Below are positions 1 to 41,963 of a DNA stretch of 41,963 nt, piece after piece. Position 1 is the stretch's first letter, and each line of letters opens with the position of its first letter. A model generated the notes under the pieces. That model did no database searches. It had not been told where the DNA came from and saw only the letters and a list, made by a program, of their open reading frames with translations. Location of the stretch: positions 1-41,963 of IMG/VR virus record IMGVR_UViG_3300017971_000447; one strand, written 5' to 3'. A program made the position numbers and the translations under genes. The stretch comes from a virus.

Positions 1-288
1 AAGGCTCCGAATAAGCCAACCATGAAGCATGTTGAGCGAACTCCCCATCCGACTCAGAAGCCCTTGACGCTACTGATACCATTGATTGCTTGGGTGACCA
101 ATCCGGGTGACGTGGTACTCGATCCATTTTGCGGATCGGGTGGAACGGGAATAGCATCGAAACTGTTATCTAGGGAGTTCATTGGAATTGAACTCGATCC
201 ATTTTATGTCGGGCTGGCCGAAGCTAGAATAAAAGACTATGAAAGATTCAGTTACGCACTGGAGGATTACATATTAGATGAAAGCTAA
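1..288 (+). CDS. DNA methyltransferase (N4/N6 amino-MTase), C-terminal part
   Basis: The frame is open from the first base of the window, so the 5' part is missing. The visible 95 residues contain HPTQKP, then DPFCGSGGTGIAS, then an IELDPFYVGLAEARI segment. DPFCGSGGTG is the S-adenosylmethionine-binding motif I of the DNA amino-methyltransferases that modify adenine N6 or cytosine N4. HPTQKP followed by this motif is the usual C-terminal order of the beta class, whose catalytic (D/N)PPY lies upstream, here outside the window. Likely role: modification of phage DNA against host restriction. The TAA overlaps the next start by 11 bases. Target sequence cannot be inferred. Confidence 0.9.
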   Translation, partial: KAPNKPTMKHVERTPHPTQKPLTLLIPLIAWVTNPGDVVLDPFCGSGGTGIASKLLSREFIGIELDPFYVGLAEARIKDYERFSYALEDYILDES

Positions 289-574
289 GAGAGTTACGCT
301 GGATATTTGGATACCATTCATCCCAATTCCGGGGAGATGGGATGATCGAATGGTGAACTATGTTTGTTACGGGTCGTTTGATGGGTTCCGACGGTGGTTT
401 CCTACGGTGTTCCAGTATCTTTACATCAGGTCTAAGTGGTTTCGTGATCAGGTAGCCAGGGGGATGGATACTCGGGCTTCTATCGCGGAAATCAGGGGGA
501 ATGAGAATAAGGCCATTCCGGCGTTGGATGAATTTTGGGGGAAGTCATGCGAAGAGGACTCAGATTTAAATTAA
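278..574 (+). CDS. hypothetical protein, 98 aa
   Basis: The ATG lies 11 bases before the end of the methyltransferase frame and is preceded by GGAGGA at about 261-266, so translation is probably coupled. The protein is rich in aromatic residues and arginine, with repeated Trp/Tyr/Phe in the first 60 residues, and has an acidic end. No signal peptide or recognised domain is seen. It overlaps the next gene by 28 bases if that gene starts at 547. Function unknown. Confidence 0.6.
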   Translation: MKAKRVTLDIWIPFIPIPGRWDDRMVNYVCYGSFDGFRRWFPTVFQYLYIRSKWFRDQVARGMDTRASIAEIRGNENKAIPALDEFWGKSCEEDSDLN

Positions 575-1155
575 TGAGGGTAGCAGTTTTGGGGTATGCA
601 GTATTGCAGGGGGCGTGTGCTCCATCGGAAAGTGCGAATGATGAGTATATTCCCGGTATCTATCAAGTGTCTGTTCCTGGGGATGAGCCTGGAGTTCTTC
701 TCATAGGGCAGTCCAATTGTGTTGGGTTTGATTTGGCATGGGATGGGCCAGAGCGGTTTGATATTTTTGCATTGCCGGGGTCTAAGATCGAGAAATGGGA
801 TCCGCCGGATACGGCTTTGTTTCGGGAAGTCGATCATCTTCTTGCGGAGAGGCCCTACAAGGCCGTGATTTGGTTCCAGGGCGAGAGTGATGGGGTAGAT
901 ATCCAATCGGCTCGGCTTTACCATGATCGGCTTGAGGAGCTACTCTCGCATATCTTGATCCATAGTCCGGTGATCCTCGTGACAACTCACGGGACACCAT
1001 ATTCGGATATGGTTAACGGGGCGAAGGGTGAACTTAGTAAGGAGTATGAAGGGGTTTACATGGTGGATTCATCGGATTTGCCTCGAAGGGATAGTATGCA
1101 TCTGACGATTGATGGAAAACTTGAACTGGTAGATAGGTTTAGGTTATACTATTAA
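547..1155 (+). CDS. exported SGNH/sialate O-acetylesterase-like hydrolase
   Basis: About 202 residues. The N-terminus has a basic start, a hydrophobic stretch at about 11-22 and Cys24 in LQGAC, which looks like a signal peptide with an imperfect lipoprotein box (Gln at -3). The mature part carries the blocks of the SGNH/sialate esterase (SASA, CE6-like) families: GQSN at 54-57 with the nucleophile Ser56, WFQGESDG at 109-116 (the family's W-Q-GE-D block), and DSMHLT at 182-187 supplying the Asp/His pair. Known members remove O-acetyl groups from sugars. I infer exported de-O-acetylation of a surface or cell-wall glycan. A TTG at 535 is in frame, but ATG 547 gives the better signal peptide. Confidence 0.75.
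   Translation: MRRGLRFKLMRVAVLGYAVLQGACAPSESANDEYIPGIYQVSVPGDEPGVLLIGQSNCVGFDLAWDGPERFDIFALPGSKIEKWDPPDTALFREVDHLLAERPYKAVIWFQGESDGVDIQSARLYHDRLEELLSHILIHSPVILVTTHGTPYSDMVNGAKGELSKEYEGVYMVDSSDLPRRDSMHLTIDGKLELVDRFRLYY
1121..1150 (+). promoter_or_regulatory. candidate sigma70-type promoter inside the esterase gene end
   Basis: TTGAAC at 1121-1126 and TATACT at 1145-1150 are separated by 18 bases: 4 of 6 and 5 of 6 matches to the -35 and -10 consensus. Transcription would start near 1157, just after the esterase stop, giving a leader of about 95 bases before the small terminase gene. It is well placed to drive the packaging and head genes, but was judged by eye only. Confidence 0.4.
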
Positions 1156-1251
1156 AGTAGGTCGTGAGGTTTAAGATGCATAATTATGCGTGTAGTTGTC
1201 GGATAATAGAATATTAGGGGGCGAATTTGTCTTACCTAGAGGGGGTAGGTT
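1156..1251 (+). promoter_or_regulatory. leader region with palindrome and SD hairpin
   Basis: Untranslated stretch between the esterase and the putative small terminase. It contains the palindrome GCATAATTATGC at 1178-1189. A short hairpin follows with ACCTA (1234-1238) pairing TAGGT (1246-1250); its loop GAGGGGG (1239-1245) is the only ribosome binding site for the GTG at 1252. A similar GCATA-N2-TATGC palindrome recurs at 3513-3524. These may be an operator or RNA elements. Confidence 0.35.
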
Positions 1252-2115
1252 GTGAGTGGTCGGATACGATTAACGGAAGGTTTTCGGAGGTTGCGGCGGT
1301 CAAGGAGATTCCATGATATCCATGCTCTTATAGTGGCCGGGGTAGCATGTAATGAAATCGCGAGGAAGATTCAGATGGAGTGGCGGGAGATGAACACGGT
1401 ATCCCAAGCAACGTTGGCAAAGCAACTGGAGAGGTATCGTAAGTCCCTGGAGGTAGGGGGGTTGGCTCCCCATGAGATTCCGGAAGAGGCCCGAAAGGCC
1501 AGGGGGGGTATCCTGGGTTCGGCGCTGGAAAAAGGGGGGTGGGCAGTATATGATGCGGAAACGTCCTCATCTAAGGTGGATGAAGATCCGTACAAAGGTC
1601 GGACTAAGGCAGAGATCGAGCAAGCATCTTCAGGTGATTTGGCGAGGATGGTTGAAAAAGAGAAGGCAATCCCTACTGACGGGGCGGTAGATGTAAAGGA
1701 GGGGCTATCCAAGCTACTCGATATTCAGATGGCTCGAATCGCGATGGAGGTAAAGAATGAAGAGAGTATAGGGAAGCTCATGCCGGGGACGGGGTTAGAA
1801 ATCAACGTAGCCAAGGATATACTCAAGTCTCTCCATGTGGTGCAGGGGGATCTAGGGTTGACTCACAAGGAACCTGATCAGCTATCAGTAGGTATAGGGA
1901 TCGGTCCTTCCAAGGATTTGACGGAAGCATTGTCTAAGTCTGGATTATTAAAGACTATTTCTGACAAAAACTCCCGAAAACGTATTTTAAAAGCGCTTCA
2001 GGGGGAGACCCCTCTAGGGGGGCAGACATTTTTGCCTGAAATGTCGGAAAATGCGGAAAATGAGGATGATGTGGTCCAAGTAGTTGAAAATAAAGGAGGA
2101 AATGGGGATGGATAA
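1252..2115 (+). CDS. putative terminase small subunit / HTH protein
   Basis: GTG start, six bases after GAGGGGG. The 287-residue product opens with a basic segment. At about residues 20-65 it has a helix-turn-helix-like stretch (VAGVACNEIARKI followed by TVSQATLAKQLERYRKSL), typical of DNA-binding small terminase or regulator proteins. The middle is charged and helical, and the C-terminus is acidic then Gly/Asn-rich. Position ahead of the large terminase supports recognition of the phage packaging site. No family signature is certain, so an alternative is a phage transcription regulator. Confidence 0.5.
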   Translation: MSGRIRLTEGFRRLRRSRRFHDIHALIVAGVACNEIARKIQMEWREMNTVSQATLAKQLERYRKSLEVGGLAPHEIPEEARKARGGILGSALEKGGWAVYDAETSSSKVDEDPYKGRTKAEIEQASSGDLARMVEKEKAIPTDGAVDVKEGLSKLLDIQMARIAMEVKNEESIGKLMPGTGLEINVAKDILKSLHVVQGDLGLTHKEPDQLSVGIGIGPSKDLTEALSKSGLLKTISDKNSRKRILKALQGETPLGGQTFLPEMSENAENEDDVVQVVENKGGNGDG

Positions 2116-2335
2116 GAGTTGCATAAACTGCGATTTTAATTATAGTTGTGATGCTAGGTTAAAAGGGAAGTTTGAGCCTTCCTTTTGCCAGGAGTTCTCT
2201 ATCAATATCGATCAGGATGATGAAAAAGGGAATCGGGAGCGGGCAGAGCAATGCAAGTTCTTTGTCCCAAGGGGAGGGGACCGGAGTAAGGTGCCGGATC
2301 GGGAGCGGTGGTATGAGAAAGATAGTATCGCATAA
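2108..2335 (+). CDS. small Cys-rich protein
   Basis: Start chosen at ATG 2108 because AAAGGAGG lies at 2093-2100, seven bases upstream; ATG 2102 is too close and ATG 2084 lacks a site. It overlaps the end of the previous gene by eight bases. The 75-residue product has Cys in the pattern C-x2-C-x5-C near the start, further Cys at about 27 and 50, and a charged C-terminal half. The pairs suggest a small metal site or disulfides. Function unknown. Confidence 0.55.
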   Translation: MDKSCINCDFNYSCDARLKGKFEPSFCQEFSINIDQDDEKGNRERAEQCKFFVPRGGDRSKVPDRERWYEKDSIA

Positions 2336-2414
2336 ATGTGCGAAGCTCTTGAGTAAGGATATGGAGCGGTGCATTGCTGAAAAGGTCGGGGATGAGAGTA
2401 AGGGAGAAAAGTAA
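2313..2414 (+). CDS. possible 33-residue small protein
   Basis: ATG at 2313 follows GGGAG (2301-2305) by seven bases and opens a 33-codon frame ending in TAA two bases before the ATG of the next gene. The product is basic with two Cys (HKCAKLL, ERCIAEK). It starts inside the end of the upstream Cys-rich gene and fills an otherwise empty gap, which fits the coupled style of this region. It is short enough to be chance. Confidence 0.35.
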   Translation: MRKIVSHKCAKLLSKDMERCIAEKVGDESKGEK

Positions 2415-2415
2415 A

Positions 2416-2895
2416 ATGGGAGATGGGAAAGGCGCAGGTGGTGGTGGAGGTCAAATAATGAATGTTACCGGTAAATCCGGGGATGTTGTTAGAGAGGAGG
2501 TATCACAATTTATACGTCGCAATACCGAAATAGATAATCCATACATGACAACGCAAGGACTTGGGACTGGCGTTAATTCTGGGTTGACGGCGGATTTTTT
2601 GCAAAGTCAACTTGATCCTGGGGCTAAGGTGACAGTCACTACTCGCAGTGTGGATTCGGCTATCGGTAAGAATGGAAAGTTATCTGGTCCTGGAAAGTCT
2701 TTTGTGACTACTATCAGTGGGGGCGGGGTAGATGTCAGTGTGATAACATCTCAAGCCGGGCAAATTCGATCTAGTCGGATTAAACGAGTTCCTCGTTTGT
2801 ATACAAGAGTCGAAGGAGGGGAGGGCGGAGGAAAATCTTTTCTCGGGTTCCCTGCCACGAGTATTTTTCAGACGGTTACTGGTAAACTCAACTAG
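2416..2895 (+). CDS. Gly-rich-start hypothetical structural protein A
   Basis: Start at ATG 2416 with AAGGGAG upstream. The 159-residue product begins MGDGKGAGGGGG, almost the same as the gene at 3575, which suggests a shared flexible N-terminal arm or origin. The rest is Ser/Thr/Val/Gly-rich and probably beta-structured, with a basic patch (RSSRIKRVPRLYTR) near residue 125. No domain is recognised. Position between small and large terminase genes suggests a head or packaging accessory, by inference only. Confidence 0.6.
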   Translation: MGDGKGAGGGGGQIMNVTGKSGDVVREEVSQFIRRNTEIDNPYMTTQGLGTGVNSGLTADFLQSQLDPGAKVTVTTRSVDSAIGKNGKLSGPGKSFVTTISGGGVDVSVITSQAGQIRSSRIKRVPRLYTRVEGGEGGGKSFLGFPATSIFQTVTGKLN

Positions 2896-2928
2896 AGGGA
2901 ATAATGAACACCAAAAATAAAAAGGGGA

Positions 2929-3186
2929 ATGATGGTGAAACTTCAGAGTAAGGACAGGGAACGCCATGCCGAAACAATCATGACGGTAGAGAAAAGGGCG
3001 GTTGCTTGCTATGATTGTGTGAAACTCACTTTGCTGAAAGACCTATGCTCACCGGCGGGTAGTCTGGATTTGACCTGCCCGGATTGCACGAAAAAGCGAG
3101 AGGCCGGGAAGATTGTCCTTTTTCTTATTTCGATGCTTGGGATCATGAGAATTGTACGCAAGGATGGGCGGTGCAAGATGATATGA
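2929..3186 (+). CDS. Cys-pair protein, possibly first part of a frameshifted gene
   Basis: ATG ATG start (2929/2932) after AAAGGGG. Residues 20-55 carry C-x2-C, a lone Cys and another C-x2-C (ACYDC, LTCPDC), like a zinc ribbon. After the second pair the frame becomes unlike a natural protein. The -1 frame from about 3090 continues with a Cys/Trp/Asp-rich sequence to 3275. The natural product may therefore be the in-frame N-terminal part joined to that frame. As read it is 85 residues. Confidence 0.45.
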   Translation: MMVKLQSKDRERHAETIMTVEKRAVACYDCVKLTLLKDLCSPAGSLDLTCPDCTKKREAGKIVLFLISMLGIMRIVRKDGRCKMI

Positions 3187-3275
3187 TGTGGTGTTATCCG
3201 GGTAGTTCGGCATGTCCACGGTTCGATGAGGGGGCTTTATCTGGCGGGATTCGTGATCTTCTAGGTAGGGAGTAG
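3084..3275 (+). CDS. Cys/Trp-rich frame, possible second part of the 2929 gene
   Basis: The -1 frame relative to the gene at 2929. It opens upstream without a ribosome binding site; the only early start is TTG 3084. The product has CPFSYFDAWDHENCTQGW, then WCYPGSSACPRFDEG, a composition typical of a folded Cys-rich domain rather than noise. The switch point would lie at G AAA AAG (3090-3096). It could be a programmed -1 shift, a real mutation, or a sequence error. Confidence 0.4.
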   Translation: MHEKARGREDCPFSYFDAWDHENCTQGWAVQDDMMWCYPGSSACPRFDEGALSGGIRDLLGRE

Positions 3276-3279
3276 GGCG

Positions 3280-3474
3280 ATGATAGCTGATGTGATATGC
3301 GAGAATGATCTTTGTTTACATAACAATGGTCATGGTGGATGCCGGGCATTGGGGATCAAGTTGGAAGTGAAAATGGTGGGGAAAAATAATTGTGTTTTGG
3401 CGTGTTCTAAGTACAAACTTGACCCACGGGATGAAGGTAAATTGAGTGATGGGAAAGATGATGAAAAACAATAA
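3280..3474 (+). CDS. small Cys-rich protein, DUF1540-like pattern
   Basis: ATG at 3280 after GTAGGGAGTAGGG. The 64-residue product has Cys at about 7, 12, 21, 38 and 42 (C-x4-C-x8-C, then CVLAC) and ends in a charged Asp/Lys tail. The spacing recalls small two-motif Cys proteins such as DUF1540, which are thought to bind a metal; this resemblance is by pattern only. It is the last of three small Cys proteins in 2.1-3.5 kb. Confidence 0.5.
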   Translation: MIADVICENDLCLHNNGHGGCRALGIKLEVKMVGKNNCVLACSKYKLDPRDEGKLSDGKDDEKQ

Positions 3475-3574
3475 GTTATATACCGCATATATAGTGAAAA
3501 TTAATGTGTAATGCATATCTATGCAGGGAAAATTACCGCATTGTGTGCGTAATTTTTCCCGAGGAGGGTTGAAA
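3475..3574 (+). promoter_or_regulatory. AT-rich leader with palindrome and long hairpin before an SD
   Basis: AT-rich gap. GCATATCTATGC at 3513-3524 matches the GCATA-N2-TATGC form at 1178. An imperfect inverted repeat follows: 3526-3540 pairs 3546-3560 with loop TTGTG, roughly 14 pairs with single-base bulges. The ribosome binding site GAGGAGGG (3561-3568) begins directly at the foot of the hairpin, seven bases before ATG 3575. No convincing -35/-10 pair was found. Confidence 0.4.
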
Positions 3575-4123
3575 ATGGGTGACGGGAAGGGAGGCGGCGC
3601 TGGCGGTGGAGGTACTGCGGCGGCAGTTGGCGGGAAAGAGGGACTCCGGGAACTGGATCAGGTTCTTCGAGGGGCGGAATCTTATTCAGGGACGATCTTG
3701 GCCGAGCAGGAAAGTCAGTATTTAGGTGGTTTCGGTCCGGTCCGGCGGTCAGGTCCGGCTCCTTGGGATCGGTTTAATTTCAGGTCTCAACCGAACGGCA
3801 ATTTGGGCGGGATCCGGAGAAATGACCGGATTGTGATCACGGGCCAGGGTTTCGGCAGTAGGAGGGATCCGCCAAGTCGATGGGTAACCGGTCCGGCTCG
3901 TGTCACTTCGGTTCGAGGGCGTGGGGATGGTCGAACGGTGACGGTTTCACCTATCGGGAATTGGTCTCGCCATCGGTCGATTACCCTGAATACGGCTCCT
4001 GCCAGGGCTCCGGGGCAGAGATTTACCACTTCTCCCCAATCGAGTGAGGTCAGGACTAGTCCAAATACTCCGGCTCGAAGGAGAGGGGTGACGGTGATGA
4101 CGGTAACGGGGAGGGCTGAGTGA
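3575..4123 (+). CDS. Gly/Arg-rich structural protein B
   Basis: ATG 3575 follows GAGGAGGG by six bases; an upstream in-frame ATG at 3521 lies inside the leader hairpin region. The 182-residue product starts MGDGKGGGAGGGG, paralleling the gene at 2416. It then becomes basic, Arg/Pro/Ser/Thr-rich (GSRRDPPSRW, RGRGDGRTVTVSP, PARRRGV). The charge suggests contact with nucleic acid or a virion surface. Its TGA overlaps the GTG of the large terminase by four bases, so the two are translationally coupled. Confidence 0.65.
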   Translation: MGDGKGGGAGGGGTAAAVGGKEGLRELDQVLRGAESYSGTILAEQESQYLGGFGPVRRSGPAPWDRFNFRSQPNGNLGGIRRNDRIVITGQGFGSRRDPPSRWVTGPARVTSVRGRGDGRTVTVSPIGNWSRHRSITLNTAPARAPGQRFTTSPQSSEVRTSPNTPARRRGVTVMTVTGRAE

Positions 4124-5910
4124 GTTTATCCAGTGAGGAGCAAGAACTTTTACGCCAGATTGTGGAGGAGTTCGACGATCACGGTGAGAGTTCTACGCTC
4201 GAACTCCTGCTTGGGATGGATTTTGATTACATCCTTCCCGATATGGAGACGTTCCTTCTTGACCCTTATTACATGGGACAGACCGGAAAATCCATATACC
4301 CAAAGCTCCTGGATGATTTAATTGAAATCTTTGAGGACGGCCCATTCATTGAGATCCATCTGACTGGAGGCATTGGATGGGGAAAGAGCACGATTGCTGA
4401 ATTTATCATGGCTCGGATGATTGCGGAGTGCTGGGTTTATAAAGATCCGGCTACTGCATTCGGGCTCATGCCAGGGTCTACGATCTCATTTATGAATATT
4501 TCCGTGAGTGAGGGCCAAGCCCGGAGGGTCATTTTCAAGGGGTTATACCAAAAACTTACCAGATCTCCCTTTTTTCAGGAGTGTTGTCGTCCGGATCCGA
4601 AAGTTGTGACGGAACTTCGGTTCCCCAAGAATCTTTGGATGGCTCCTTTGGCTTCGACGGATAATTCTGCTTTAGGACTCGATATTTGGGGCGGGATCAT
4701 GGATGAGGCCAATTTTATGGCCGTGGTGGAGAAATCCAAAGCCGCCGGACGGGGGAATAAGCGGTTTGATCTTGCGGAGAACATCTATTATACCATCCAG
4801 CGACGGATGAAGTCTCGATTTATGGAGGCTGGCACTATTCCAGGGAAGCTCGTGATTGTTTCATCCAAGAATTATCCCAATACTTTCATGGAAAGGCGGA
4901 TGAAGGAGGTAAGGGATATGGAGGAACAGGGGGTTTTTATACGTGATTATGCCACTTGGGAGCCCAAACCTTCGAGAATTTATTGTGGGGATACTTTCCC
5001 AGTGGAAGTTGGAGATGTGGCCAATGTTTCTCGTATTTTGACCCTGGAGCAAGCGGAAAAGGCCCATGGAAAGGTTATTGATGTACCAGTGGAGTTCCGG
5101 AAAGACTTCGAGAAGGATATCGATCAGGCTATTCGGGATTTGGCTGGGGTTGCGACGGCTACAATTAACCCATATTTCAAGGATTTTCGGAAGATTACTA
5201 CTGCGATTGACTCTCGGAGACATCCATTTACGGCTGAAAGCACTAATTTGCAGGATGGGGCGGGGTTTATTCAAGATTCGCTTGTGGAAATGGACCCAAG
5301 AACCAAGAAAACTATCCCTCGAATATCCCCGACTGAGCCCCGATGGGTGCATGTGGACCCGTCTTTGTCAGGGGATGCTACGGGAATTGCGATGGGGCAT
5401 GTGGCCGGTCTTGTGGAGATCGAGAGGAAAGATGACGATACGGAGCGGTGGACTATTGAAGAGGCTCCGTTGATTTGCATTGATTTTATGCTCCGGGTTG
5501 TCCCACCGGTTGGCGGTGAGATTCAGTTTCGGAATGTGAGGCAGTTGGTTTATTCTCTTACTGAGATGGGTTTTTTGATCAAGGGGGTATCGGCTGATAG
5601 TTATCAATCAGCGGAATCAATGCAACATTACCAGTATCGAGGATATCAGACGGCTCGATTTAGCGTAGAGCGTGAGGATGCCTATAAATTGCTCAAGGAT
5701 GCGTTTTACGAAGGTCGGGTGAAGATGTATGAATATCCACCGGTGATCGGTGAATTAAGGCAGTTGGAGTTTGATAAATCTTCGGGTAAAATTGATCACC
5801 CGGCTGGCGGGACAAAGGATGTTTCTGATGCCGTTTGCGGTGTGGTGGTGGGATTGATGAGGTATATGGTCGTGAAAAGTAAAACTAACTTTGGGGTACA
5901 GGTGTTTTGA
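4120..5910 (+). CDS. terL: terminase large subunit
   Basis: The packaging motor ATPase and nuclease. The Walker A motif GGIGWGKST is at about residues 83-91, and the Walker B with catalytic acid is WGGIMDEA at about 190-197. The C-terminal RNase-H-like nuclease shows acidic blocks HVDPSLSGDATG (Asp about 412), VSADSY (about 491-495) and KDVSDAV (about 566-572), the expected three-aspartate metal site. At 596 residues it is normal in length. GTG start overlaps the previous stop by four bases. Together with portal and small subunit it would translocate and cut phage DNA. Confidence 0.95.
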   Translation: MSLSSEEQELLRQIVEEFDDHGESSTLELLLGMDFDYILPDMETFLLDPYYMGQTGKSIYPKLLDDLIEIFEDGPFIEIHLTGGIGWGKSTIAEFIMARMIAECWVYKDPATAFGLMPGSTISFMNISVSEGQARRVIFKGLYQKLTRSPFFQECCRPDPKVVTELRFPKNLWMAPLASTDNSALGLDIWGGIMDEANFMAVVEKSKAAGRGNKRFDLAENIYYTIQRRMKSRFMEAGTIPGKLVIVSSKNYPNTFMERRMKEVRDMEEQGVFIRDYATWEPKPSRIYCGDTFPVEVGDVANVSRILTLEQAEKAHGKVIDVPVEFRKDFEKDIDQAIRDLAGVATATINPYFKDFRKITTAIDSRRHPFTAESTNLQDGAGFIQDSLVEMDPRTKKTIPRISPTEPRWVHVDPSLSGDATGIAMGHVAGLVEIERKDDDTERWTIEEAPLICIDFMLRVVPPVGGEIQFRNVRQLVYSLTEMGFLIKGVSADSYQSAESMQHYQYRGYQTARFSVEREDAYKLLKDAFYEGRVKMYEYPPVIGELRQLEFDKSSGKIDHPAGGTKDVSDAVCGVVVGLMRYMVVKSKTNFGVQVF

Positions 5911-6212
5911 TGCCTACTTGGGAAGATGAAATAAAGTCTAGAAATCTGGCCCGGAAACTTCGGGAGCAAGAGGAGGCTCGAAAAGAGGCTCTTGAGGAGA
6001 CCCGGAAATGCGGCAATTGTGGGGCAGACGTTAAAATGGGGGATAATTTTTGCTGGAAATGTGGCAATTCCCTTGAAGGATCCTGGATTAAGGAATGTAA
6101 GGGTTGCCATCGGCTTTTCAAAACTATCCGGCCCAAGGATCGGGAGTATTGTAATCGATGTGAAGGGGAAGCTCGGAAGAAGGCTAATTCAGGTGGGCTT
6201 ATTCGGTATTAG
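5910..6212 (+). CDS. double zinc-ribbon small protein
   Basis: Start at ATG 5910, sharing one base with the terminase TGA; a TTG three bases earlier is also in frame. The 100-residue product has a charged helical N-terminus (about 10-30), then four C-x2-C knuckles: CGNC, CWKC, CKGC and CNRC. The first two form a typical zinc ribbon (CGNCGADV..FCWKCG); the last two form a second. Such ribbons mediate nucleic-acid or protein contacts. Tucked between terminase and portal, it may be a packaging accessory; this is inference. Confidence 0.75.
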   Translation: MPTWEDEIKSRNLARKLREQEEARKEALEETRKCGNCGADVKMGDNFCWKCGNSLEGSWIKECKGCHRLFKTIRPKDREYCNRCEGEARKKANSGGLIRY

Positions 6213-6221
6213 GAGGCAATT

Positions 6222-7892
6222 ATGGCTGATAAAAAAACAAGACGTGGTTCGAGGGGCGGAAAAAAGATCAAAGAGCAGCGGGTTGTGAATCAAGAAGAGG
6301 GCGTGGTGGTAAAAGTCCTTGAGTTCGGGGGTGATGACGCTTTGCCGGATCGTGGGGAATCAAAGCAGTTAACTCCTGATGTGTTCGAGGTAGTCATAAA
6401 AGATGGTCAGGCTATTCGACCACTTTATGATCCCCTTCTTTGGGCGACGCTTCTGGAGCAGGATGTTCGCCTTTTCCGGTGCGTGACGGCCATGGCATTG
6501 AATACTGTGGGGTCCGGATGGGAGCTTTCGGCTCGATATGATTCAAAGGAATTTGTGGAGGAGAACAAGGAAAACATCAAAAAAGAGCGGGCGGAAATCA
6601 TGCCTTTGTTCAAGTATCCGAATTCAGAGTATTCCTTTGAGGAAATGATGCAGATGATCAAGACTGATGAGGAGGCCGAAGGTCAAGGTTACATGGAGGT
6701 GTCTCGGGACAATAAAGGTCAGATCGATGGTCTTTATCATGCTCCCGGTCACACAATCAGGGTTTTGGCCGAGAAAAAGGGATTTTTGCAGATGAGGACC
6801 AATCTCGGGTCGGATTCCTATGTTTTTTCTCCGGGGAAAACGGCTGAGGATAGTATTCAAAAGGTGTATTTTAAGAATTTCGGGGATAAACGAGCGATTG
6901 ATAATCGCACGGGGGGTGAAGCTAAGGGCGCTCTTGCTCCGGAATTTCGGGCAAATGAACTCATTCAGTTCAAAATTTATACTCCTCGGAGCTCATTTTA
7001 TGGGATTCCGAGAGTAGTAGCGGCGGCTCCTGCCATATCCGGTAATCGACTGGCTCAGTTGCGGAATGTTTCGTTCTTTGAGAATGATGCTACTCCCCGG
7101 TTGGCAGTTATTGTAGAAGGTGGAAATTTGGATACATCTTCCGTCAAGATGATAGAGAACTTTATTGAAGCTCGTGGGAAAGGCCCAATGAATTTTGGCA
7201 GAGTAATGGTCCTTCAACCGCAATCACAAGAGGCCGTTCCTGGGGCTGAGAGTAAGGCTAAAATCACACTGATGCCGCTAACTGTGGGTGTAACGGAGGA
7301 TGCGAGTTTTACCCGATATCTAGTTTTGAATTCGGAGATGGTTCGTGAGGCATTTGGGATTGGCAAGATTTTCTTGGGGACGGCTGATGATGTGAATCGA
7401 GCTACTGCTTTGACGATGAAGCAAGTGACCATGGAGCAAGTATTTGAGCCTGAAATCAAGAGGTACGAGCATAGATTGGATATTACCGTTATGCGTGATC
7501 TTGGAGCGAAGTACACGCAACTCAGATTTACCCGGCCCAAGATGACGGACCTTTCTTCGGATGCTCAGGCTTACGGGGTTCTTGCGGCGGCTGGGGGAAT
7601 TACGCCTAATGACATCAAGGAACTTCTTGGCCAGGATCCATTTGCGGCAGAGTGGGGTAATACTCCAATTCCTCTTATTAAGATGGGTCTTTTGGAAGGC
7701 CGCGAAGTTCCGGCTGATTTCGCGGATGGTCCTGATAGTGGTGGGGAGGGTAATGCCTCAATCGAGCAAGAAATTGCACGAGCTACCAAGTTGTTTGGGG
7801 AAGCTACGGGGTTTTCCGGAACTTTGGATCTAATAGCTAATGGTGATCCTCAAGAAGTGGTGCATAAGTTACGGGCATTAGTGGAAAAGTAG
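6222..7892 (+). CDS. portal protein
   Basis: ATG preceded by AGGAGG. The 556-residue protein resembles phage portal proteins of the PBSX-like/HK97-like group. It has an N-terminal basic/acidic tail, a core with LYDPLLWATLLEQDVRLFRC, the HAPGHTIRVL region near residue 167, FYGIPRVVAAAPAI near 263 (a hallmark portal segment), and a C-terminal NDIKELLGQDPF helix (about 465). The dodecameric portal sits at one head vertex, passes DNA and holds the neck. It lies directly downstream of the terminase module and ends four bases before a consensus -35 box. Confidence 0.85.
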   Translation: MADKKTRRGSRGGKKIKEQRVVNQEEGVVVKVLEFGGDDALPDRGESKQLTPDVFEVVIKDGQAIRPLYDPLLWATLLEQDVRLFRCVTAMALNTVGSGWELSARYDSKEFVEENKENIKKERAEIMPLFKYPNSEYSFEEMMQMIKTDEEAEGQGYMEVSRDNKGQIDGLYHAPGHTIRVLAEKKGFLQMRTNLGSDSYVFSPGKTAEDSIQKVYFKNFGDKRAIDNRTGGEAKGALAPEFRANELIQFKIYTPRSSFYGIPRVVAAAPAISGNRLAQLRNVSFFENDATPRLAVIVEGGNLDTSSVKMIENFIEARGKGPMNFGRVMVLQPQSQEAVPGAESKAKITLMPLTVGVTEDASFTRYLVLNSEMVREAFGIGKIFLGTADDVNRATALTMKQVTMEQVFEPEIKRYEHRLDITVMRDLGAKYTQLRFTRPKMTDLSSDAQAYGVLAAAGGITPNDIKELLGQDPFAAEWGNTPIPLIKMGLLEGREVPADFADGPDSGGEGNASIEQEIARATKLFGEATGFSGTLDLIANGDPQEVVHKLRALVEK

Positions 7893-7895
7893 CAC

Positions 7896-7924
7896 TTGAC
7901 AAGTCGGTATATTTATGTTTTACT
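7896..7924 (+). promoter_or_regulatory. sigma70-type promoter with perfect -35
   Basis: TTGACA at 7896-7901 is a perfect -35, followed after 17 bases by TTTACT at 7919-7924 (4 of 6). It begins three bases after the portal stop. Transcription would start near 7931 and serve the two small genes at 7973 and 8160, ending at the terminator at 8394-8433. Confidence 0.5.
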
Positions 7925-7935
7925 CAATAATGAAA

Positions 7936-7964
7936 GGTTGAAGGGCCTTTCCAACCAAAGGAGG
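7936..7964 (+). promoter_or_regulatory. leader hairpin and strong ribosome binding site
   Basis: GGTTG (7936-7940) can pair with CAACC (7952-7956), with a bulged inner AAGG/CCTTT extension, forming a small leader hairpin. AAAGGAGG at 7957-7964 follows immediately, eight bases before ATG 7973. It is one of the strongest binding sites in the window. Confidence 0.4.
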
Positions 7965-7972
7965 ATAAAGAC

Positions 7973-8146
7973 ATGGCAAAGAATCAAGCGGGATTGACTG
8001 GACCAATCGGTGGGACTGCCAAGCGGACTTCTGCGGTGATCGACACTGGAAAGCAGAATAACGATCCGATGGCTTCTCCGGATTCCAAATCCAGCATGAA
8101 AACTCCCAATCTGACTGCTCGCAAGCAACGCCGGATGGCAGAGTAA
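7973..8146 (+). CDS. small basic protein, 57 aa, moron-like unit
   Basis: ATG behind AAAGGAGG. The 57-residue product is basic and rich in Ser/Thr/Asn/Gly, begins MAKNQAGLTGPIGG and ends in an Arg/Lys cluster (TARKQRRMAE). It has no Cys and no hydrophobic segment, and is probably flexible. It is the first gene after a near-consensus promoter, and a terminator closes the unit after the next gene. This suggests expression apart from the late operon, probably abundant. Function unknown; a nucleic-acid-binding or anti-host role is only speculation. Confidence 0.65.
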   Translation: MAKNQAGLTGPIGGTAKRTSAVIDTGKQNNDPMASPDSKSSMKTPNLTARKQRRMAE

Positions 8147-8159
8147 GGGGGGCGGGGCC

Positions 8160-8357
8160 ATGGCCCGTAGGAATGATAAGTTCCTGCGTCAAGCAACGGA
8201 AGCTATTGCTTCTAATGCCAAACCGGGTTTCCATGGCGAAGTCACCGTCCAGGTGAAAATTCAGAATGGGGTTATCCAGAGTGGTCATGTAGAGAAGTCT
8301 ACTCGGGTGTCCCGGCAAGGGAACACTACGTTAGTAGAAAAGATCAAACTGGATTGA
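8160..8357 (+). CDS. small beta-rich protein, 65 aa
   Basis: ATG 8160 behind AAGGGGGG. The product has a basic helical start (ARRNDKFLRQATEAI) and a predicted beta meander around HGEVTVQVKIQNGVIQSGHVEKS. This recalls the small GxVxVxVxxGxI proteins of the DUF2292 type, by pattern only. It forms a two-gene unit with the 57-residue gene upstream and is followed by an intrinsic terminator 36 bases after its stop. Function unknown. Confidence 0.65.
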   Translation: MARRNDKFLRQATEAIASNAKPGFHGEVTVQVKIQNGVIQSGHVEKSTRVSRQGNTTLVEKIKLD

Positions 8358-8393
8358 GCTAGTCGGTATTAGCCGGGCCTCATGGTATCAGGC

Positions 8394-8433
8394 AAGCCGC
8401 TAAGGGGTTATTATGCCCTTTAGCGGCTTTTTT
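8394..8433 (+). terminator. intrinsic terminator after the two-gene unit
   Basis: AAGCCGCTAAGGGG (8394-8407) pairs with CCCTTTAGCGGCTT (8416-8429), 14 pairs with one G-U, around an eight-base loop. A T-run reaches to 8433. The ATG of the next gene follows at 8448, so the next gene needs readthrough from the portal side or a promoter not seen here. Confidence 0.85.
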
Positions 8434-8447
8434 ATTTGGGGGTCAAT

Positions 8448-11400
8448 ATGGAGCTTGATAAATCCTTTGAATTCGGGTTAACGGTTTGTAAGGCCCGGAG
8501 GGATGAAGAGGGCCGGATGATTGTTACGGGTTATGGTTCTGATACCATGACTGATGGGCATAAAGAGAAGTTTGATACTCACGCCATTAAGGGAATGCTG
8601 GATGCAGTTCGGAACGGCGTTCCTCTCATGACTTCACACAAGGATTCGTTTGGGTTTGGAGAATCGTTCGATGGTCGGATTGTTCCCCTGGATAGCGGGG
8701 AGGTCGGGCTTGAGGTTGATTTTCTTTTGAAAGAGAAGTACCCGCAAGCGACGGATCTTTTTGAGGCTATTCAAAGCGGAAAGTGTGATCAGCAACTTTC
8801 CGTTGGCGGGAAATTGAATATGTCCAATCCTCGGGCCGCTTACCTTCTTAGGGACGGTACTAAGGTACTTCATGATTTTGATTTGGATCATTTTTGCACG
8901 ACTCGGCCTAAAAAGGCGGCGAATCCTCGAACTCATTTTAAGGCCGCAATGTTTGAATCCCTGGAAAAGGATGGGATGACCGATGAGGTCTGGAAAACAT
9001 TGGAGGTAGATGATTCTGAGGCTGAAAGGCTGGCTCAGGTGGGGGGAAGCATCGAGAAATTTCTGATGCTCAGTCCTTCCATGGATTCGCCTATGACGGG
9101 GAGTGTTAATCGGGAAGATGATCCGCTTGGCGGTAATGACAGGTCTTTTGAGGATTTGCCGTCGTTTAAGCAAATGCGTGATGCTGGGTACAATGCTTAC
9201 CACGTTCCGCTTTATTGGGAGGGTCATCCCGTTCAACTGGCGATGCGTGATGTTCGGATGGATCGGAAAAAGTGCTTGGAGAATGTCGGGCGGTATAAAT
9301 TCGATGAGATTGAACCGATGGTACGAGCCAGTGGGGTAAAAAACCCGGTGGTAGATAGTAAAGGGATGATTTCTCTTTACGGCGATTATAGTAATGTCGG
9401 GAATATGGATGATCGACCGGTCGGTAAAGATCCTACGGGAAAACGGGCCGTTCGGTATTATCGAATGTTCCCGTCGGCAATAAACAATGACGGTGAACTG
9501 GAATATGATGATCTTGGGCGACTGAAAGGTGGCGGATTCTTGTTCATGAAGGATGGGCGAAAAGTCCCCGGTGAGGATGATTACTCCCCCTTCTGGAGAG
9601 TTCCTTCCATGACGGAAGCACAAGTCTTGATCCCGGATGCCGTGGCCAAATTGGCGGAAACCACTGAAAAGTCTGATCTTGAGGATACGGTGGAGAAGAG
9701 CATTAATCTTACCCGAACTTTGCTTATGCCCTTGTCCCTGCGGAAAATCAAGCTCAGGACTAAACCCACGGATGACCATTCTCATGAGTTGAGGCTTTTC
9801 CTTGATTCCTCTGGCAAGGTAGTTGACGGATATACCTTTGACGGCGGATCATCCTTTGCTCATGGCCGGAGGGCTCAGGCTACTCAGGATATGAATGACC
9901 GTGAATCGTTCCGGCTTCGCCATGACCACGTTCATATCGTAGTGTTTACGGGAGGCAAGGCCGTTCTTGCCGAAGCCTTGGGGCATACTCATGAGTACGA
10001 GTTGCCTGAAATGGAAAAGGAGACAAGCGAAATGGAGTTTCACAAAGAGAAGGTACGGCATAGGACCGTGAATAGCGGCGGCTACTTTGCCGTGGGCGAG
10101 AAGGGCATTGGAGCGGAGGTCTATGAGGAAGCTCCTAAATCCGCTGATCTTACTCAGACGGGTCAAAGTTCCTATGCACTTCTCTTGGAGAGTGAACACG
10201 GACAGCACATTCGCCAGCTTGGGAAGATTTCCAGGGCAGAGGCTCAGAAGATGGCTCTTGGGGCCGTCAAGCCTGAAGGTGGGAAAGTGGTAGTTGGTCG
10301 GTCGATTGGCCGTCTCAATAATCGCAATCTCTACCGGATGCTTTCAGAGTTCTCTCCGGCGGACGGGAAAGAGGAGGCTGAAAAGGCGGTGCCTTTCCGG
10401 TCTTACCCACTTTCGGGTAACCGGCGGTGGTCTTTTACGGCGAATGAAGGGAATGCGATTCTCAATCAGTTCGGCGGTGAGGATTCAGAAAGAGCGTGGA
10501 AGGCTTACGAGAATGCTCATGCGTGGTACAACTCGGATGCTGGTAATGGTACTCCTCGAACTAAGGGAGCCTATGCTTTGCCTCATCACAAGCTGGAAGA
10601 TGGTTCTATGCGAACCTTCCCCGGCGGTGTGATTGCGGCTATGGCGGCTTTGAATGGTGCGAGAGGCGGTGTTACTCGCATTCCGGCGAATGAGAGGCAA
10701 GGGGTTTATAACCATCTTTCTCAGCACTATCGTCAAATGGATATGACTCCCCCGGATTTGCGGGGAGCCAAGGAAGGTTATAAGGAAGATATCGGGGTTG
10801 GCGAGACTGACTCTGAGTATCTGGATCAATTCATCAATTTCCATAAGGAGCAAGGAGTAGATCTTGATTGGCTTCCTGCTTTTATGGATGAGTTTTCAAA
10901 AAGTGAAGAGGAGGTAGACAAGATGGGCGGTGAGGAAAAGAAAAAGGATGAGACCACTGCTCCTCCCGTAGAGGAGACTGCGGTGGACGAAACTACGGAT
11001 GATAAGGAAACTGAGGCTCCGAAAGAGGAAGCCAAGCAAGAGGAAACCGTGGAAACCAAGACTGATACCGGACTTCTGGAGAAGTTTATGGTGGGTCTTG
11101 GGCTGAAAAAGGCTCCCAATCCGAAGGTTGAGCGCACACTGACTCTGATGGAATCGGCTCAAGATGCTCTTGAGGGCGTGGAAATCGGGGAAGATGATGC
11201 CGCTCCCTTGATCGGACAAATGGCCAAGCTCGTTTCCATGGTCAAGGCCGGGGTAGAGGCGGGAAAGATCGACCTGGATGATCTTCCTGCTCGCGATGCT
11301 CGGTTGCTCAAGGCGTTCCTGGATGGGAATCCGGTGGAGGCTCCGAAAGAGGCTCCGAAACCTACTCCCAAAGAAGAGGAGCCCGAAGAAACCGATGAGA

Positions 11401-11819
11401 AAGCGGAATCTGCGGAGATCGATTACGATAAATTGGCCGATAAATTGGCTGAGAAGTTCGATCTCAAGCCGAAAGAAGCGGGTGAGGATGCCGGTGATGC
11501 TCCCAAGGAAGAGGAAGCTCCCGAGGATTCTCAAGATGAGGATAAAGAGGAGGAGACGGATACCAAAGAGAAGTCCGCTCCGGAAGATACTGGAACAGTT
11601 GAGAAATCTGAGCAGGACGATGCTCTTGCCCAAATACTCAACGGTCTCAATGATCTTTCGAGCCGGATTGAGAAGGTTGAGAATGTCTCCGGTGTGAGCA
11701 AGTCTTTGGACGGCCAGGAAGGTGGCAAAAAGAAACCCGGTAAGGGTATCTTCTCAGGAGCCATCCCCCACGTTCACAAGGCTCGCCAGATTCAGGAAGC
11801 CAAAAAGCAGGGCAAGTAA
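8448..11819 (+). CDS. prohead maturation protease fused to scaffold
   Basis: About 1123 residues, far larger than usual proteases of this group (roughly 200-300). Residues 1-170 resemble HK97/XkdF-like prohead serine proteases: His64 in MTSHKDSFGFG and Ser118 in QQLSVGGKL match the catalytic His/Ser spacing. Residues about 655-770 form a second domain seen in phage proteases (HAWYNSD, YALPHHKLEDGS, GVIAAMAALNGARGG). From about 815 the chain is Glu/Lys-rich with a coiled-coil end, as expected of a scaffold. Middle regions (280-400 and a His-rich part near 440-530) are unassigned. It would guide capsid assembly and then cleave itself and the capsid protein. Confidence 0.8.
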   Translation: MELDKSFEFGLTVCKARRDEEGRMIVTGYGSDTMTDGHKEKFDTHAIKGMLDAVRNGVPLMTSHKDSFGFGESFDGRIVPLDSGEVGLEVDFLLKEKYPQATDLFEAIQSGKCDQQLSVGGKLNMSNPRAAYLLRDGTKVLHDFDLDHFCTTRPKKAANPRTHFKAAMFESLEKDGMTDEVWKTLEVDDSEAERLAQVGGSIEKFLMLSPSMDSPMTGSVNREDDPLGGNDRSFEDLPSFKQMRDAGYNAYHVPLYWEGHPVQLAMRDVRMDRKKCLENVGRYKFDEIEPMVRASGVKNPVVDSKGMISLYGDYSNVGNMDDRPVGKDPTGKRAVRYYRMFPSAINNDGELEYDDLGRLKGGGFLFMKDGRKVPGEDDYSPFWRVPSMTEAQVLIPDAVAKLAETTEKSDLEDTVEKSINLTRTLLMPLSLRKIKLRTKPTDDHSHELRLFLDSSGKVVDGYTFDGGSSFAHGRRAQATQDMNDRESFRLRHDHVHIVVFTGGKAVLAEALGHTHEYELPEMEKETSEMEFHKEKVRHRTVNSGGYFAVGEKGIGAEVYEEAPKSADLTQTGQSSYALLLESEHGQHIRQLGKISRAEAQKMALGAVKPEGGKVVVGRSIGRLNNRNLYRMLSEFSPADGKEEAEKAVPFRSYPLSGNRRWSFTANEGNAILNQFGGEDSERAWKAYENAHAWYNSDAGNGTPRTKGAYALPHHKLEDGSMRTFPGGVIAAMAALNGARGGVTRIPANERQGVYNHLSQHYRQMDMTPPDLRGAKEGYKEDIGVGETDSEYLDQFINFHKEQGVDLDWLPAFMDEFSKSEEEVDKMGGEEKKKDETTAPPVEETAVDETTDDKETEAPKEEAKQEETVETKTDTGLLEKFMVGLGLKKAPNPKVERTLTLMESAQDALEGVEIGEDDAAPLIGQMAKLVSMVKAGVEAGKIDLDDLPARDARLLKAFLDGNPVEAPKEAPKPTPKEEEPEETDEKAESAEIDYDKLADKLAEKFDLKPKEAGEDAGDAPKEEEAPEDSQDEDKEEETDTKEKSAPEDTGTVEKSEQDDALAQILNGLNDLSSRIEKVENVSGVSKSLDGQEGGKKKPGKGIFSGAIPHVHKARQIQEAKKQGK

Positions 11820-11850
11820 CCCTGGACAAATAAAGTAGGAGGAAAAAATC

Positions 11851-13152
11851 ATGTCGATTAACGAAGAACTCATTGAAAAAACTCTTGAAAGCGGCGATTT
11901 TTTTGCCGGTGGGGAGATTAACCCTACTCAGCAAGCGGAATTCGTTCGGCTGGTCAAGGATTTTTCGGTAATGTTGAGCATGGTCCGTTTTGTGGATATG
12001 CCGACTAAACGTTATCTCATTGACAAGATCCATCTTGGGGAGCCCATCACGCGGGGTATTGCGGAGAATACCAATGCGATGACCAACCTGATTTCCCCGA
12101 AGATGAATCAGATCGAGCTTACCACGAGCAAGATCAAGACTGCTTATGCCATCACCACTGAGGCCCTTCAGGTTGCCCTTAATCAGGAGGATCTTGAGGA
12201 TACTGTGCTGGAAATGGTGACTAAGCGGTATTCAACTGACGTGGAGATTCTCGCCATTTCGGGCGATGACACCGTGACCGGTACTACTCCTTACGATGAA
12301 CTGATCAAGGTTCTCGATGGATGGGACAAGATCACTGATGACGCTCAGGTGGTGGATGCCGCTGGCGCAACCATTTCCAAGGCGGTGTTCACTGAGGCTC
12401 TGCGGACCATGCCTCAGCAATATCTCCAGGATCCTGATCTTCGGTTCCTGATGTCCAGGATGACCAATATCGATTGGATGGATGAGATTGCGGATCGGGA
12501 AACGTCCTTGGGTGATGCGGCTTACCGGGGTGACGCGGCTGGTATGATGGGTGTTCCGGCTTCCATCGTTCCTCTGATCCCCTCGAACAAGCCCGTTGCC
12601 GTGGCGGCGGCTACTCCAGCTATCGTGGTCGGCGCTCAGTATGGTCCTTTTGAGATTGTCACTGGATCGAATGATCTGATCAACCTGGATATCGACAATG
12701 CCGGTGCCCACGAAGTTACCCTGACTCAAGGGGTGTGGGAGGCTATCCGGATTGCGGCCCAACTCAACGCGGATGCTACTTTTGCGGCTAATGGCCTTGT
12801 GGCTTCTGACAATGATGGGCGGCTTCAACTGGCCTCTTCGACTACGGGTGCGACTTCGGAGATTGATATCCAGGCGACTTCAACTCCGGGACAGTCGGCT
12901 TATGCCGCGCTCGGTTTGACCATTGCCGCTACTACGGGTGCCGCCGCTGGTTCGGGTTCTCTTAATGAGGGAACTCTCATTTGGCTGGCCAACCCCATGA
13001 ACTTCATCTTCGGGATGCTGGATTCGACTCGCGTATTCTCCGAGTTCAACAAGGATTATGATCGTGTTGAGGTCGTGATGTATAACGAGGTTGCGGTACA
13101 AGTGGAAAATCTGGAATCCATCGTGAAGGTCACGAATATCGCCCGCAAGTAA
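11851..13152 (+). CDS. major capsid protein with inserted domain
   Basis: 433 residues behind AGTAGGAGG. Placement right after the protease-scaffold is standard. The N-terminal 240 residues look like an HK97-fold capsid protein: helical N-arm, a spine region with LEDTVLEMVTKRYSTDVEILAISGDD, and FLMSRMTNIDWMDEIADRE. At about 250-368 there is a Thr/Ala/Asp-rich beta segment (NLDIDNAGAHEVTLTQ..RLQLASSTTG) resembling flagellin-hook-IN-type modules. The capsid core then resumes with NPMNFIFGMLDSTRVF. The insertion is probably surface-exposed. No N-terminal delta domain is obvious, in keeping with a separate scaffold. Confidence 0.85.
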   Translation: MSINEELIEKTLESGDFFAGGEINPTQQAEFVRLVKDFSVMLSMVRFVDMPTKRYLIDKIHLGEPITRGIAENTNAMTNLISPKMNQIELTTSKIKTAYAITTEALQVALNQEDLEDTVLEMVTKRYSTDVEILAISGDDTVTGTTPYDELIKVLDGWDKITDDAQVVDAAGATISKAVFTEALRTMPQQYLQDPDLRFLMSRMTNIDWMDEIADRETSLGDAAYRGDAAGMMGVPASIVPLIPSNKPVAVAAATPAIVVGAQYGPFEIVTGSNDLINLDIDNAGAHEVTLTQGVWEAIRIAAQLNADATFAANGLVASDNDGRLQLASSTTGATSEIDIQATSTPGQSAYAALGLTIAATTGAAAGSGSLNEGTLIWLANPMNFIFGMLDSTRVFSEFNKDYDRVEVVMYNEVAVQVENLESIVKVTNIARK

Positions 13153-13176
13153 GCGGACGATGATTAGGGGGTAGTC

Positions 13177-13632
13177 ATGGCGAAATTTGATCTAGTGATG
13201 GATCAGAGCAAACGAGTGGCTTGCCCGTCCGGTCGAAAGTATTACTTTGTCGCCGGGTATCCGCTGGATATTCTGGACGATGGGGATAAGGAATTTTTGA
13301 GAGGCCAACCGGATTTTTTTCTGGAAGTGGCTGATCAAGGTAAAGTTCCGGCTACACCGGATAAGGAGGAGGGGTCTCCCCCGCAATCGGCCCCTCCTCC
13401 TGCCCCTAAAAAGGGGAAGGCGGCTAAACCCAAAAAGAAAAAGAGGACTTATGACCTGGATAAGCTGGATGCTGATCGGGTTATCGAAGATGAACTTCTA
13501 GCGAAGAATTCTGATGGTCCTTGGAATTGCCCGATCTGCGGACGCAAGAATATCAAGACTAAAAGTGGGTTGCGGGCTCATGTAGGGTCTACTAAATGTG
13601 TGGAAGCGGCGAGGGAAAAGCTAAGTGAGTAA
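13177..13632 (+). CDS. head-region protein with C-terminal zinc finger
   Basis: 151 residues, ATG behind AGGGGGT. The N-terminal 60 residues are compact, with YYFVAGYPLDILDDGDKEF. A Pro/Ala/Lys-rich linker follows (about 65-90, PPPAPKKGKAAKPKKKK). The C-terminus carries a zinc-finger-like CPICGRK..GLRAHVGSTKC, that is C-x2-C-x13-H-x5-C, starting near residue 118. A zinc finger among virion head genes is unusual. It may bind DNA or another head protein. It overlaps the next start by eight bases. Confidence 0.65.
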   Translation: MAKFDLVMDQSKRVACPSGRKYYFVAGYPLDILDDGDKEFLRGQPDFFLEVADQGKVPATPDKEEGSPPQSAPPPAPKKGKAAKPKKKKRTYDLDKLDADRVIEDELLAKNSDGPWNCPICGRKNIKTKSGLRAHVGSTKCVEAAREKLSE

Positions 13633-14581
13633 GTACATGACATTGGCGAGACTCCGGGGGTTGGGTATTACGGTTGCCCAACTCTCGGATGCTCTTGCTT
13701 TAGAGCTTATCAAGAATGTGTCGGATTCTCTTGATGCGCTTACTCAGCAAGTTTTCTCTCCTCAGCTTGAGATTCATCGGACAGATGGGAATAAAAGCCG
13801 GTTGACCCATCATCGTAGCTTGCTTCCGATATTGAAGGTGTTTTCGCTCAATGTGGATGTGGATAAGAATCGATCTAACTATTGGGATGAACATAGGTAC
13901 ATTTTCGGAAGGAATCTGCAAAACGGTAGTTATGACTTGACGCGGTATGAAATATCTTCGGATACCAAGTATCGGCTTCTTTCACTTTTGGCGGGAGAGT
14001 TTCCGCTTGGGGTTGAGAATGTTCTTATTAATGGGGTATTCGGGTTTCTCGAAAATCGGAAGGCATTTCAGACCGAATTAAGTGCGGAATTGGCGATGGG
14101 GGATACGGTAGTGTCAGTGGCGGAAACGTCTAATAGCACTGGACGTATCGAGGTTGGCGATTTTGTATTGGTTGAGATTGAGGCGGCTACGGGTGAGGCT
14201 CCGGCTCTTACCTATGTCGATATTGTTCAATCTATATCTGCAACTAACCTGACCGTTGATGCCGTGCAAGATCAGGCCGGTCTCCCCGTAGCCGTGGGAG
14301 TAAAAGTCTACTCATTCGGGGCTTTTCCAGGTCCGTTGGTAGAGGTAATGGATGCTTTACTACTTCGGGCTTGGGATGATTCACCTTGGAATCCAAATGG
14401 TTCGGGAAGTACAGATAAACGATTGCTGAGTGAAAAAGTCGATAATTATAGCTATCAACTGGAATCGGAATCAGTAGCGGCAAGTCGGGCCGGGGGTTAC
14501 GGTCTAATAACTGGTAGTGTGAGGTTGGATAAAGTGCTCCAACAATACTGCCGTCCTGGGGGGTTTGTGGGTTATGCCTAG
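13625..14581 (+). CDS. head-tail connector/adaptor protein
   Basis: GTG start overlapping the previous stop by eight bases. The 318-residue protein has an N-terminal helical part (residues 1-60), an all-beta insertion (about 150-240, with repeating VSVAE..GDFVLVEI..LTVDAVQ), and a helical end (VEVMDALLLRAWDDSP). Helix bundles at this position after the capsid gene are typical of gp6-type connectors that bind below the portal. The beta insertion is additional. Assignment rests on position and fold guess, not on a clear motif. Confidence 0.55.
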   Translation: MSKYMTLARLRGLGITVAQLSDALALELIKNVSDSLDALTQQVFSPQLEIHRTDGNKSRLTHHRSLLPILKVFSLNVDVDKNRSNYWDEHRYIFGRNLQNGSYDLTRYEISSDTKYRLLSLLAGEFPLGVENVLINGVFGFLENRKAFQTELSAELAMGDTVVSVAETSNSTGRIEVGDFVLVEIEAATGEAPALTYVDIVQSISATNLTVDAVQDQAGLPVAVGVKVYSFGAFPGPLVEVMDALLLRAWDDSPWNPNGSGSTDKRLLSEKVDNYSYQLESESVAASRAGGYGLITGSVRLDKVLQQYCRPGGFVGYA

Positions 14582-15035
14582 ACGGCCTCTTAGATGGAAC
14601 CCAATGCCCGTTCGGATCAAGGTACTTTCGGACGGATCTGCCGGGGGTGCCGCCGGAGATAAGATTATCGATGAGGTATTTGGAGAGGTTTTAGGAGGGG
14701 CCAGAACACCATTCGATTCAACTTTGGATCTTCAGGCTCAAGTGGTTTACAAGGCTCATGATAAGCGTGATCCAGTTATTGCCGGGGATCAGGATGTTGG
14801 AGACGGTCATCTTTGCTTTATTTTGGAGTACCTGGAAAGTGTAGGTCTTGATCCGCTTGGGAGTGGAGACAAGATTAAAAAAGGGGATCGAATCATTGAA
14901 ATCGCTGGGGAAACGACGGATTACCGTATTATTGAGATGCGACCGGCTGGGCATATAAAAACGGCTGATATCAAGCCGATGCTTTGGCTGGCGTATTTTG
15001 AGTTTCCAGCGGATGTTCATTCAAGGGTGGTTTAA
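14574..15035 (+). CDS. neck / head-closure candidate
   Basis: ATG 14574 overlaps the previous gene by eight bases; an upstream in-frame TTG at 14565 is less likely. The 153-residue product starts with a basic PRRPLRW segment. It is otherwise beta-rich, with GDGHLCFILEYLESVGLD, KKGDRIIEIAGETTDYRIIEM and a hydrophobic LWLAYFEF near the end. Small beta-barrel head-closure proteins sit at this place in many myophages, and the GDRI..I.G..TDY.I pattern suits that fold. No certain family. Confidence 0.5.
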   Translation: MPRRPLRWNPMPVRIKVLSDGSAGGAAGDKIIDEVFGEVLGGARTPFDSTLDLQAQVVYKAHDKRDPVIAGDQDVGDGHLCFILEYLESVGLDPLGSGDKIKKGDRIIEIAGETTDYRIIEMRPAGHIKTADIKPMLWLAYFEFPADVHSRVV

Positions 15036-15036
15036 G

Positions 15037-15336
15037 ATGGCGATACAAAGAAAGCATGTGGCGGCTGGAAGCCAATTTAACGATGTGTTTGATTTTCAGT
15101 CCGGGTCTGATGTGGAGGTCAAGAGGGTATCTCTTCAAATGGGGAGTGAATCCAAGAATGTGACCGTGACTATCGTGGATAAGTACGGAGCACAATTCGC
15201 GAAACTCTACGAGAAGTTGGCCATGACGAATTTAACTGTGGATCTGATAGGGAGCATTCCTTTGGGTCCGGATGAGAAGATAAAGGTGGTGACAACTGGA
15301 GCCACGTCGGAAATGTTCGCTACCGTGATTTTTTAA
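15037..15336 (+). CDS. small structural protein, 99 aa
   Basis: ATG 15037 is directly after the preceding TAA (the stop ends at 15035) and is favoured over an in-frame ATG at 14998. The product is beta-rich (VEVKRVSLQMG, KNVTVTIVDKYG, LTVDLIGSIPLG, KIKVVTTGATSE) without Cys or membrane segments. It may be a decoration or neck protein; its sequence has no motif I recognise. It leads into the block of fibre-like genes. Confidence 0.55.
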   Translation: MAIQRKHVAAGSQFNDVFDFQSGSDVEVKRVSLQMGSESKNVTVTIVDKYGAQFAKLYEKLAMTNLTVDLIGSIPLGPDEKIKVVTTGATSEMFATVIF

Positions 15337-15345
15337 GGTGACGCT

Positions 15346-17049
15346 ATGGAAGGCTTTTTCAATTACATAGTGATCGAGGACGGGGTTCCAGTAGCCATTG
15401 GTTCCGGTGGTGGGTCTGGCGGAATTGAGTTCCGCGATGAAGGTATCAGCCAAGGCTCGGCGGCGATTATGAATGTTGTGGGTGCCGGAGCCGGGGTTAG
15501 TATTTCAGGTGGTGTTGCTACTCTTAATGTGGGTGGTGCCTCTGGAACTATTGAAGTGCAGAATGATGGGGTTAAAGACGGCGATGCCTCCATTCTTGAC
15601 TTTATTGGAAATGGTGTCAAAACGGCGTTTGCCGCTGGGAAATCTTCATTGGAGTTTCCGGAAATCCCGTTGGATGTTTTGATGGTTCATCCTAGTTTTA
15701 CGGATGATAATGATTTGCAACAATATTCGACCGTGGAGGCGGCGATAACCCGAGCTAAGGCTATTAGGAATCCAGGATCGAGAGAGGTTTTGATTTGGGT
15801 TCGAACGGCTATTTATCAGCCTACTGCAAGATGGGATTTACATGATGGCTATGGGATGGTGTTCGATCCTATGGTGTCTTTTGATTTTTCGTCCTGGGCC
15901 GGGGGCACTACTTTTATCCAGTTTGCGGGGAACACGACTCTTAAGGGAGTGGATTTAACTTACGGAGCGATTGGTTCTCATCCATTTACTGGAGGAAATC
16001 ATGTTGAGTGCCTAAGGGCTGATCCCGTAACGGGAAGCCCTACAATTGGATGGCTGGAAAATACTTGGATATGGGATACTCAGGGAGGAGCTACTTATGG
16101 AATTCGGCTTACTTCCGGGGGCGGTTCATTGCCCTTTACTCCCGTATTAGTGGCGCGGAATAACTTAGTAAGCGTGATTACTTCGGTTGGCGGATTAGTT
16201 CAAGAAGGTGATTGGGAGGTGAGGGTTGAAGGAGGAGCCTCAATATTCACTACGGTAGGGGCTTCTGCCATCAAGCAAGTTGATGTGGGTTCTGATTATC
16301 CTGATACTTCCATTAGTATTATGCGGATTCAGGCTTTAGGTGGTGCGGGTGTTTATGATTTTGAGAAAAGTACCAATGGAACTATCGAGATGAATGGTTC
16401 CATTTTAAGGCTTGCGAATACAAATATAAATTGGTTGACTGATATCGCCGGTACTGCTGATGGACCAATCAACTCAGAGCAAATTCTTCAGTTCGAGTAT
16501 CCGGATCCTTCTCTTTCCGTTTCTGAGAGGTATTCTCTTAAGTCGGCATTGAATCTGATCGATCAGGATATTCATGATACTACTCAGGGCCATGATCATG
16601 ATGGAGTGGGGAGCAAGAGAGTTGATTATGACGATCTAGTAAATCAACCTGAATTCGGAACGGAGTATGATAGTGCTGAGGATGATACCGAATCCAATAC
16701 AACTTCAACTACATTCCAGCAAAAGCTCATTTTGACTACGGGTTCATTGCCCGTAGGAACGTATAGGATTGGCTATTATTGTGAATTTAAGTCTGACGAT
16801 GGGGATAATGATGGTGCTGAGGCTCAAGTTGATTTGGATGCAGGGACAATTATAGCGCAAGCGGATGTTCAAAATGCACGTCCTTCTTTTTTGGGTACTG
16901 CTCAAGGTATGTGGACCGTTTTAGGGGGTGTAAAGGAAGTGACCTTCGGGTCTGCAACTACGCATACTATTGAAATAGATTATCGTCAGACGAATTCTAA
17001 CACTGCAAGGATAAGGCGCGCAAGGATAGAGATCTGGAGGATCAGCTAA
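15346..17049 (+). CDS. beta-helical head fibre / decoration protein
   Basis: 567 residues. Near the start are two copies of a roughly 42-residue unit: IEFRDEGISQGSAAIMN then IEVQNDGVKDGDASILD. This D-G-V-x-x-G pattern is common at the N-termini of phage fibre proteins. Residues about 105-380 suit a right-handed beta-helix (TVEAAITRAKAIRN, then repeated short strands). The last 130 residues suit a beta-sandwich tip (GTYRIGYYCEFKSDDGD..TIEIDYRQTNSN). A fibre projecting from head or neck is inferred from location before the tail genes. Confidence 0.6.
   Translation: MEGFFNYIVIEDGVPVAIGSGGGSGGIEFRDEGISQGSAAIMNVVGAGAGVSISGGVATLNVGGASGTIEVQNDGVKDGDASILDFIGNGVKTAFAAGKSSLEFPEIPLDVLMVHPSFTDDNDLQQYSTVEAAITRAKAIRNPGSREVLIWVRTAIYQPTARWDLHDGYGMVFDPMVSFDFSSWAGGTTFIQFAGNTTLKGVDLTYGAIGSHPFTGGNHVECLRADPVTGSPTIGWLENTWIWDTQGGATYGIRLTSGGGSLPFTPVLVARNNLVSVITSVGGLVQEGDWEVRVEGGASIFTTVGASAIKQVDVGSDYPDTSISIMRIQALGGAGVYDFEKSTNGTIEMNGSILRLANTNINWLTDIAGTADGPINSEQILQFEYPDPSLSVSERYSLKSALNLIDQDIHDTTQGHDHDGVGSKRVDYDDLVNQPEFGTEYDSAEDDTESNTTSTTFQQKLILTTGSLPVGTYRIGYYCEFKSDDGDNDGAEAQVDLDAGTIIAQADVQNARPSFLGTAQGMWTVLGGVKEVTFGSATTHTIEIDYRQTNSNTARIRRARIEIWRIS
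15424..15675 (+). repeat. two tandem 42-residue protein repeats
   Basis: Copies start at about 15424 and 15550, 126 bases apart. Shared pattern: I-E-x3-(D/E)-G-x5-(S/A)-x-(I/L), followed by an Ala/Gly-rich strand. Diverged at DNA level. Confidence 0.5.
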
Positions 17050-17717
17050 TGGCTCAGTATGATTACTCTAAAGCGACTGTGAATGTAACTGCTCTGGAGT
17101 GGGAAATTCAGAATGATGAGGCTATTTCTAAGGCTCTGGAGAAAGTAAATTGGACGGCTCCTGATTCTTTGAGCGTGTTTTTTGAAGAAGCCCTTTCCGG
17201 TGGAGAAGAAACTGCTCTTGATGCTTTAGTGGCGGCTCATACTGGCGAAGCCCTGAATGTCTACGATTGTTGGGATGTAGATAATCAGCGATTCATTGTT
17301 GTTAAGGCTAAAACAAAGCCTACTGAATCTCCTGAAGGAGGACCTATTCTGGTAAAGCAGGTGATTCCTACTATCGATAGAATATCGGTATTGACCATGC
17401 CGGCTAATACTGATGAATCCTCTCCCGTTGTTAAATCAAGGGTTGTCATGGATTCAGGGAATTTTAGGGATGATTCTTGGCTGAAAGTTCTGATGGTAGG
17501 CCGTAAGGCCGGTGGGGGATCAGGATATATCAGATTCTATAACTACTCGAAAGCGGTAGAGTTGGCCGTTGTTGAATTTGATTCGGGCAGTCCAGAAATC
17601 AAGGAAGTTATTTTGACCGGATGCCCTGGAACTGATAAATGCATCCTTGAATGTCAGATTTATACCGATGGAACGGGGACAATGCATGCGTACTCTCTTA
17701 GTTTGGAGGCGTTCTAA
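17049..17717 (+). CDS. fibre-associated beta protein, 222 aa
   Basis: TAATG overlap with the fibre gene. The N-terminal 70 residues are helical, including a segment with ALDALVAAHTGEAL that recurs in phage fibre-type proteins. The C-terminal 120 residues look like a jelly-roll (SRVVMDSGNFRDDSWLKVLMVG, GGGSGYIRFYNYSKAVELAV). Together with neighbours this suggests a trimeric appendage or capsid decoration. No enzymatic motif is seen. Confidence 0.55.
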   Translation: MAQYDYSKATVNVTALEWEIQNDEAISKALEKVNWTAPDSLSVFFEEALSGGEETALDALVAAHTGEALNVYDCWDVDNQRFIVVKAKTKPTESPEGGPILVKQVIPTIDRISVLTMPANTDESSPVVKSRVVMDSGNFRDDSWLKVLMVGRKAGGGSGYIRFYNYSKAVELAVVEFDSGSPEIKEVILTGCPGTDKCILECQIYTDGTGTMHAYSLSLEAF

Positions 17718-17875
17718 TGGCGAAAAATTATAGGGTCAGGGTTTATTGTGAGACGGAAGAGGAATGGAAGTTTGATGATCAGACTGATTTGACACTTGAT
17801 CCTGATTTTGTTCCGTCTGGATGCGAAGGCCATACGTTGAGAGACTTCACAATTGATGATGAGGAGGAAGTTTAA
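17717..17875 (+). CDS. small acidic protein, 52 aa
   Basis: Starts in a TAATG overlap with the 222-residue gene and ends in a TAATG overlap with the next one, so its translation is coupled on both sides. The product starts basic (MAKNYRVRVYC), becomes strongly acidic, and has two Cys (11 and 36). It may be a folding partner or subunit of the surrounding appendage. Function unknown. Confidence 0.6.
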   Translation: MAKNYRVRVYCETEEEWKFDDQTDLTLDPDFVPSGCEGHTLRDFTIDDEEEV

Positions 17876-18309
17876 TGGCCGTTGAGCAAATAGTAAAAGA
17901 GCGGGAATTGATCGATAATAAATGGGTCGTTTCAGAGCGTAAGCTAAATGAGGAATCTGATGCTCCATTGGTTTTTAAGACCATTGTATTGGAATCAGGT
18001 GGTGGAGAGTTGCAAGCAGTTTTGAAACTGGATGATGACGGGGTTCTCAAACTGGAGCAAGGTGCTAACACTTATAGGATTTTGGTAACTGGAATTAATT
18101 CTCAAAGCGGAGAAGTGGTGTTTGATAATTCGCGGTCGGTTAGGGTCGATTTTCCAAGGAGGTTTAAGCATTGGCCCGCGATTACATTGACTTTAGCAGA
18201 TGTGAATAACGCTCCTCCTTATAGGCTTTGGCCAGGGAAAACCGGGTTTACGGTCAGGTTTAAGCAGAGGTTCACTGGAGTTGTGTGCTGGGTTGCTACG
18301 GAGGCATAA
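17875..18309 (+). CDS. appendage tip-like protein, 144 aa
   Basis: TAATG start. Beta-rich, with ELQAVLKLDDDGVLKLEQGANTYRI and a C-terminal WPAITLTLAD..FTVRFKQRFTGVVCW that resembles the receptor-binding H-type end domains of phage fibres, where an aromatic strand closes the chain. No membrane segment. It probably belongs with the genes at 15346-17875 as one fibre complex. Assignment is by composition and context. Confidence 0.5.
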   Translation: MAVEQIVKERELIDNKWVVSERKLNEESDAPLVFKTIVLESGGGELQAVLKLDDDGVLKLEQGANTYRILVTGINSQSGEVVFDNSRSVRVDFPRRFKHWPAITLTLADVNNAPPYRLWPGKTGFTVRFKQRFTGVVCWVATEA

Positions 18310-18310
18310 G

Positions 18311-18511
18311 ATGTCTTTAGAAATAGTTATAGAAGTCTTGGATGATGAGGATTATGACGGCAATAGCATTCAGATTAAGAGGGTGATAGTTAATTTGGAT
18401 GGTGTAAGGGTTCCCATATATTATTCTTTTGAGGTGGATAAATCCGATGCGGAGATAGAAGCGGAGGTCGAATCAGACCTGAGTGCAAGAGGTTACTCTT
18501 GGGGAGAGTAA
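18311..18511 (+). CDS. small acidic protein, 66 aa
   Basis: ATG 18311 lies two bases after the upstream stop. The product is acidic and mixed alpha/beta: SLEIVIEVLDDEDYDG, VNLDGVRVPIYYSFEVDKSDAEIEAEVESDL. The layout, two beta strands followed by an acidic helix ending in a short tail, is a typical small phage accessory fold. Function unknown. It runs up to the start region of the next gene. Confidence 0.55.
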   Translation: MSLEIVIEVLDDEDYDGNSIQIKRVIVNLDGVRVPIYYSFEVDKSDAEIEAEVESDLSARGYSWGE

Positions 18512-18513
18512 AA

Positions 18514-18900
18514 GTGGAACGACGTATTTTTATTGTTGTTGGGGCCGTTTGTACCACTACGTTGATGTTAACTTGTTCGGGCGGTGGGGGTGTTCCGACT
18601 CCGGATAGTATTATTTCAGAGAATCTTGAGATAATCCTTAATTACGGCGGTATCCCGGCAGTAATTCTTCTTTTTGGCTATCTTTATCTTAGGAGCCTCA
18701 TGAAAGAGTACGGGAGGCAACTCCGGCAAATGCAGGAGCAATTGAATAATCAACAGGTGGCAATGAATGTCTTGATTCAAAACAACACGAAAGCACTGAC
18801 AAGGTTGGGAACGGCTATGATGATGGGTTGCCCTTTCATTAAAAGCCAGATTGATCCCAATGCTATCGATTGTGGGGATGGTGATGGGGGAGAAGGGTAA
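18514..18900 (+). CDS. membrane protein with coiled coil
   Basis: GTG 18514 behind GGGGAGAG; an in-frame TTG at 18499 is less likely. The 129-residue product has an N-terminal hydrophobic signal (about 4-20) ending in Cys near LMLTCSGGGG, like a weak lipoprotein box, and a second transmembrane segment near 43-60 (GIPAVILLFGYLYL). A Gln-rich coiled coil follows (about 64-90). The layout recalls UviB/BhlA-like holins and other phage membrane proteins. A membrane protein within neck genes is out of place and could act on the host envelope. Confidence 0.6.
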   Translation: MERRIFIVVGAVCTTTLMLTCSGGGGVPTPDSIISENLEIILNYGGIPAVILLFGYLYLRSLMKEYGRQLRQMQEQLNNQQVAMNVLIQNNTKALTRLGTAMMMGCPFIKSQIDPNAIDCGDGDGGEG

Positions 18901-19147
18901 AAAGAGTGGTATCCATCAGGAGACACATGAATTAGTGACGCAAAATTGTGATGCGATGGATATTTTTGATAGTTTACCGATGGCGAAAGATGCTCCTGAT
19001 TTAGAGGAGATGATTTGTGGAGAAGAGGCCCCGTTTCCGTCATCAATCACGGAAATTGACGATACTGATGAGGTCATGCGTTCTGAAAACGGGAGCCGAT
19101 TTATAAAGGCGCTTAAATGGTGGAGAAGGGATGGGAGTAACGATTAA
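18884..19147 (+). CDS. small acidic protein, overlapping both neighbours
   Basis: Starts at ATG 18884 (or 18878) in the end of the membrane protein gene and ends 17 bases into the next gene. The product is acidic, with DSLPMAKDAPDLEEMICGEE and SSITEIDDTDEVMR, and ends in a basic Trp-rich tail (KALKWWRRDGSND). It has no recognised domain. Because its frame overlaps both neighbours, its reality rests on the continuous open frame and packed context. Confidence 0.45.
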   Translation: MGEKGKKSGIHQETHELVTQNCDAMDIFDSLPMAKDAPDLEEMICGEEAPFPSSITEIDDTDEVMRSENGSRFIKALKWWRRDGSND

Positions 19148-19601
19148 AAAGTTCGGGCCGTGGGCTCGATTCACTAATTTCCCTTTGAGGTTGGCGAGGG
19201 AGCTTCCGAAGATTGCCGAAATCGGTATTAATCGGGAGGCTCAAGGATTGGCTGATGCCCTTAAAGCTACCGTTGAAGGGGGTAAGGCCGGTGGTCCTCG
19301 TTTGAGTGCCGAGACGGTGGCTCGTAAAGGATCATCCGTCAAACTCGTAGATTCGCATGCTCTGGCTAATTCATTTACGGTGGAGGGAGTGAAGGCCGGG
19401 GGAACGGGTTTTGTGGGGATTAAGGAGGGTACAGGCCATCCGTCGGGGATATCGATGACTGCTTTGGCGATGATTCATGAATTCGGAACTGCCACAATTC
19501 CAGCCAGACCATTTTTGGAGCCCACTTTGAGGAGTGCTGGGCCGAAAATGCTTAACGGCGTAGTGAAATATTGGCAGAAAGAAGCAAAGAGGGTGTGGTA
19601 A
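19131..19601 (+). CDS. tail-completion / HK97 gp10-like protein
   Basis: ATG behind GGAGAAGGG. 156 residues: helical N-terminal half, then the hallmark ALAMIHEFGTATIPARPFLEP near residues 110-130, a motif seen in HK97 gp10-like and phage virion-morphogenesis proteins at the head-tail joint. The chain ends in a basic helix. These proteins cap or connect the tail to the neck. Its stop overlaps the next ATG by one base. Confidence 0.75.
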   Translation: MGVTIKKFGPWARFTNFPLRLARELPKIAEIGINREAQGLADALKATVEGGKAGGPRLSAETVARKGSSVKLVDSHALANSFTVEGVKAGGTGFVGIKEGTGHPSGISMTALAMIHEFGTATIPARPFLEPTLRSAGPKMLNGVVKYWQKEAKRVW

Positions 19602-20827
19602 TGCCTACTTTCACTTGGAGCCCTGATGATCCTGGCGTGGTCCTGGAAAATATGGCCGTGGTGAATGGGAAGGCTCGCCTTCTGGCTCAAACGCCGGATG
19701 GAGAATATGATTTTCCTGAGCTTAATCCAGACGCTAGTTATCTTCCGATTGGGACCATTGAAATGCGGAATTTAACTTGGGGTAATATCCAAGATTTCCC
19801 TTGGGGCTCGGAGATGGAGTATTCTCAGCCTAATGGATCGACCATTAGGGTGTATTTCTCGATTGATGGAGGAGCCACTTATCCTGGGTCTACCACAAGT
19901 ATCGATACTCTTTATCAATTTTTCTTGGGGTCATTCGAGATGTCGAATCAGTTGAGGTTGAAAGTAGAGATTACGCCTTCGACTGATGGGAAGGAGACTC
20001 CGGAAATCGGACGTATTTTTATGTACGGGGATGCGGAGTACGATGTAGTAGAGGATGCGGTACGGACGTTGAGTAAAGTTATCAAAGAAAACGCCAATCC
20101 TTATATTCAGTGGTATTTTGCACATACTGGAGGAAGTTCGTTTACGCTTTTGTCTCGATTTGATCCGACGAATTTGGGCGTTTTTGATGCGAATCGAATG
20201 GGAGCGACTCAGAATCTAGTTTCGAGTTATGATCCGGGGACGGGTCTTGTTACGCTTACAACTTCGGTCCCGGCTGGAACGGAGCTTTTGGTAAGAGGAA
20301 GGTTGGCATGGGCCTCAGATATCCAAGAGGGGAAACTTCGAGTGATGGTGAGGCCGGAGCCTGATTATGTTAAGTCTCATGCTCCAATGTATGTGATTCG
20401 GCATTTGAATAGCTCGAATTATGGGGACGGGGCATTGGCCGGGGATGAGGAGGAGAAGCGGTTCGGGGTTGGGGAGTTGGCCGGAAGGTTGATTGAGAGG
20501 CCGACTCCGGTGGATTTGGTCATTGCCGTCGATTGCGTAGCCTCTCGGGAACAGGAGGCTTATGCGATGGCAAGGCAAGTCAGGGATCTTTTCATGCGTG
20601 ATGATGTGGAGGGTCTCTGGCAGTCTCTCGGGATGGGTTATTACTTTGATATTGTGAACGTGGTGCCGATTACGGACGTATCCATTCCAGAAGATGAAAT
20701 CCATGATTTTCAAGTTCGGGCGGTGTTTGGGGGCAAAGAATATCCGTCAACTATTCGTGAAGCTCCCTTGGCCGAAACAATACAAATTGATGTCAATAAC
20801 GATGAATTAGTGGAGGTGGAAGGATGA
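19601..20827 (+). CDS. probable tail terminator / neck protein, 409 aa
   Basis: TAATG start at 19601 (an in-frame TTG at 19571 lies inside the upstream gene). The N-terminal 150 residues are beta-rich with SIDGGATYPGSTTS. The middle is beta, and residues about 285-390 form an alpha/beta part: PTPVDLVIAVDCVASREQEAYAMARQVRDLF then VVPITDVSIPEDE. An alpha/beta domain of this type directly before the sheath gene fits a tail terminator that stops tail growth. This is inferred; no signature was seen. Confidence 0.5.
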   Translation: MPTFTWSPDDPGVVLENMAVVNGKARLLAQTPDGEYDFPELNPDASYLPIGTIEMRNLTWGNIQDFPWGSEMEYSQPNGSTIRVYFSIDGGATYPGSTTSIDTLYQFFLGSFEMSNQLRLKVEITPSTDGKETPEIGRIFMYGDAEYDVVEDAVRTLSKVIKENANPYIQWYFAHTGGSSFTLLSRFDPTNLGVFDANRMGATQNLVSSYDPGTGLVTLTTSVPAGTELLVRGRLAWASDIQEGKLRVMVRPEPDYVKSHAPMYVIRHLNSSNYGDGALAGDEEEKRFGVGELAGRLIERPTPVDLVIAVDCVASREQEAYAMARQVRDLFMRDDVEGLWQSLGMGYYFDIVNVVPITDVSIPEDEIHDFQVRAVFGGKEYPSTIREAPLAETIQIDVNNDELVEVEG

Positions 20828-21081
20828 GTGTCATTCAGAACCGGTCGAAAATGCTTTTGGCCGTGAATCTTGGCAAAGGAAAAGCGGTCCATCTTCGGCC
20901 AAAGGAGACGGCGGAAGTAACGGATAAGCAACTTTCATTCTCTGAGGTTCGCAAGCATCTTGCTAAGGGGAGACTGGAAGTTGTGGCGATGGCGAAAGTA
21001 AAGTCGCCTTCTAAAAAGAAAGTGGCTCCGGCTCCTCCTGCCGAGGAGAAAAAGCCTTTGGAAACAAAGGACAAGGAATAA
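20824..21081 (+). CDS. small sheath-adjacent protein, 85 aa
   Basis: ATGA overlap with the upstream gene. Residues 1-50 form a compact beta/alpha part (KMLLAVNLGKGKAVHLRPKE, then SFSEVRKHLAKGRLEVV). The last 30 are a Lys/Pro/Ala tail. Small proteins of this shape commonly precede sheath genes in myophages, but their role is unclear to me. It is likely a virion or assembly component, expressed with the sheath. Confidence 0.6.
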   Translation: MSVIQNRSKMLLAVNLGKGKAVHLRPKETAEVTDKQLSFSEVRKHLAKGRLEVVAMAKVKSPSKKKVAPAPPAEEKKPLETKDKE

Positions 21082-21095
21082 GGAGGTAAGGCAAA

Positions 21096-23060
21096 ATGGC
21101 TAATGCTCCTGGCGTAAGCATCCGTGAAGTGGATGTTTTTAGGACGGTGGAGGGTGTTCCCGTTGATGTTGCCGCCGCGTTCGGCATTACTCAAAGGGGA
21201 CCAGATGATGAGTTGAGGCTTGTGATCAGTCTCGATGACTTCATAAACAAGTATGGTGGATTCTATGCAGGGTCTTACCTTCCGTATCTAGTGAGAGGCT
21301 TTTTTGAGCAAGGCGGAACTGCTCTATACATCGGAAGGTGTGTCGGGTCCGGTGCCGCGAAGGCTACCGGAGATGCCCTGGCTCAAGGTGGATTGCTGAA
21401 AACTGTGGATATCGACGGTAGGCATTTCGGAGAGTACGCCAATTCGATTCTTGTGGACTTTACTCGGGTGACAACTGCCCTTTCCACGGCTACTGCCGCC
21501 ATTGATACGTCTATCGTGGTGGATAGCATTGGGCAGTTCGAGCTTGGGGATGTGATCTACATTGATGACGGAACCAACACTTACCAAGGGATCGTGGTGG
21601 GGCTCGATGCTGGAACCAAGACTATTGATCTTTCCTTGGCCGTGGGGGCGATTTTCGCTATTGGAGTGGAAGTAAAAACCGCATCCTCCCACCGGGCCAA
21701 GACGGCTACCACGTCGGTATTCGCGGCGGCTTCAACTTCCGTCCAGTTTACCGTGTCCAATGCCTTGAACATCCGGATCGGAGATCTTGTGATGGTCATG
21801 GATGGGGATTTGGGCGGTAACTATATGTTTACCGAACTCAAGGTAACTGGCGTGAATGGGTCCACAATCTTTGCTGATGTGGAGAATGAGGCGGTATCTG
21901 GACTTACCGAGATGCCTATTGGCGCTCCGGTGATTGTCCAGAATTTCAATGTCTATGTTTCCTATGAAGGGGCCGTAAAGACGTATTTCCATGTTTCTCT
22001 GGAATCGGAGAATCAGGTGGATTATGTTGATGAACGTCTTGGCGGTGATCGGAATGAATCGGATCTGATCGAGATGGTGGATTCGGGTAATACCGAGACC
22101 GTTGCTTGGAGAGTGCTCCAGTACCCTGCCCCGGTGGGGGTTGGATTGACAGGTGGTGCGGATGGTGCGGCTCCTGCGGACATCGACTACCTTGGGACCA
22201 ATCCGGCCAAGACGTATAAGCACGGCATTCAACTGATGGATGAGAATTACCAGATTGCGACTTTCGCTATTCCTGGCGTTACCACGGCGGCGACAATTAC
22301 GGGGGCCGACTCGTATGCCAAGGGGAAGAAGCTGGATTTCGTGGGAGACTGCCCGTTGGCGGCTGATACTCTCGATGAACTGCTTGAGTTCCGCAATCTG
22401 ACTCTTGGGATTGATTCTTCCTACTCTGCGATTTATGCTCCGTGGATCAATGAGGAGAATCCTCTCATTCCTGGGGCTCTTGTGAGCCTTCCCCCGTCGT
22501 GCCGTCAGCTTGGGGTACATAGCTCGGTTTCGGCCCGTGAGGGTGTCCATAAGGCTCCGGCGAACTATGTTTACTTGAACGTTGTTTCGCTCCAGGCCGA
22601 TTTCTCGGAGACTGAGCATGGAATCCTGAATGAGGCCGGGGTGAACCTGATTCGGATCTTCCCTGGGCGTGGTATTCGGGTGTACGGTGCGCGAACTCTC
22701 TATTCCGGTAGGGATGGAAAGCAGTTCATCAACGTGCGGAGACTGGCAAACTATGTAGAACGGTCGATCTCGAATCTGGCGTTTGATTTCACGTTCGACA
22801 CTATCACGGAAGTTCTTTGGGCGAAGCTCCAGGGCTCTATTGACAGGTTCTTACGCGGACTCTGGAAAGCTGGGATGCTTTATCCTCGGAATGATTCGAC
22901 AAAGGCGTTCATGGTGATCATCAATGAGGGTCTGAATCCTCCTGACGTGATCCGTGAGGGTCGGGTTCGAGGCAAGGTGGCGTTCTCTCCGGCTCCTCCA
23001 GCGGAGCGGATTGAGCTTGATGTTGCTCTTTGGGCGGGCAATTCGGAAATCATTGAATAA
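21096..23060 (+). CDS. contractile tail sheath protein
   Basis: 654 residues behind AAGGAGG. The N-terminus APGVSIREVDVF and following segment are typical of sheath proteins. The C-terminal core FINVRRLANYVERSISN, then VLWAKLQGSIDRFLRGLW and PPAERIELDVAL, is the conserved sheath domain that holds the tube and interlocks by strand exchange. Residues about 120-300 hold extra beta domains, probably on the outer surface. The sheath contracts to drive the tube into the cell. Immediately followed by the tube gene. Confidence 0.95.
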   Translation: MANAPGVSIREVDVFRTVEGVPVDVAAAFGITQRGPDDELRLVISLDDFINKYGGFYAGSYLPYLVRGFFEQGGTALYIGRCVGSGAAKATGDALAQGGLLKTVDIDGRHFGEYANSILVDFTRVTTALSTATAAIDTSIVVDSIGQFELGDVIYIDDGTNTYQGIVVGLDAGTKTIDLSLAVGAIFAIGVEVKTASSHRAKTATTSVFAAASTSVQFTVSNALNIRIGDLVMVMDGDLGGNYMFTELKVTGVNGSTIFADVENEAVSGLTEMPIGAPVIVQNFNVYVSYEGAVKTYFHVSLESENQVDYVDERLGGDRNESDLIEMVDSGNTETVAWRVLQYPAPVGVGLTGGADGAAPADIDYLGTNPAKTYKHGIQLMDENYQIATFAIPGVTTAATITGADSYAKGKKLDFVGDCPLAADTLDELLEFRNLTLGIDSSYSAIYAPWINEENPLIPGALVSLPPSCRQLGVHSSVSAREGVHKAPANYVYLNVVSLQADFSETEHGILNEAGVNLIRIFPGRGIRVYGARTLYSGRDGKQFINVRRLANYVERSISNLAFDFTFDTITEVLWAKLQGSIDRFLRGLWKAGMLYPRNDSTKAFMVIINEGLNPPDVIREGRVRGKVAFSPAPPAERIELDVALWAGNSEIIE

Positions 23061-23073
23061 GGAGGCGTGACTT

Positions 23074-23586
23074 ATGGCTGATTACCTATATGGTAAACGA
23101 GTAGATCCGTATCGCGGGTTCCGGTTTCGGGTACTGGATGTATCCGGGGCTGAACTCGGCGGGTTCACCACGATCAGCGGCCTACGGGATGAGACTGAAG
23201 TTGTGGAATACCGGGAAGGAAATGACGGCGTGACTGCCCGTAAACTCCCCGGATTCACTTCGGCGGATAATATCGTCCTGGAGCGCGGACTCAGTGTGAA
23301 CGAAGAGCTTCAAGACTGGCGGAATCAAGTGTGGAATGCTCAACAAGATGATACTCTTGTGGCTGATGATGAATTCCGTCGGGATGTGATCGTTCAATTG
23401 CTTGATCAGCGGGGAGACGTTGTGAAGCAGTGGAAGATTATTGAGGCTTGGCCCGCCATTTACGAAATCGATACGCTGGATGCCATGAATTCGGACGTTC
23501 TGATTGAGCGTGTGGAACTGGCAAATGAAGGTCATTACCTGATCCCGACTGCGAACGGATTGGGTCTGACCACACCGGCTGGATGA
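23074..23586 (+). CDS. tail tube protein
   Basis: 170 residues behind AAGGAGG, 13 bases after the sheath. FRFRVLDVSGAELGGFTTISGLRDETEVVEYREG is the start of the T4 gp19-like tube family, with LERGLSVNEELQDW and VKQWKIIEAWPAIYEIDTLD as further family segments. Hexamer rings stack to form the tube inside the sheath. A terminator follows ten bases after the stop, which fits high expression. Confidence 0.95.
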   Translation: MADYLYGKRVDPYRGFRFRVLDVSGAELGGFTTISGLRDETEVVEYREGNDGVTARKLPGFTSADNIVLERGLSVNEELQDWRNQVWNAQQDDTLVADDEFRRDVIVQLLDQRGDVVKQWKIIEAWPAIYEIDTLDAMNSDVLIERVELANEGHYLIPTANGLGLTTPAG

Positions 23587-23595
23587 GGGAAAGGT

Positions 23596-23618
23596 GCCGC
23601 ATACTATGCGGCCTTTTT
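23596..23618 (+). terminator. intrinsic terminator after the tube gene
   Basis: GCCGCAT (23596-23602) pairs ATGCGGC (23606-23612) around a three-base loop, then C and a T-run at 23614-23618. It separates the highly expressed sheath/tube from the chaperone and tape measure. Confidence 0.75.
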
Positions 23619-23690
23619 CTCACGACCACCTTAATTATTGAGCCTTGGCTTGAGGGATTGAGCACATTGGCGATAAGTGAGGACAGATGA
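23619..23690 (+). promoter_or_regulatory. gap with weak promoter candidate
   Basis: The 72-base gap may restart transcription. The best candidate is TTGAGG (23650-23655), 16 bases, GATAAG (23672-23677), which is marginal. GTGAGGA serves as the ribosome binding site for ATG 23691. Confidence 0.2.
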
Positions 23691-24506
23691 ATGGAAAATA
23701 AAGAAAAACAACCTATTAACGTAGATCCGTCCGGAGTGCAACTCTACAAAATGCCCGTAGGGGAGAGTGAAATAACCCTCCCCTGCGGGTTGCTTATTGA
23801 AGGGGAGATTGAGAAATCCGTTAAGATTTCGCCAATGACTGGTAAAGATCGGAAAGACATGGCGGATCCGGCTCTTCGGAATAATCCTGCGAAGATCATC
23901 ACGAAAATCCTGAAAAATCGGCTCATCCAGATAGGGGATTTCAAGTTTCCTAGCATTCCGGATAAGTTGATTCGGTCACTTTTGGCTGGGGATCGAGATT
24001 ACCTTTTGATGAAGATTCATCAACTTGGGAATAAAGAGCGGGAGTTTAAGGCCAATATCACTTGCGAAAAGTGCGGAGAAACTTTTGAGATTCTGATGGA
24101 TTACGATGAAATTCCCGTCCGGGAGATGGATGAGGATGCTCAAAAGATGATCGATCACGGCAAGAAGGTCCGGTATTGGGAGTTCATCGATGAGGATTGG
24201 GGGATAAACGCTAAATTCCGGTACATTGATGGGACTATCCAAGAATCCGTGGCTCCGAAACTCCGGCAGAATATTGTGGAAGGGGAGTACATGATATTCG
24301 CCAAGATGATTATTGAGTGGAATGGCCTTACCAGTTTGACCGTTAAGCAAATCGAGGATTTCCCTCGGGTTCTTGTGGAGATGATCGAGAATGTGATGAA
24401 GGAACATAAGTTTGGGCCTTCATTTGATACTCAGGCTTTTGTTTGTCCGATGTGCGGGGCGAACACGGAAGGGGGTATCGATTTTACATCGTTCTTGTTT
24501 CGATAG
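23691..24506 (+). CDS. tail assembly chaperone, first frame, zinc-binding
   Basis: 271 residues. The order before the tape measure and the shape fit tail assembly chaperones with T4 gp26-like features: a beta N-terminus, LAGDRDYLLMKIHQLG near residue 105, CEKCGETFEI (Cys125, Cys128) and CPMCG (Cys252, Cys255), giving a likely four-Cys zinc site. Such proteins coat the tape measure during tail assembly. The frame ends in TTT CGA TAG, where a +1 slip would fuse it to the next frame. The stop has no terminator after it. Confidence 0.65.
   Translation: MENKEKQPINVDPSGVQLYKMPVGESEITLPCGLLIEGEIEKSVKISPMTGKDRKDMADPALRNNPAKIITKILKNRLIQIGDFKFPSIPDKLIRSLLAGDRDYLLMKIHQLGNKEREFKANITCEKCGETFEILMDYDEIPVREMDEDAQKMIDHGKKVRYWEFIDEDWGINAKFRYIDGTIQESVAPKLRQNIVEGEYMIFAKMIIEWNGLTSLTVKQIEDFPRVLVEMIENVMKEHKFGPSFDTQAFVCPMCGANTEGGIDFTSFLFR
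24495..24506 (+). other. candidate +1 ribosomal frameshift site
   Basis: Codons TTG TTT CGA TAG end the chaperone frame. tRNA-Phe on UUU can re-pair with UUC after a +1 step while the slow CGA codon or stop waits in the A site. This is like the UUU CGU site of influenza PA-X. Reading then continues GAT AGG ACA AGC into the next frame, giving a fusion of about 347 residues. Confidence 0.4.
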
Positions 24507-24516
24507 GACAAGCGAT

Positions 24517-24735
24517 GTGGAGTGGGAAGAGATTATTGATAATGTCATTTTTGTCTTGGCTAGTGAGCTTGGATGGTCCTGGGAGGAACTTTTGAATATG
24601 CCTTTACGAGAGTTATTTAACTTTTTCAACATATTCAAAAAGAAGAAAGAGATGGAGCGTGATGCAATAGAGGCGGCGAAGCAGAAGAGGGCTTCAAAGG
24701 GATCATCCCCACGTCCTTCGCGTGGTAGGAGGTAA
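24517..24735 (+). CDS. tail assembly chaperone, second frame
   Basis: Open frame after the chaperone. An independent start is GTG 24517 with AGGA eight bases upstream, or the frame is entered by a +1 shift at 24498-24503. The product (about 72-77 residues) has LASELGWSWEELLNMPLRELFNFF, a pattern typical of the second half of phage tail chaperone pairs, then a Lys/Glu-rich helix and basic tail. It ends three bases before the tape measure ATG. Confidence 0.6.
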   Translation: MEWEEIIDNVIFVLASELGWSWEELLNMPLRELFNFFNIFKKKKEMERDAIEAAKQKRASKGSSPRPSRGRR

Positions 24736-24737
24736 GC

Positions 24738-27700
24738 ATGGCATTCGGCGGCGGTGGAATGGCTGGATCGGTCGGTCTTGGGTTTGTGATGAGCCTGAAA
24801 GACAATGTGACCGGCCCGGCTATGAAAATCCACAAGTCAGTTCTTGCGCTTCAAACGGGTCTATCGAGACTGTCCATGGGGTTCGGCCTTCTCGGAGGTG
24901 CGATGGCCGGGATGGGCGGTGGAATTGCAATGGGGTTAGCCGGAGGTGTCAAAGCGGCTACGCGATTTGAAGGGACATTGAAAACTATCCAAGGAATCAC
25001 GGGGGCGGCATTTGACGATAAGCAATTGGATGCTTTAGGGAGTAGGATTGACCAGATTACATCTACTCTTCCGATGTCCTCTCAGCAAATGGCAGACGCG
25101 ATGCAACAAGCCGCTCAACAAGGTCTTGTGTTTGGTAAGACCGGAGAAGAGGCGGCAAAGACTCTTGAGAGGATCGGTTTTGAGGCCGCTCAGTTATCGG
25201 CTATTACGGGAGATATGACGGCGGCAGAAGCTCTTGGCGGAATGGGTGCGACTCTCAAGCAGTTCAATTTGGATATCTCGGAAAATGCCGGGGCCTTGTC
25301 GGATTCGATGGTCATGGTGCGAAATTCAACTAGGGCCACCGTTCCCTGGCTCATGGAAGTCAATTCACGGGCGGCGGGTACTGCCAAGACGTTTGGATTG
25401 ACGGCGGCTGAATTCCAAGGAGTTTCCGGTGTGGTTGCGGACGTTGTGAAGCAACCGCAAGGTGCCGCGTCCGGTTTGACTATGATTTTCAACTCGATAC
25501 TCAAGAAATCGGGGAAATTCGCCAAGCTGATGGGGATGGATGTCAAGAGTTTCCAGGCCGCGATGATGGAGGAAGGTGGTCCATCGGCAATGTTCCAGGG
25601 CATTGTAGGACAACTCAGTAAACTGGATAAATTCCAAAAGGCGGCGATATTTAAGGAACTCGGGATTGGCGGTCGATTCGCGACTCGGGTAATGAACTCT
25701 CTTATCGCGGCGAATGATAAGATGATTGACGGGCAAACTAACCTATCGCTCGTTATTGGTCAGGCGAATGCGGCATGGTTGGCCGGGATGAGGCGGGGAA
25801 ATAATCCCAATGCGTTTTATGAGAGGATGAGCAAAACTGCGGGGGCTCTTTTTGCGACTTTCCAAGGTAACATCGAGAACATCAAAAAGCAGTTGGGAAA
25901 AGAACTACTTGTGGCAGTGAAGCCTCTACTGAATGCTTTGATTGGGATTCAGACGGCATTTCTCGCGATTGAACCCGCTCAGAAGAGGCTTCTTGTGGTT
26001 ATACTCGGGATTGTCTCTGCGATTCTGACTCTTTCCGGGATGTTGACATTGGTAATTGCGGGATTCATGATGTTTGGGACGGTGCTTATTCCGGCGCTTC
26101 TTGTGGCGATTCCATTGGTTTTGGGAGTTGCGGCGGCAATCGGAGCAGTAGTCGGAGCACTGTACGTGTTCAAAGGTGAAGGGAAATCGGCATTTCAGTT
26201 CCTCGGAGATGGTTTCAATTCTTTGATGCTCGGGGCATCTGATTTTATTGGCGGTTTCATTAATGCGTGGCGTGGAATGGGAAAGGCTTTTATGGGTCCA
26301 TGGAAAGAGGCCGGGAGTGCGATATCGCGTGTGACCAATGGGCTTCTTTATACGTTGGGCATTACTGGAGAATGGGGTGATACTCTTAAAGACCTTGGGA
26401 CTATTCTCGGTGTAAAAGTAGGGAATGCCATAAAAAGGATAGGGCAAAAATTCAATAAATTTGTTCAAAAATGGTATCCCTTTATGACGGGATTTGTGTC
26501 GAGGATGGAGAAAGCCCGGAAGCCGATTAAGGCTATTGGGATGGCGCTTTTTGATATTTTTGAGGCTATCGGAAGTCTTGGAAAGCGTGTCCTCGAATTC
26601 TTTGGTCTTTGGTCTGATGATGGGCAAGATGCAATGGGTGACATTGCGGGAGGTATTGCCAAAGGCGAAGCGGCGGCAGATAGGTTCGTTGCTTCTTTGG
26701 AGAAGATTGCCGGACGGCTTGAAAAAATAGATGAAAAAATAGATGCAATTGATGTTGAAGGAGTTTTTAAGGGTGCCGAAGAGGGATTTAAGAAAGGCAT
26801 TGAACCGTTACGGAAGTTATCCGTCGGGCTTGAAGGGGTGTTCTCTAGTTTGAGTAGGTCGATTCAGAGAATCGGGACTCTTTTGGATACGGATATAGGT
26901 AAAGGCGTTACGGTAATGGATGGCTTAAACGCCGTGACTTTTGCATTGAATGTGCAATTCGGATTGATGGCTCTTGCTTTGAATCAGGTCGCTTTAGCGA
27001 TTGAGTTGATCGTTATCCATTTGACTTCTATGGGTCAGATTGTGAAAGGAGCGGCTCAATTATGGTGGGCGGTTTTTGGTACTGCTTTACCCGCATCCCT
27101 ACATATTCTGGCTTTAACGGTAAAGCAGATATTTAACAATATTTTAGGGACAGTGGGATCTATTTTGCAGGAAGTTGGCGGATTAATTAATAAATTTACG
27201 AGTGACCATCCGAAGTTGGCTAAGATGCTTGGGGTTGATCCAAGTGTGGGACAAGGACTTGTTCTTTGGGGAGAAAGTCTACAAGAAGGTGCAATGGATA
27301 CGGAGGGGACGGAAAAGAAAATTGCCGCGCTTAAGAAGGAAATCACAGGGGCTTTCGATCCGGCGATAGAGAGTTTCAAGGAAGCCGGGAAATCCCATCA
27401 GTACATGGGGGATGCGTTTAACGATTGGTCTAAGAGAACGGCAGATATTTTGGGGATGAAAGAACATAAACCACCTATGGATAAGGTGCCAGGACGGGGA
27501 GAATTATTTGGTCCTCCGGCCCCTGCTCCGATGGTGGAGCCTCCTGGATTTGCTAATCTTATGGATTTCTACAAAGATGCGATGGCCCCGCCAGGGCAAG
27601 TTTCCGGTGGGATAAGTGCTGATATGTCGGGAGAGGCGTTGAAATCAGCAATCGCGGCAGTGACCGTCGAACCGGAGGTGGATAATACGGTTAATTTGAC

Positions 27701-27830
27701 AACAACTCAGAATTTCACCGTGCCGATTACTGCCCATCTTCCCGGCGTGGCAGATGCAATTAAGGGTATGGCCAAGGCAAATAATGTGAGTAAGCGTGAG
27801 CAAGTTACTCAGAGTTCGGAGGGGAGCTAA
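24738..27830 (+). CDS. tape measure protein
   Basis: 1030 residues behind TAGGAGG. It starts with Gly/Ala/Met-rich helices. Residues about 85-340 match the phage tail tape measure/minor tail (TIGR01760-like) region: QMADAMQQAAQQG, LSAITGDMTAAEALGGM, FGLTAAEFQGVSGVVAD. Transmembrane-like stretches at about 410-480 are usual in tape measures. The C-terminal 300 residues are helical, then Pro/Ala-rich. Its length sets tail length; by the usual 1.5 A per residue rule the tail would be near 150 nm. Extends from chaperone to baseplate genes. Confidence 0.9.
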   Translation: MAFGGGGMAGSVGLGFVMSLKDNVTGPAMKIHKSVLALQTGLSRLSMGFGLLGGAMAGMGGGIAMGLAGGVKAATRFEGTLKTIQGITGAAFDDKQLDALGSRIDQITSTLPMSSQQMADAMQQAAQQGLVFGKTGEEAAKTLERIGFEAAQLSAITGDMTAAEALGGMGATLKQFNLDISENAGALSDSMVMVRNSTRATVPWLMEVNSRAAGTAKTFGLTAAEFQGVSGVVADVVKQPQGAASGLTMIFNSILKKSGKFAKLMGMDVKSFQAAMMEEGGPSAMFQGIVGQLSKLDKFQKAAIFKELGIGGRFATRVMNSLIAANDKMIDGQTNLSLVIGQANAAWLAGMRRGNNPNAFYERMSKTAGALFATFQGNIENIKKQLGKELLVAVKPLLNALIGIQTAFLAIEPAQKRLLVVILGIVSAILTLSGMLTLVIAGFMMFGTVLIPALLVAIPLVLGVAAAIGAVVGALYVFKGEGKSAFQFLGDGFNSLMLGASDFIGGFINAWRGMGKAFMGPWKEAGSAISRVTNGLLYTLGITGEWGDTLKDLGTILGVKVGNAIKRIGQKFNKFVQKWYPFMTGFVSRMEKARKPIKAIGMALFDIFEAIGSLGKRVLEFFGLWSDDGQDAMGDIAGGIAKGEAAADRFVASLEKIAGRLEKIDEKIDAIDVEGVFKGAEEGFKKGIEPLRKLSVGLEGVFSSLSRSIQRIGTLLDTDIGKGVTVMDGLNAVTFALNVQFGLMALALNQVALAIELIVIHLTSMGQIVKGAAQLWWAVFGTALPASLHILALTVKQIFNNILGTVGSILQEVGGLINKFTSDHPKLAKMLGVDPSVGQGLVLWGESLQEGAMDTEGTEKKIAALKKEITGAFDPAIESFKEAGKSHQYMGDAFNDWSKRTADILGMKEHKPPMDKVPGRGELFGPPAPAPMVEPPGFANLMDFYKDAMAPPGQVSGGISADMSGEALKSAIAAVTVEPEVDNTVNLTTTQNFTVPITAHLPGVADAIKGMAKANNVSKREQVTQSSEGS

Positions 27831-28330
27831 TGGCTGATGCAGATTGGTGGAACAATCCACTAAAAATTCGGTTCCTGAATCTTCGGACTCGAACGACTCT
27901 GACGGGAATTTATAATCCGGAGACTCTAAGGGTATCGGAGCAAGCTGAGTACGCTGAAATTAAAATTCCGGGGGGTCCGGATTCGTACTATCAGTGGATT
28001 AATGGTGGGGCGATGTCTATTCCCTTGACTCTTTTTTTGAATGAGTACGGAGAGGGCATTCAGAATAGAAGAGGGTATGTGGATGAGGCAATTACGTTCT
28101 TTCGGGATGCCATGTCCCCAAAGCCCGTGACGTATGGGGGGCGAATCGTAAAGACTGCTCCAGATGTACTCAGGCTCTTTTGGGGGCAAATGACTTTTGG
28201 GGAACCCGCTCCGGGACTCAACGTGATTATTGCCGCGATGGATACTGAAATTGTAATGGCGGATAAATTTACGATCAAGCCCGTGAGGGCCTTTGTGGAT
28301 CTCGAATTAAAGAGATTTACGTTTATCTAG
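27830..28330 (+). CDS. CIS-tube-like baseplate/tail tube initiator
   Basis: TAATG overlap with the tape measure. 166 residues with FLNLRTRTTLTGIYNPETLRVSEQAEYAEI, then SIPLTLFLNEYGEG and ITFFRDAMSPKPV. This resembles the CIS-tube/tail-tube-initiator domain of contractile injection systems, often fused to a LysM domain; here the LysM is the next gene. Likely sits between tube and hub as a symmetry adaptor. Family assignment by pattern. Confidence 0.6.
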   Translation: MADADWWNNPLKIRFLNLRTRTTLTGIYNPETLRVSEQAEYAEIKIPGGPDSYYQWINGGAMSIPLTLFLNEYGEGIQNRRGYVDEAITFFRDAMSPKPVTYGGRIVKTAPDVLRLFWGQMTFGEPAPGLNVIIAAMDTEIVMADKFTIKPVRAFVDLELKRFTFI

Positions 28331-28340
28331 GAGTGGAATC

Positions 28341-28655
28341 ATGCCGGTTTACACGGGATCAAGATATCGACTAAGCCGAGTGATCAAGTTTATTCTTGAG
28401 GGAAATCTAACGAAGAGGCTTTTGATTAGGTACAACATGCTCAAATCGAGCGTGTTTGAAAACGGGAGAGTGGAATTCCTTGATTATGTGGTACAAGAGG
28501 GGGATCGTTTTGATAGTCTGGCGGCTACTTACGCCGGGGATGCGACAAAATGGTGGGTCATCGCAGAGGTGAACGATTTTGTGGGCTTTCCTTTGGATTT
28601 GGAGCCAGGGACTAGATTAAGGATTCCTCCGCAGTCCTATTTCGAGGAGGTATAA
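28341..28655 (+). CDS. LysM baseplate protein
   Basis: 104 residues behind TAGGAG. The C-terminal half is a LysM-type domain: FLDYVVQEGDRFDSLAATY, then TKWWVIAEVNDF and LEPGTRLRIP. LysM proteins of this kind (T4 gp53 and eCIS relatives) tie the hub to the tube or wedges. The N-terminal basic helix is not assigned. Follows the CIS-tube-like gene and precedes the hub. Confidence 0.8.
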   Translation: MPVYTGSRYRLSRVIKFILEGNLTKRLLIRYNMLKSSVFENGRVEFLDYVVQEGDRFDSLAATYAGDATKWWVIAEVNDFVGFPLDLEPGTRLRIPPQSYFEEV

Positions 28656-28656
28656 G

Positions 28657-29457
28657 ATGGCTTTATTTCGTGAGCAAGTAGATGATACGGGTGAAAATCC
28701 AGAAATGGAAAATTTCAATGCTCTTGGAACGCCGGATGAGGAGTTTACGGTGATTAAGGACGTGAACTCTCCGATCTGCTTCCTGGACTTGAAATTGGAC
28801 GGTGAGTGGGTTCCGATGGAAGAAATCGGGATTCGGAGACTCGTGACTGAAGTGGAGATAAATGATTGTACTGACTGCAAAAAGAAAGAAGGACAGTTGA
28901 ATTTTTATGATCCGGACGGGAGTTTGATTGAATCAGAACTTCTTTCTGAGGGCCTTGAACTTCGGATAGGGATGGGCTTTCTTGGGGATGTCAGGAACTT
29001 CGGATCATGGGTTGTCAATGAGGTAAATCCGATTATTGGTCCGACTGACTTTCGGCTTGAAATGAAATTGCAGTGCCTTTCGTGTTTTATGGATCGGACG
29101 GCTGATCTTGCTCGGTATGAAAATATCACGGCGGGGGAGATTGCCAAGCTAGTTGCGGCTAAATATGGTTTGGAACCGAGTGTGGCCGATCCAGGAGATG
29201 TCATTCCGGAGTTTTCTCAGGCGTATGAATCGGATTGGTCAGTAATGGATAAGCTGGCTCAGTCTTATGGGTATCATTGGTATGTAGAGGATGATCAGTT
29301 GATTTTTCGTCCTCCAGAATCGAAAACTGCAAATTTTGAACTCAACTTCTGGCCCAAGCCAGTAGAGGGGCAAAATCCGCGCTCGTTCCGTTTTGGGAAT
29401 CTGGCTTCGGCCCGGTATTCCTGCAAAAAGGATTCTGAGTGCGGGAAATCCTCTTGA
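28657..29457 (+). CDS. baseplate hub protein, N-terminal part (ends at in-frame UGA)
   Basis: 266 residues behind GAGGAGG. Pattern of gp27/gpD-like hub proteins: GLELRIGMGFLGDVRNFGSW, ITAGEIAKLVAAKYGLEP and SDWSVMDKLAQSYGYHWYVEDDQ. The frame stops at TGA (29455-29457) within a Cys-rich loop (CKKDSECGKSS). The same frame continues without another stop to 30033 and carries the rest of the hub fold, so the full protein would be about 458 residues. An unusual split: recoding, mutation or true two-part protein. Confidence 0.75.
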   Translation: MALFREQVDDTGENPEMENFNALGTPDEEFTVIKDVNSPICFLDLKLDGEWVPMEEIGIRRLVTEVEINDCTDCKKKEGQLNFYDPDGSLIESELLSEGLELRIGMGFLGDVRNFGSWVVNEVNPIIGPTDFRLEMKLQCLSCFMDRTADLARYENITAGEIAKLVAAKYGLEPSVADPGDVIPEFSQAYESDWSVMDKLAQSYGYHWYVEDDQLIFRPPESKTANFELNFWPKPVEGQNPRSFRFGNLASARYSCKKDSECGKSS

Positions 29458-29486
29458 AATCAGAAGTGTGACTCCCAGGTGGGAGC
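29455..29486 (+). other. in-frame UGA with SECIS-like hairpin
   Basis: TGA at 29455-29457. CTCCC (29472-29476) pairs GGGAG (29481-29485) around loop AGGU. The loop begins 20 bases after the UGA and has G as second base, which satisfies the bacterial SECIS rules as I recall them (loop 16-37 bases from UGA, upper stem at least 4 pairs, G in the first two loop positions). Could also be chance. Confidence 0.35.
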
Positions 29487-30033
29487 AAGAATTTTCGCAA
29501 AAAGCGATGTGTTGAATGACCCGTTTGTCCGGGCTCAGTATGAGTATTTTTCGGAGAACGGTCAGGATCCTCTCGGATTAGAGGAGTTCTATGGGTATGT
29601 GAATCGGGAGACCGGGGAGAATGTGCCTTTTTCTTACTACATGAACTCCATCGATCTTTCGGCAGGAGGGGCGGCGATATTCTCTACCCGTCTTACTAGT
29701 TCCGAACGGCAGTGTAAAGATGGGTGTGGGATTGACGGTGAGTGTTCTTATGGCATTACTCATCTTCAGGCCGGGTTGATGATTCCCGTTCTTGGGATTG
29801 GGACCAAATATTCTGGTCTTTACGAGCTTTCCAAAGTGCGTCATCGATATGATAGCAATGGATACCATACGTCGTTCGAGGGTAAATGTATAACGCGGGC
29901 CAGGGGTAAAGCGGAGTGTGATCCATGTGATCCATGTTGTGGCCCAAGCTACTCGAATAACACGCGGTCACAACGGACAGGCCAAAAGTGGAGGACTTCT
30001 AAGTTGAGTGTGGATCAGGAGGTCGATGGATGA
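29479..30033 (+). CDS. baseplate hub protein, C-terminal part
   Basis: The same frame as the gene at 28657. The in-frame GTG 29479 is the first start but has no ribosome binding site, and lies in a hairpin; the frame is open from 29458. The product contains the hub end: LQAGLMIPVLGIGTKYSGLY followed by ELSKVRHRYDSNGYHTSFEG, which in gpD-like proteins joins the N-terminal half. It adds Cys clusters (QCKDGCGIDGEC; CDPCDPCCGP). Needs readthrough or separate initiation to make a functional hub. Confidence 0.7.
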   Translation: MGARIFAKSDVLNDPFVRAQYEYFSENGQDPLGLEEFYGYVNRETGENVPFSYYMNSIDLSAGGAAIFSTRLTSSERQCKDGCGIDGECSYGITHLQAGLMIPVLGIGTKYSGLYELSKVRHRYDSNGYHTSFEGKCITRARGKAECDPCDPCCGPSYSNNTRSQRTGQKWRTSKLSVDQEVDG

Positions 30034-31208
30034 GAATTTATACTGGAGAGAAGGTCAGATACGTAGGAAAGTATCGAGGCTTTGTTACAAATATCGAGGA
30101 TCCAGATCAGCAATTCAGGATTAAGGCTATTGTTCCGCAAGTGTTGGGAGAGGTAGAATGTAATTGGGCATTGCCGATGCTCCCCGGAGGGCAGAATGAT
30201 CCAAAGTTACCTGAATTAGATGAGATGGTCTGGATCGAATTCGAGGATGGAGACCCGAATTTCCCGACGTGGCGAGGGGGGTTTCCGAGTACGGCTCAAG
30301 GAGAGAAACCCGTGCCGAGTGAGGCAAGGGGCGAAGATGGGGATACGGTTCTTCCGCCGAGAGGAACATCTACCAGAACGCTCGCAGATGGAACGGAGCT
30401 TGCGGAACCGGCAGTAGCCTATGCAGGGGCCTATGGTGTTGAATCTCGCAAGACTCGGGGCGGTCAAAGGATCGAGATTGATCCAACTCCGGATGCTCGT
30501 AGAATGGCCGTCATGAACGAAGGCAACAACTTTTCGATGGAGTGTAATGAGCAGGGGTGTTACCGGCAGAGGGTAAGCCGGTGTGATACGGTGTGTTCCG
30601 GGAGTAACTGCCAGACTAATTGTGGATCGTGCCGGTGTGTGAATTGTGGCCCATGTTACACGGAAAGCCGGAAAGACTGCAATACCGTTTGTAAGGGCAA
30701 ATCGGGGTTTACCTATAATGGCGATGTTCGAGTGGTGCTTGGAGGAGGGGAAAACCAAGTAATCTGTAACGGAGTTTTGGAGATCACCGGATCAGGGCAG
30801 TTGAAGCTATCTCTCGGGAGTGCCGTAGGCCAAGCCGTGGCCGGGAATCTTCAGCACGGGGTTATGGGAGCCCAAGAGAATGTCATTCTGGAGAACAAGC
30901 AGGAAGTTATCGGGAACGCTTCGGCTCGGGCAATCGGGAAATCCGTAGATGTTTTGACCGGTAAGTATCAGATGAAAGCCTCAACCAATGAAATGAACAT
31001 GGATGGACTTGCGGTGAGGTTGGGGGATGAGCTTTTGGCTCTAAGTCCATTGCTCAAAGGAACGGAAGTCTTGACTCTTTTGAATGCTTTTATTCAGTGG
31101 GCAATGACTCATACCCATCCATCTGATGGGGCTCCGGCTACTCCTCCTTGGACGGGAGGACTTTTAACGCCGGGAGTGCATACATCAAATAAGGTGTTTA
31201 CGGAATGA
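30030..31208 (+). CDS. baseplate central spike protein with Cys-rich insertion
   Basis: ATGA overlap with the hub. The N-terminal OB-fold (about residues 8-95) has RGFVTNIEDPDQQFRIKAIV and PELDEMVWIEFEDGDPNFP, typical of gp5/gpV/VgrG spikes. At about 171-222 there are twelve Cys in roughly 50 residues (QGCYRQRVSRCDTVC, SNCQTNCGSCRCVNCGPC). Residues 225-340 suit a beta-helical needle. THTHP near 360 matches the HxH iron-binding motif of spike tips in P2 gpV-like proteins, though here followed by 30 more residues. It pierces the outer envelope. Confidence 0.8.
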   Translation: MRIYTGEKVRYVGKYRGFVTNIEDPDQQFRIKAIVPQVLGEVECNWALPMLPGGQNDPKLPELDEMVWIEFEDGDPNFPTWRGGFPSTAQGEKPVPSEARGEDGDTVLPPRGTSTRTLADGTELAEPAVAYAGAYGVESRKTRGGQRIEIDPTPDARRMAVMNEGNNFSMECNEQGCYRQRVSRCDTVCSGSNCQTNCGSCRCVNCGPCYTESRKDCNTVCKGKSGFTYNGDVRVVLGGGENQVICNGVLEITGSGQLKLSLGSAVGQAVAGNLQHGVMGAQENVILENKQEVIGNASARAIGKSVDVLTGKYQMKASTNEMNMDGLAVRLGDELLALSPLLKGTEVLTLLNAFIQWAMTHTHPSDGAPATPPWTGGLLTPGVHTSNKVFTE

Positions 31209-31366
31209 GCGAAAAACGATCAATGCCACCTATGGTAGCCCGTCTCCGGAAGATCGAGGGGATGGTAAAAGAATTGGGTGTCCTTTACAAGCAAGAGGCC
31301 GAAAAGAAATTGGCGACTATTGCTAAGATAGAGGAGGTTCGTCGTGGGCGAATGGAAAAAGGTTGA
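31205..31366 (+). CDS. small helical protein, 53 aa
   Basis: ATGA overlap with the spike gene. The product is basic and helical, a probable coiled coil (VARLRKIEGMVKELGVLYKQ, EAEKKLATIAKIEEVRR). Its end overlaps the start of the next gene by 23 bases. Likely a small baseplate assembly factor, by position. Confidence 0.6.
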   Translation: MSEKRSMPPMVARLRKIEGMVKELGVLYKQEAEKKLATIAKIEEVRRGRMEKG

Positions 31367-32276
31367 TATGGCTGACTTTTATCCCTCCGGGGATATTCAA
31401 AGTCTTGCAACGTCAGTGTCCGATGTGGCGGATGATGTAGCGGATGCGTTTAATATCGCGGCTGATGCGGTTGAGCTTCTGGCTAATTTTTTCGTGGATG
31501 AGATTGATCCTATTGCGGCATTGACGGATGTTATTATCGATGAGATTACCAATTTTATTGGAGATCTTCGGACGGCGAGTGCTTCCATTTTACCCGTGGT
31601 CCCGCAGGATAGGTTTTATCGAGGAGGTATCGAGGGGTTCATTGGGGCCGTGTCTCGATCTTTCGATGACCGGGCTGATTCGGAGAGGCCCATTCTCTCG
31701 CCATCATCTGATACCGTGGGGTACGTCTTTGCTTACGGGGCAACGGATCTAAAAGAACTGTACGATGATTTTTTGGGGAGTGCGATTTCGCTTTTCGACC
31801 TTGGAGCCCTGGAGGATTGGAAGTTTGCGGCGGATCCTGACTCGGTTCCAAGTCGGGCCGTGAGGCAAAGCAGTGGTGTTCCTCCGGATTGGGAATCTAT
31901 CCGGGTGAGTGACGTATTTCCACCTTACGATGACCTTCTCGGGGAACTGGAGAAGGCGGCGAAGATATTTGGCCGGGGTGATTCAACTCAGGATTTCGTG
32001 AGGGATATGGCGGCAACTATTCGAGCGAAGGCTCAGACGTTGGATGCTCTGGCAAGCTACATAACATTCTTTGCGAATCAAGTAGAGAACTTGTTTCAGT
32101 TGGAGAATATCTGGTATTTGAAGGTCGGTCCTACTCAAGGGATCGAGAATTGGCGACAAGAGCTTTTGACGGCTTCCAATCGTCCTCCTTACAAAGGGGA
32201 GCTATTTTACGTGGCCGGTCTGGCCGTGTTTGCCGGGGGAGCAGATGTTGCTACATTAGAGGAGTTGCTAGGATGA
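31344..32276 (+). CDS. baseplate-region protein, 310 aa, unknown
   Basis: GTG 31344 chosen because GAGGAGG lies six bases upstream; ATG 31368 is in frame but lacks its own site. Helical and acidic, with a start of repeated Ala/Asp heptads (SVSDVADDVADAFNIAADAVELL) and a hydrophobic segment (VDEIDPIAALTDVIIDEITNFI). Central part Asp/Pro-rich, C-terminus mixed. Located between spike and wedge genes, so probably virion-linked. No family recognised. Confidence 0.6.
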   Translation: MGEWKKVDMADFYPSGDIQSLATSVSDVADDVADAFNIAADAVELLANFFVDEIDPIAALTDVIIDEITNFIGDLRTASASILPVVPQDRFYRGGIEGFIGAVSRSFDDRADSERPILSPSSDTVGYVFAYGATDLKELYDDFLGSAISLFDLGALEDWKFAADPDSVPSRAVRQSSGVPPDWESIRVSDVFPPYDDLLGELEKAAKIFGRGDSTQDFVRDMAATIRAKAQTLDALASYITFFANQVENLFQLENIWYLKVGPTQGIENWRQELLTASNRPPYKGELFYVAGLAVFAGGADVATLEELLG

Positions 32277-32659
32277 AAGGTGTAGATCAGGATATATTGC
32301 ATCAAGTGATCACGGAATTGATGGAAGATGCATCTCCGGACAAGGAGGAGAGGATAGTACAGGCTATTCGGGATGTGAAGAAAGACTTGTCCTCGAAGCA
32401 ACGGAATTTCCGGAGCCTGACATCAAAACTGGAGAAGATCGAGGGATTGATTAAGTCGCTTTCATCGAACGGCAGTGACGCATCTACCAAGTTGATCATA
32501 GAGTTGTTGAAAAAGCGGCGAATATCTCTGGAATCGGATTTGGAAAGTATAAATCTCTCGAAGATGGTGAAGAAGCTGGGGTATCTGGAGCAGGAATTGG
32601 AATCCGTCAAGGTCAATCAGGACATCATTGAGCAGATAAGGGAGAATTTACATGGCTGA
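32273..32659 (+). CDS. coiled-coil baseplate accessory, 128 aa
   Basis: ATGA overlap with the previous gene at 32273; an in-frame upstream start inside that gene is less likely. The product is charged and almost wholly helical with heptads (RSLTSKLEKIEGLIKSL, LEQELESVKVNQDIIEQI). It ends eight bases into the gp25-like gene. A rod or assembly factor is likely. Function not assigned. Confidence 0.6.
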   Translation: MKGVDQDILHQVITELMEDASPDKEERIVQAIRDVKKDLSSKQRNFRSLTSKLEKIEGLIKSLSSNGSDASTKLIIELLKKRRISLESDLESINLSKMVKKLGYLEQELESVKVNQDIIEQIRENLHG

Positions 32660-33062
32660 TGTTATCGGTATAGGTTGGGATTTTCCTTTTAATTTCGATG
32701 ACAACGGGAGAGTATCTAAGAGTTCGGATCAACCTGATGGTACTTCTTCGCCTTCGGCCTCGAAGCAACACCTTTATGAGGGACTTTACCAGTTGATTCA
32801 AACGGCGATTGGGGAAAGGTTGATGCGGACGAATCTCGGGTGTGGGATTCATGATTTTGTGTTTGAGGTAAATGATGAGACATTACTTTCGCTCATTCTT
32901 TACTATGTTTCGGATGCTATCGCTCGATGGGATTACCGGGTAGATATCATCGGGATTGACGGGATAGTGGATCAGGGAACGTTGAAGGCTACTTTGAGTT
33001 TCAAAGTGCGGAATACTCAGGAAGTCAACAATTTAGTCATTCCGCTTGTGGAGGGTGTGTAA
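32652..33062 (+). CDS. baseplate wedge protein, gp25/gpW-like
   Basis: 136 residues. It carries the lysozyme-like gp25 pattern: GIGWDFPFNFDDNGRVSKSS, LYEGLYQLIQTAIGERLMRTNLGCGIHDFVFE and RVDIIGIDGI. The GERLMRTNLGCG segment is the family's core, corresponding to the G-E-R-x-M-x-P-x-F-G motif. gp25-like proteins join the wedge to sheath and gpJ/gp6. ATG overlaps the upstream frame by eight bases. Confidence 0.9.
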   Translation: MADVIGIGWDFPFNFDDNGRVSKSSDQPDGTSSPSASKQHLYEGLYQLIQTAIGERLMRTNLGCGIHDFVFEVNDETLLSLILYYVSDAIARWDYRVDIIGIDGIVDQGTLKATLSFKVRNTQEVNNLVIPLVEGV

Positions 33063-33063
33063 A

Positions 33064-34752
33064 ATGGCGACAAATTTTGTGGAACCGAAAATTGACTACA
33101 CAAGCAGGGACTTTCCTGCAATTCGGGATGATGCGATAAATTCCATCGCTCAGTTCACTTCGGAATGGACGGACCATAACCCTGATGATTTTGGGATCGT
33201 GCTTGTTGAGCTTTTCGCGGCAATGGGGGATATGCTCAATTGGTACGCGGATAGGCTGACGAATGAGAATTACCTTGATTCGGCGGTTTCGCGTCCTTCA
33301 GTTTCCAAGCTGATCGCTTTGCTTGGGGAATCGTTTCGAGGTATTCAGTCTGCTATTACAACGGTACAATTTTCTATCACAACTCCTTTGGGGTATGATT
33401 TGACCATTCCGGTCGGGACAAGGATTCGCTCATCTTCCCTAACCAACCCCATTGATTTCGAGACGGATGAGGAGACGGTGATTCTAACCGGAAACCTTCT
33501 TTCAGGGCTTGTGTCGGCTACTCAGGGGGTAACGTACAATTTGGCTCTTGGAACGGCTGATGGGTCGCAATTCCAGTCTTACTTAGTTAATCTGGATGAC
33601 ATTCTTGAGGACGATATTGATGTTTACGTGGATGGCATTTTGTGGCCTCGAACTGAATCATTGGTCCTTCTCGGTGCGACTGAGAGGGGTTGGCAACTTT
33701 ACAAGGATCCAAACGATGATCTTTATATTCAATTTGGAGATGGGATCAACGGAGCCATTCCTCCGGCTACCGTAGCCGTGGCGGCTGATGTGCGGCAAAG
33801 CGTTGGGTCACAAGGAAACTTAGGAGTTGGGGCAATTACCGTGGTGGTATCGACTTTCCCGGTTACAGTGGGAGTGACGAATACCGAGCTTGCTTCTGGA
33901 GGAGGACCGGCAGAAACGATTGCGGCGGCAAAACGTAGGGCTCCCGCATCATTTCGGACCTTGGGCCGGGCAGTGTCTTTGGATGATTACTCAACCCTGG
34001 CTTTGAACGTGAGTGGGGTAGGGAAAGCCAAGGCGGCTTACGGGGGTGTGGCCCGGATCGATATTTACATTGCTCCGGTGGGCGGGGGTGCGGCTTCTCA
34101 AGCCCTTTTGGACAACGTAGAGGAGTATTTGGATACCGTTCGAATGGCGGGGGATGGAATCAGTACCTACTCCGCTACTTATGTGGATATCAACATGACC
34201 GGGACCGTAACCGTCCTTTCGGCCTATCGGCAGGAGAGTGTGGAAGAGGAAGTGCTCGCGGCGATTAGCGATTATTTTGCGGTGGAGAATCGAGAATTTG
34301 GGGACGCGACAACTCCTGAAGGTGATATTCGGATATCTGACGTGTTCAATTTGATCGAGACGGTGGATGGGGTTGACTTTGTAGAGCTTACTCTTTTAAC
34401 CCGCGTGGCTGATCCTGAATGGCTATTCGCTTCGGGGGATGCGACGTTCGGGGTAGTCTCGATCTCCTCCAACACGATTGAGGAAACTTGGACAGTTGTT
34501 TTGAATTCGGCTACAACTTTTACCGTTCGAGGGTCAGTTTCGGGGCTTCAATTGGCTACCGGAGTTTTCGGTTCGGCTTATACGAGTGATAACGGGGAAG
34601 TCACATTTACGATTACTGCGGGAGGTACTCCAATGGCTCCTGGAGATCGAGCGGAATTTAAGGTTTCTCCTCTTGTGGGTTCCGTGGATATCGATGAAAC
34701 GGAAATCGCGGCAGAGGGGTCAGTCTCACTTACTTTCACGGGCGGTATCTAA
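33064..34752 (+). CDS. baseplate wedge protein, gpJ/gp6-like
   Basis: 562 residues from ATG 33064, one base after the gp25-like stop; an in-frame GTG at 33046 is less likely. The start YTSRDFPAIRDDAINS with ELFAAMGDMLNWYADRL, and the central GGGPAETIAAAKRRAPASFR with SLDDYSTLAL, are baseplate-J signatures. The C-terminal 100 residues are a Thr/Gly-rich beta domain. Forms the wedge ring that triggers sheath contraction. TAATG overlap with the next gene. Confidence 0.9.
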   Translation: MATNFVEPKIDYTSRDFPAIRDDAINSIAQFTSEWTDHNPDDFGIVLVELFAAMGDMLNWYADRLTNENYLDSAVSRPSVSKLIALLGESFRGIQSAITTVQFSITTPLGYDLTIPVGTRIRSSSLTNPIDFETDEETVILTGNLLSGLVSATQGVTYNLALGTADGSQFQSYLVNLDDILEDDIDVYVDGILWPRTESLVLLGATERGWQLYKDPNDDLYIQFGDGINGAIPPATVAVAADVRQSVGSQGNLGVGAITVVVSTFPVTVGVTNTELASGGGPAETIAAAKRRAPASFRTLGRAVSLDDYSTLALNVSGVGKAKAAYGGVARIDIYIAPVGGGAASQALLDNVEEYLDTVRMAGDGISTYSATYVDINMTGTVTVLSAYRQESVEEEVLAAISDYFAVENREFGDATTPEGDIRISDVFNLIETVDGVDFVELTLLTRVADPEWLFASGDATFGVVSISSNTIEETWTVVLNSATTFTVRGSVSGLQLATGVFGSAYTSDNGEVTFTITAGGTPMAPGDRAEFKVSPLVGSVDIDETEIAAEGSVSLTFTGGI

Positions 34753-36374
34753 TGGGTGTTTATGCAACTGACGTTATAATTCGGCGGGGGATGGAAGGCC
34801 CTCAATTGGTACTCTCGTGGACCAATTCTGACGATGCTGGCCTTACGGCAGTGCAAATTCGGAGAGGTACAAACGGTTACCCTGAATCTATTACGGACGG
34901 GATTCAGGTCTATCTTGATAGTTCTCCGGTGGTGAGCGGGGACGATTCTTATGCTGATGTAGCCGTATCGGGGCAAGTAACGTATTACTATACAATTTTC
35001 ACGCAAGTTACGGGGGTCTGGTATCATAAGTTTAGTACGCAAAAAAGGGAGTTCCCTCTTGATGGTCGGGATTTTCATCTCCGTCTTTGGGAAAGCCTCC
35101 CGGCCATCTATCGAAAGCAGGATGAAACTACCAATCAACAAACTCTGACTACTCAGATGGTGGATGATGAGTGGTGGAACTATTGGGAAGATCAACTGAA
35201 ACAATATGGACAGTTGTATCGGTTTCTTAAGATATTTGGTATTCAGTTCGGGGGGATAAGGGAACTAATCAAGTATTTTACGGTGTTTTATGATGTGTAT
35301 AATGTTCGAGATGACCTTCTTCCTTACCTTGCCAATCTGATTGGGGCGAAGATTCTCAGAGGAGTGTCTCTTCAGAGGCAGAGGTTCCTTATCGCGAATG
35401 CGGTAGAGCTTTTTAAGATTCGAGGGACCATTGCCGGGATCGAGCGTTTTGCCGAGGGTAATTTTCAAACGGAAGTTCTCATTCAGGAATTCGCTTATGA
35501 TATACTTGAATCCAATCGTGTGGATCGAACTTCCGTAGCCGATGATGACATAGTTCTGAATAACTGGAATAGCCCTTGGAACACAATTGATTATGTAGTG
35601 GATGGGAGGCAAGGGGAGCAGTGGAGCTATCGAACTATCGGGCTTTATTTTGATGATTGTCTTGATACTGACATTACTCAGGATATGCTTGATCTTGCCG
35701 AGGAGTTCTTTTCAGACTTTTTACCGGGGACCGGGGCATGGTATGCCTTTACTCATTGGGATTCTCTTTGGTCGGATGAGTTTGTGAATTTCTCCAACTG
35801 GACGGAAACGGATCCATCCTCTTCACTTAATGTTGTATCGGAGCAAGCGGTTTTTCTTGTGGCTAATGGGGCTGGCCCGGCGACTTCTTCTTTGAATCGT
35901 GCTCCTGGAATCACGGGGGCAAATGAGTTTGCCCTTGACCTTCCTTTGATGGATTTGATATGGCCAACAACGGTGACGGGCAGTGATGCTTATGTTGAGA
36001 TTCGAGCTTCTTGGGGTATTCATTATGTCGCTATTCGACTTTCTTTGATGACTACTGGAGAGAATCGCTATTCAGTGATTTACTCTAATTCTGGCGGATC
36101 AGGGACGGTGGACTTGGATTTGAGCAGTGCGCCGGATACGGCTCGTTTGAGACTTGAGAGGGGGCCAAACGGTTTGATTCGAGGTCTTGGGGATGTTGAT
36201 GAAATAAGAACTATCGTACATCAACTTATTCATTCGGATTATACAAGTGCTCCTACCGATGTTAAACTGGAATGGAGCGTAGGGACCAACTCAGGTAACT
36301 TCCAAGCGAAGTCAGATTGGTTCAAACAATGGGAAGCCCTTGCAGGAGCAACTTGGGTACAAGTCTATCCGTAG
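34752..36374 (+). CDS. tail protein I-like wedge protein
   Basis: 540 residues, TAATG overlap. Residues about 110-280 resemble gpI/TIGR02242-type tail proteins: LWESLPAIYRKQ, DDLLPYLANLIGAKILRG, ANAVELFKIRGTIAGIERF. The first 100 residues form a fibronectin-like beta domain and the C-terminus a beta-sandwich-like part (ANEFALDLPLMDL, RYSVIYSNSGGSG). The core links wedge to fibres; flanking modules may bind fibre or glycan. Confidence 0.8.
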   Translation: MGVYATDVIIRRGMEGPQLVLSWTNSDDAGLTAVQIRRGTNGYPESITDGIQVYLDSSPVVSGDDSYADVAVSGQVTYYYTIFTQVTGVWYHKFSTQKREFPLDGRDFHLRLWESLPAIYRKQDETTNQQTLTTQMVDDEWWNYWEDQLKQYGQLYRFLKIFGIQFGGIRELIKYFTVFYDVYNVRDDLLPYLANLIGAKILRGVSLQRQRFLIANAVELFKIRGTIAGIERFAEGNFQTEVLIQEFAYDILESNRVDRTSVADDDIVLNNWNSPWNTIDYVVDGRQGEQWSYRTIGLYFDDCLDTDITQDMLDLAEEFFSDFLPGTGAWYAFTHWDSLWSDEFVNFSNWTETDPSSSLNVVSEQAVFLVANGAGPATSSLNRAPGITGANEFALDLPLMDLIWPTTVTGSDAYVEIRASWGIHYVAIRLSLMTTGENRYSVIYSNSGGSGTVDLDLSSAPDTARLRLERGPNGLIRGLGDVDEIRTIVHQLIHSDYTSAPTDVKLEWSVGTNSGNFQAKSDWFKQWEALAGATWVQVYP

Positions 36375-36383
36375 GAGGATGTC

Positions 36384-39353
36384 ATGGCTGGAAGAACTGG
36401 AAGTTATTTTGTCAATATTTTCGCTGAGTCGAAGAGGTATCTCGGGAATTTACTTCAACAAGGAAAGCCTCTTGTGGACGGGGATTGGAACGATCAATCC
36501 GAGAATGAGCAGAAACTCACGCAACGTCCTTTCCAGAAGATGGGGGATCGATTTTATAGTGATTCTTTCAAGATTCTCGGGCAAGGGTCCGGTAGTTATT
36601 CTGGACCTGACACTTTTAAGATCGATGGCCTCAGTGGGTCTATCGGAGATCCGGAAACATGGGGCTGGGGATGGATCGGCGGATTACCTGTACGTCTAAC
36701 CGATGACTGGCTTTATTGGAATGATGCAACGGGTTCATCGTTTGTGGCTTATACCGATCAACACCTTGATGAGATGTTCCATCGCTCGTACAATTTGCAG
36801 GATTTGGGGAGTAATATTTGGAGGGTGACGGATACATCAGTAGCCTATAAGGCCGGGGAGCTTGTGGGAAGGACGATCTATCCGAATGCTAAGGATAACT
36901 CAGTGAGTGGTGCGCCGGATGGCTACACGATTGTTGCGAATACTGCGAACACCATTGATTTTGACACAACTACGGGAGCATCCACAACTCCTCCGGCTTC
37001 GGCAGGAGACTATTACATCATTGGGTTAACAACTCCGGCTCCTACTACAACTCGGGATGACGAAATCTATTTGGATATTCATATTGAGGAATGGAATGGG
37101 ACGGAAGATTCTGATTTGATCATGCCTATCGGCCCTGGAATTGAGTGTATGAGGCGATTGAAGCTGGTACAACTTGTTCATGTGATTGAGGACGTTTCAA
37201 CTCACGGCTCGATGCCAGCGAATTACGTGGATGTTGATGGGAATCAGCATTATACCGTTCTCTTGGCTTCAATGACGCGAGATGACACCGGAAATATTCC
37301 GGACTCTATTTTGACAGATGAACGAGATCCGTGGTTTGGGTCCGGACCTGAAGTGGAAACTGCAAGGGGGTTGATGAATCAGCTTGAGGAGAGGATTTAC
37401 CGGACCTACGATCCTGGAACGGGGCTTCCAGTGACGGATGGAGTGATCTTGCCGGACGGTACTTTGAATCCGCTTGCCGTCGGGGCGGCGATTGACCACG
37501 ATGATCTTGCGGATATGCCTGATACGGCGGGGTCTCCGGCATTGGCCAACTCTGACCATGATGCTCGGTATGGTGATGTGACCTATTCGAGTGGACCGGC
37601 GGGAGGGCCGAATGATTCAGTGGTTGACGCGGAATCTCATCGTGATGCTATCAACCGCCTTGATCAGAATAAGGCTCGGTTACACGGACAGTTGCAGGAT
37701 GCCGCTTGGAACGCGGTGACTGATCATGATGCTCGATATGGGGGTCTTACTTATTCCGGTGAGACTCCAAGTGCCGCGTCTCCTGGAAATGATGTGGTAG
37801 CAGATAACGATTCTCATGGGGAAGCCATCAAGGCTTTGGATAGTGCCGTTGGGGATCTTCAAGAAAATAATCGTCCTAATTTCGTTTCAGCTTTTGAGCA
37901 ACTTTTTGGGGATGCAGGAGCAGGGAATCTCGTGGTCTCTTCGGATACTGATCTTGGGGCAGTGCAAGCCGTAGAATATGATAACCTGACCATTAATTCA
38001 GGGTTCGAGCTTACGGCTGATGGTCCATGGCTTCATATCGCGGTCAAAGATACTCTGACTATTCAAACGGGTGGTAGAATTCATCTTCGAGGGGCTGATG
38101 GAGGAGATGGCCCGGCAGGGGCTACTCCCGGTGCCGGAGCTATTGGAAAAGGATCGGATGGGGGCGATGGGGCAGGAGGTGGATTGCAATCAAAAGGCGG
38201 TCTTTCCGAATCTCCTTTTGGGAAAGCCGGTAACGATGCTGATGGTACTACTGCGATAGGGAACGGTGGAAGTGCTTTTGGGTATGGGTTGGTATTTTCC
38301 GGTGGCGGGGGGTCGGGGGGATCAGATAACTCGGCTTCCGGCGGCGGTGGTGCTGGGGGAGGTGCCGGTGCGAATGGTATTACGGGAGGAGTAGACCTGG
38401 ACGGGCTTGATGGTGAAAGTGCATTAGGTACTGACTTTGAGACTACAACCCCTATTTTCGATAAGACTACGGGAAGGGTGATTGCATCGAAGCAGTTTCG
38501 TGATACTACCGTAGCGTCTTTTCCGTTAACCGTGAATAAGGGAGATATCCTTTGGGTTATAGGTAATGCTAATGCTGGATACTACACCGTTGATTATGCT
38601 ACTGGAAATGATGTTTATATCAATGAAACTTTCCCTTCGACGGGGACAACGGGGGAGCGTTATTTGATTTTCCGTCGTTCTCAGGAAATGACTCTCACAC
38701 AACTCAAGGGGTTACATCGTTTTGTGATTTCCGGCGGACATCTTGGAATAGGTGGCGGTGGTTCCGGGGGAGCTAGTTCTTTACCGGGTAATGGTTGTGG
38801 AGGTGGTGGTGCTGGAGGAGGTGGAATTTACATCGAGGCGAAAAATGTGGTATTTCCCACGGGTTATTTATTGACGGGATCGACGGGAAGTTGCTTGGCA
38901 AACGCTATTTTTCAGGATTTATCTGCCACTTTCCAGACGAATAAGGTGAAAAGAGGAGATATTTTAGAGATATACACGGCTTCTCCGGCTGATGACAATG
39001 TAGCGAAGTATCGAGTTATCGATGTTGTCAGTGAGACACAACTTTTTGTGGAATGTGATTTCAAGACGGTGACATCTGGAGTTGAGGATTGGCGTATCAT
39101 TCCAATGGCGATTGACGCTTCCGGTGGTAACGGTGGAGATGGATTTCCCACCGTTCCGGGTAATTTCGGCGGCGGTGGCGGTGGGGGCGGCGGAACCGTG
39201 TTCATTGTGGCTGACTCTCTGACTACCGTTGATGCTGAGAGGGTAGGCGTATTTGGGGGTGCATCTAAAACCCGAGTAGCGGCTGATGTTATTGGGGGAT
39301 ATGGGGGGAATGGTATGAAAGCTATTCTCGATCTCTCGAATTATGATGGGTAA
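36384..39353 (+). CDS. tail fibre / receptor-binding protein with Gly-rich tip
   Basis: 989 residues behind TAGGAGG. The start YFVNIFAESKRYLGNLLQQGKPLVDGDWNDQ resembles DUF6519/DUF4815-like baseplate-to-fibre anchors (QGK-L-D-DWN). At about 390-500 there are two 56-residue repeats. From about 570 the chain has three Gly-rich tracts (about 570-672, 788-815, 912-938) with GGSGGSDNSASGGGG-type runs, separated by beta segments. Such tracts recall the polyglycine-sandwich tips of T-even/S16-type adhesins. Likely the host-recognition element. Three Cys occur, sparsely. Confidence 0.75.
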   Translation: MAGRTGSYFVNIFAESKRYLGNLLQQGKPLVDGDWNDQSENEQKLTQRPFQKMGDRFYSDSFKILGQGSGSYSGPDTFKIDGLSGSIGDPETWGWGWIGGLPVRLTDDWLYWNDATGSSFVAYTDQHLDEMFHRSYNLQDLGSNIWRVTDTSVAYKAGELVGRTIYPNAKDNSVSGAPDGYTIVANTANTIDFDTTTGASTTPPASAGDYYIIGLTTPAPTTTRDDEIYLDIHIEEWNGTEDSDLIMPIGPGIECMRRLKLVQLVHVIEDVSTHGSMPANYVDVDGNQHYTVLLASMTRDDTGNIPDSILTDERDPWFGSGPEVETARGLMNQLEERIYRTYDPGTGLPVTDGVILPDGTLNPLAVGAAIDHDDLADMPDTAGSPALANSDHDARYGDVTYSSGPAGGPNDSVVDAESHRDAINRLDQNKARLHGQLQDAAWNAVTDHDARYGGLTYSGETPSAASPGNDVVADNDSHGEAIKALDSAVGDLQENNRPNFVSAFEQLFGDAGAGNLVVSSDTDLGAVQAVEYDNLTINSGFELTADGPWLHIAVKDTLTIQTGGRIHLRGADGGDGPAGATPGAGAIGKGSDGGDGAGGGLQSKGGLSESPFGKAGNDADGTTAIGNGGSAFGYGLVFSGGGGSGGSDNSASGGGGAGGGAGANGITGGVDLDGLDGESALGTDFETTTPIFDKTTGRVIASKQFRDTTVASFPLTVNKGDILWVIGNANAGYYTVDYATGNDVYINETFPSTGTTGERYLIFRRSQEMTLTQLKGLHRFVISGGHLGIGGGGSGGASSLPGNGCGGGGAGGGGIYIEAKNVVFPTGYLLTGSTGSCLANAIFQDLSATFQTNKVKRGDILEIYTASPADDNVAKYRVIDVVSETQLFVECDFKTVTSGVEDWRIIPMAIDASGGNGGDGFPTVPGNFGGGGGGGGGTVFIVADSLTTVDAERVGVFGGASKTRVAADVIGGYGGNGMKAILDLSNYDG
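37554..37889 (+). repeat. tandem 56-residue repeats in fibre gene
   Basis: Copies at 37554-37721 and 37722-37889, exactly 168 bases each. Both start DHDARYG and share TYS, the SHxxAI segment and a following helix. Well diverged at DNA level, so the duplication is old or under selection. Confidence 0.65.
38092..39198 (+). repeat. Gly-codon-rich low-complexity tracts in fibre gene
   Basis: Three GGN-rich tracts: 38092-38400, 38746-38830 and 39118-39198. They encode the Gly-rich modules of the fibre tip. Between them lie two similar short beta domains (starting near GRVIASKQFRDTTVASF and LLTGSTGSCLANAIF). Repetition of this type allows slipped mispairing and adhesin variation. Confidence 0.6.
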
Positions 39354-39358
39354 TTCCC

Positions 39359-40276
39359 ATGAATTTTCTGATGCAGTTATTGAAACGGTGGTTGGGTGAG
39401 CCCCAACCTATTGGGACAGTTGAGAAATTTGCGCAAGAAAAGGGGGATATGAAGATGCTGAAAAAAGGAGACTCCGGATCTGATGTGGTTGAACTTCAGA
39501 AAAAACTCAAAGCTCAGGGATGGTATTTTGATGGAGATACGGGCGGGAACTATGGGCCGCTTACGGAGAATGCCGTAGAGGATTTTCAGTTTACTCACAT
39601 GGGGCCTAAAGGGGAGTGGCTTGATGTTGATGGGATTGCCGGTCCCGATACCTTATGGGCTTTGGATAATCCTTCAGGCAATGCTCAACGGCATTTTATC
39701 GAGGCGATGGTTCCGGAAGGGCTGGAGGGTGCTCGTAAGGATACCCTGGAGGAGGCCCTGAAATATTGGCGTGAGGGTGTTCATGAAGTTCCTGACGGGG
39801 CTAACTCAGGGGATGGGGTAGACCAATTCATTAAGGGCTACGGAGCCGTCCCGTGGTGCGCTCTTTTTGTATCCCATGTTGATCGGAAAGCGAACGGATC
39901 TTATGCCATCGGGAGACGTGAGGCGGGTACGGCGAACTTTTTCCGAGAAGCTAAGAAACTCGGGATATTCTTTAAGAAAGGGTCTTATCATCCCATTCCC
40001 GGTGATATGTTCATCATGCAGAATAAAGATGCGAACGGGAACTATAAGGGAACGGGACATATCGGTTTCGTCTTGGCCGTTTCGACCGATGGGAAAACTT
40101 ATCAGACGATAGAAGGGAATGCTGGAAACCGGGTGAAGGTAGCGGAACGGAGTATTGATGATCCGAAATTGGAAGGTTGGATCAGGCGATACGGTGATAC
40201 TCAGAATCCTCCGGCGTTCATTTGGGGGCTTTGCGGAAGGTCTGCCGGAAATATCGATAAAGGAGGAACTCGATGA
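39359..40276 (+). CDS. endolysin: peptidoglycan-binding plus CHAP/NlpC-like peptidase
   Basis: 305 residues from ATG 39359; ATG 39449 (KMLKKGDSG) is an alternative with AAGGGGG upstream. Residues about 35-105 form a peptidoglycan-binding type 1 domain (LKKGDSGSDVVELQKKLKAQG, GIAGPDTLWAL). Residues about 135-295 form a Cys/His peptidase: PWCALFVSHV supplies Cys, GTGHIGFVLAV supplies His, and TIEGNAGN the third residue. It would cut the cell wall at lysis. The start of the lysis block. Confidence 0.85.
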   Translation: MNFLMQLLKRWLGEPQPIGTVEKFAQEKGDMKMLKKGDSGSDVVELQKKLKAQGWYFDGDTGGNYGPLTENAVEDFQFTHMGPKGEWLDVDGIAGPDTLWALDNPSGNAQRHFIEAMVPEGLEGARKDTLEEALKYWREGVHEVPDGANSGDGVDQFIKGYGAVPWCALFVSHVDRKANGSYAIGRREAGTANFFREAKKLGIFFKKGSYHPIPGDMFIMQNKDANGNYKGTGHIGFVLAVSTDGKTYQTIEGNAGNRVKVAERSIDDPKLEGWIRRYGDTQNPPAFIWGLCGRSAGNIDKGGTR

Positions 40277-40692
40277 ACAACCACGGGTTAAGGGTAACTG
40301 TGCATAAGTGGAGGGAGTTCGTTCAAGCATGGATGCAAAAGCTCCTGGCCACCATTATATCCGCGAAAGTGATGATCACCATTGTTGTGATCGTGGTATC
40401 CTATCAATTGGCGGTGACAAAGCATACTTATGAGATCGTTCTGCAAGGGGACATGGGGCAGAGTGTGGGAAAGATTACTGCCCCTTACCTTTCCGGGGCC
40501 GATTGGGCGAACTTGATAGCTACGGTGATTGTGGCGTTCATCGGGGCTCGGGTCATGCCTCAGCTTTTGGAATCTATTGGAAATGGCGTTGGCAACGTGT
40601 TAAACTCAAATAATGGTAAGGTTAGTAGCAGTGGGGCGAAAACCCCGGAACAAGCTCGGGATATCACTATTCCCGAAGAAGATGAGGCATAG
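40273..40692 (+). CDS. holin-like membrane protein
   Basis: ATGA overlap with the endolysin and AAAGGAGGA upstream. The 139-residue product has two hydrophobic segments, about 28-48 (TIISAKVMITIVVIVVSYQL) and about 77-92 (ANLIATVIVAFIGARVM), a short outside loop and a long polar tail. This layout and place next to the endolysin suit a holin that permeabilises the inner membrane. No named family seen. Confidence 0.6.
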   Translation: MNNHGLRVTVHKWREFVQAWMQKLLATIISAKVMITIVVIVVSYQLAVTKHTYEIVLQGDMGQSVGKITAPYLSGADWANLIATVIVAFIGARVMPQLLESIGNGVGNVLNSNNGKVSSSGAKTPEQARDITIPEEDEA

Positions 40693-40704
40693 GAGGAAAG
40701 AACA

Positions 40705-41025
40705 ATGCCAGAGGACATGGAACTTCAACAATGGTTGGTAGGGTTGGCGGAAGCTCTTGGGGCCGCTAATCAAAGTGAGGGGCAGAAGGCTCTTATCGAC
40801 ATGGTGGGGGCTGATGGAAACGGTGGAATCGCCCAGGTGATTGCTGATTATTCCAAGGAGAACGGCCTTTCCATGGAAGCTCCCGAGATTCATTTTCTCG
40901 TGACCGAGGAAGTGGACGGGGTGCCTGTATCCAAGCGGGTAGGGGTCAAGATCGATGAGCATCCAATTGTGCTCGGAGTGATCTTCGGAGCAATGCTCAC
41001 GCTCAGTCTCGGGATCAGTAGCTAA
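40705..41025 (+). CDS. tail-anchored small membrane protein, 106 aa
   Basis: ATG behind AGGAGGAAAG. The first 80 residues are soluble and acidic. The last about 20 are hydrophobic (HPIVLGVIFGAMLTLSLGISS), so it is probably C-terminally membrane-anchored. In the lysis cassette it may act as antiholin or second holin component. Function not known. A strong hairpin follows the stop. Confidence 0.55.
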   Translation: MPEDMELQQWLVGLAEALGAANQSEGQKALIDMVGADGNGGIAQVIADYSKENGLSMEAPEIHFLVTEEVDGVPVSKRVGVKIDEHPIVLGVIFGAMLTLSLGISS

Positions 41026-41033
41026 CTCGTGGT

Positions 41034-41066
41034 GGGGCAGTGGTGGGAAAAACCTATCACTGCCCC
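41034..41066 (+). terminator. strong hairpin without a U-run
   Basis: GGGGCAGTGGTGGG (41034-41047) pairs CCTATCACTGCCCC (41053-41066), 14 pairs including two G-U, with loop AAAAA. The following bases TCTATTCG are not a U-tract, so an attenuator, processing or mRNA-stability element is as likely as a terminator. The ribosome binding site GAGGAGGG lies 8 bases beyond. Confidence 0.4.
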
Positions 41067-41085
41067 TCTATTCGAGGAGGGTAAA

Positions 41086-41963
41086 ATGGATTACTTGATT
41101 ATTGGCGGGGTATCAATAGGGGTTGTAGTAATTCTCTCAGCTATCGGGGCTTTTATCGTAGCCAAGGGGAATCCTGGCGTGGCGTTTAAGGTTTGGTTTA
41201 CATGGGTAAAGAAGTATGGACAGTACGGTCTTATCTTGGCGGCTGGGATATTTGCTGGGTTGATATCCGTAGCCTCGAAAAAAGAGATCGATGAGCAAGT
41301 GGAAGCTCGTGCTGGGGTAAATGTGAAAGCCGACTCTATCAAAGGTCAAATTGTGGAGGCCAATGCGACGGCAAAAGCTGAAATCGCAGTAGCCAAAGCC
41401 AAGGATGAAAACAAGAAAAAGGAACTCGAAGAGATTAAAAAGATCGAGGATCCGATGGAACGGCGGAAACGTCTTACGGAAATGCTTATTCTGGCTCTTG
41501 TGGTGGGCATTTTCGTGGGTTGCGCGGCAAAGCAAGCTCAGGAGTACATTTCGGCTATCCCCGAGCCTCTGGACGTATCTGAGTACGTTTCGGCGGCTGA
41601 AAAAGCCCCTGAGTTCTTTATTCCGGTGGAAGGGGGGTGTACCTTTGAGAAGCTACCTCTTCCGGCAGGGCTTTTGACTACGGAAATCGGGCAGAAGATC
41701 CAAATTTCAGGGGGTATCTTGATATCAGACTGCAAAGCCGAGCAACTGATTCTTTACCGCCAAGCGGCTGAGAAGTTTTATGTTGAACGGAATAATGTGG
41801 CTCTTGTCTATCAATCCCTGGATCAAGGATGCCGGAATATCGAAACGCTTTATCAGGAACAGTTGGAAATGGAGACCAATCCCGATTTATGGGAAAGTAT
41901 CGATTTTGAGGCGGGGTTTGCGGCGGGGGCCGCTACTTGTATTGGGATTACTTACGCGGTGAA
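41086..41963 (+). CDS. membrane/coiled-coil protein with nested lipoprotein start, partial
   Basis: ATG behind GAGGAGGG; the frame is open for 292 codons and runs off the window. Two N-terminal membrane segments (about 2-24 and 45-64) are followed by an Ala/Glu/Lys coiled coil (about 67-122). Then at residue 124 MERRKRLTEMLILALVVGIF begins a lipoprotein-type signal ending in VGC (Cys146). ATG 41455 has GAGGA four bases upstream, so a separate lipoprotein may start in frame. The rest is Cys-containing, ending in a Gly/Ala-rich hydrophobic part. A spanin-like lysis function is inferred; the gene end is not seen. Confidence 0.6.
   Translation, partial: MDYLIIGGVSIGVVVILSAIGAFIVAKGNPGVAFKVWFTWVKKYGQYGLILAAGIFAGLISVASKKEIDEQVEARAGVNVKADSIKGQIVEANATAKAEIAVAKAKDENKKKELEEIKKIEDPMERRKRLTEMLILALVVGIFVGCAAKQAQEYISAIPEPLDVSEYVSAAEKAPEFFIPVEGGCTFEKLPLPAGLLTTEIGQKIQISGGILISDCKAEQLILYRQAAEKFYVERNNVALVYQSLDQGCRNIETLYQEQLEMETNPDLWESIDFEAGFAAGAATCIGITYAV

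Follow-up and report, generated by a model that had tools for sequence, protein, structure and literature searches.

In the virus record IMGVR_UViG_3300017971_000447, of which we analysed the stretch of 41,963 nucleotides at positions 1 to 41,963 (the window), the gene for a baseplate hub is interrupted by one in-frame UGA, and the question that this locus raises is how that codon is dealt with. The N-terminal part of the gpD-like hub (28657-29457, + strand, like the other features of this locus; 266 aa) ends at an in-frame TGA (29455-29457) whose next base is A, and the hub frame continues behind it (29458-30033) for 191 aa before the stop TGA at 30031-30033. A sequence-only reading of this DNA had proposed that the two pieces share one frame and are split solely by the TGA, and the frame was indeed open on both sides.

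The hub lies in a P2-like tail module of the window, in which a gpX-like LysM gene, the gpD-like hub and a gpV-like spike are consecutive (X-D-V order). The upstream gene encodes a LysM gpX-like baseplate/tail protein (28341-28655; Pfam LysM, 1.5e-4; PHROG 7145, baseplate wedge subunit, 7.9e-9). The downstream gene encodes a gpV-like spike that contains an OB domain as well as a stretch rich in Cys (30030-31208; Pfam Phage_base_V, 3.1e-14), and its start overlaps the hub stop (ATGA). Profile searches showed that the read-through frame matched PHROG 52 (tail protein) at 3.9e-18 in two stretches, compared with 2e-14 for the N-terminal and 0.018 for the C-terminal half taken separately. The better score of the read-through frame than of either half indicates that both pieces are one protein. 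PHROG 196 (baseplate hub) was matched at 1.9e-5 by the read-through frame and at 2.5e-4 by the N-terminal part, and Pfam Phage_GPD reached 17.8-19.1 bits, under its gathering cut-off of 30.1. Judging from profile matches and gene order, 28657-30033 would be the gpD-type hub, and its likeness to gpD together with the gene order suggests that it is the sole hub. It resembles the P2 gpD hub in its similarity to PHROG 52 and PHROG 196 and in having a gpX-like gene before it and a gpV-like OB spike after it; gpX immediately precedes gpD in L027 and L028 too. It differs in its UGA-interrupted frame, in clade-specific extra segments, in being Cys-rich and in a Pfam score below the cut-off. Among solved structures one weak sequence match was obtained, to the phage hub 8kea (4.5e-5), which is uninformative at the UGA site. 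An AlphaFold model of the hub made from a two-row alignment had a mean pLDDT of 36 and was set aside; the site falls there in a stretch without helix or strand. Elsewhere in the window (23691-24506), a second gene matched a PHROG named baseplate hub (PHROG 150, 5.7e-13).

Pairing with the anti-Shine-Dalgarno (anti-SD) sequence amounted to -13.1 kcal/mol at the hub ATG (28657). After the UGA, the values were -0.9 kcal/mol at GTG 29479, -0.1 kcal/mol at GTG 29509 and -1.6 kcal/mol at TTG 29512. When 69 phage genes were scored at their first possible start codon, the median was -8.4 kcal/mol and six of the 69 were as weak as GTG 29479 or weaker. The GTG and TTG starts of the continuation are thus without an SD, which bears out the earlier statement that the second half lacks a ribosome binding site at its first start. 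Further downstream, a GGGAG ends 5 nt upstream of ATT 29491 and gives a pairing of -6.5 kcal/mol (29/69 genes are as weak or weaker); this ATT stands opposite an ATG (Met) in the relative 3300018080_000574, described below. The spike has a strong SD of its own (-11.0 kcal/mol), so that a premature hub stop need not silence the spike.

The same TGA was found in a second contig, IMGVR_UViG_3300017963_000231 (86,828 bases; hereafter the twin contig), which spans the whole window at 99.96% identity. Between the window and the twin contig there are 16 substitutions and a 3-nt indel, all outside the hub, and because the two differ they are not copies of one assembled sequence. An error of a single assembly is therefore an unlikely source of the UGA, since a second, non-identical contig carries it, with the limit that the samples could share a site or reads and that the differences are partly clustered. 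Four of the 16 substitutions sit in 85 bases of the tape measure gene (26328-26412), and all four change an amino acid. We take the samples 3300017963, 3300017971 and 3300018080 to be saline-lake sediment. One person is acknowledged for the use of all three in the acknowledgement text of PMC7449369.

Relatives of the capsid protein, at 78-87% identity, were present in five more contigs. Among these five, a hub match was obtained in one, 3300018080_000574, and the remaining contigs, judged by how long they are, stop short of the hub gene. The hub of this relative (462 aa) is uninterrupted, 52% identical and aligned gap-free across the UGA site, where it has Ser. An intein or intron at the site was discarded, as the gap-free alignment leaves no insert. 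Two distant gpD proteins, PhiKM gpD (E. coli phage) and a Vibrio phage gpD, have Ser and Asp, respectively, in the UGA column, which is weak evidence in both cases because this stretch of the alignment is highly variable; in the gpD alignment the UGA site falls in an unconserved stretch of the hub. An alignment of homologues at the UGA, which the sequence-only reading had asked for beforehand, thus returned Ser, Ser and Asp, with Cys or Sec in none of the three. That reading had also named a sense codon in a close relative as evidence against itself. Such a codon is present, in a relative that is only 52% identical and that shows the likely ancestral state rather than the behaviour of this lineage.

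Comparison with the hub of 3300018080_000574 gave 137 identical residues of 259 in the first half and 83 of 151 in the second. Values of pN were 0.32 in each half, with pS at 0.75 and 0.83, near saturation. Since both halves are under equal constraint, any decay of the second half must be recent. Most simply, the UGA would be a lineage-specific change in a tolerant stretch. Among orthologues it is carried by two near-identical contigs only and is absent in the sole close relative found, and its absence there means that there is no sign of selection for the UGA. Searches of the two hub halves against phages with tblastn at 1e-5 gave no match. The hub of the relative, searched in the same way with E values up to 10, matched 40 records, all below 60% identity, with a best E value of 1e-9 among the matches listed (30 of the 40 records). 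Scans of viral contigs for the hub returned the twin contig and one relative only, the further matches being ascribed to chance, and scans of genome contigs found no relative.

TGA ends 31 of the 95 forward genes of the twin contig (the hub's own counted), and 24 of these 31 stops are backed by another in-frame stop within 20 codons. At 23584-23586, where the tail tube gene (PHROG 4542, 1.3e-21) of the window ends in TGA, the twin contig has TAA. Both results uphold the earlier claim that TGA is an ordinary stop elsewhere in this phage and that the code is unchanged. Reassignment of UGA or another change of the genetic code was accordingly rejected, TGA being a common real stop here. Gene ends were then compared for the 28 phage genes for which the sequence of a relative extends over the end, and 12 of these genes aligned past the stop in at least one relative. 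For 11 of the 12, the relative has stops in the aligned stretch; the hub alone has none. That the single frame of the relative crosses the site without gap or stop makes the split frame more than chance. Thirteen forward genes of the twin contig have an open same-frame stretch of at least 50 codons after their stop. Twelve of them were inspected, and in all except the hub (11 genes) a start codon follows no more than about 25 codons on, in most cases with a sequence that by eye is SD-like; the open continuation of the thirteenth gene has a non-coding score. A general decay of the phage was rejected, as no interrupted gene besides the hub was found among those examined.

Inserts were observed in other genes. 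An insert of about 356 codons splits the portal genes of the relatives L011 (4366-5511), L012, L013 and L015, and the insert of L011 keeps the frame and resembles an intein (Pfam Intein_splicing, 4.7e-5, under the cut-off); the portal gene of the window (6222-7892) is without it. The terminase genes of the same four relatives are split by about 0.9-1.1 kb. In the twin contig, a DNA methylase gene (L005:9702-11897, outside the window) has a large insert between two Pfam matches, part of which shows 33-34% identity over 73-91 residues to the portal insert of the relatives, and this insert is probably another intein.

The UGA is followed by a 5-bp, SECIS-like hairpin (29472-29485) made of CTCCC (29472-29476), the loop AGGT (29477-29480) and GGGAG (29481-29485). 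The hairpin begins 14 nt past the UGA, the second loop base is G, and 20 nt separate the UGA from that G. The sequence-only reading had described the stem, loop and spacing correctly. Bacterial SECIS elements follow a simple rule, which we applied as at least five Watson-Crick pairs, a loop of 3-14 nt, a G in the first two loop places, and that G 16-37 nt from the codon. By this rule an equal hairpin follows 2,694 of the 23,256 in-frame positions of the phage (11.6%). At least four GC pairs, as in the hub hairpin, are found at 488 of the 23,256 (2.1%), and relaxing the rule to at least four pairs brings the proportion of in-frame positions to 36.5%. The five-pair rule is satisfied at 8/31 TGA stops (the hub's own counted). 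Of 3,366 sampled sites, 783 equalled or beat the 45 nt behind the stop in folding energy, and comparison with shuffled sequences gave z scores of -0.68 (71 nt), -1.47 (40 nt) and -1.23 (46 nt). The hairpin is not present in 3300018080_000574, and an Rfam search gave nothing usable, its best match being an unrelated lncRNA family at E 4.3. The hairpin is near background and is at most suggestive.

Both the hub and the spike are rich in cysteine. The hub has 16 Cys in 457 residues vs 5 in 462 in the relative, and the spike 14 in 392 vs 3 in 398. In the large virion proteins (portal, capsid, sheath, tape measure and baseplate J) the Cys content is 0-0.5%, and values of 1.8-3.0% occur in some of the smaller genes of the module. 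Within the spike (30030-31208), 12 of the 14 Cys fall in the 50 residues 172-221. This composition suggests that the lineage may have a hub-spike complex bound by disulfides or metal, and it keeps the selenocysteine idea alive at low probability. ARAGORN detected no tRNA-Sec in the window, nor did it in the 86.8-kb twin contig (scanned in five pieces), which carries one tRNA-Gln. Like bacterial selenoprotein genes, the hub gene has an in-frame UGA, coding sequence beyond it and a downstream hairpin with a loop G; unlike them, it is without a Cys homologue at the site, its hairpin is near background, and no Sec machinery was seen in the phage. A published criterion for selenoproteins (PMC1088965) asks for two or more Cys homologues, with TGA/Cys pairs making up over 50%, and according to the deep-Sep paper (PMC12013277) Cys homologues now seem to exist for all known selenoproteins.

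How the UGA is used can be weighed from these results. If selenocysteine were inserted there, the hairpin would be a bacterial SECIS. The position of the hairpin and its loop G agree with the rule, an equally GC-rich hairpin follows just 2.1% of in-frame sites, and the Cys-rich hub has a Cys five residues before the UGA and another four after it, next to a Cys-rich spike. Against this, none of the three homologues (two of them distant) has Cys or Sec at the site, the stretch is unconserved, the simple-rule hairpin is found at 11.6% of ordinary sites and 8/31 TGA stops and is missing from the relative, and no tRNA-Sec was found in the phage; we give selenocysteine a very small chance. The sequence-only reading therefore stood as regards one gene with one UGA, the missing ribosome binding site, ordinary TGA stops and an unchanged code, and was not supported as regards selenocysteine; readthrough, which it had offered as well, is the reading that we prefer. 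The broader idea that the UGA is translated deliberately, by selenocysteine or by programmed redefinition, so as to place a special residue in the Cys-rich hub-spike or to ration hub copies per virion, is slim. A two-part hub, in which the second half would start separately by termination-reinitiation at GTG 29479 or at AUU 29491 and the halves would join non-covalently at the loop, is quite improbable. The break does lie inside an unconserved stretch, and GGGAG stands 5 nt ahead of an ATT that is opposite the Met of the relative. However, the GTG and TTG starts are practically without an SD, the SD-like GGGAG forms the 3' side of the hairpin stem, AUU start codons are very rare, and no two-part relative was seen, one hub relative having been found.

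The strong rival is a plain nonsense allele, leaving a truncated hub that is non-functional or badly impaired, or else a UGA that comes from shared reads or an assembly problem. The UGA is a one-off with the frame intact in the relative, TGA stops effectively in this phage, and there is no clear sign of programming, the hairpin being near background and absent from the relative; moreover, a leaky UGA would be indistinguishable in sequence from a nonsense allele carried by related strains. What speaks against it is that the same UGA occurs in two contigs, not necessarily independent, that differ by 16 substitutions (partly clustered) and an indel, that no second interrupted gene was found among those examined, and that the hub is expected to be essential. 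We regard this chief rival as rather unlikely, although the second gene with a match to a hub-named family and the clustering of the differences from the twin contig shift the balance very slightly towards it and away from readthrough. Our preferred reading, held tentatively at a little under even confidence, is that this is a single-gene gpD-type hub with one lineage-acquired UGA in a poorly conserved loop, made at full length by ordinary readthrough; that the full-length protein most likely arises in this way is the step that we infer.

In the leaky-UGA reading, a near-cognate tRNA (tRNA-Trp or tRNA-Cys) or a host suppressor would read the codon, unprogrammed or weakly favoured, and the leaky UGA-A context would aid it. 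A baseplate hub is expected to be essential and is present in very few copies per virion; the loop would tolerate varied residues at the UGA, and a low readthrough would yield enough hub. In E. coli, tRNA-Trp is described as tending to misread a UGA that has A as its next base (PMC5289835, citing Engelberg-Kulka 1981), and tRNA-Trp variants with a short anticodon stem, able to read UGA, are reported across diverse bacteria in PMC13092985. UGA-A is found at 6/31 TGA stops of the phage (the hub's own counted), so the context is not special. We make no claim of programming, since the relative lacks the stop and UGA-A is an unremarkable context here. In phage Qbeta, the main coat protein is the short product, of which the long one is an extended form. 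The hub shares with the Qbeta A1 protein an in-frame UGA in a virion protein gene followed by a long coding continuation; it differs in that termination at the UGA would yield only part of a hub, and in that the relative has no such stop. According to a review (PMC8310308), readthrough of an in-frame stop was first found in Qbeta. In those parts of the literature on selenocysteine or readthrough in phages that our search covered, we found no UGA-interrupted baseplate hub, which does not prove that none has been described.

These results also show that SECIS-like hairpins arise easily by chance, as the simple rule is passed at roughly one in-frame site in nine in this phage. If the leaky-UGA reading is true, a tailed DNA phage would depend on natural suppression for a virion protein that is low in copy number and expected to be essential, and the locus would caution against taking every in-frame stop in a metagenomic phage gene for a pseudogene or a code change.
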